Part shown: positions 1-34,098 of the stretch, in pieces
Layout of the letters: the number at the start of each line of letters is the position of its first letter
How positions within the stretch are numbered: the first letter of the stretch is position 1
Virus record (IMG/VR): IMGVR_UViG_3300022602_000263
Span: 1 to 34,098 of that record
Strand: one strand, 5' to 3'
Source: a virus
Length of the DNA: 34,098 bases
Notes under the pieces: generated by a model
Databases searched by the model: none
Told to the model about the DNA's origin: nothing
Seen by the model: the letters and a program-made list of their open reading frames with translations, nothing else
Made by a program: the position numbers and the translations under genes

Positions 1-10
1 CCAAAACGAT

Positions 11-87
11 GCCTACGTAGTTCAGTGGAATAGAATAGCGGTCTTCGAAACCGTGGGTCGGGAGTTCGAATCTCTCCGTAGGCTCCA
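11..87 (+). tRNA. tRNA-Arg (anticodon UCG)
   Basis: The cloverleaf is complete. The acceptor arm is GCCTACG (11-17) with CGTAGGC (77-83), the discriminator is T84, and CCA is encoded at 85-87. The anticodon stem GCGGT/ACCGT encloses loop CTTCGAA, giving anticodon TCG at 45-47, which reads CGA and probably other CGN codons. The T arm carries the usual TTCGAAT loop. Its promoter lies upstream of the window. The 2OG oxygenase gene starts 20 nt after the CCA. Confidence 0.93.
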
Positions 88-106
88 GCACAATATAAGT
101 ATCCCT

Positions 107-706
107 ATGCCTGTAGAAAACTGGTTCAGCATACCAACCTATTATACTGATATAGTTGGCGATGATTTTGATGCTATTCAAAATGAAATTGGCAATTCTA
201 TTACAAACTTGCGCGACGATCTTTCTAATCCATGGGAAGATAATGTAAAAACAACATTTAAACATAGTGGAAATGATTATCTGCAAGATTATAATTTAAT
301 CAATTTTCAAAAAACAATGTTGACGCACGTTGACCAATTTAGATTATCAGTAGGATATGCGGCTAATCAAGCTGTGCGGTATGATATAAAAGGTTGGATA
401 AATTTCTCATATAATGGCAACTTTCAGTTTGATCACGATCATGGTATTGGTGGCATATCAGGAGTTTATTATTATAAAACAAACGGTGAAGATGGCGACA
501 TTGTGTTTGAACATCCTACTGGCGCACTTTTAGGTAACTATTTTCCTTTTACAGAAAACTATAAACAAGTCATTTATAAGCCAATAGTGGGGCGACTTGT
601 GCTGTTTCCATCATGGTTACCGCACCGAGTAAAGATTAATACAACTCAAAATTTGCGTATATCTGTTGCATTTAATTGTGATATGATTTTTGAAAATAAT
701 ACTTGA
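107..706 (+). CDS. 2OG-Fe(II) oxygenase family protein
   Basis: This 199-aa protein resembles the small 2-oxoglutarate/Fe(II)-dependent dioxygenases common in marine T4-like phages (2OG-FeII_Oxy_5 type). Visible motifs are HDH at residues 110-112, followed by the ISGVYYY strand, then a distal H173 in FPSWLPH and R184 in RISVAFN, the expected iron and 2-oxoglutarate ligands. The first iron motif reads HxH rather than the textbook HxD, which I associate with this subfamily. The frame stays open back to a GTG at 53, but that lies inside tRNA-Arg, so the ATG at 107 is chosen; no clear ribosome site precedes it. The substrate is unknown; protein or nucleotide hydroxylation are both possible. It is followed by a promoter and tRNA-Asn. 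Confidence 0.8.
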   Translation: MPVENWFSIPTYYTDIVGDDFDAIQNEIGNSITNLRDDLSNPWEDNVKTTFKHSGNDYLQDYNLINFQKTMLTHVDQFRLSVGYAANQAVRYDIKGWINFSYNGNFQFDHDHGIGGISGVYYYKTNGEDGDIVFEHPTGALLGNYFPFTENYKQVIYKPIVGRLVLFPSWLPHRVKINTTQNLRISVAFNCDMIFENNT

Positions 707-731
707 CAGAATTGTAAACTTGATATATATT
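703..731 (+). promoter_or_regulatory. sigma70-type promoter for tRNA-Asn
   Basis: A perfect -35 TTGACA (703-708), a 17-bp spacer and a -10 TATATT (726-731) place the start near 738, just ahead of tRNA-Asn at 746. Exactly the same -35, spacing and -10 occur upstream of tRNA-Leu at 2231-2259. The -35 overlaps the stop codon of the oxygenase gene. Confidence 0.75.
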
Positions 732-745
732 AATAATATAAGTTA

Positions 746-818
746 TGCTCAGTAGCACAATGGCAGTTGCTTTCGACTGTTAATCGAAGGGTTGCTGGTT
801 CGAGTCCAGCCTGAGCAG
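746..818 (+). tRNA. tRNA-Asn (anticodon GUU)
   Basis: The acceptor arm is TGCTCAG (746-752) with CTGAGCA (811-817), and the discriminator is G818, as expected for Asn. The anticodon stem TTCGA/TCGAA encloses loop CTGTTAA, giving anticodon GTT. The T arm is GCTGG/CCAGC with a TTCGAGT loop. CCA is not fully encoded (the sequence after G818 is CAC) and must be added by the host enzyme. A large hairpin controlling the endonuclease gene starts six nucleotides downstream. Confidence 0.93.
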
Positions 819-824
819 CACAAG

Positions 825-875
825 TGCCCTTAGTGTATAAATAGCAATAGGTAAGACTATTTTACACTAAGGGCA
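825..875 (+). promoter_or_regulatory. RNA hairpin sequestering the endonuclease ribosome site
   Basis: TGCCCTTAGTGTA (825-837) pairs perfectly with TACACTAAGGGCA (863-875). After a bulged T838, AAATAG (839-844) pairs with CTATTT (857-862), making 19 base pairs closed by a 12-nt loop (845-856). The 3' arm contains TAAGG (868-872), the Shine-Dalgarno sequence for the ATG at 882, so a transcript containing both arms would hide it. The 5' arm contains a late promoter whose start falls in the loop, so late RNA would lack the 5' arm. This matches the control known for T4 I-TevI and relatives. A role as a terminator or tRNA processing boundary is an alternative. Confidence 0.8.
836..843 (+). promoter_or_regulatory. 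T4-type late promoter TATAAATA
   Basis: This is an exact match to the T4 late -10 consensus, located in the 5' arm of the 825-875 hairpin. The expected transcription start is about 849-850, inside the loop, leaving about 32 nt of leader before the endonuclease ATG at 882. Confidence 0.75.
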
Positions 876-881
876 TATTTT

Positions 882-1511
882 ATGTTTTATACAATTTACA
901 AAATTACAAATAAATTAAATGGCAAATACTATATTGGTAAGCACCAAACCAAAGACCTTAATGATGGTTATATGGGTAGTGGCAAGTTGCTTAAAAGAGC
1001 AATTGAAAAACACGGTTTAGAAAACTTTATAAAAGAAATTTTACATATCTTTGATAATGAAAAAGATATGAATGCCGCAGAAAAAAAATTAGTTGTAATA
1101 TCCGAAGAAACTTATAATTTATGTGAAGGCGGAAAAGGTGGATTTAGTTATATAAACAATACTGGTAAAAACATTTATGAAAATCACGGAAAGTTATCAG
1201 CAAAAAACGCACAGGAAACAATAAAGAAAAGACGTGAAAATAATCCCGATTACGATAAAAAATTTAAAGATATGATGAAAAATAAATCTTTAGATGCAGT
1301 AATAAAACAAAAAGAAAAGTATCCCGAAGGTGTATGGAAAAACAAAAAACATACAGAAGAAACAAAACAAAAGTTAAAAGGTCATACTCGCCAGACAGGT
1401 GAAAAAAATTCTCAATATGGTAAACCAAAGACGGAAGAACAAAAACAAAAAATAAGAGAATCTTTGGCTAAGACCAGAGCATTAAAAAAGTTGGTACAGC
1501 AAAATAATTAA
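882..1511 (+). CDS. GIY-YIG homing-type endonuclease with NUMOD3 motifs
   Basis: This 209-aa protein has an N-terminal GIY-YIG nuclease domain: TIY at 4-6, YIG at 17-19, a candidate catalytic Arg at 39 and Glu at 67 in AAEKKLV. The Lys-rich linker is followed by C-terminal NUMOD3-like DNA-binding helices (about 157-200, with the GEKNSQYGKPKTEE signature). This is the layout of the free-standing Seg endonucleases of T4, and like segB it sits in a tRNA region. It would nick or cut a target in related phages and promote its own spread; the target could be the neighbouring tRNA locus in a phage lacking the gene. Translation is probably blocked in early RNA by the upstream hairpin and allowed from the late promoter. 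The 3' end overlaps the convergent DUF4337 gene by 4 nt. Confidence 0.88.
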   Translation: MFYTIYKITNKLNGKYYIGKHQTKDLNDGYMGSGKLLKRAIEKHGLENFIKEILHIFDNEKDMNAAEKKLVVISEETYNLCEGGKGGFSYINNTGKNIYENHGKLSAKNAQETIKKRRENNPDYDKKFKDMMKNKSLDAVIKQKEKYPEGVWKNKKHTEETKQKLKGHTRQTGEKNSQYGKPKTEEQKQKIRESLAKTRALKKLVQQNN

Positions 1512-2134
1512 AACGGTAATGGGAAGAAATACCAGATACCGTCAGCTAATATAATCAAACCAATAATACCAACCGCTATGCTGCTATACCATAGCAACAT
1601 GCTAACAGCAAGAATAGCTGTTGTTGAGAAGATAATAGCAATTTGAATTACTGTTCCTGCCATACCAAAAAATGGACTACGCTTTTTGGCGCTATCACGG
1701 TCTGCTTCTAGACCACGTGCTTTAGCTAGTATTTCTTTTTTACCTTCGCCAGTTTTTGGATCACTTTCTAGGACATTTATATAATTTTGATAGTTGTCTG
1801 CACGTGCTTGCAGTTGTGGCAGTAATGATTTATCTGTGCTCTTATCTGCCATTTGAACTTTTAAATCATCAAGGTTAAGCTGATACATGTTTTGCTTGAT
1901 AGCTTTAGCCTGATAAAAACTATAAGTATCACCAAGTTCAATATTATCCGCCATGATTTTGCCACTCACTTGACCACCAAGCCAAGATGTGATTGCAAGA
2001 AGTGCAGCAAAAATTGTAATTGTGATAGAAGCAAGACCTTTTAGAACTGCTTCACCTTCGCTACGACTTAGAATTTTACCGTTTTTATCTTTCATAACCA
2101 TGTCTAATAATCCTTGAATCTGTTTAAGGTCCAT
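1508..2134 (-). CDS. DUF4337-like membrane protein
   Basis: This 208-aa protein has one hydrophobic segment near the N-terminus (about 34-54), a charged middle (about 60-155, containing the family-like FYQAKAIKQN at 73-82 and a Lys/Glu/Arg-rich helix), and two C-terminal membrane segments (about 158-180 and 184-204). The arrangement and the stretch KARGLEADRDSAKKRSPFF strongly recall bacterial DUF4337 proteins, whose function is unknown. No Shine-Dalgarno is evident before the ATG. A 33-aa ORF ends two bases upstream, so coupled translation is possible. A late-type box lies at 2245-2252. It probably acts in the inner membrane; a role in lysis or superinfection exclusion would be speculation. 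Confidence 0.78.
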   Translation of the reverse strand: MDLKQIQGLLDMVMKDKNGKILSRSEGEAVLKGLASITITIFAALLAITSWLGGQVSGKIMADNIELGDTYSFYQAKAIKQNMYQLNLDDLKVQMADKSTDKSLLPQLQARADNYQNYINVLESDPKTGEGKKEILAKARGLEADRDSAKKRSPFFGMAGTVIQIAIIFSTTAILAVSMLLWYSSIAVGIIGLIILADGIWYFFPLPF

Positions 2135-2135
2135 G

Positions 2136-2237
2136 TTAAAACTTTGCTAATGTTTGTGCTATGATTACGCATCCCAAGAAAGTATGGGCTAAAATAAACG
2201 AATAAAGAAGATAATTTATATACTTTTCGCTTGACAT
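2136..2237 (-). CDS. Putative 33-aa membrane miniprotein
   Basis: A short open frame from ATG to TAA encodes a hydrophilic N-terminus (MSSEKY) followed by one long hydrophobic segment (about residues 9-29) and a Lys-Phe end. The stop codon is one base from the DUF4337 start, suggesting translational coupling. There is no Shine-Dalgarno, and the late-type box at 2245-2252 is so close that a transcript from it would be nearly leaderless. The ORF could therefore instead be just the leader of the DUF4337 gene. I do not recognise it. Confidence 0.4.
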   Translation of the reverse strand: MSSEKYINYLLYSFILAHTFLGCVIIAQTLAKF

Positions 2238-2259
2238 GCATAACTATTTATTGTATATT
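2231..2259 (+). promoter_or_regulatory. sigma70-type promoter for the Leu-Thr-Ser tRNA cluster
   Basis: A perfect TTGACA (2231-2236), a 17-bp spacer and TATATT (2254-2259) lie upstream of tRNA-Leu at 2271. Box sequences and spacing are identical to the promoter at 703-731. The predicted start is about 2266. The spacer contains a late-type box on the opposite strand. Confidence 0.75.
2245..2252 (-). promoter_or_regulatory. Late-type promoter AATAAATA (minus strand)
   Basis: The plus strand reads TATTTATT. The box points toward the 33-aa ORF (start 2237) and the DUF4337 gene (start 2134). It lies inside the spacer of the plus-strand tRNA promoter, so the two promoters would compete for the same DNA. 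Confidence 0.45.
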
Positions 2260-2270
2260 ATTAAAATGAT

Positions 2271-2354
2271 GCGTCCGTGGTGGAATGGCAGACACGCTAC
2301 GTTTAGGCCGTAGTGCCGCAAGGCATGGGGGTTCAAGTCCCTCTGGACGCACCA
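2271..2354 (+). tRNA. tRNA-Leu (anticodon UAG)
   Basis: The acceptor arm GCGTCCG (2271-2277) pairs with TGGACGC (2344-2350, one G-T pair). The discriminator is A2351 and CCA is encoded at 2352-2354. The anticodon stem CTACG/CGTAG encloses loop TTTAGGC with anticodon TAG. A long variable arm (TGCCGCAAGGCA) marks it as class II, as expected for Leu. Confidence 0.94.
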
Positions 2355-2358
2355 AAAT

Positions 2359-2432
2359 GCTCTTATAGTTAAATGGTATAACAATTGCCTAGTAAGCATT
2401 AATCCCTAGTTCGATTCTAGGTGAGAGCACCA
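2359..2432 (+). tRNA. tRNA-Thr (anticodon AGU, unusual)
   Basis: The acceptor arm GCTCTTA (2359-2365) pairs with TGAGAGC (2422-2428). The discriminator is A2429 and CCA is encoded at 2430-2432. The D arm is GTTA/TAAC and the T arm CCTAG/CTAGG with a TTCGATT loop. The anticodon stem ATTGC/GCATT has one T-T mismatch (2385/2399). The loop CTAGTAA gives anticodon AGT (2391-2393), reading ACU. G1-C72, C2-G71, G35 and U36 agree with known ThrRS identity elements. A34 is rare in bacterial tRNAs outside Arg(ACG). It lies four bases after tRNA-Leu. Confidence 0.82.
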
Positions 2433-2436
2433 TTAA

Positions 2437-2520
2437 GGAGGTATGCGAGCAAGGTGCTCAAAGAGTCTTGAAAACTCTGCCACCGCAAGGTTGATGGTTC
2501 GATTCCTTGTACCTCCGCCA
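2437..2520 (+). tRNA. tRNA-Ser (anticodon UGA)
   Basis: The acceptor arm GGAGGTA (2437-2443) pairs with TACCTCC (2510-2516). The discriminator is G2517 and CCA is encoded at 2518-2520. The anticodon stem AGAGT/ACTCT encloses loop CTTGAAA with anticodon TGA. The long variable arm is typical of Ser. It is the third tRNA in a tight row with Leu and Thr. Confidence 0.94.
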
Positions 2521-2540
2521 TCATTTAGAAAGAGTATAAA

Positions 2541-2654
2541 ATGTATAAGTTGTATACTTTAATTATAGATAATGTTATTAAGTTGCTATGGTTAGCACTG
2601 CTTATCCATTGGCTACTTTCTGATTTTGACATACATAGTTTGGTAAGTAAGTGA
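2541..2654 (+). CDS. Putative 37-aa single-pass membrane miniprotein
   Basis: This short ORF lies between tRNA-Ser and tRNA-Gly. It has a plausible ribosome site (AAAGAG, 2529-2534) six bases before the ATG. The product begins MYKLYTLI and has one hydrophobic segment (about residues 13-27, VIKLLWLALLIHWLL), ending in a polar tail. It stops two bases before tRNA-Gly. No family is recognised; coding status rests on the ribosome site and the membrane-like composition. Confidence 0.42.
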   Translation: MYKLYTLIIDNVIKLLWLALLIHWLLSDFDIHSLVSK

Positions 2655-2656
2655 GT

Positions 2657-2730
2657 GCGGATTTGGCATATGGGTTGTGCTCTAGCCTTCCAAGCTAGCT
2701 AAACGAGTTCGAGTCTCGTAGTCCGCTCCA
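2657..2730 (+). tRNA. tRNA-Gly (anticodon UCC)
   Basis: The acceptor arm GCGGATT (2657-2663) pairs with AGTCCGC (2720-2726). The discriminator is T2727 and CCA is encoded at 2728-2730. The anticodon stem CTAGC/GCTAG encloses loop CTTCCAA with anticodon TCC, reading GGA/GGG. The T arm is ACGAG/CTCGT with a TTCGAGT loop. It is the last tRNA before the asparagine-synthetase-like operon. Confidence 0.93.
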
Positions 2731-2752
2731 AAAACTTACTTTAGGATATTGT

Positions 2753-4012
2753 ATGTTCAATAATTTAAAAACAAATCTTCCTGATGGAATTTACCATAAC
2801 AGGGATGATGATTTTACGCGCAATTTTGTATTTGTAGGTAACGGCGAATTAAAATCATTTAAAGATATTGCAAATCTACCTATAAATGAAAAAGCATATT
2901 ATTGTCCAAGTTTCTTTCCTTATCTAAGTGATTATTATACAGATGGTTGTGTATTTGACAATCATTTCATACCAACAAGTGCTTTTAAATTTCATGTAAT
3001 AAATGGAAAAGTAAACACAAATATAATTCAACAAAGTATTAATATTGAAACCTATATTGATAATTTTTATGAAATAATTAAACAAAGAATTATTGAAATT
3101 TATAAAAATCATGAACATGTTGTGCTTTCATTAAGTGGAGGCATTGATAGTTTAACATTATTAAGTTTTATTGTTAATCTTAATCTATTGCCCAGAACAA
3201 CACTAATTCACTATAGAAATTATTTTGTAAACAATCATCCAGATTTAACTCAGAATAATAAATTTAAAGATTCTATCCTAACAGAAATTAAAAATAAATT
3301 TGCAAAACAATACAAAAAGTTTATCTATATTGATATTGGAGACAAAAATTGGATACATGTCGCAAACGAATTTTCTTATACTTGTTTAAAATTATATGCG
3401 ACTGCCACTACGATGCTTGAAATTAGCAACTGTGGATTTGTATCTGGATGGCAAGGTGATTTAAGTTTATTACATAAAACAATTTACTTAGAAACTATTA
3501 TTGGCGAGGACGTTAACAAAAAACAAGACTATTTGAAATTGTTGAGTAATAAAAAACTTTACATGAACAACTTTCTTAAGGATTTAGAAAAAAACAATTT
3601 TGTAAATTTTAATTGCAAAGCAAGAAGTTGGAACGATTTAAGTGGCATTAACAATAATAAATTTTATGTGCCTTTACTTGTAAATTCGGATTTGCTAAGA
3701 AGTTTAAATTTTGATAGCATAAATCTTATTGACATATTAGATGCGCGTGTAGGAAGAGAAATAATTTATAGAAATGTTGGAAATGATTTTAATCAGTATA
3801 TAAGCCATCAAGGAAATTTTGATGGCGATAACTACGAAAAAAAAGCATTCTCAAAAGATATGTTTTATAATTTAGATATTCCAAAAAATTTGAATCATAA
3901 TATATATGGATATAATTGGTTAAATGAAAATCTAAATTTTGATGAAATTGAAACAAATACAATCACAAGTGCAAAAATGTTAAATTATCTTAATTGGATT
4001 ATTAGTGTTTAA
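2753..4012 (+). CDS. Asparagine-synthetase-like PP-loop protein A (no glutaminase domain)
   Basis: This 419-aa protein carries the ATP-pyrophosphatase loop SGGIDS at 128-133, as in the synthetase half of AsnB and related amide-forming enzymes. A SGWQGD stretch further on may replace the usual GxGADE segment. The first 120 residues are not an Ntn glutaminase: there is no Cys2, and the N-terminus instead has an LPDGIYHN motif shared with protein B. Other motifs shared with B are KLYMNN, NNNKFYVP and ILDARVGREIIYRNVGNDF (328-346), so the two are paralogs. It may adenylate a carboxylate for amidation or condensation, using ammonia or an amine from elsewhere; the substrate is unknown. AGGA lies six bases before the ATG. 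It opens a five-gene coupled operon and overlaps the next gene by 8 nt. Confidence 0.72.
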   Translation: MFNNLKTNLPDGIYHNRDDDFTRNFVFVGNGELKSFKDIANLPINEKAYYCPSFFPYLSDYYTDGCVFDNHFIPTSAFKFHVINGKVNTNIIQQSINIETYIDNFYEIIKQRIIEIYKNHEHVVLSLSGGIDSLTLLSFIVNLNLLPRTTLIHYRNYFVNNHPDLTQNNKFKDSILTEIKNKFAKQYKKFIYIDIGDKNWIHVANEFSYTCLKLYATATTMLEISNCGFVSGWQGDLSLLHKTIYLETIIGEDVNKKQDYLKLLSNKKLYMNNFLKDLEKNNFVNFNCKARSWNDLSGINNNKFYVPLLVNSDLLRSLNFDSINLIDILDARVGREIIYRNVGNDFNQYISHQGNFDGDNYEKKAFSKDMFYNLDIPKNLNHNIYGYNWLNENLNFDEIETNTITSAKMLNYLNWIISV

Positions 4013-5345
4013 AGAAGTTTACGAAAATAAATGTAACATTCCAGACGGTGTTTATTTCAATCCAGAAACAAACAACATTGAAGATGTTATGTTTATACAC
4101 TTAATAGATGAAGATACACTTGATATAAAATATTGGAAAGATTTAATATACCAACCAATCAACATTAAAGGATTAGCTAAAAATAAAACATTTCCTACTT
4201 TACATAGAACTGATTGGACGTTAGGCAGTATATATAAAGATTGTTATGTTACTCCTAACAATTTGCACTTTACTGTCAATGGAAATATTATTGAAGTCAA
4301 ATACCAAAATTTAGAAACATTATCATTGAAAGAATATATTAATACTGCTCATAATATTTTTTTAGAAAAAATTAAAAACATTTATGAAACAAATGATAAT
4401 GTAGTAGTGCTTTTCAGTGGTGGAGTTGATAGTCTTCTTGTTCTATCATACATATATAAACTTGATATGCTACATAAAACAACCATTCTATATAATGAAA
4501 ATTTTTGTGTAGAGCATCCTTCTTTGATAAGAAATTCTCCTACCATGCTTTCAAAATTGCATGATATTAAAAAACGATTAAACAATCAACTTAATAATTT
4601 TGTAGAATGCGAAGTTAACATTAATAATCTGATTGATGCTTATAATACAGGAGAAACAACATATGCAAACTGTTATTCTAGTTGGCATATGTTAAACCAA
4701 TTAAGTAATTGTGCTGTTATAACTGGAAACTTTGGAAATCAAGTAACATTCCATAGTGATAGTTGGTTAGATCATCTTATGTTTTGTTCAAGCGATAAAG
4801 TTGAGGCTCAAAAAAAATTTCAAAATTTATTAAGTGACAATAAGCTATACATGAATAATCACCTTGAATTTGATTTCAATGACAACTACATTCATTATAA
4901 TCGCTTTACTTTTAATAGAGCATATTTTAATGAATTTGATGGTGTCAATAATATAAAATTTTATACACCTTTTGCAGAAGCAAAAAATTTGTGCAGACAG
5001 ATAAAAACCAGTGATTTAACTTTTGAAATAATTTTAGATGCACAAGTTCCACGAGAACTAATTAAAAGAAATGTAGGTAATTTATTTGAACGAAACATTT
5101 ATAAAAGAAGTGAATGGGACAATGATTCAATTACTGAAAATTTAAGTAATATGCTTTTTGATAGGGATAAAATCAACCCTGTTCTATTAACTATTCCAAC
5201 AAATCTAACTGTGGACGATGAAAAATTTTTTGATAAAATAAAAAAATTTTTAAAATTAAAAAAAATATCATATCAATATTATTATGCCGCAGTTCACCTA
5301 AACCATATTAGTAAAATACATAAAAAATATGGAAGAATTACTTAA
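4005..5345 (+). CDS. Asparagine-synthetase-like PP-loop protein B (no glutaminase domain)
   Basis: This 446-aa paralog of protein A has the PP-loop SGGVDS at 138-143 and the same conserved blocks: IPDGVYFN near the N-terminus, KLYMNN, GVNNIKFYTP, and ILDAQVPRELIKRNVGNLF at 343-361. It lacks a glutaminase domain and the N-terminal Cys. The pyrophosphate-side loop reads TGNFGNQ where active synthetases usually keep a GD or GADE, so B may be altered or inactive and could act as a partner of A. The start is a GTG at 4005, overlapping gene A by 8 nt; no other good start is nearby. Its stop overlaps the AsnB start (TAATG), implying coupled translation. Confidence 0.7.
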   Translation: MFKEVYENKCNIPDGVYFNPETNNIEDVMFIHLIDEDTLDIKYWKDLIYQPINIKGLAKNKTFPTLHRTDWTLGSIYKDCYVTPNNLHFTVNGNIIEVKYQNLETLSLKEYINTAHNIFLEKIKNIYETNDNVVVLFSGGVDSLLVLSYIYKLDMLHKTTILYNENFCVEHPSLIRNSPTMLSKLHDIKKRLNNQLNNFVECEVNINNLIDAYNTGETTYANCYSSWHMLNQLSNCAVITGNFGNQVTFHSDSWLDHLMFCSSDKVEAQKKFQNLLSDNKLYMNNHLEFDFNDNYIHYNRFTFNRAYFNEFDGVNNIKFYTPFAEAKNLCRQIKTSDLTFEIILDAQVPRELIKRNVGNLFERNIYKRSEWDNDSITENLSNMLFDRDKINPVLLTIPTNLTVDDEKFFDKIKKFLKLKKISYQYYYAAVHLNHISKIHKKYGRIT

Positions 5346-6610
5346 TGTGTGGATTTGTTTATGCAAACTTCAAAGATAAAAAATTTGTATTAGATGATGT
5401 TTCTTCTCGTGGACCCGACTCAGAAAAAGAAATTATAAATGAATATGGTTATTTTTATCAATCTCACTTGATTACAAATACTAATAATTCAGTGTGCCCT
5501 ATCGCCAATCAATACGGAGTATTACTATATAATGGCACAGAATACCAGGCACAAAACGATACCGACTCTATTGTTTCTAATTTAAGCGATAATATAGATA
5601 AGAATCTTGATTTTTTAAAAACTTTACAAGGTGATTTTGCAATTTGTTTTGTCACTGATCGTTATATTTTTTTAGCAACTGATTCATTTGTAACTAAACC
5701 ACTTTATTTTGGATTTTTTAATTCTAAAATATGTGTTGCTAGCACCCCCACGCCAATTAAAGAAGCAGGATTTTATCCATTTCTAATGGATATAAATTGC
5801 ATGATGGTATTTGAAAGAAAAACAGCAAAATTTGTCAACAAATTTACAATTAATATTTTTAATTTAGATCAAACCAAAGATAATTTAGATGATATATTTA
5901 TTGATTTTGAATTTTCTGTATTATCTAGATTTAAAGATAACTGTCTTGTTAATTTAAGCAGTGGATATGATAGTGGTGCTATAGCAGCATGTTTGACCAA
6001 ATACAATAAAAAATATCAAGTTGCAATTTATGTAGAACATGAAAACAAAGATATTCTAAAAAAAAGATTATCATTAGAAAACAATAAAAAACATCTTATA
6101 AACAAGAAAAAATTGACAAAAAGAAAACAACAAATTGTTGATATTCTTAACAAAAATTTGTTGCCTAAAACAGATATTATCTGTGAATTAGCGTTAGAAA
6201 CAGCAAATATTGCTCACACAAATAACTGCAGAATAAACTTGACTGGAACGGGTGCAGATGAGTTATACAGTGATTACGGTTATAATGGTATAAAAATTTT
6301 TAATCATCGTAGTTTATTTGGTGGTTTATTTCCCCAACAATTAGGTATTATTTTTCCTTGGCACAACTCGCAGTCATATGCATTATATAATGATATGCGG
6401 GCATTAGATTATTGTAATGGGCTATATGGAATTGATAGTCGTCATCCATTTTTAGATAAAAAGTTATTTCAAACTTGGTTAAACAGCAACAACAAGATTA
6501 AAAATTATAGTTACAAACATTGGATTGAACAATATATGATACAATGCAATTATCCTTTTGCAACTGAAAAAATTGGTTTAGGCAGCACAATTGCAATAAA
6601 TATAATATGA
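5345..6610 (+). CDS. asnB: AsnB-like glutamine-hydrolysing asparagine synthetase
   Basis: This 421-aa protein has both AsnB halves. The N-terminal class II glutaminase begins MCGF (nucleophile Cys2), with SRGPDS at 21-26 and LYNGTEY at 61-67. The synthetase half has SSGYDS at 205-210 (family norm SGGxDS), GTGADELYSDYG at 301-312, and the conserved YGIDSRHPFLDKKL block at 361-374. It would hydrolyse glutamine and pass ammonia to an adenylated aspartate or aspartate-like acid. At 421 aa it is shorter than E. coli AsnB (about 554), mostly through a compact glutaminase and a reduced C-terminus, so the substrate may not be free aspartate. It could supply ammonia to proteins A and B. It overlaps the genes on both sides (TAATG and ATGA). 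Confidence 0.85.
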   Translation: MCGFVYANFKDKKFVLDDVSSRGPDSEKEIINEYGYFYQSHLITNTNNSVCPIANQYGVLLYNGTEYQAQNDTDSIVSNLSDNIDKNLDFLKTLQGDFAICFVTDRYIFLATDSFVTKPLYFGFFNSKICVASTPTPIKEAGFYPFLMDINCMMVFERKTAKFVNKFTINIFNLDQTKDNLDDIFIDFEFSVLSRFKDNCLVNLSSGYDSGAIAACLTKYNKKYQVAIYVEHENKDILKKRLSLENNKKHLINKKKLTKRKQQIVDILNKNLLPKTDIICELALETANIAHTNNCRINLTGTGADELYSDYGYNGIKIFNHRSLFGGLFPQQLGIIFPWHNSQSYALYNDMRALDYCNGLYGIDSRHPFLDKKLFQTWLNSNNKIKNYSYKHWIEQYMIQCNYPFATEKIGLGSTIAINII

Positions 6611-6765
6611 GTTATTCAATTGCAAAGATGATTGAGTTTGTTTTCACTTATATAATTGTCAATGAATTAAAAAATGATAAACACATTATTCAAGATGATC
6701 TTAGGCAAACATTGCTAGAATATATGTCACTGCGAGTTGATGAAATAAAAAAACAATATAAATGA
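6607..6765 (+). CDS. Small unknown protein, 52 aa, in the AsnB operon
   Basis: The ATG overlaps the AsnB stop (ATGA at 6607-6610), and its own TGA overlaps the next start (ATGA at 6762-6765). Such linked overlaps on both ends are strong evidence of a translated gene. The 52-aa product begins MSYSIAKMIEF, has a short hydrophobic stretch (about 9-18) and is otherwise charged and probably helical (KNDKHIIQDDLRQTLLEYM), ending KKQYK. No family is recognised. It could be a small subunit or adaptor for the synthetase-like enzymes; that is inference from position only. Confidence 0.65.
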   Translation: MSYSIAKMIEFVFTYIIVNELKNDKHIIQDDLRQTLLEYMSLRVDEIKKQYK

Positions 6766-7052
6766 ATCCTACTTTAGATGATATAGATATAGGTTCTATT
6801 ACCTCTCTTGCCCCAGACAGATATATAGTTAAAATATATCCAAATCTTTTTGGAAAAACTTTTTTACCACCATTAAGTTCAGATTTTTTAAAAGAAACAA
6901 TACAACAACCACTTAAAGAATGGTGCGACAATTGTTTTTCTCATGACTATTCATTAAATTTTAGATATAATAGCGGTGATCCATATTGGTCGCTGCTCTT
7001 TTATAGTAGCGAAGATGTAAATATTTTTATGCTGCGATTTGCAAAAAATTAA
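6762..7052 (+). CDS. Unknown protein, 96 aa, last gene of the AsnB operon
   Basis: This 96-aa protein starts in an ATGA overlap with the preceding 52-aa gene. It has an acidic N-terminus (MNPTLDDIDIG), a proline-containing middle (FLPPLSSDFLKETIQQPL) and an aromatic-rich end (SGDPYWSLLFYSSEDVNIF). There are no membrane segments and no recognised catalytic motif. It ends one base before the convergent cupin gene, so this is the end of the operon. Function is unknown. Confidence 0.68.
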   Translation: MNPTLDDIDIGSITSLAPDRYIVKIYPNLFGKTFLPPLSSDFLKETIQQPLKEWCDNCFSHDYSLNFRYNSGDPYWSLLFYSSEDVNIFMLRFAKN

Positions 7053-7053
7053 T

Positions 7054-7710
7054 TTATGTCAATTTACCAGAATTGTCAAGATAAGTGCGGGCTTTAACTG
7101 GATTAGACTGATCTGTTGGACCAGTTTCACTATCTGGTGAAAAACTCCACAAAACTACAGTATTATCTTTAGTTAAAAAGTGGTGCAGTTCCATTCTTGG
7201 TAAGAAAAATAAATCGCCTTTTTTAACATCAATAACTTTATCAAGCAACTCAATACATCCTGCGCCAGCAATTATAAGCCCAATGCGGTGGCTCGGATGA
7301 ATGTGTGGTGTTTGCACCATATTTGGCGGGAAATAATCGTAATTAATAACTGGATCGCCGTCTCTACTTGGGTTAATTGCATTACTATTAGAAGCATTAT
7401 TGATATAACTTAGATTGCCGTGGTTTGTTGGATCGATAATGGTAATTGTATTTTCTAATAATGCTAATCCAGTATAAGATACAACTGCAGCATATGAGTC
7501 TTCACCACAAGATATTTTATATGGTTCAGTAATTGTGCAAGCCGCTGTAACATTTTTTACATCAAATTTTTTACTTTTAATACTAGCATCAGCAAGCATG
7601 ACATAATCTGTGCCTTGAGGATTAAATTTCTTTGTTTGACCTGGTTCTAAACGTGTAATCTTTAAAATCCATCTGTCTTTTGTTTCATAATCACTTTTTA
7701 CCAAATGCAT
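7054..7710 (-). CDS. Cupin-domain protein
   Basis: The C-terminal half of this 218-aa protein is a single cupin barrel. The metal-site segment is TPHIHPSHR (134-142), with H136 and H138 as ligands and H141 a possible third in place of the usual Glu. The second motif is GDLFFLPRMELHH (165-177), with the distal His at 176 or 177. The N-terminal 120 residues are a separate region with no recognised family. Cupins of this size are frequent in marine T4-like phages; the role (sugar isomerase, dioxygenase or binding protein) cannot be told from the sequence. AGGA precedes the ATG. A late-type box lies 65 bp upstream. Confidence 0.75.
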   Translation of the reverse strand: MHLVKSDYETKDRWILKITRLEPGQTKKFNPQGTDYVMLADASIKSKKFDVKNVTAACTITEPYKISCGEDSYAAVVSYTGLALLENTITIIDPTNHGNLSYINNASNSNAINPSRDGDPVINYDYFPPNMVQTPHIHPSHRIGLIIAGAGCIELLDKVIDVKKGDLFFLPRMELHHFLTKDNTVVLWSFSPDSETGPTDQSNPVKARTYLDNSGKLT

Positions 7711-7775
7711 TTTTGACTTTTCCTATGTAAAAAAGTATGTTTTGATGACATATCTATTTTTTTTGTTTTCTGCAG

Positions 7776-7783
7776 TATTTATC
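7776..7783 (-). promoter_or_regulatory. Late-type promoter GATAAATA (minus strand)
   Basis: The plus strand reads TATTTATC. It lies 65 bp upstream of the cupin start, in the AT-rich 154-bp divergent gap (7711-7864) shared with the plus-strand structural operon. The spacing is longer than for most boxes of this kind in the window. Confidence 0.45.
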
Positions 7784-7841
7784 CGTCAATTTTTTTTCCG
7801 TTATTTTTTGATTTAGAACAATTTTTTAATGATTATATTCC

Positions 7842-7849
7842 CATAAATA
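7842..7849 (+). promoter_or_regulatory. Late-type promoter CATAAATA
   Basis: This NATAAATA box lies 15 bp before the ATG at 7865 and would drive the virion structural and gp15-like genes. The leader would be only about 10 nt. Confidence 0.6.
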
Positions 7850-7864
7850 TTATTGGGAAACAGC

Positions 7865-8959
7865 ATGCCACGTTTAAGTTTATATAGAGAAAATCATAGT
7901 AACGATTTTAAGTTTCAGGATAATCGTATCCGTGAAGTTTTTACAGCAGGTGGTGTTGGAATCAATGTTCACAAGTATCTTGGTCCAAAAGATCAAGGTC
8001 AAACCACAGATTTAACACAACCACAATATGGCAGTCAAAGTGTTCAAAATATTCAAGACTTGCTATTCCTTGAAAACCGTGACCGTGCTTACTCACAAGA
8101 CGTGTATGCGCTTCGTGGACACTATACAATCCAAGACAATGACTTTAATTTAAGTCAATTTGGTCTTATGGTAACAAATGATACGCTATACATTACATTC
8201 CATATCAATGATATGAGTGAGCGTCTTGGTCGCAAGATTATGCCAGGCGATGTTTTTGAATTGCCACATCTTCGTGATTATAACCCACTTGACACCACTA
8301 TTCCTGTTGCACTTAAAAAGTTTTATGTGGTTCAAGAAACTACTCGTGCAAGCGAAGGTTATGCGCCAACTTGGTGGCCACATTTATGGCGTTGTAAAGT
8401 TACACCAATGGTCGATAGCCAAGAGTTTAAGGACATTCTTGACCAAGAACAATATCGTGCAGATGGAACTCCAACTGGCAGCACATTAGGTGATTTCTTA
8501 AGCAGTTACAATCTTAATGTTGAAATTAACAATGCAGTAATTGCTCAAGCACAAAGCGATGTTCCAAGCAGCGGTTATAGTGTCAATCAACTGTTTATTC
8601 TACCAACTGCTGATGGGATCAGTCCAGTTACTGTTATACCTGGTTACTTAAGTGGAGATGGAACTGCGCCAAATGGCTTACCAGTAACAGTAAGCACTGA
8701 ATTTCCACTTAACCCACAACAAGGTGAGTATGCGTTACGTACAGACTATGTTCCAGCACGACTGTTCCGTTATAGCGGAACTACTTGGACTGCTATTCAA
8801 GATGTTCAACGCGCTAACATTACTGGTGCTAATAGCAATACACAACTTGGTACATTTATTAATAATAGTGGAACCGTTAAACTTGCAAATGGTTATGCGA
8901 TACCAAGCAGTCAAACACTAAGTAATCTATTCAATCTAACACCAGATAGTTTAGGATAA
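7865..8959 (+). CDS. Conserved virion structural protein (neck/tail region)
   Basis: This 364-aa protein begins MPRLSLYRENHSNDFKF and contains ENRDRAYSQDVYALRG, a QFGLMVTNDTLYITFHINDM block, GDVFELPHLRDYNPLD, and TWWPHLWRCKVTPMVDSQEF. I recognise this pattern as a widely conserved structural protein of marine T4-like phages without a clear T4 counterpart; it resembles neither T4 gp13 nor gp14 from memory. The C-terminal third has an LFRYSGTTWTAIQ segment, a small module also common in such virion proteins. The open frame extends upstream to a TTG at 7853, but the ATG at 7865 fits the family N-terminus. It is followed 4 nt later by the gp15-like gene, placing its product near the head-tail or tail-completion machinery. 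Confidence 0.72.
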   Translation: MPRLSLYRENHSNDFKFQDNRIREVFTAGGVGINVHKYLGPKDQGQTTDLTQPQYGSQSVQNIQDLLFLENRDRAYSQDVYALRGHYTIQDNDFNLSQFGLMVTNDTLYITFHINDMSERLGRKIMPGDVFELPHLRDYNPLDTTIPVALKKFYVVQETTRASEGYAPTWWPHLWRCKVTPMVDSQEFKDILDQEQYRADGTPTGSTLGDFLSSYNLNVEINNAVIAQAQSDVPSSGYSVNQLFILPTADGISPVTVIPGYLSGDGTAPNGLPVTVSTEFPLNPQQGEYALRTDYVPARLFRYSGTTWTAIQDVQRANITGANSNTQLGTFINNSGTVKLANGYAIPSSQTLSNLFNLTPDSLG

Positions 8960-8963
8960 TCAA

Positions 8964-10352
8964 GTGGGTCAATATTTTTACGATAAACAAATTCGCAGAT
9001 TTATGAATCAATTCATTCGTATCTTTGATGAGATGTATGTTGAATTTGGCAAAGATGCTAATGGCAACAGTGTGCTATCGCGTGTTCCAGTTCGCTATGC
9101 TGATACTAATCGCCAAGTAAGTGCTATCTTAAAAAATAACATTGATAATACACTACTCAATGTTCCTATGATGGTGTGTTATATTAAAGAAGTTGACTAT
9201 GACCGTAGTCGTATACAAGAACCAAAATATGTAGATAATACAAGTGTGCGAACTCGTGCAATTGATCCTCTTACTGGAAATGTTAATAGCCAACAAGGAC
9301 AGAATTATTCGCTAAACAGATTGATGCCAGCACCATATAGACTTACAGTTGTTATGGAATTGTGGACAAGCAATTTTGACCAAAAATGTCAGCTTTGGGA
9401 ACAAATATGCTGTATGTTTAATCCAGATATGGAATTGCAAAGTTCACAAAACTACTTTGATTGGGCAAGTTTAAGTTATGTTTTGCTATCAAATACAAAA
9501 TGGACAACTCGTGATATTCCAGTTGGCAGCGATGACCCCATTGATGTTGCTACCTTGACATTTGAAATGCCAATTTGGTTGTCCACACCAGCTAAAATTT
9601 TACGTCTTGGTATTGTTCAAAGTGTGGTTGCTAACACATATGATGCCAATGGCAATCCGCAATTAGCAATTCAGGATGCTGTCAATAATTTGGGTGATCG
9701 ACAATATTTTACTCCGACTGGATATGGCGTAATTGTAAACGGCAGCAATGTAAGCCTGACTCCACAAGGCGGACCTGTTCTTAATAATACAACATTTAAT
9801 ACACCAACAATAAATTCCAATGCAATTGCTTGGTCACCAGTTATCAATTTATTTGGTAATATTGTAAACAATTACAGTATGATGTATCTGACGAATACAA
9901 CAACAGAATCACTTATTACTGGAACAGTTTCATATGACCCAAACAATCAATATAATTTAATTTTTAATGTTGATCCTGCAACTATTCCAACAAATATTCT
10001 GCCAAGCATTGATGCTATCGTAGACCCACGAAAGAATGGACCAGGCATTGGATTGCCTGCTGCATCAACAGGACAACGTTATTTGATTGTAAATCCACTT
10101 GGTAATGCAAGTATTGGCAATGGTGCAGTTGTATGGCAAAATGCTGATACCAGTATCACGCCAGCATTACCAAATGATATCATACAATACAATAGCAATG
10201 CATGGGTTGTTGCTTATCGTCCAAATGCAACAAGTAATTCTTCTTATGTTACAAACACATTCTCTTCACAGCAATATGGTTGGAATGGAACGCAATGGGT
10301 TAAGAGTTGGGAAGGTTATTATCCTGCTGGTCTCTGGTCAATTGTAATTTGA
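8964..10352 (+). CDS. 15: gp15-like tail completion and sheath stabiliser protein
   Basis: Residues 1 to about 220 match the T4 gp15 pattern: an aromatic N-terminus (MGQYFYDKQIRRFMNQF), RVPVRYAD, an LNVPMMVCYIKEVDYD strand, LNRLMPAPYRLTVVMELWT, then ICCMFNPDMELQ and a VATLTFEMPIWLS ending. In T4 gp15 caps the tail and stabilises the sheath. At 462 aa it is far longer than T4 gp15 (272). The extension holds GQRYLIVNPLG, NDIIQYNSNAWVVAY and YGWNGTQWVKSWEGYY, module types seen in marine relatives. The start is GTG, with AGGA about seven bases upstream. It is co-transcribed with the gene before it. Confidence 0.78.
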   Translation: MGQYFYDKQIRRFMNQFIRIFDEMYVEFGKDANGNSVLSRVPVRYADTNRQVSAILKNNIDNTLLNVPMMVCYIKEVDYDRSRIQEPKYVDNTSVRTRAIDPLTGNVNSQQGQNYSLNRLMPAPYRLTVVMELWTSNFDQKCQLWEQICCMFNPDMELQSSQNYFDWASLSYVLLSNTKWTTRDIPVGSDDPIDVATLTFEMPIWLSTPAKILRLGIVQSVVANTYDANGNPQLAIQDAVNNLGDRQYFTPTGYGVIVNGSNVSLTPQGGPVLNNTTFNTPTINSNAIAWSPVINLFGNIVNNYSMMYLTNTTTESLITGTVSYDPNNQYNLIFNVDPATIPTNILPSIDAIVDPRKNGPGIGLPAASTGQRYLIVNPLGNASIGNGAVVWQNADTSITPALPNDIIQYNSNAWVVAYRPNATSNSSYVTNTFSSQQYGWNGTQWVKSWEGYYPAGLWSIVI

Positions 10353-10383
10353 TTTAGTTTGCGATTAGTGTTATTGTATATCT

Positions 10384-10842
10384 ATGAAAAAGAAAAGACC
10401 ATTTATTGCACGTGAACTAACAGCAGTTGGTGCACTTTTTATAAGTCAAAATACTGGTCGTGCACTTTTTCTATTGCGTGATCAAGATACATACAGCAAT
10501 ACATGGTCGTTGGTTGGTGGTCAATTAGAAAGTGGTGAAACACTTTACGGTGGTCTTATTCGTGAAGTTCGTGAAGAAATTGGATTTGAACCTACAATTC
10601 AAAAAGTGCTGCCGCTAGAATATTTTAGTAGCCCAGATGGACATTTTTCATATCACACATTTGTAGTAATTGTCCCTAATGAATTTATTCCAACCTTGAG
10701 TAGCGAACATAAAGGTTATGCATGGTGTGATTTGAGTTCTACACCAAAACCACTGCACCCTGGTTTATATAACAGTTTAAGTAATAAAACCATTAAAGAT
10801 AAACTAAAAACAATTGCAGAAGTTTTAAAAATCGCCTTCTAA
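10384..10842 (+). CDS. Nudix hydrolase
   Basis: This 152-aa protein contains a complete Nudix box from G46 to F68 (G-x5-E-x7-RE-V-x-EE-x-G-F, visible as GGQLESGETLYGG followed by LIREVREEIGF). It would cleave a nucleoside diphosphate linked to another moiety using Mg2+. The substrate is not predictable; phage Nudix enzymes have been linked to dNTP, ADP-ribose, ppGpp or RNA-cap turnover. The length is normal for a single-domain enzyme. No Shine-Dalgarno is seen before the ATG. Its last 18 nt overlap the 3' end of the convergent minus-strand gene. Confidence 0.9.
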   Translation: MKKKRPFIARELTAVGALFISQNTGRALFLLRDQDTYSNTWSLVGGQLESGETLYGGLIREVREEIGFEPTIQKVLPLEYFSSPDGHFSYHTFVVIVPNEFIPTLSSEHKGYAWCDLSSTPKPLHPGLYNSLSNKTIKDKLKTIAEVLKIAF

Positions 10843-11538
10843 TACTGCTTGACGAATACTTATTTCATGATAATTTGGATATTTCTTTAATTCATTATTG
10901 AAATCAAAACTGTGTTCTGTGCGCACACGGTAAAAATGCACATCACTATAAACGCGCACAACATTGGTCAAGTGTGCGTTGTGTTTTTCATAATTATAAT
11001 CAAAGTCGTCATACCCAAGAGTGTTTGCATAAATGTTAGTATGCACATCTCCACAACCATCAAACCCAAATAAGAATACTTTTTTTGCACCGTCAAATGC
11101 AGCAAGAAACGCAGCAGTGCTACCACTATCCATATACCATATATTAGGAATTAAATTTGTATCTTGATACCCAACCCATAAATCATTTTGTAAAAAAATC
11201 TTACTTGCTTCTATTGGATATGTGTTGTCACCAAAGAAAATATTAGTTTTAAAAATATAATAATCTGCTTGTGTGTCACGATATGCTGCATTACAAGCAT
11301 AGGTTGTTTTATAGCCTTCAATAACTCGTTTATTATTTTGATTTAACAGGAATTGAATATTTGGGTCTAATCTACTAACACCATTACCTAATACGATAGC
11401 ATTTGATACACTACGATCATATGGAAAGTCACGTGGTGTGACAAATAGAGATTTCATTTGTGTAGTATTAGTGTCAACATAGGTGATAGTTTCACCTGTA
11501 TAATCTCTGCGATAAATTGGTTCGTTTAACTGTGGCAT
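10825..11538 (-). CDS. Unknown Rossmann-like protein (GNGxSR / LFGFD motifs)
   Basis: This 237-aa protein has a pattern I have met in phage hypothetical proteins: AIVLGNGVSRLD at 47-58 (probable nucleotide or sugar-nucleotide binding turn), YACNAAYRD, DSGSTAAFLAAF, then KVFLFGFDGCGD. The motif order loosely resembles DUF115/MptE-like and sugar-transfer enzymes, but no function is established. AAGGA precedes the ATG, and an AATAAATA late-type box lies 18 bp upstream, overlapping the stop codon of the fibre gene before it. Lying at the end of the fibre block, it may act on a tail or surface component, but that is inference. Confidence 0.6.
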   Translation of the reverse strand: MPQLNEPIYRRDYTGETITYVDTNTTQMKSLFVTPRDFPYDRSVSNAIVLGNGVSRLDPNIQFLLNQNNKRVIEGYKTTYACNAAYRDTQADYYIFKTNIFFGDNTYPIEASKIFLQNDLWVGYQDTNLIPNIWYMDSGSTAAFLAAFDGAKKVFLFGFDGCGDVHTNIYANTLGYDDFDYNYEKHNAHLTNVVRVYSDVHFYRVRTEHSFDFNNELKKYPNYHEISIRQAVLEGDF

Positions 11539-11556
11539 ATCTTTCCTTGTAAAAAA

Positions 11557-11564
11557 TATTTATT
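11557..11564 (-). promoter_or_regulatory. Late-type promoter AATAAATA (minus strand)
   Basis: The plus strand reads TATTTATT. It lies 18 bp upstream of the start at 11538 and overlaps the stop codon of the preceding fibre gene. Confidence 0.6.
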
Positions 11565-13647
11565 AGAATCTACCTACCGCTATTTCAATCTTTTTAATAC
11601 TATTATCACTGATGATATCCATGCTTTTACCTATGATACAGCCTGGTTCATATAATGATTTATCCATTGCACAAGCAACACCCTTTTGATCGCTGCTAAC
11701 CAATAGCGTTCCTTTTGCAACAGGACCGCGCACTAAACACGGAACTCGACCAGTAAGTGCTATTGGTAACCAATTATCTTGTTCAAAATTATCATTCATT
11801 AGATAAGCTGGATTAGTAGAAACTACACCTGCAACTGCTGTATCATGTGATTGTGTTGATACTGTAACATCGAGATCGCCGCCAAATATCATAACTGTGC
11901 CAGGTGCATAATAATCATCCGCATGATACATTTCGGCCAAGTCTGCGTATTTTGCTGTGGTTGATGTTCCTTGAAATGAAGATGCATAAACAGTATTCCA
12001 CCACAGCGATGAGTTTCCAAGATTATAACTCACGTTAGCAGCTGGTTTTAAATTAGTACCATCAAAACCCCATCGTAAAACTCCAGCAGTATCACCAAAT
12101 GCATGCCAATAATTGTCTTGTTCAGTATAAAAAGTAGTAGCCCATCCACTATTTGTCCTTACTCTTAATCCAGCCCTGTTTCCAGTTGCTGCATTTGAAT
12201 TTAAAATATCAATGAAAGTTGGATTAGTATTGCCAGCTACAGTGACTTGTAATACGCCGCTCATAGAAAGAGAACTGAGATTACCTAAACTTGTTATATT
12301 AGGCTGCGCTGCGGTTGATATTGTTCCAGTAAGTGTAGCACCAGTATTACCAATTGTGCCAGCATTGATTGTAGGTGCAGCAATTGTATCGGTAGTTGTT
12401 ATTGTTTGTGTATTAACAAATGTTGTATTGCCAGCGATTGACAAATTGCCGCCAACAAATAAGTTACCACCAACACCAACACCACCACTAACTACTAAAG
12501 CACCAGTAGTTGTAGAGTTTGATGTAGTAGTGCTGTTTGATACAAGATTACCACTTACATAATTGTATTGTAGGTAGGATGCACCACCAAAAGAACTGCC
12601 ATTTGCAAATTGCACAAAGGTATTTGATCCACCAGGTGTTCCACTACCGCCACCACCAGTAAAGGCTAAACCATTACTATAGTAATATGCAGCACTATAA
12701 GTTGCAGTGTTAGCAATAAAATTAGCGGCATAAACGTTTGCAGTCTGTGCAGTGATATTACCTGTGGTAATAAGTGTAGCACCAGTAAAGTTTGCTCCAC
12801 TATTTCCGATTGTGCCTGCATTTACCGTTACTGCTGCAACAGTTCCAAGAGTTACAGTGCTATAACTTGGTGTAATAATGTTGCCATTATCATACATGCG
12901 CATTACTTCATTAAGTGCAGAACCACTAAAAGTGCTAAATGCAATTTGACCAACGGCTGTAGATGATGAACTGTTTGTTACAGAGATACGAGCAGTATTA
13001 ACAAATGAGTTTGAACCAGGCGGCTTTGATATAAAGTCAATTTTACTTTGTATACCGCTGCCACTGCCATTACTACCTTGAAGTTCAAGAGCACCAATAC
13101 CAGTCACTTGGTTACCAGTATCACCAAGACGTGCACCTATAATAGTTAGATATGCGCTACTGCCAGGTATTAAGCCAATGTTTTGAACACCAGTTAACGT
13201 AGTTGTAGAACCAATTAAAATATTTGCAGCATAAATGTTACCACCAACTCCTAGTCCACCTGCAAGAACAAGAGCACCAGTTGATGTTGAACTGGTTTGA
13301 GTTGTGCTATTAGATACAAGGTTACCGCTTGTTTTATTATACTGTAGATATGTTGCGCCAGAAAATGTTCCGTTATCATTAAACTGAACCATTGTGTTGC
13401 TGCCGCCAGCAGGCGTAGTTATTGGTGAACCATTACTATAAAGATAATAGTTACTGTAATAAGCATTAGCGACCGCACTATTTGTTGTTGATAAGTTTCC
13501 ACTTGTAATATTGCCACTAACAGATAAGTTTGAAAAATTTGGTGTGGTAGCAACCACGCTCCACGTATTTTGCGCACTGTTGTACACATAGGTAGTGTTG
13601 TTAACAGTTGCTTGCTGACCATTTGTTGGGCTACTTGGAAAACTCAT
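11563..13647 (-). CDS. Tail fibre protein with G2-like C-terminal domain
   Basis: This 694-aa protein starts with a short virion-type N-terminus (FPSSPTNGQQATVNN). It continues with shuffled fibre modules: two GALVxxGGxGVGGN blocks, two INAGTIGN-type blocks, and NVYAANFIANTATYS/YYYSNG segments. The C-terminal 137 residues (from about 558) begin FQGTSTTAKYADLAE and include PGTVMIFGG, VAGVVSTNPAYLM and ALTGRVP, a domain resembling the peptidase G2 autoprocessing/trimerisation domain of fibres. It is homologous to the end of the 16899-18053 product. Expect a trimeric, beta-rich fibre that may cut itself. There is no Shine-Dalgarno, and a CCTAAATA box lies only 5 bp before the ATG. Confidence 0.8.
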   Translation of the reverse strand: MSFPSSPTNGQQATVNNTTYVYNSAQNTWSVVATTPNFSNLSVSGNITSGNLSTTNSAVANAYYSNYYLYSNGSPITTPAGGSNTMVQFNDNGTFSGATYLQYNKTSGNLVSNSTTQTSSTSTGALVLAGGLGVGGNIYAANILIGSTTTLTGVQNIGLIPGSSAYLTIIGARLGDTGNQVTGIGALELQGSNGSGSGIQSKIDFISKPPGSNSFVNTARISVTNSSSSTAVGQIAFSTFSGSALNEVMRMYDNGNIITPSYSTVTLGTVAAVTVNAGTIGNSGANFTGATLITTGNITAQTANVYAANFIANTATYSAAYYYSNGLAFTGGGGSGTPGGSNTFVQFANGSSFGGASYLQYNYVSGNLVSNSTTTSNSTTTGALVVSGGVGVGGNLFVGGNLSIAGNTTFVNTQTITTTDTIAAPTINAGTIGNTGATLTGTISTAAQPNITSLGNLSSLSMSGVLQVTVAGNTNPTFIDILNSNAATGNRAGLRVRTNSGWATTFYTEQDNYWHAFGDTAGVLRWGFDGTNLKPAANVSYNLGNSSLWWNTVYASSFQGTSTTAKYADLAEMYHADDYYAPGTVMIFGGDLDVTVSTQSHDTAVAGVVSTNPAYLMNDNFEQDNWLPIALTGRVPCLVRGPVAKGTLLVSSDQKGVACAMDKSLYEPGCIIGKSMDIISDNSIKKIEIAVGRF

Positions 13648-13652
13648 AAAGA

Positions 13653-13660
13653 TATTTAGG
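13653..13660 (-). promoter_or_regulatory. CCTAAATA late-like box close to a start codon (minus strand)
   Basis: The plus strand reads TATTTAGG. The same CCTAAATATC word precedes the starts at 22388 and 31662, where spacing is 18-21 bp. Here it is only 5 bp from the ATG at 13647, so as a promoter it would give a leaderless RNA. Confidence 0.35.
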
Positions 13661-13665
13661 AGATA

Positions 13666-13929
13666 TTAGCCTATGGATATAGTGTCAGGCGCATCTGGAT
13701 GTTGAAATTTGTAAAATGCCGTTATGTGATAACACATATTTTGAGAATCAAAAGCATAGCCTTCAATTTCTGCTGCTGGCCAGTTACCACTATCTCTTAA
13801 TGCCATAAGATTAACATAATCCATATTAGCAGAGTCTAATGGTACAAATGAAGTTACACCATTGATGTCAACTTGAATGCTATTTTGATTACCCATAAAA
13901 TCTTTTGTGTACTGTGCGTTTTGATACAT
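13666..13929 (-). CDS. Small tail-fibre-associated protein
   Basis: This 87-aa protein follows the pattern of short phage proteins found next to fibre genes: NSIQVDINGVTSFVPLDSANMDY, with an Ile/Val-Asp-Gly-V turn followed by VPLD-AN-Y, then a polar helix and an aromatic end (CYHITAFYKFQHPDAP). The exact role is unknown; fibre assembly or attachment is a reasonable guess. GGAG sits upstream of the ATG. The start lies 3 nt after the end of the 978-aa fibre gene, so the two are probably co-expressed. Confidence 0.62.
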   Translation of the reverse strand: MYQNAQYTKDFMGNQNSIQVDINGVTSFVPLDSANMDYVNLMALRDSGNWPAAEIEGYAFDSQNMCYHITAFYKFQHPDAPDTISIG

Positions 13930-13932
13930 AAC

Positions 13933-16869
13933 TTATAACTCCGCATTAAATGCCATGTATGCATTTGTAGTATTATTTGCATTAAGAGCAATAGTTTGAC
14001 CTGATGAAAAAGTTGCCGTTATATCAACCATCATTTGACGATAATCTGTGCTATAAGCGGATGGAATAATAAACGCTGTAATATTTCCAGAAGTTTGGCA
14101 TGCATTAAAATCAGTCAATGCAGAATATGAACCAGTTGGCGCTGCTCTCATAGAAACGGGCAAAGAAAATGAAGTTTGCCCATTTGTAGTTGAATAGGCT
14201 CTTCCCATGCCAAAATTTGCATATACAGAACCCGCGCCCATTTTATAAAAATACCGCTGACACAGCGCCAATTCCTCCCCATACTGCCGCCGTTCAAACG
14301 GTGTGGCGACGGAGCCGACTTCAAGTTGGACGCCGGTGATGTCAACATAATCGTTTGCCCCGGCAGTTCCTGTCCCTGCCCAATAGAACAAAATTTGAAT
14401 TTCATTCACAGATGACCCAACTGAGGCAGTGACGGAAAATCTTTGCCAAGATGTCGTCAAAGTAATCGTATTATTTGTCTGCGCGTAGCCAGTCCACGAC
14501 CCATTGTAAGCGCCGTTAGTTCCTTGATCTACGCCAGTTCCCGTTGCAATTCTTGCCGTTATTTGGTTTGACGCTGCTGAAAAGTTAGACCCAGCACGAG
14601 CATAAAAACTTAATGTGACAGTTTGACCGGCAAGATCATAGCAATTAGCCGTCTCAATCGTTTGCCCAACCGCCATGGTTGTTGTGCTGGTTTGGCCCGA
14701 ATTTCTTTGATAACGGAGGGCATTATAGAACCCGGCCAAACCTGTTGCTGCTTGGCTCAACTGCGTGACGGTGAACCCAGATGTCCCTGCATTTAATGCG
14801 CAAAAAAACCTATCCATTGCATAGGTAAAATTAGCATTTGTTGGTGTAACTGATGTGCCGTATTGAGCGACCTGCATCCCACCATTAATCAAACGATTCC
14901 GCAAAAACGAAGACGCCATCACCATCGTGCCAGATGTGGCCGTGATATTTCCACTTGTGGTAAGTGATGTTAAAGTTCCAACACTTGTTATATTAGGCTG
15001 TGATGCGCTACTTGAGTTAAGTGTTCCATATAATAATGCTCCACTGTTGCCTATTGTGCCAGCGTTTATTGTTGGAGAACTGATTGTTCCTTGAGCAACA
15101 ATTGTGCTCGTTGCACTTATTGTAGTAAAAGCACCAGCAGACGCACCATTAGATACAACAGCACGAGTTGAAATATCTACCCAATAACTTGCACCCGTAG
15201 CATCCTTGATATATTCATAAAGAATATCAGTATTGCCTTGATACCATTGTGCACCAGCAGTTGGGCTGCTTGGGGCAGTATTACTTGTTGTTAGTGTTAC
15301 ACCGCTGCTACCGCTACTAAATGCATTGCCGTTTGCGTAAAGATAAGAGTTTGCATAAATTGCATTAGCAATTACGTTACCAGGTAAAGATATTGTGCTT
15401 GTAATAAGATTACTATTCAGATAATAACCAACTTGCGTATTACCATAACTGCTGCTGGAAAATGGTGTGCCATTTGCAAAATAGAAGGCAGCACCATATA
15501 TCGCTGTATTACCAATTATATTTGAAGCATAAACGTTAGCGGTTTGCGCAGTGATATTTCCACTTGTGGTAAGTGATGTTAAAGTTCCAACACTTGATAT
15601 ATTTGGTTGATTTGAGCTTTGAGAGTTTAATGTTCCATAAAATTGTGCACCACTATTACCAATAATAGCACCAATTACTGTTGGGGCAGCAATAGTTCCA
15701 CTTGACGTTAAACTTGTTAATGTTCCAACACTTGTTATATTAGGCTGTGATGCGCTACTTGAGTTAAGTGTTCCATATAATAATGCTCCACTGTTGCCTA
15801 TTGTGCCAGCGTTTATTGTTGGAGAACTGATTGTTCCTTGAGCAACAATTGTGCTCGTTGCACTTATTGTAGTAAAAGCACCAGTATTTGCAACATTAGC
15901 ACCAATAGCACCGTTCAGATAACCAGTTATTTGTCCACCATTACTTGTAGTCAAACTATTAGGTGATAACGTTCCAGTATAAGTTGGAAGATAAGCAGCA
16001 ACATTACTATTGCTATATGTTCCAGTTACTGTTTGTGCAAACGTAGCACCATTAGACCAATAATAAGCTGAACTGTAAACAGCAGTGTTGCCAATTAAAT
16101 TAGATGCATAAACATTCGCCGTTTGTGCACTTATATTATTACTTGATACCAATCCAGTAAGTGTTCCAACACTTGTAACATAAGGTTGAGAATTTGTGTT
16201 AACTAAACCAACTAAATTTGATCCGCTATTACCAATAGTGCCAGCATTAATTGCAGGTGCTGCAATAGTATCACTTGTGGTGATAGTAGTTGTATTAATA
16301 AATGTAGTATTACCTGCAACACTTAAATTTCCACTTACGTATAAATTGCCACCAATTCCTACGCCACCACTAACTATTAACGCACCAGTAGTTGTGCTCG
16401 TTGCAGCAGTCGTATTGCTTATTGTAATGCCATAAGTTGTAGTGTTTCCATAGCTTGTAACACTTTGTAAATTTTGAGAAACTGTATTATCAATAAATGA
16501 ATACAGATTACTAAAAGTAATAGCAGTTGTGCCTATTTGAACATTAGGTTCACCACCTGGAATATAATAAAATATATTACCACTTATAGTGCCTTGTTGT
16601 ACAAATGTCAGTGCCCCACTGGTAATTTGACGATAATCATTAAAGTCGCTGGCACGTGTCCATACACCATTGCTGCCTGTGCCCAATGTTGTAACACGAT
16701 ATATTCCGTTTAGTGAACTTGGAGTTTGGTCTTTAACCAGAACACGATCATTTGCAACAAGCGACACGCCATCAAGTGTATTTGGCGCTGCTGCAAGGTT
16801 GATATTTGCACCAGTTGTTGCTGCCCTAACGCTATCTTTAAAATCACTTACCGCACGTGTTAATGCCAT
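13933..16869 (-). CDS. Tail fibre protein with GC-rich receptor-binding-like C-terminus
   Basis: This 978-aa protein starts with an N-terminal module known from phage fibres (VRAATTGANINL, DRVLVKDQTPSSLNGIYRV, WTRASDF). Its middle (about 125-640) consists of shuffled modules: GALIVSGGVGIGGN, repeated INAGTIGNSGALLYG plus SQPNITSVGTLTSL, and GGQITGYLNGAIGANVANT. From about residue 640 the sequence changes to FLRNRLINGGMQVAQYG, AMDRFF, ITGVQLEVGSVATPFERR and ELALCQRYF, a C-terminal type found in unrelated phage fibres. The DNA there is clearly richer in G+C than its surroundings. It contains an exact 163-bp in-frame duplication (14975-15137 and 15722-15884). It probably forms a trimeric fibre whose C-terminus contacts the receptor. 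AGAGAA precedes the ATG. Confidence 0.8.
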   Translation of the reverse strand: MALTRAVSDFKDSVRAATTGANINLAAAPNTLDGVSLVANDRVLVKDQTPSSLNGIYRVTTLGTGSNGVWTRASDFNDYRQITSGALTFVQQGTISGNIFYYIPGGEPNVQIGTTAITFSNLYSFIDNTVSQNLQSVTSYGNTTTYGITISNTTAATSTTTGALIVSGGVGIGGNLYVSGNLSVAGNTTFINTTTITTSDTIAAPAINAGTIGNSGSNLVGLVNTNSQPYVTSVGTLTGLVSSNNISAQTANVYASNLIGNTAVYSSAYYWSNGATFAQTVTGTYSNSNVAAYLPTYTGTLSPNSLTTSNGGQITGYLNGAIGANVANTGAFTTISATSTIVAQGTISSPTINAGTIGNSGALLYGTLNSSSASQPNITSVGTLTSLTSSGTIAAPTVIGAIIGNSGAQFYGTLNSQSSNQPNISSVGTLTSLTTSGNITAQTANVYASNIIGNTAIYGAAFYFANGTPFSSSSYGNTQVGYYLNSNLITSTISLPGNVIANAIYANSYLYANGNAFSSGSSGVTLTTSNTAPSSPTAGAQWYQGNTDILYEYIKDATGASYWVDISTRAVVSNGASAGAFTTISATSTIVAQGTISSPTINAGTIGNSGALLYGTLNSSSASQPNITSVGTLTSLTTSGNITATSGTMVMASSFLRNRLINGGMQVAQYGTSVTPTNANFTYAMDRFFCALNAGTSGFTVTQLSQAATGLAGFYNALRYQRNSGQTSTTTMAVGQTIETANCYDLAGQTVTLSFYARAGSNFSAASNQITARIATGTGVDQGTNGAYNGSWTGYAQTNNTITLTTSWQRFSVTASVGSSVNEIQILFYWAGTGTAGANDYVDITGVQLEVGSVATPFERRQYGEELALCQRYFYKMGAGSVYANFGMGRAYSTTNGQTSFSLPVSMRAAPTGSYSALTDFNACQTSGNITAFIIPSAYSTDYRQMMVDITATFSSGQTIALNANNTTNAYMAFNAEL
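14222..14945 (-). other. GC-rich cassette in the fibre C-terminus, probable horizontal acquisition
   Basis: A hand count gives 36 G/C of 60 at 14281-14340, against 19 of 60 at 15361-15420 in the same gene. The rise begins near 14945, just where the protein switches from shared fibre modules to the GGMQVAQYG-type head, and fades near 14222. Edges are approximate. The left boundary in protein terms abuts a 46-bp sequence (14942-14987) that recurs at 15551-15596. Confidence 0.6.
14975..15137. repeat. 163-bp exact direct repeat, copy 1
   Basis: This copy is identical by eye to 15722-15884. The offset is 747 bp (249 codons), so both copies are read in the same frame of the 978-aa fibre gene. The copy ends at the shared GCACCAG and diverges afterwards. 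Confidence 0.9.
15722..15884. repeat. 163-bp exact direct repeat, copy 2
   Basis: This is the second copy of the repeat at 14975-15137. It encodes the INAGTIGNSGALLYG and SQPNITSVGTLTSL modules. Recombination between copies would remove or add 249 in-frame codons. Confidence 0.9.
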
Positions 16870-16887
16870 TTATATTCTCTAATATAG

Positions 16888-16895
16888 TATTTAAC
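16888..16895 (-). promoter_or_regulatory. Late-like box GTTAAATA (minus strand)
   Basis: The plus strand reads TATTTAAC. It lies 18 bp upstream of the start at 16869, the same spacing as other boxes in the block. It departs from NATAAATA at the second base. Confidence 0.4.
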
Positions 16896-16898
16896 CAA

Positions 16899-18053
16899 TT
16901 AGAGACGACCAACAACGACTTCAATAACGCCTACACCATCACCAAATGATTGAAGTGCTTTACCAATTACACTGCCAATTTTTGGATTGCGCTCCATACG
17001 AGCAGTGCCATCGCCATTGCTTACCATCATTGCACCTTTTTCTATTGGACCAGTTACCTTTGTAGGAACGCGACCAGTAAGCGCAATATATAAGCCATCA
17101 GCATCACTATTCATCATATATGCTGGATTAGTTGAAACAACACCTGCAACATATTGACTGCCGTCAATATCGCTCAATGTAACTTCTGCTGTTCCACCAA
17201 AATCAACCACAGTGCCTGGTTCATAATCTGCATCACTTGTATAACGTTCGGCCAAGTCAGCGTATTTTGCAGTAGTTGAAGTTCCGAGGAAGTTTACTGC
17301 ATAAACATTATTCCAATAAGCACTTGTGGTTCCAAGATTTACAGATGCGTTAGCATTTGGATATACACCGCCACTGCCAGTAATTATAGTAGGTGCTTGT
17401 AATGTATCGGTTGTATTAATTATTGTTGTATTGACATAAAAGGTGTTACCCGCAACACTTATGTTACCACCAACAAATAGATTACCTGCAATTCCAGCAC
17501 CGCCGTTAACAATTAAAGCACCAGTAGAATTAGATGTTGAAGTAGTTGAACTTGTCACTACAAAACTGTTTGTATTTGCTCTCATACGAGCAATTTCGTT
17601 GCCCTTTAATGTTCCACCCGTAGCAAAAATAATATCTTTAGCAGTATAGGTGTTAATGATAAGATTGCCACCTTGGGTTGTGGAATTACCAGATACAATC
17701 AAGTAACCGTCATTGGCACCATATAAATTATATGCATTTTGGTTATATGTACTACTCGTAATACCAATATCTACGTAGGTATCATTATCACTGCCATTAT
17801 TAGCTACTGCTGCAATATCAGTGCTTGCATTATTTCCACTACTTGCGTTTTGAATAGCGACTTGCACATAATTGTTAGCATTAGAGCCAATTTGTAAAAA
17901 CCCATTTGCGGGTGTATAGGTTAATGAACTGCCTAAAAAAACTGAACCAGTTGTTGTTATATTTCCACTAGAGTTATAATTGCCTGTGGCTGCATCAATC
18001 GAAGTTGGTCCTACGGTTAAACCGTTATGAACCGTAAAATTTGTATTCGCCAT
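16899..18053 (-). CDS. Short tail fibre protein with G2-like C-terminal domain
   Basis: This 384-aa protein starts MANTNFTVHNGLTVGPTSIDAATGNYNSSG with a short leader. It then has a block of about 120 residues (ASTDIAAVANNGSDNDTY, NDGYLIVSGNSTT, DIIFATGG, ARMRANTNSF) also present in the 1436-aa fibre. A GALIVNGGAGIAGN module follows. From residue 255 there is the same C-terminal domain as the 694-aa protein: FLGTSTTAKYADLAERY, PGTVVDFGG, VAGVVSTNPAYMM, ALTGRVPTKV, ending IEVVVGRL. It probably forms a trimer and may self-process. The start has GGGAG about ten bases upstream. It lies 24 bp downstream of the 1436-aa gene with no promoter box between, so they likely share a transcript. Confidence 0.8.
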   Translation of the reverse strand: MANTNFTVHNGLTVGPTSIDAATGNYNSSGNITTTGSVFLGSSLTYTPANGFLQIGSNANNYVQVAIQNASSGNNASTDIAAVANNGSDNDTYVDIGITSSTYNQNAYNLYGANDGYLIVSGNSTTQGGNLIINTYTAKDIIFATGGTLKGNEIARMRANTNSFVVTSSTTSTSNSTGALIVNGGAGIAGNLFVGGNISVAGNTFYVNTTIINTTDTLQAPTIITGSGGVYPNANASVNLGTTSAYWNNVYAVNFLGTSTTAKYADLAERYTSDADYEPGTVVDFGGTAEVTLSDIDGSQYVAGVVSTNPAYMMNSDADGLYIALTGRVPTKVTGPIEKGAMMVSNGDGTARMERNPKIGSVIGKALQSFGDGVGVIEVVVGRL

Positions 18054-18077
18054 AGTTCCATATCTCCCTGCTGGCTA

Positions 18078-21000
18078 TTAAATTGGCATATAAGTTGGGA
18101 ACACTGTAGCAGTTGCCGTGCTGCTCCAAGTGTTTGCAGTTACACTTAATGTACCACCACTAACTGTTGAACTAAATGTAGCAAGTGAATTACTGCCTGT
18201 ATTAACTACACCATAAACTTGACTTGTTGCTGTGGTGCCATTGTGTGCAACAATTACTTCTGCACCACTGTAAACACTATTTGTGCTATCACTTACCTTA
18301 ATGACATATTTTGCAACACGATAAAGAGTAGTGGAGAAGCTATCAATTGTAGTTGGTGTATTTTGTGTCAATGAAATTGGATTCATTGCAGCAGCAATAC
18401 CACCATTGAAGTATGTGCTTGTATTTGCAACAATTCTTACAGAATTGTTTGCTATAGTATAAACCGCACTATTTGCAATAACAGCATTGCCACCAGTTGA
18501 ATCACTTATACTTGTAACTGTAGCAGTTGTAGTAATAACACGCGCATCAATAATATCGGTAGACAGTGGTGCTTCTGTGAATGTTAATGAAGTACCACTA
18601 ACACTATAGGCGACTGTTGGAATTTGGATAACACCATTAATAGCAACTATTGTTCCATTTGTTGTGGAACCTGTTCCTAATGTGAATGTAGTTGTAGTTC
18701 CATCACCAGTAAATTGATAACTTGCAACAGTTGTAAATGTGCTACCTGTTCCAGTCCAAGTTGTGCCATTATAAAATTCAAGTTGGTTAGTAAGACTGTT
18801 ATAACGAATCATACCACCAGTAGCATTGCTTGGACGCTGTGAAGTTGTTCCTATTGGAAGCAACATACTGTCTGTTGCATTGATTTGGAAACTTGAATTA
18901 CCAATAAATGAACCGATAGGTTGTTTAATACCAACTTGACCAGTTGAACCATTGACAATGAATAGGTTGCCATAACCAGCAGTTGTATTGCCGTTTACAA
19001 TTAAGTTTGCAGCATAACCGTTATAGTTGATCCACAGATTACCATTAGGTCCAGTGTTTTTATAAAGATCGCTACCGCTTGCTGGATAAATGTTAGAGTT
19101 ATACATACTTGGTGCAATGACAGCAGTTGCTGCATTAATATTTGCACCGCTATATATGTTGCCGCTAACACCAGCACCACCTACAACTATTAATGAACCT
19201 GTTCCACTTGACGTGCTGTTTATACCACCATTAGCGATTAAGATTGGCGATGTTACTGCACCACTTAAATTAACGTTACCAGCAGCAATATTACCTGTAA
19301 TACTAACGCTTGCGCCAGTAAACTGTGCACCAACATTACCTATTGTGCCACCATTAATAGTTGCAGCATACAAGGTTCCATTGACATTTGCAGTAGTAAA
19401 CACACCAGTATTTGCTACGTTAGAACCAATTGGTCCAGTAAAGTAGCCAACAAATTGTCCACCATTTGCTAATGTAACACTTGTGAACACACCTGTGCTT
19501 GGTGTTCCATTACCAATTGGAGTATTTTGGATAGCAGCAGCATAAATGTTGCCATTTGTTCCAATACCACCACGAACTTGTAGCGCACCTGTTGTAGTAG
19601 ATGTTGAATTAGTAGTGCTACTAATTACAAAACTATTAGTGTTTGCACGCATACGAGCAAATTCATTTGCAGTTGCAATACCACCAAGTGAGAAGATAAT
19701 ATCATTGGCAGTAGTAGTAGAAATTACAAGGTTACCGCCACCAGTTGTTGTATTGCCAGCAACATATAGATAACCGTCATTTGCTGCTTGTAATCCATAT
19801 GCTACTTGACTATAACCACTACTATTGATACCCATATCAATATAGGTATCGTTTTGATTGCCATTGTCAGCCGTTGCAATATAATCAGTGCTTGCGCTTG
19901 AACCGTTATTTGTGTTTTGTTCATTTACTTGGACGAAACCATTGTAGTTTCCACTTACTTGAACAAGAGTTTGAGCGAGTTGAGTATAACCAGTTTGACC
20001 AGCATATAGAGCATTGAATCCAGTGGTTGGTGCTCCATAGAAAATACCGCCCTGTGAATAAACATTGCTTAGAACGTTGTTAATGTTTCCAGTGACATTT
20101 AAATTTCCACTTATTGACACATTACCAGCACTTAAATTACCAGTATAAGTTGGCAGATATGCAGCAACATTAGCATTACCATATGTTCCAGTAATAGAAG
20201 GAGCAAATGGAACACCATTACTCCAATAATAATTTGCACTATAAGTTGCTGTGTTGCCTATTATATTGCCAGCATAAACATTTGATGTTTGTGCAGTGAT
20301 ATTAGCAGTTGCAGATAGATTTGTAAACGCACCAGTAGATGCAGTTGTGGAACCAATTGGAGTATTTTGAATGCTGCCAGCATAAAGATTACCAGCGATA
20401 CCAGCACCGCCTGCAACTTGAAGAGCACCACTTGTAGTGCTACCAGAAGATGTAGTATTTTGAATTAGCAACGCGCCAAGTTTTAGAGTATCATAAACTG
20501 TATTGCTGTTAAAGGTAACAACGTTTCCGCTTGGTTCTGGAGCATTACTGAATAGATACCATTCATTATCGACATAATTTCTTACAAGACCAGTATGTTG
20601 GTAGTTGTTATTATTGCCACCAATAAAGTGACCATAGAAACCAATATCATAGTTGTATGTGCCAATGCCATAACTTTCAAGATATAACAGTGGTTCTTGA
20701 ACAACCAATATTGATTGTTGTGTTGCTTGAAGATTGGCAACAATTAGGTTACCTGCGATATAACTATCACCAGCAGCATAGAAACCACCGCTAATTTGTA
20801 GCGCACCTTGACCAGCAGCATAACTGTTTGCAGTGCTTGTGATACTTGCGGTTGTAAATGTTGCAGTGTTAGCACCATTTGCACCAATAGGACCATTTAA
20901 ATATCCTGTAATTTCGCCGCCATTTGTTACTGTAATATTTCCAGCAGATAGATTTCCAGTGTAAGTTGCAAGATATGTAGCAACATTACTGTTACTATAA

Positions 21001-22388
21001 GTTCCTGTTACTGTTGATGCATATGAAACGCCATTTGACCAATATAGACCAGTTGCAAGAAGATTACCATATACTGCGCCATTTGCATAAACAAATGTTC
21101 CACCAGGTCCAGTCAAACTTCCAGTATTGTTAAATGTATATTGATATGAAGCTGGTTTAATGCTTATTTGATATGGACCAGTTATTGCCAAATCAAGTGG
21201 ATTATCTTCAACTATTGATGAACCACCAACTGTAAATTGAATTTTAGGTGTTGCAAGTTGCGTAATAGCATTAAAGTTGCTTGCATAAGCATTTGCCCAG
21301 TAAAGTGTGCTATTGCCAAGATAATAACTTGTATTAACAAGTGGTATCAAATTACCAGTTGCAAGATTTCCAATGTTTCCATTATAAGTTGGCAAATATG
21401 TTGCAACATTGGCATTGCCATAAAGACCAGTAATAGTAGAAGCAACTGCAATACCGTTGCTCCAATAATATCCACTGCTATAAGTTGCAGTATTAGCATT
21501 TAAATAAGCAGCATAAACATTGGCAGTTTGTGCAGTTATATTACCACTTGCAGTTACAGTTGTAAAAACAGCAGTATTAGGTGTATTGGCACCAATTGCA
21601 CCAGTTAGATAACCAGTTAATTGCCCACCACTTGATGTAGTAACACTTGTTGCAACGACAGTATTAGGAGCATTTGCACCAACTGCGCCATTAAAATAAC
21701 CAATTACTTGTCCACCACCAGTAATGGTTCCTTGTGCAACTAATGTGCTTGTTGCGGTTATTGTTGTAAATGCACCACTATTTGCACTATTAGCACCAAT
21801 TGCACCAGTTAAATAACCAGTTAATTGTCCACCAGATGCAGTTGTTACGCTTGTGAATACACCGCTATTAGGAGTCGTAGCACCAATAGTAGTATTGTTA
21901 ATTGTTCCACCACTTATTGAAACGTTACTGCCAACAAAATTAGTAACAGTGCTTGTTCCAATTGTAGCATTGTTGACTTTGATACCATATGCTTGTAAGT
22001 TAGCAAAACCACTATTATTAATAGTGCCAAATGTGGTAGCAGCGGTAGATTCAGTGGTATATTGTAATTGGAATTGTTGGGCATTTTCTTCCCAAATCAT
22101 TGCTACGTTTGTTTGGTTACCACGACCCATAACAAAACCAAGATCATATGTAGGAGAACCGCTTTGGTTTCTATTAATAGCTAATAATGGGTCAGCAATA
22201 ACAAGATTTGTTGTATCAACAGTGGTAGTTTGACCATTGACTGTGAGATTGCCGATAGTCATATTGCCCGTATATGTAAAATTATCAGCTAATAAACCGC
22301 CAGTAATAGTTTTTGTTGTTATCTTATACTGTGCATTGATATCACTGTTATAAACTTGGTTATTGCGAATACGTGTTAACGCAGACAT
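18078..22388 (-). CDS. Large modular tail fibre protein (1436 aa)
   Basis: This is the longest product of the window. The N-terminus (MSALTRIRNNQVYNSD) leads into a NLTVNGQTTTVDTTNLVIADPLL module with an IWEEN segment. At least five copies of a GG-x2-x-GY-x2-G-x-IGAN element follow (for example GGQLTGYLTGAIGANSANSG), together with several GALQVxGGxGxxGN blocks, NVYAxxxxxNTATYS/YYWSNG segments and NVAxYLPTYTGN strands. One about 120-aa block matches the 384-aa fibre. Near the C-terminus an RPSNATGGMIRYNS module and a FTGDGTTTTFTL...INGVIQIP module are followed by a unique beta-rich end (SVYSGAEVIVAHNGTTATSQVYG). No chaperone domain is seen. It is probably a long trimeric fibre. GGGAG lies nine bases before the ATG. 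Confidence 0.8.
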   Translation of the reverse strand: MSALTRIRNNQVYNSDINAQYKITTKTITGGLLADNFTYTGNMTIGNLTVNGQTTTVDTTNLVIADPLLAINRNQSGSPTYDLGFVMGRGNQTNVAMIWEENAQQFQLQYTTESTAATTFGTINNSGFANLQAYGIKVNNATIGTSTVTNFVGSNVSISGGTINNTTIGATTPNSGVFTSVTTASGGQLTGYLTGAIGANSANSGAFTTITATSTLVAQGTITGGGQVIGYFNGAVGANAPNTVVATSVTTSSGGQLTGYLTGAIGANTPNTAVFTTVTASGNITAQTANVYAAYLNANTATYSSGYYWSNGIAVASTITGLYGNANVATYLPTYNGNIGNLATGNLIPLVNTSYYLGNSTLYWANAYASNFNAITQLATPKIQFTVGGSSIVEDNPLDLAITGPYQISIKPASYQYTFNNTGSLTGPGGTFVYANGAVYGNLLATGLYWSNGVSYASTVTGTYSNSNVATYLATYTGNLSAGNITVTNGGEITGYLNGPIGANGANTATFTTASITSTANSYAAGQGALQISGGFYAAGDSYIAGNLIVANLQATQQSILVVQEPLLYLESYGIGTYNYDIGFYGHFIGGNNNNYQHTGLVRNYVDNEWYLFSNAPEPSGNVVTFNSNTVYDTLKLGALLIQNTTSSGSTTSGALQVAGGAGIAGNLYAGSIQNTPIGSTTASTGAFTNLSATANITAQTSNVYAGNIIGNTATYSANYYWSNGVPFAPSITGTYGNANVAAYLPTYTGNLSAGNVSISGNLNVTGNINNVLSNVYSQGGIFYGAPTTGFNALYAGQTGYTQLAQTLVQVSGNYNGFVQVNEQNTNNGSSASTDYIATADNGNQNDTYIDMGINSSGYSQVAYGLQAANDGYLYVAGNTTTGGGNLVISTTTANDIIFSLGGIATANEFARMRANTNSFVISSTTNSTSTTTGALQVRGGIGTNGNIYAAAIQNTPIGNGTPSTGVFTSVTLANGGQFVGYFTGPIGSNVANTGVFTTANVNGTLYAATINGGTIGNVGAQFTGASVSITGNIAAGNVNLSGAVTSPILIANGGINSTSSGTGSLIVVGGAGVSGNIYSGANINAATAVIAPSMYNSNIYPASGSDLYKNTGPNGNLWINYNGYAANLIVNGNTTAGYGNLFIVNGSTGQVGIKQPIGSFIGNSSFQINATDSMLLPIGTTSQRPSNATGGMIRYNSLTNQLEFYNGTTWTGTGSTFTTVASYQFTGDGTTTTFTLGTGSTTNGTIVAINGVIQIPTVAYSVSGTSLTFTEAPLSTDIIDARVITTTATVTSISDSTGGNAVIANSAVYTIANNSVRIVANTSTYFNGGIAAAMNPISLTQNTPTTIDSFSTTLYRVAKYVIKVSDSTNSVYSGAEVIVAHNGTTATSQVYGVVNTGSNSLATFSSTVSGGTLSVTANTWSSTATATVFPTYMPI

Positions 22389-22409
22389 GAATTAAAACTC
22401 CCACAATGA

Positions 22410-22417
22410 TATTTAGG
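22410..22417 (-). promoter_or_regulatory. Late-like box CCTAAATA (minus strand)
   Basis: The plus strand reads TATTTAGG. It lies 21 bp before the start of the 1436-aa fibre gene and shares the longer word CCTAAATATC with boxes at 13653 and 31681 (the last base differs at some sites). Confidence 0.45.
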
Positions 22418-22431
22418 GGTAAAAGTAATTT

Positions 22432-22974
22432 TTAAGTTGTGTAGAAGCTTGCAAGCTTACCATCGCTCGTTGGATTTATAGTTACTGGATTATAAACACA
22501 AGCAAATGGTTTTAATGCAGCATTATCGGTTCCATTAACATTTAAATCAATGTTACTCACATACAATCTACCTCTTTGCAGAGTAAAAGGTTGATTTGCA
22601 ACTAAATCAAACTGCTCATCATTAATTGTGTTTATTTTTTCATTAAGTGGTAAAATGCAATAATATGCGCTATTCTCTACCAATGCAGTTAATTTAATTG
22701 CATCGCTTGGTTGATGCTTGAATGGATAAACCATCAAATCTGTTAGAATATCATCTTCAGTATGCAGATTATACAATCCCAATACACTGCCACCAGCCAT
22801 CCAATCTATTCTAAAAGAACCGTTAGTTACAATATGCCGACGATTATAAAGATGCGGACTGAAACCACCATTGGTAATAGGGTGAACTAAATTATCACCA
22901 ATGTCAGTGTAAGTTGCTTTTGCATATTGTAATTTAAGTTCTTTTATAAGAACTTTCTGGGACATGTTTATCAT
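22432..22974 (-). CDS. Unknown virion-associated protein, 180 aa
   Basis: This soluble, beta-rich-looking protein starts MINMSQKVLIKELKLQYAKA and contains the segments NGGFSPHLYNRRHIVTNGSF and LHTEDDILTDLMVYPFKHQ. No family is recognised. The first ATG overlaps the upstream stop (ATGA), and a second ATG lies three codons on (MSQKV), so either start is possible. It lies third in a unit with the glycine-rich adhesin and a 106-aa protein, suggesting a tail-tip or adhesin-related role. That is inference from position. Confidence 0.55.
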   Translation of the reverse strand: MINMSQKVLIKELKLQYAKATYTDIGDNLVHPITNGGFSPHLYNRRHIVTNGSFRIDWMAGGSVLGLYNLHTEDDILTDLMVYPFKHQPSDAIKLTALVENSAYYCILPLNEKINTINDEQFDLVANQPFTLQRGRLYVSNIDLNVNGTDNAALKPFACVYNPVTINPTSDGKLASFYTT

Positions 22975-23291
22975 GTAATAACAATATCCTTTGGCAATAG
23001 ATCAGCAATTTGGTAATTGTAAACTTTACCAACTTGATCTTTTGCTGCACTTACAACAGTATCATTGCTTTTACTTTGTTCTGCTAACCATTTTTTATGT
23101 GCAATTTGTGCACCTTGCTTAGTAATTTGCAACAATGTATCTTCCATATCGTTTGGATTGTAATTTGCAATTTCAAAACTAAACTTTTCAGTTTCATCAA
23201 CACTCATTTCGCTTGCATCTGTTGCAAAGCTAACAATTAAACTATGAGTATCTTCATTATATTCATGAACTTTTACAGTCAATGTATCCAT
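22971..23291 (-). CDS. Unknown protein, 106 aa, between adhesin and virion genes
   Basis: The product starts MDTLTVKVHEYNEDTHSLIVSFATD, with a beta-strand-rich first half, an acidic SVDETEKFSFEIANYN stretch, then a likely helix (TKQGAQIAHKKWLAEQSKS). No family is recognised. AAGGA lies six bases before the ATG, and its TGA overlaps the next start (ATGA). The gene sits 9 bp after the glycine-rich adhesin gene. It could help adhesin folding or attachment, as small genes after T-even adhesins do, but nothing in the sequence proves this. Confidence 0.55.
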   Translation of the reverse strand: MDTLTVKVHEYNEDTHSLIVSFATDASEMSVDETEKFSFEIANYNPNDMEDTLLQITKQGAQIAHKKWLAEQSKSNDTVVSAAKDQVGKVYNYQIADLLPKDIVIT

Positions 23292-23300
23292 TTTAATTCC

Positions 23301-24155
23301 TTATGAACTTCCACCTAATACAGTGCCAAGAGTTAACCAGTTTGCATAACCTTGTCCTACTATATAATAGCCTGCTGCGCCACCTGCTCGTCCGTTTCCA
23401 CTGCTTCCACCAGCTTGACCAGGACCGCCGCCATTACCAGCTTGTCCTTGTCCATTATTACCAGCACCACCACTGGTTCTTGTTCCTGAACTGCCAGGTC
23501 CATCACCACTACCACCACTACCAGCATTGTAACCAGCACCACCGCCACCGCCACTTCCTGTATATGATGAACCGCCACCAAAACAACTACCATAAGTCGT
23601 GCCGCCGTCAGCAGCACCACCACCGCCTCCGCCTCCAGCAATTGTGCCGTTATTAGTTATGTTAGTTGTGCTTAATAGATATAAAGCAGGTCCACCAGGC
23701 GAACCAGCATCACCAGCAGCATTGTTGTGTCCTGCACCACCATTACCACCGCAACCAATAATAACACCATTGTTAATTAAATTAATTGTATCACCAGTTG
23801 TAAACCCTGATATTTGTAGTGAATATGTTCCAGTTGATGTGCTACCAACATAAATTCCGCTGTTAATTGTTAAATTAATTACTGTAAAACCAGGAACATA
23901 TGTTGGACTGACACTGCCATTAGATGGACTTAAAACATAGTTTTGTGTATCGCTACTGATGGTTATATTAATAGTAATGCCATTTTGAGTACCATAAAAA
24001 TCACTCATATGTAACGTATTAGTGCTAAAATTACCTAACGTAGATGTGCTTGGCTTATAAAATTTAACACCATGATAGGGTGCAAAATCTCGACCTCTAC
24101 CAAATTCACCATTGATATTGTTTAAACTTATATGTCCAGTGGTTTGTAGGGTCAT
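23301..24155 (-). CDS. Glycine-rich tail adhesin
   Basis: This 284-aa protein has an N-terminal anchor module (about 1-55) with SLNNINGEFGRGRDFAPYHG, KFYKP and LHMSDFYGTQNG, matching the N-terminus of the 24544-25155 product. A beta-rich middle (VINLTINSGIYVGSTSTG, FTTGDTINLINNGVIIG) is followed by a C-terminal half almost entirely of glycine-rich loops (GGNGGAGHNN, AGGGGGGGAADGG, TGSGGGGGAGYNAG). This design resembles T-even gp38-type adhesins, where polyglycine sandwiches display receptor-binding loops. The host receptor is unknown. It has a CATAAATA box 22 bp upstream. Confidence 0.68.
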   Translation of the reverse strand: MTLQTTGHISLNNINGEFGRGRDFAPYHGVKFYKPSTSTLGNFSTNTLHMSDFYGTQNGITINITISSDTQNYVLSPSNGSVSPTYVPGFTVINLTINSGIYVGSTSTGTYSLQISGFTTGDTINLINNGVIIGCGGNGGAGHNNAAGDAGSPGGPALYLLSTTNITNNGTIAGGGGGGGAADGGTTYGSCFGGGSSYTGSGGGGGAGYNAGSGGSGDGPGSSGTRTSGGAGNNGQGQAGNGGGPGQAGGSSGNGRAGGAAGYYIVGQGYANWLTLGTVLGGSS

Positions 24156-24177
24156 TATACTTTACCTGATTGTAAAA

Positions 24178-24185
24178 TATTTATG
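24178..24185 (-). promoter_or_regulatory. Late-type promoter CATAAATA (minus strand)
   Basis: The plus strand reads TATTTATG. It lies 22 bp upstream of the adhesin start at 24155 and overlaps the stop codon (24181-24183) of the preceding gene. Confidence 0.6.
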
Positions 24186-24534
24186 CCCATGTAATCTTAA
24201 TACCACCACTACCACCAGAGGTTCCTCCACCAGTTCCAGCAGCACCTAAAATATAATTTAACAAATAACCATTAGTAATTTGTCCACCATTGTAGATAAT
24301 TTCTACATAAGAACCCGTGCCGCCACTTCCACCAGTTGCACTGCCATAGGAAGTGCTTGCAGAAGCACCGCCGCCACCATAGCCAACATTAGCATTTGTT
24401 GCACTGTTATTTTGTGCAGTAGAGCCATTGACACCGCTGTTTCCATTCAAAAATATGAATGTGGTAGGATTTGCAATACTTGGTGTTGGATTTGCATTTA
24501 TTGTTCCGCCGCTTCCGCCCGTGCCGTCTGTCAT
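24181..24534 (-). CDS. Glycine-rich protein, C-terminal-like half of an adhesin
   Basis: This 117-aa, Gly/Ser/Thr/Asn-rich protein starts MTDGTGGSGGTINANPTPS and includes NVGYGGGGASASTSYG and GSGGTGSYVEIIYNGGQITNG. It looks like the distal part of a glycine-rich adhesin and lacks the anchor module that opens the 284-aa and 203-aa proteins. It follows the 203-aa gene after 9 bp and has its own Shine-Dalgarno (AAGGA, six bases before the ATG), so it may be a separate subunit. An old split of one longer gene is the alternative. Confidence 0.6.
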   Translation of the reverse strand: MTDGTGGSGGTINANPTPSIANPTTFIFLNGNSGVNGSTAQNNSATNANVGYGGGGASASTSYGSATGGSGGTGSYVEIIYNGGQITNGYLLNYILGAAGTGGGTSGGSGGIKITWA

Positions 24535-24543
24535 TTTTTGTCC

Positions 24544-25155
24544 TTATGCTACAGTATTACCATTTGTTGGATTAGCATTCCAACCACCGCCGCCAGCACT
24601 TTGTGATGCTGTGCCGCCATAGTTTGCATTATTTTGTCCTTCACTATAACCACTGGTTCCAGCAAAAGAATTTATTGTTCCTTGCGGACCAGAACCAGTA
24701 ACTACTGAATCACGACCACCGTGTCCCCCATCGGTACTTGTATCCAAAGTTGGTCCAGGTAATGGAATGCTGCCAGCACTACCGCCTTGTCCACCACCAA
24801 CAGTGATGCCTAAAACACTACTATCACCACCTTTGCTACCGCTGCCACCATTACCGCCGCCGCCACTTCCACCCGCTCCCCATATCTCAATTTTAAGATA
24901 GTTGCGATAAAGTGGAATAGTAAAGCTGCCGCTTCCAGCAACATTAGCAAAATATGTGCCTACAGTTGCAGGATCAGTTCCTTGTTTACCAAAGAAATCA
25001 CTCATTTTTATGGTAGTTGTGCTAAACAGTCCAGTGGTTAAGTTGCCAGGATAATACCAACGGACACCTTTGTAAAGATTGATATCTTCACCAAGACCAA
25101 ACGCTGCATTGATCATAGAAGTATTGATTGGTCCGCTATTTGGAACAAAGGTCAT
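24544..25155 (-). CDS. Glycine-rich adhesin-like protein, N-terminal half
   Basis: This 203-aa protein has the same anchor module at its N-terminus as the 284-aa adhesin: SMINAAFGLGEDINLYKG, RWYYPG, and STTTIKMSDFFGKQGTD. A strand-rich spacer (YRNYLKIEIWGAGGSGGGG) and glycine-rich loops follow, ending NANPTNGNTVA. It stops shortly before the 117-aa glycine-rich gene, and together they would have about the length and order of the single 284-aa protein. It lies between the S74 fibre gene and the 117-aa gene in one unit. A GGGA precedes the ATG. Confidence 0.65.
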   Translation of the reverse strand: MTFVPNSGPINTSMINAAFGLGEDINLYKGVRWYYPGNLTTGLFSTTTIKMSDFFGKQGTDPATVGTYFANVAGSGSFTIPLYRNYLKIEIWGAGGSGGGGNGGSGSKGGDSSVLGITVGGGQGGSAGSIPLPGPTLDTSTDGGHGGRDSVVTGSGPQGTINSFAGTSGYSEGQNNANYGGTASQSAGGGGWNANPTNGNTVA

Positions 25156-25159
25156 TTAA

Positions 25160-27013
25160 TTATCCCTTTGCTTTTAATGCTTCCACTTCTGCGCTCAATT
25201 CCTTAATTGCCTGAATCAAGAGAGGAATAATTTTGTCATACTGAACTGTCAAGTAATTTTCACCGCTCTTGCTTTGACCATTTTCATCCAAATCAAATGG
25301 AGCAGCTTTAATAACTTGTGGCAGAACAGCTTGAATTTCTTGAGCAAGAACACCAACGTGTTCGTTTTCATCACCGATACCCAATGCAGCAGCAACTTCA
25401 TTGGTATGATAAGTTACACCATTGATAGCATTAACTTTTTGTAGCGCATTTGGAATTGGAGCAATATCTGTTTTAAGTCTTTGGTCAGAATAGAAAGCAA
25501 CGATATCTGCTGTTGCAGTAATACCACCAGTGACCGCAAGGTTAGCACTGTTATATGTAACACCACTGTTACCAGCAAGATTAGTTGCACTTGTATAGAT
25601 TGCAAGTTGACCAGCAGTTGCGCCGCCAGCAACTGGTGTTGGAATTGTGTACCAAGTTAAATTACTGCTGCCATCAGTTGATAGAACTTGACCACTGCTA
25701 CCACCACTGATTTGAACATTACCAACATTTCCAAGAATTAGTTTATAGCTTGAAGTTGGATTAAATGTAACTGTTCCGCCAGTAAATCCAGCAGCACCAC
25801 TTACAGCAAGCGAAGTAAGAGTTCCGAGAGTTGTGATATTTGTTTGACTTGCAGTGCTAATAGTTCCAGTCAATGTTGCGCCGCTATTACCAATAATTCC
25901 TGCATTTACATAGCTTGCATAAACATTGCCATTATTTGAGGTTCCATTAGCAATTAAATTATTGACATAAACATTGCCAGTAAATGTATTATTTTGTCCG
26001 CCAACAATAACATTTCCACCAATACCAACACCACCAACTACCTGTAGTGCGCCACTTGTTGTGTTGTAAGCAGCTTGGGTTCCACTTATAAGACTTGTTT
26101 CATTACTTGTTGTGACATCAAGATTACCAAGAACAAATAGATTGCCATTGATTTGAACGTCAGCATTTGCAAGGACATCCAACGCATCTGCAACACCGCC
26201 ACTACTATTACGAGTACGCAAACGAATAATACCATTATTAAGAGTATTATCTAAATGAACTTCACTGCCAAAAACAGTAAATGCACCTTGCCCCGTTGTT
26301 CCAAGATTGATACCACTATTATTTGTGACACTCAATGTTCCACTGGTTGCAGTATTTTCATCACTGCGCATAAATGAACTGCCGCTAACACCATTAAGTG
26401 CAGCACTATCGCTTGCTTGACCCCAGAATTTATTATTACTAACAAAAGCTGTTGATGCAATATTAAAACCAGGACTGATTGTGCTAAATCCGCTAATTGT
26501 ATTTGCTGGTGTAAATGTTTGATCTTTACTTAAAATAGCATAACGAGTATTGCTAATTTTCATAGAGATAACATTGTGATTTGTGCTGCTATTATCTGTA
26601 ATAACTTCACTGACAACTTGACCAGCACCACCAAGTGGTCCAATCACAACCCAACCAACGCCACTATAAACATCTAATTGTTGGTTTGCTGTATCCCACC
26701 ATAAATCGCCTTGAACCGCATTACTTGGTGGAGTTGCGCTACTGGTTGCACTGGCAATATTCTTAAAAATAGTGCCGTTATAAACTTGCAGCGCACCTTT
26801 AGTAGTGTTATACCAGATTTGTCCAACAATTGGATTAACTGGTTGACTACCATTTGCAAAATTTTCCAACATATTGAGGAAGTTTTGGTCAAGATATTGA
26901 CCATAGTTTGCGGTATTTTTACCAACAAGTGCTATGCTTGTGCTGTTATCGACTGTTCCATCGGCAATTACGATAGAATTAGCACCATTTGCGTGTGTAA
27001 TGGTATATGACAT
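25160..27013 (-). CDS. Tail fibre protein with S74 intramolecular chaperone
   Basis: This 617-aa protein has an N-terminal region (MSYTITHANGANSIVIADG) and two GQIWYNTTKGALQVYNG/GDLWWDTANQQLDVYSG repeats typical of marine phage fibres. A GALQVVGGVGIGGN block, an INxGxIGNSGATLTG plus TNITTLGTLTSL block, and then the C-terminal S74 domain follow. That domain (from about residue 507) shows YSDQRLKTDI, HVGVLAQEIQAVLPQV and YDKIIPLLIQAIKELSAEVE. The S74 domain helps three chains fold into a beta-helix and then cuts itself off at the conserved Ser (S509 here). The last helix is a probable coiled coil. GGAG lies eight bases before the ATG and a CATAAATA box 20 bp upstream. Confidence 0.88.
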   Translation of the reverse strand: MSYTITHANGANSIVIADGTVDNSTSIALVGKNTANYGQYLDQNFLNMLENFANGSQPVNPIVGQIWYNTTKGALQVYNGTIFKNIASATSSATPPSNAVQGDLWWDTANQQLDVYSGVGWVVIGPLGGAGQVVSEVITDNSSTNHNVISMKISNTRYAILSKDQTFTPANTISGFSTISPGFNIASTAFVSNNKFWGQASDSAALNGVSGSSFMRSDENTATSGTLSVTNNSGINLGTTGQGAFTVFGSEVHLDNTLNNGIIRLRTRNSSGGVADALDVLANADVQINGNLFVLGNLDVTTSNETSLISGTQAAYNTTSGALQVVGGVGIGGNVIVGGQNNTFTGNVYVNNLIANGTSNNGNVYASYVNAGIIGNSGATLTGTISTASQTNITTLGTLTSLAVSGAAGFTGGTVTFNPTSSYKLILGNVGNVQISGGSSGQVLSTDGSSNLTWYTIPTPVAGGATAGQLAIYTSATNLAGNSGVTYNSANLAVTGGITATADIVAFYSDQRLKTDIAPIPNALQKVNAINGVTYHTNEVAAALGIGDENEHVGVLAQEIQAVLPQVIKAAPFDLDENGQSKSGENYLTVQYDKIIPLLIQAIKELSAEVEALKAKG

Positions 27014-27033
27014 AAATGCGGCTCCGTTAGGAA

Positions 27034-27041
27034 TATTTATG
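27034..27041 (-). promoter_or_regulatory. Late-type promoter CATAAATA (minus strand)
   Basis: The plus strand reads TATTTATG. It lies 20 bp upstream of the S74 fibre start at 27013, in the 44-bp gap after the 106-aa Cys-containing gene. Confidence 0.6.
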
Positions 27042-27057
27042 CAATATAATGATGTTA

Positions 27058-27378
27058 TTATTGCTGATCATTTTCAGGGGTGCTACCAACTATTCTTAGC
27101 GGAACATCGCTTTGTGAAATAGCAACCATAGCACGTATTGAATTTTCAGAAGCCTTTACCATTTCATTTCTGAAACTTTCAGTTGCTGCACCTACTTGGC
27201 GAGTTTGGTTAGCATTTTCAATTAACAAATGTGGTAGCCATGCAATTGAACAGCCCCATTCATCTACATCTTTGCCAGTATTTGGATTTTTACCACGAAC
27301 TTGTATAAACCAACTACACTGTAATTGAACACAGTCTTTCTTAAGTAGTGGACAAAATGTTCCTTGTTTAAGTTCCAT
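27058..27378 (-). CDS. Conserved Cys-containing phage protein, 106 aa
   Basis: This small protein has four Cys (residues 9, 16, 21, 43) in the pattern FCPLLKKDCVQLQC and DEWGCSIAWLP. A helix (LLIENANQTRQVGAATESFRNEMVKA) and a polar tail follow. I recognise the pattern as recurring in marine T4-like phages, without assigned function. The Cys spacing suggests metal binding or disulphides. It lies between two fibre genes, 4 nt after the 760-aa gene, so it is probably co-transcribed with it. Confidence 0.62.
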   Translation of the reverse strand: MELKQGTFCPLLKKDCVQLQCSWFIQVRGKNPNTGKDVDEWGCSIAWLPHLLIENANQTRQVGAATESFRNEMVKASENSIRAMVAISQSDVPLRIVGSTPENDQQ

Positions 27379-27382
27379 ACTT

Positions 27383-29665
27383 TTAATTAGCCTGAGCCAA
27401 TATGAAATCCAAATAATTTACTGCTAAATTAATGCTTGTTCCAGTAAATGTGTGAGTGTGTGAACCATTACCACCGCTTACTGTACCGCTTGCAGTAATA
27501 CCAGTTGTGCCGCTTAAACTATAACGACCATAACTGTGATTTTGATCATATGTGGTATAGCTACCAGCATCAGCATACAGACCCCAATCTTGCGTATTAC
27601 CACCATGACCAGAGAAATTACCATCATCATATGATGCGCCACTTATCCAGTGGGTATGACCAGGATCAGTAACACTAACACTAACTGATGCTGGTGGTAT
27701 TTGTGATGTTGTAAGTGTGGTTGCGCCAACTGTGCCACTTACTGACTGTGAAGCAAAAGCCGTGCTAAATGCTACATTACCGCCGCTGCCTGCGGAACCG
27801 CTAACGATACGCATAGCATAGTCATTGTAAGTTGTTACTTTTGTAAATCCTGTTGGCGCTGATGATTGTTGGAAAGTCATAATAGTGCCAGCAGGAATTA
27901 ACTGACCACTATTACCACCAACTGTTAGTTTACCATTAGCTGTCCCTATAAGCACTCCACCCATATCAATAGTGCTATTTGCAAGATAGAGTGTTCTAAA
28001 ACGATTGGTAGATGAACCCAAATCATATGTAACATTTGAGGATGGAATAATATTACCGCTGACATTTGTATTAGCACCAACGGTTAAATTACCTGTAGTG
28101 CTTACCGTTGTAAATGCACCGCTATTTGCAATATTTGCTCCGATAGCACCAGTATGATAACCAATATGCTGACCACCACTGGTTGATATAAAATTAGCAG
28201 CATAAACATTTGCAGTGGTATTAATAGTATTTGCACTATAAATTGGTGCATAAACATTTGCATTTGCGTTGTCTAACGAGAATTTTAAATTACCATTGTA
28301 AACAAATTCTAATGTATCAATTCCATTAACATTTACAATAGAAAGTGCAGCGTTTCCTTCAGATAATCCAGTTACTTGTTTAGAAGATGCAGTGCTACGT
28401 GCTTCAATTACGTCAGTGGTAACTGGCGCTTCTGTAAAGATAAGAGAATTACCACTAACAGAATAAGAAACACTTGGAATTTGTATAACACCATTAACGC
28501 TTACAATAGTGCCATTTGTTGTATTATTTTGACTTAAAGTAAACGTAGTCGTGCTATTATCACCATAAAAAATATCGCTTGTGATAAGAGTATTAGTTCC
28601 TTCAATACCAACTGCTTCCCACGTTGCACCAGTATAAACTTCAAGATATGCGTAATCACTATTCCAACGCAACATACCAACACGATTTATTGGTGGATAT
28701 TGTGATGAGTTACCAACTGGAACTTGGAAGGCGGTTGTTGTATTAACACTAACATAACCATTGCTACCTGGTGTAATTGAAATGTTTGCGTTTGCTGTGC
28801 TTGCACTTATATTGCTTGTAATAATATTACCATTAATGTAATTTGCATTTATCCAATTGGCACCAACATTTCCGTTGTATGTTGGCAGATATGCTGCAAC
28901 GTTTGAGTTAGCATAAGTGCTGCCTACATTACTTAATTGGCTACCATCACCAAAGAATCTAAATGCAGTAACATTTCCAAGCGTTGATAAGTTACCTGAT
29001 GTAATATTTCCATTTACAGTTAAAGAATTTCCTATAATTAAATTACCATTTGCTTGAATATTTCCACCAAAAGTAATGGTATTACTAAAAGTAATTGGTG
29101 AAGCAAAGTTTGTAATACCACTTTGTCCAGTGTAACGAGCACCAACCATATAAACAACGTTGCCAGTAGAACCATTCCAAGTTACTGCACTTGGTACGTT
29201 TGTATCAGCAAAGTTTAAAATACCAGCTTGATAATCAAAATACCAACTATCGTTATTACCACTACCTGCTTGTGGTAGCGATATTCCATAAGTTTGTGGA
29301 GCACTATTTCCGCTTGGCGCAGCATAAACTTGCAGTTGATAACCTGAACCATACTGTGTTGGAATCCAGTTAGTTAAGTTAGTTGCCCAAGTTTGGTTTG
29401 TAGTACTTTCTGCAAGATTTACACTTTGAACGGTCGTAGATAAACTATCACGGTAAACAGTAACAACAGCACTATTAGCACTTGGCAATGTTGTTACAGC
29501 AGGAATCAAATAATCTTGTTGCCAAATTGTTGAGCCAGGACTTAGTAACGGACTTGCATTACTTTCATTACTTGGACCTTTGGCTGTGCTTGTATCGGTC
29601 TTGGCAACACCATAACCAACTTTTTTCAGCAAATAATCAACAATTTGTGTTTGTGAAATAGCCAT
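27383..29665 (-). CDS. Tail fibre protein with collar-type His-rich tip
   Basis: This 760-aa protein has an N-terminal module (ISQTQIVDYLLKKVGYGVAKT, SPLLSPGSTIWQQDYL, SWYFDYQAGILNF) that I know from T4-like marine fibres. Shuffled modules follow, including NVAAYLPTYNGN, GMLRWNSDYAYLEVYTGATW, a FYGDNSTTTFTL...VNGVIQIP module and GGQHIGYHTGAIGANIANSG. The C-terminus reads IPAGTIMTFQQSSAPTGF, then DPGHTHW and NGSHTHTFTG, and ends VNYLDFILAQAN. This is the pattern of phage tail-collar and short-tail-fibre tips, where HxH pairs bind iron in the trimer (as in T4 gp37). It starts in a TAATG overlap with the 665-aa gene. Confidence 0.82.
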   Translation of the reverse strand: MAISQTQIVDYLLKKVGYGVAKTDTSTAKGPSNESNASPLLSPGSTIWQQDYLIPAVTTLPSANSAVVTVYRDSLSTTVQSVNLAESTTNQTWATNLTNWIPTQYGSGYQLQVYAAPSGNSAPQTYGISLPQAGSGNNDSWYFDYQAGILNFADTNVPSAVTWNGSTGNVVYMVGARYTGQSGITNFASPITFSNTITFGGNIQANGNLIIGNSLTVNGNITSGNLSTLGNVTAFRFFGDGSQLSNVGSTYANSNVAAYLPTYNGNVGANWINANYINGNIITSNISASTANANISITPGSNGYVSVNTTTAFQVPVGNSSQYPPINRVGMLRWNSDYAYLEVYTGATWEAVGIEGTNTLITSDIFYGDNSTTTFTLSQNNTTNGTIVSVNGVIQIPSVSYSVSGNSLIFTEAPVTTDVIEARSTASSKQVTGLSEGNAALSIVNVNGIDTLEFVYNGNLKFSLDNANANVYAPIYSANTINTTANVYAANFISTSGGQHIGYHTGAIGANIANSGAFTTVSTTGNLTVGANTNVSGNIIPSSNVTYDLGSSTNRFRTLYLANSTIDMGGVLIGTANGKLTVGGNSGQLIPAGTIMTFQQSSAPTGFTKVTTYNDYAMRIVSGSAGSGGNVAFSTAFASQSVSGTVGATTLTTSQIPPASVSVSVTDPGHTHWISGASYDDGNFSGHGGNTQDWGLYADAGSYTTYDQNHSYGRYSLSGTTGITASGTVSGGNGSHTHTFTGTSINLAVNYLDFILAQAN

Positions 29666-31662
29666 TAGTTAGTTGCCACCTGTATGCTCAACGCAGTCAA
29701 ACTTTGACCACTGGTTAATTTTACACGAACATAAACTTCGTTACCTATGTTGCCAGCACTACTTGTATTGACTGTTCCAAATGTGCAAGTATAACTGCCA
29801 TTTGATACGAAACTATTTAATACAGCATTACCGCCAACTGCACAACCATTGCTACCATTACCACCAGCACCTGCGCCAGGTATACCACTGCCAGCATAAG
29901 CAGTGCTCATACTATACCAACCATTTAGTGTGCTATAAGTTGGAGAAATACCTGGCAATGCTACCCAAAGACCAGCGATAGTTCCAGTGTATTGAATGTT
30001 AAACTTTGCAAGTGCACTTTTAGCAAACTTAAATGTAAAATATTGTGCGCTACCTTGACCGCTTAAATTAGGTCCAACTGGCTGATAGCCGCTGCTATAA
30101 TTTGTTTGGTCAAACTTAAGAGTAGCAGCAACTACTGTTGCATCAGTTGTATAAAATGGTCCAGTTTGACTGTTAAATGCCGATTCACTGCCAGTGAATG
30201 ATGGCGTATCACTTGCGCTTCCACCATCAGGATTTACAATACGGAAAGTGCTTGGTGCGCCACTAAGTGCATTTGTTAAACTTGTTTCTTCAATTTGTGT
30301 TGATGTTCCTGTTTTATAAAGCACAGTAACGCCAGGTGAAAATGTTTGTGCAGCACTACTATAGCTGTTATACGCAGTTAAACTTGGACTACCGCTGCTA
30401 CTACCAAATCCAGCAATTCCACTTGCAGTTGTTGTAAAATATGCACTACCACTGCTAACATAGGCGTTGCGTGTAAGTGGCGTAGATACACCAGCTTGTG
30501 TATATGTAACACTACTTGGAGTAGAAATAGCACCGCCAGCACTACCAACTATAAATGTATCACTGCTGTAATAAGTATCGCCACTAAGTTTTGCAATATT
30601 TGCTGCAAGTCTCCAAACAGAACTGCTGTTAAGGTGTGGCACTGTTGAACTAAATGTAGCACTGTTTGTTGTTAATGCAATATTAGAGTTGCTCCAAACT
30701 GGTGCACCAGGATTGTTGTTATCATAATACCAGCTTACGGCATTTGTATTTGCACAAGCACTATCAGTTAAGTAAACTTGATTCCAACCAGCAGAGGCAT
30801 TTGAGCCACTTCCTTGTGCACTAAAACTGCTCCAGAATCCACCACTGCCCCCACTTAATATACTATAGTCTTGGTTAAGAGTAATAATTAGTTGACCATA
30901 TGTTCCGTTATTATTATTGCCTGGTGCCATTGTATGATAACCAGTTGCAACACCATTAACTATAACTTGAACATTTCCGCTATCGCCTGGTCCTTGACGA
31001 GAAAGAGTATTTGTAGTCATGGTATTTGTTCTAATACCATTTGTTACACTTGTGCCAGCACTAACACTTAAATTACCCCAACCGCTATTATCAGTTTGAG
31101 TAAAATTAGTCATACGACCAAGTGTAGATAAACCACTTAAACTTAATGAATTGCTATTTGGAAAATTGCCAGGACTTGGTGGTACAAGTTTACCTAATAC
31201 TTGGTTTAGTTTTGCAATACCGTCTGTAACATATGTTGTCGTTGTAAGAGAAACTGCATTAGAAACTAATTGTCCAGTAGTATTTGAACCTAACGGAATT
31301 GTATTACCAAATAAATCAGAACTTAAAGCACCATCAACGTATGCTTTAGTAGCAGCATCGCTGCTATAAATCGGTGTTGCCAAATTACCAATACGTTGAT
31401 TACTTGCATCAATATTACCAGCATAACTGTATAAAAACAAGTTTCCACTTGTTGCAGCAATAGTATTACCACTTATAAAAATATTGCCTAAAGTAGTTGT
31501 TCCATTAACTGCTAAAGAGTTGCCAGGTAAATTATTATTAATACCTACACGGCGATTATTGGTATCAAAATACATCAAATTGCCATCTATAATAAGATCA
31601 ACATTAAATCGCAGAAGGTTGTCCTTCAACATATTTCCGCCAATTTTACCGATTACTGCCAT
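29665..31662 (-). CDS. Large virion/tail fibre protein (665 aa)
   Basis: This protein starts MAVIGKIGGNMLKDNLLRFNVDLIIDG, then NRRVGINNNLPGNSLAVNG and SSDAATKAYVDGAL, an N-terminal arrangement common to virion fibre proteins of marine T4-like phages. The middle is Ser/Thr/Gly-rich and beta-like, without the GALxVxGG modules of its neighbours. The C-terminal third has FKFAKSALAKFNIQYTGT, WVALPGISPTYSTLNGW and VYVRVKLTSGQSLTALSIQ, resembling a globular domain. No catalytic motif is seen. AAGG precedes the ATG at nine bases, with a CCTAAATA box 18 bp upstream. It overlaps the next fibre gene by 1 nt, suggesting coupled production of proximal and distal parts. Confidence 0.7.
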   Translation of the reverse strand: MAVIGKIGGNMLKDNLLRFNVDLIIDGNLMYFDTNNRRVGINNNLPGNSLAVNGTTTLGNIFISGNTIAATSGNLFLYSYAGNIDASNQRIGNLATPIYSSDAATKAYVDGALSSDLFGNTIPLGSNTTGQLVSNAVSLTTTTYVTDGIAKLNQVLGKLVPPSPGNFPNSNSLSLSGLSTLGRMTNFTQTDNSGWGNLSVSAGTSVTNGIRTNTMTTNTLSRQGPGDSGNVQVIVNGVATGYHTMAPGNNNNGTYGQLIITLNQDYSILSGGSGGFWSSFSAQGSGSNASAGWNQVYLTDSACANTNAVSWYYDNNNPGAPVWSNSNIALTTNSATFSSTVPHLNSSSVWRLAANIAKLSGDTYYSSDTFIVGSAGGAISTPSSVTYTQAGVSTPLTRNAYVSSGSAYFTTTASGIAGFGSSSGSPSLTAYNSYSSAAQTFSPGVTVLYKTGTSTQIEETSLTNALSGAPSTFRIVNPDGGSASDTPSFTGSESAFNSQTGPFYTTDATVVAATLKFDQTNYSSGYQPVGPNLSGQGSAQYFTFKFAKSALAKFNIQYTGTIAGLWVALPGISPTYSTLNGWYSMSTAYAGSGIPGAGAGGNGSNGCAVGGNAVLNSFVSNGSYTCTFGTVNTSSAGNIGNEVYVRVKLTSGQSLTALSIQVATN

Positions 31663-31680
31663 TTATGATACCTTATAAGA

Positions 31681-31688
31681 TATTTAGG
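31681..31688 (-). promoter_or_regulatory. Late-like box CCTAAATA (minus strand)
   Basis: The plus strand reads TATTTAGG. It lies 18 bp upstream of the start at 31662, immediately after the end of the 134-aa gene. Confidence 0.45.
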
Positions 31689-31694
31689 TATATT

Positions 31695-32099
31695 TTAATT
31701 AGCGTCTGTTGAATTAAATTTGTGGAAGACAACAACACTATAAGTTGCTGGTGGAGGATTTGCAAAAGTAATTACGGCACCAGCAAGTGTAAATGCATCA
31801 CCAGGATTTTGTGCAACGTTGCCTACAAATACAAGAATACTGTTTTGATCTGGTGGAGTATAGCTTAATGTAAATGATGTTGTTACGCCATCACCAGTAA
31901 ACACATCCTTGTAAATGGTTACATTACCGAGAATAGCAACACTTTGCCAAGCATTATAGTAAATTTCAAAACGCTGGCTATCAGTGTTATAACGAATTTG
32001 TCCATTTACAGGAACTTGAGGACGATCAGCAGTAGTTCCACTTGGTAATACTACGGCTGCGCTACCACCAATACTGGGATTTTTGAGAGAACGTGCCAT
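31695..32099 (-). CDS. Small virion protein made of two fibre modules (134 aa)
   Basis: Residues about 15-55 (VVLPSGTTADRPQVPVNGQ, IRYNTDSQRFEIYYNAW) match a module found inside the 1436-aa and 760-aa fibres (for example LPIGTTSQRPSNATGG). Residues about 62-128 (DVFTGDGVTTSFTL, FVGNVAQNPGDAFTL) match the FTGDGTTTTFTL module that directly follows it in those same fibres. The gene is thus a free-standing copy of a two-module cassette. No catalytic residues are seen. It starts in a TAATG overlap with the 104-aa gene and is third in its unit. Confidence 0.68.
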   Translation of the reverse strand: MARSLKNPSIGGSAAVVLPSGTTADRPQVPVNGQIRYNTDSQRFEIYYNAWQSVAILGNVTIYKDVFTGDGVTTSFTLSYTPPDQNSILVFVGNVAQNPGDAFTLAGAVITFANPPPATYSVVVFHKFNSTDAN

Positions 32100-32413
32100 T
32101 ATAGACTAATATATCCTACTGTTGTTGTAATACCACTTGCATTTGCGTTTGCATAAAGTGCATCACCATTGCTTAAAATAAATTTTTCAGTATTGACAAC
32201 AAGTGTATCACTCGTTGTGATAGCATAGTTATTGTAAATTTGATTATAAGTTTGTGCGCCAACACCACTTTGACTGCTTGGAACCACATAAAGATTTACT
32301 GTTTTTGGTGATCCACTTACATTGCAAAAATATAAAAGTGTAACAACCGTGTTGTTAGTGCTTGTGTAAATTGCCGCTGCACTTGTTGTTAAGTTTGCAT
32401 TTACGATTGACAT
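32099..32413 (-). CDS. Small beta-rich virion protein (104 aa)
   Basis: The product starts MSIVNANLTTSAAAIYTSTNNTVVTLLYFCNVSGSPKTVNLYVVPS and ends with KFILSNGDALYANANASG. The alternating strands and the VSGSPKTVNLYVVP turn are typical of small tail or decoration proteins in aquatic T4-like phages, but the exact position in the virion is unknown. GAGG lies seven bases before the ATG. It sits between two module-type proteins in one transcription unit. Confidence 0.62.
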   Translation of the reverse strand: MSIVNANLTTSAAAIYTSTNNTVVTLLYFCNVSGSPKTVNLYVVPSSQSGVGAQTYNQIYNNYAITTSDTLVVNTEKFILSNGDALYANANASGITTTVGYISL

Positions 32414-32422
32414 AATATATCC

Positions 32423-33124
32423 TCAATATCCAAAAATTAGTGCAAGAACTGTTGCTTTAGTTTTAGTTATCAGTTCATCACCTGTTCCACTATTTACTAC
32501 ATACAATCCAGTGCCACCACCGCCAACTGTATTTGCAAACAATTGTGTAGTGCTTGCGACGTTATTAGGTGCAGTTGCTTGATAACTTAACTTTAGCACA
32601 CTATTAACATAAACTTTACCGTTTGGAGCAACCAATGTTAAATCTTGACCAATCCCTGTAGCAGTAACATTGCCATTACCGATATTAGTTCCGTAAACGC
32701 TTAAATTACCACCTGAAAAAGTAAAACTATTACTTGCAGCAAGAAGATTTGAATTATTATATTGCACACTTCCAGTAAAACCAGCAGCAGCAACTGAACC
32801 AGCACCAGTTGTTGAAATTTTTGCAAAGGTTGAACCATCATTGGTTAGCTGCCAATAACCAAGAGATTCGCTCCATTGAATAGAAACATTTGGACTACTG
32901 CCACGATCAACTGTAATATTTGCACCTTGTGGATTAGGAGCATTTGCGCCACTTAAACCAGCATTAAGAATAATAGAATTATTTGTAATTGCCAAATCGT
33001 TGGTTGAAGTAGTGTTTGTGTTACCAGTAACATATAAATTACCATAGATATAAACTGGGTCTGCGATGATTGTATATCCACCCACACCACCATTTGCGTT
33101 TGTAACACGTTTAATACTAGTCAT
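32423..33124 (-). CDS. Virion structural protein with fibre-type module (233 aa)
   Basis: The N-terminal part has YIYGNLYVTGNTNTTSTND, SIILNAGLSGANAPN, GANITVDRGSSPNVSIQWSE and GYWQLTNDGS. This is the same module type as the N-terminus of the 1436-aa fibre (TTTVDTTNLVIADPLL with IWEEN), here with a clearer DRGSSPNVSIQW core. The C-terminal half has LSYQATAPNNVASTTQLFANTVGGGG and a hydrophobic end. It is probably a minor tail or baseplate-associated protein. AGGA lies eight to nine bases before the ATG, and a CATAAATA box is 18 bp upstream, making this the first gene of a three-gene unit. Confidence 0.66.
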   Translation of the reverse strand: MTSIKRVTNANGGVGGYTIIADPVYIYGNLYVTGNTNTTSTNDLAITNNSIILNAGLSGANAPNPQGANITVDRGSSPNVSIQWSESLGYWQLTNDGSTFAKISTTGAGSVAAAGFTGSVQYNNSNLLAASNSFTFSGGNLSVYGTNIGNGNVTATGIGQDLTLVAPNGKVYVNSVLKLSYQATAPNNVASTTQLFANTVGGGGTGLYVVNSGTGDELITKTKATVLALIFGY

Positions 33125-33142
33125 TTAAAATTTCCTACCAAA

Positions 33143-33150
33143 TATTTATG
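33143..33150 (-). promoter_or_regulatory. Late-type promoter CATAAATA (minus strand)
   Basis: The plus strand reads TATTTATG. It lies 18 bp upstream of the start at 33124 and just beyond the terminator of the preceding gene, so the unit is freshly initiated here. Confidence 0.65.
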
Positions 33151-33168
33151 CGAAGGGCAATTTATAAA

Positions 33169-33196
33169 AAAATAGCAGCCCGAAGGCTGCTATTTT
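33169..33196 (-). terminator. Intrinsic terminator with UUCG loop
   Basis: AAAATAGCAGCC (33169-33180) pairs perfectly with GGCTGCTATTTT (33185-33196). Read on the minus strand the loop is TTCG, and the stem is followed by a run of seven T (33172-33166). It lies 20 bp after the stop of the 272-aa gene. Such C(UUCG)G hairpins are typical T4 terminators. Confidence 0.88.
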
Positions 33197-33216
33197 AACT
33201 TTTATTTTTGTAAGTT

Positions 33217-34035
33217 TTAGTTACCTTGAACTTGAACAGTTGTTGCAGTTGGGGTACTAAATGTCCAATTATACTTGTTACCATTGAAATCTGTAACAGT
33301 TTTATTGGTTAAACGTGCAGCATAAACAATTGTGTTGACTGTAGCACTTGCTACGTTTGCAACAGTTTGTGAATTAATAGCAACGTTTGCATTAGAACCG
33401 TTTGTGCCGTATGCAGCAATACTTGTTACCGTAGCATTACCGCTAATACCAAGAGCAAGATTAGCAAAAGTGCTACCAACTGTTGGTGTTTTAACACCAG
33501 CAACGTTAGCATTTGACCAAATAACACTGATAAATGTTGTTGCACCACTTGCGCCAAGATTGCCTACGTTTGCAGTAAAGGCATTAAGATTTACTGGAAG
33601 ACTTGCTTGACCTACTGATAAATTTGGAACTGGAACATTTGTTAATGTTGCTACACCAACAAGATTAACGATACCAGTTGATACATCACTTGCGCTTGCA
33701 TTGATAACAGTAAAATCATCACCTTGACTATAGCTTGTATAACTGCTTGTGAACTTTGAATAGTTTGTATTACCAGTAGTAATGATTACATAAGCATTGC
33801 CAGCAGTCATTGCATTTGGATAAAGTGAAGTGCTATCGGCTACATTAAACTTTCCACGTCCCTTGCTACGAATGATTGATCCAGCAGCACCCTTTGTGCC
33901 ACCTTGTAGATAAACGTTAGGACTTACAACTGTTGGTGTTAAAATGTTGAATAAACCACCTGTTCCACCTATTACGTTTGTTGAGTCAAAATACTCATTT
34001 ACTGTATTTGACTTCTCAATTTTAAACTTTGCCAT
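33217..34035 (-). CDS. Virion structural protein (272 aa)
   Basis: The protein starts MAKFKIEKSNTVNEYFDSTNVIGGTGGLFN and contains SIIRSKGRGKFNVAD, a pattern I associate with abundant structural proteins of marine T4-like phages. The central part is Thr/Val/Asn-rich with beta character (TNVPVPNLSVGQASLP, TAYG-type turns), and the end is DFNGNKYNWTFSTPTATTVQVQG. It has the strongest ribosome site in the window (AAGGAG, six bases before the ATG) and its own terminator, suggesting it is made in large amounts as a single-gene unit. The exact location in the particle is unknown. The promoter is probably beyond the window edge. Confidence 0.68.
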   Translation of the reverse strand: MAKFKIEKSNTVNEYFDSTNVIGGTGGLFNILTPTVVSPNVYLQGGTKGAAGSIIRSKGRGKFNVADSTSLYPNAMTAGNAYVIITTGNTNYSKFTSSYTSYSQGDDFTVINASASDVSTGIVNLVGVATLTNVPVPNLSVGQASLPVNLNAFTANVGNLGASGATTFISVIWSNANVAGVKTPTVGSTFANLALGISGNATVTSIAAYGTNGSNANVAINSQTVANVASATVNTIVYAARLTNKTVTDFNGNKYNWTFSTPTATTVQVQGN

Positions 34036-34098
34036 TTTATTCTCCTTGTATGACGTTCTAGGTCAACGGCTGGCTAGACCGTAGTCTTAAACGACAGA

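Follow-up and report, generated by a model that had tools for sequence, protein, structure and literature searches.

The DNA analysed here (the window) is a viral contig of 34,098 nt from a freshwater phage (IMG/VR record IMGVR_UViG_3300022602_000263, positions 1 to 34,098). Five overlapping open reading frames, designated A to E, were confirmed on its plus strand between positions 2753 and 7052, and their junctions, in order 8 nt, TAATG, ATGA and ATGA, were found to overlap just as had been reported in an earlier reading made from the sequence alone. Gene A (2753-4012, 419 aa) encodes a PP-loop protein without a glutaminase domain, as indicated by its reading frame, its SGGIDS motif (residues 128-133, positions 3134-3151), a homolog in a related contig and structural matches of a low-confidence model. 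Gene B (4005-5345, 446 aa, GTG start) encodes a diverged paralog of A with the PP-loop SGGVDS (residues 138-143, positions 4416-4433), and gene C (5345-6610, 421 aa, beginning MCGF) encodes a protein resembling class II glutamine amidotransferases of the AsnB fold, according to Pfam, AlphaFold and VIA. Genes D (6607-6765) and E (6762-7052) encode small proteins of 52 and 96 aa, respectively. The G+C contents of A, B and C are similarly low (25-28%).

To the left of A, tRNA-Gly(tcc) was located with ARAGORN at positions 2657-2730 on the plus strand; it is the final tRNA before D in close relatives as well. A gene resembling GIY-YIG/NUMOD3 homing endonucleases (882-1511) was observed among the tRNA genes. 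The gene to the right of the block (7853-8959) was matched to a PHROG of virion structural proteins.

Contents of the slot between tRNA-Gly(tcc) and gene D

Using the structural gene at 7853-8959 as the query, 68 related contigs were retrieved, the longest of 338 kb, and the stretch between tRNA-Gly(tcc), the last tRNA, and D was defined as a slot. In the window the slot holds A-B-C in 3876 nt. It is empty in 13 related contigs, several of them near-identical, in which the gap between tRNA-Gly(tcc) and D is 36-43 nt. A alone occupies it in two contigs (L003 and L004; gap about 1.28 kb), with a homolog in L003 showing 42% identity to A (E 2e-92), and C alone occupies it in five (L019, L062 and L088-L090; gap about 1.30 kb), with homologs of 45-49% identity. 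One further contig (L043) has a slot of 0.8 kb, and at the edge of another (L010) the end of a C homolog with 69% identity is followed by D and E. In the more distant relatives L052-L054, glycan genes lie directly upstream of D and encode GDP-mannose epimerase, GDP-mannose dehydratase, a fragment of a DegT-type aminotransferase, a hexapeptide transferase, and a GT11 fucosyltransferase or GT2. Since its contents vary in this way across relatives (empty, A only, C only, A-B-C or glycan genes), the slot is a site of exchangeable cargo where the structural block begins to adjoin the tRNA genes, and the three genes A, B and C are its accessory load in the window.

D and E were found without A, B or C, adjoining structural genes, in many related contigs, and both are kept in the relatives with an empty slot (E is 76% identical in L003). 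They therefore belong to the core of the freshwater phage lineage represented by the window and lie outside the cargo, D forming the right edge of the slot; their inclusion in one set with A, B and C by the sequence-only reading was not upheld. That reading had proposed a dedicated five-gene pathway and had named beforehand the absence of a conserved five-gene neighbourhood as an outcome that would refute it. No contig other than the window showed the order A-B-C-D-E, and A, C and D-E were each found apart, so that a dedicated five-gene pathway is not supported. It had also taken C, as AsnB, for a possible ammonia source for A and B, and this role is not required, as two contigs have A at this locus and no C beside it; these contigs are fragments, so that C may be present elsewhere in those genomes. 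The same applies to the separability of A, B and C in general, which is observed at the slot in fragmentary contigs and leaves room for copies elsewhere. Together, A, B and C make up a cassette of cargo genes for diverged ligases of the PP-loop type, in part ordinary and in part an orphan family, and not a conserved pathway. No description of an A-B-C cassette was found in the literature.

Two observations on slot contents were made in passing. In L043 the slot contains a 246-aa reading frame on the minus strand (L043:909-1649) with cysteine-pair motifs and no Pfam match. The A homolog of L004 (L004:5989-7155) is shorter than that of the otherwise identical L003 owing to a one-base difference near its end, which represents either a sequencing error or a real truncation.

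Genes A and B

A and B share 30% identity over 399 aa (E 3e-47) and common C-terminal blocks, so the earlier description of them as adjacent paralogs with SGGIDS and SGGVDS motifs holds, and their N-termini can be aligned (B MFKEVYENKCNIPDG with A MFNNLKTNLPDG). The PP-loop is invariant across A, B and the L003 homolog except for the I/V exchange. A and the L003 homolog also contain an SGxxGD-like motif placed like SGEGSD of AsnB, and B has TGNFGN at this position, with Asp replaced by Asn; the correspondence with the AsnB motif is suggestive only.

Neither protein was matched by the Asn_synthase family PF00733 at E values up to 1, and an alignment of the A/B profile with the C family was confined to the PP-loop and was not significant. 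The view that the locus encodes three asparagine-synthetase-like enzymes was not confirmed, as C alone is matched by PF00733 and PF13537. Weak matches below the cut-off, restricted to the PP-loop and spanning just 25-110 residues, were obtained with TilS, LarE, TtcA, NAD synthetase and PHROGs of QueC-like and PAPS-reductase proteins. A structure model of A, built from three sequences, was poor (pLDDT 43.6, pTM 0.47) and best over the PP-loop region; on this low-confidence model carbapenam synthetase, GMP synthase and LarE were tied as top matches by Foldseek and VIA at Z 7-8, with TtuA and NcsA among the further matches. Ranking A among the PP-loop families by fold was dropped because of the quality of the model. 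Sequence and the best-scored part of the model place the SGGxDS loop of A and B in a beta-loop-alpha element of a Rossmann-like domain. A and B thus resemble N-type PP-loop ATP pyrophosphatases such as GMP synthase, LarE, TilS and carbapenam synthetase in this loop and in the modelled core of A, which aligns with them, but differ from them in an N-terminal region of about 100 aa and in C-terminal blocks for which no counterpart was found, and no match was obtained at the family level.

The only close homolog found for either protein is the lone A gene of the pair L003/L004. Searches of phage collections with A, B and the L003 homolog returned no real homolog, and a search of viral contigs with B as the sole query also failed to reveal close relatives. 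Profiles of A and B, run against viral and genome collections in scans that need short conserved peptides and may miss distant relatives, returned L003/L004 or nothing, and profile searches of the long related contigs yielded no further full-length A or B. By their sequences, A and B form a pair of orphan PP-loop proteins, and they mark a very small family without any characterised member. Adenylate-forming chemistry is a reasonable reading of the PP-loop in both.

In the 338-kb relative, a 387-aa PP-loop protein (L078:1144-2307) was found to be weakly similar to A and B around the PP-loop; as a candidate member of their family it was rejected, the hhalign probability of 87.5% extending over about 116 columns, which is too little. 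A reading frame resembling a radical SAM protein by sequence lies opposite this gene.

Gene C and its relatives

C was matched by Asn_synthase PF00733 (3.2e-8) and GATase_7 PF13537 (4.7e-8). Its score with the asparagine synthase model TIGR01536 was 64.1 bits, far below the equivalog cut-off of 267.1, and that with the WbpS-type model TIGR03108 was 18.6 bits, far below the cut-off of 816.9. An AlphaFold model built on an alignment of 17 sequences was confident (pLDDT 84.5, pTM 0.87) and was superposed by VIA on E. coli AsnB (1ct9) with Z 35.8 over 393 residues and on human ASNS with Z 32.1. Pfam, alignment and model agree on an Ntn glutaminase joined to a PP-loop synthetase domain, with an N-terminal Cys. 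The predicted glutaminase nucleophile, Cys2 (5348-5350), is invariant in 27 of 27 distinct family members, and the PP-loop, SSGYDS in C (residues 205-210, positions 5957-5974), is conserved in the family as SSG.DS. An invariant C-terminal residue, Lys409, presumably corresponds by motif to the essential Lys-466 of the human enzyme. As judged from sequence and model, then, the AsnB fold is complete in C, and Cys2, the PP-loop and the conserved Lys near the C-terminus are all present.

C shares with E. coli AsnB and human ASNS the two-domain fold, the Cys nucleophile, the PP-loop and the equivalents of D367 and E368, but it is shorter (421 aa) and differs at sites of functional weight. The SGEGSDE of AsnB and ASNS is TGTGADE in C in the alignment to 1ct9 and 6gq3 (GTGADE, the counterpart of GEGSDE, at positions 6245-6262), so that Thr stands at the site of ASNS Glu-364. 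This position is Ser or Thr in nearly all relatives of C, and Gln, Asp or Leu in a few diverged members. Human ASNS supplied with aspartate, ATP and ammonium loses its activity in the variants E364A and E364Q, and it also requires Asp-367 (PMC6748925), the equivalent of which is retained in C. Because a Glu that is essential in human ASNS is replaced in nearly all relatives, C probably does not function as an asparagine synthetase. In the glutamine pocket, the equivalent of Arg-48 is His in C and Ile or Leu in marine members, and that of Glu-76 is Thr in C; with these two residues changed, the use of glutamine by C is not assured and is best described as likely but not certain.

With C as the sole query, no close relative was recovered from viral contigs, but a profile of the C family gave matches in 36 contigs. 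In 24 of 26 marine, cyanophage-like contigs (L093-L118), a homolog of the glycosyltransferase ORF129 of phage S-SCSM1 lies directly upstream of the C homolog; that of L095 belongs to the TOD1/MUCI70 family. In most of these contigs, genes for GDP-mannose dehydratase, GDP-mannose epimerase, GDP-fucose synthase, fucosyltransferases and methyltransferases are present as well. The gene order is the same in the isolate S-SCSM1 around its C homolog, ORF130, annotated as 'asparagine synthase' (QFG06388.1), which is similar to C in length and motifs (30% identity over 405 aa, E 2e-42) but unlike C of the window sits within a fucose/GDP-mannose glycan cluster. In the description of S-SCSM1, this cluster is treated as serving cell-wall or LPS modification, and ORF130 is not mentioned (PMC9602691). 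No glycan gene adjoins C in the freshwater contigs; a search of eight of these contigs for TOD1/MUCI70 gave no match, and the controls of that search gave none either.

Among bacterial AsnB-like enzymes, WbpS and WbqG make uronamide sugars (PMC7468200), and in Lactobacillus the target of an AsnB-type enzyme is the cell wall, with an effect on infection by phage J1 (PMC3885529). The marine members of the C family resemble WbpS/WbqG in being AsnB-like enzymes encoded among glycan genes, and the C family would likewise amidate a sugar carboxylate. It differs in the weak match of C to TIGR03108, by which C is not to be called a WbpS, and in the absence of adjoining glycan genes from the window and its close relatives. 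The marine context and these analogies support amidation of a sugar carboxylate, as by WbpS/WbqG, as the best guess for C. The proposal that the product is directed at a surface sugar receives genuine support in the case of C, from the marine glycan clusters and the lost Glu-364 equivalent.

Proposed activities, alternatives and neighbouring genes

The reading preferred here, to which a probability of about one half is assigned, is that A, B and C are cargo of an accessory slot beside the core genes D and E, C being an enzyme that amidates a glycan carboxylate and A and B being adenylating enzymes without a glutaminase. C would hydrolyse glutamine, or take up free ammonia, and would spend ATP by way of an acyl-adenylate to amidate a carboxylate other than that of aspartate. 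The likeliest substrate would be a glycan made by the phage or present on the host surface, amidated at a uronic acid or a comparable carboxyl group, with chemistry as in uronamide sugar synthesis by WbpS and WbqG. A and B, with less support, would use their PP-loops to adenylate an acid and transfer ammonia or another small nucleophile onto it, and as cargo of one slot they may share the kind of target used by C. The PP-loops make amide or adenylate chemistry plausible for all three proteins. A is probably able to work without B and C. C is a variant of the AsnB family found in phages, and its targets are probably glycans.

An ordinary asparagine synthetase, carried as an auxiliary metabolic gene for the supply of Asn or nitrogen with A and B as unrelated hitch-hikers, would agree with the best named model and the best structural match of C (TIGR01536 and E. 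coli AsnB), but is improbable in view of a score of 64 against 267 bits, the Thr or Ser at a position at which human ASNS requires Glu, and the fixation of the marine relatives within glycan clusters. The tight overlapping junctions, single orientation and similarly low G+C content of A, B and C could indicate one dedicated pathway forming amide or peptide bonds, in which C gives ammonia or makes a third bond. Such a pathway is just as doubtful, since A alone and C alone occur at the same slot, a second copy of A-B-C was not found, and the core genes D and E overlap too, which deprives the overlaps of specificity. We likewise give little weight to the bolder proposal that A and B represent a PP-loop ligase family of a new kind, devoid of glutaminase domains, and, together with an AsnB-type C that does not make asparagine, carry out a novel amide or aminoacyl decoration of a phage or host surface glycan.

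For A and B, modification of tRNA or nucleotides by TilS-, TtuA/NcsA-, LarE- or QueC-like enzymes is suggested by the adjoining tRNA array, by the weak PP-loop matches to TilS, LarE, TtcA and the QueC-like PHROG, and by the structural matches that LarE, TtuA and NcsA gave with the model of A. It is a minor possibility, because those short matches rank no higher than the ones to GMP synthase and carbapenam synthetase, and because the slot, which in relatives holds other genes or none, accounts for the tRNA neighbourhood. A QueC-like PP-loop fold is employed in some defence systems, and the accessory position would suit defence or anti-defence proteins of a QatC or CBASS type; this is very improbable, as PADLOC gave no meaningful match and partner genes were not recognisable.

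If C is read as a glycan-amidating enzyme, phage genes labelled 'asparagine synthase' may encode glycan-modifying enzymes, as a residue required by asparagine synthetase is missing from the C family, and as gene order links this family to glycan clusters of the fucose type in many cyanophage-like contigs. A direct prediction follows for the products of cyanophage glycan loci. The slot, with its clear empty state, also allows the genes that phages exchange at this site to be compared cleanly in nature.

Further variation was observed to the right of E. In L013 (2898-7967), and likewise in L011, L018, L019, L020, L033, L045 and L048, a module between E and the structural gene encodes an APS-kinase-like protein, a cytidylyltransferase-like protein, several resembling sulfotransferases, and a member of the sodium:solute symporter family. 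In the window, the APS-kinase/sulfotransferase module of relatives is replaced by a single cupin-domain gene on the minus strand (7054-7710; Cupin_2, AraC_binding), the product of which is 96% identical in L010. A 237-aa protein with a weak match to a sialyltransferase PHROG, encoded on the minus strand at 10825-11538, is conserved beside tail genes.
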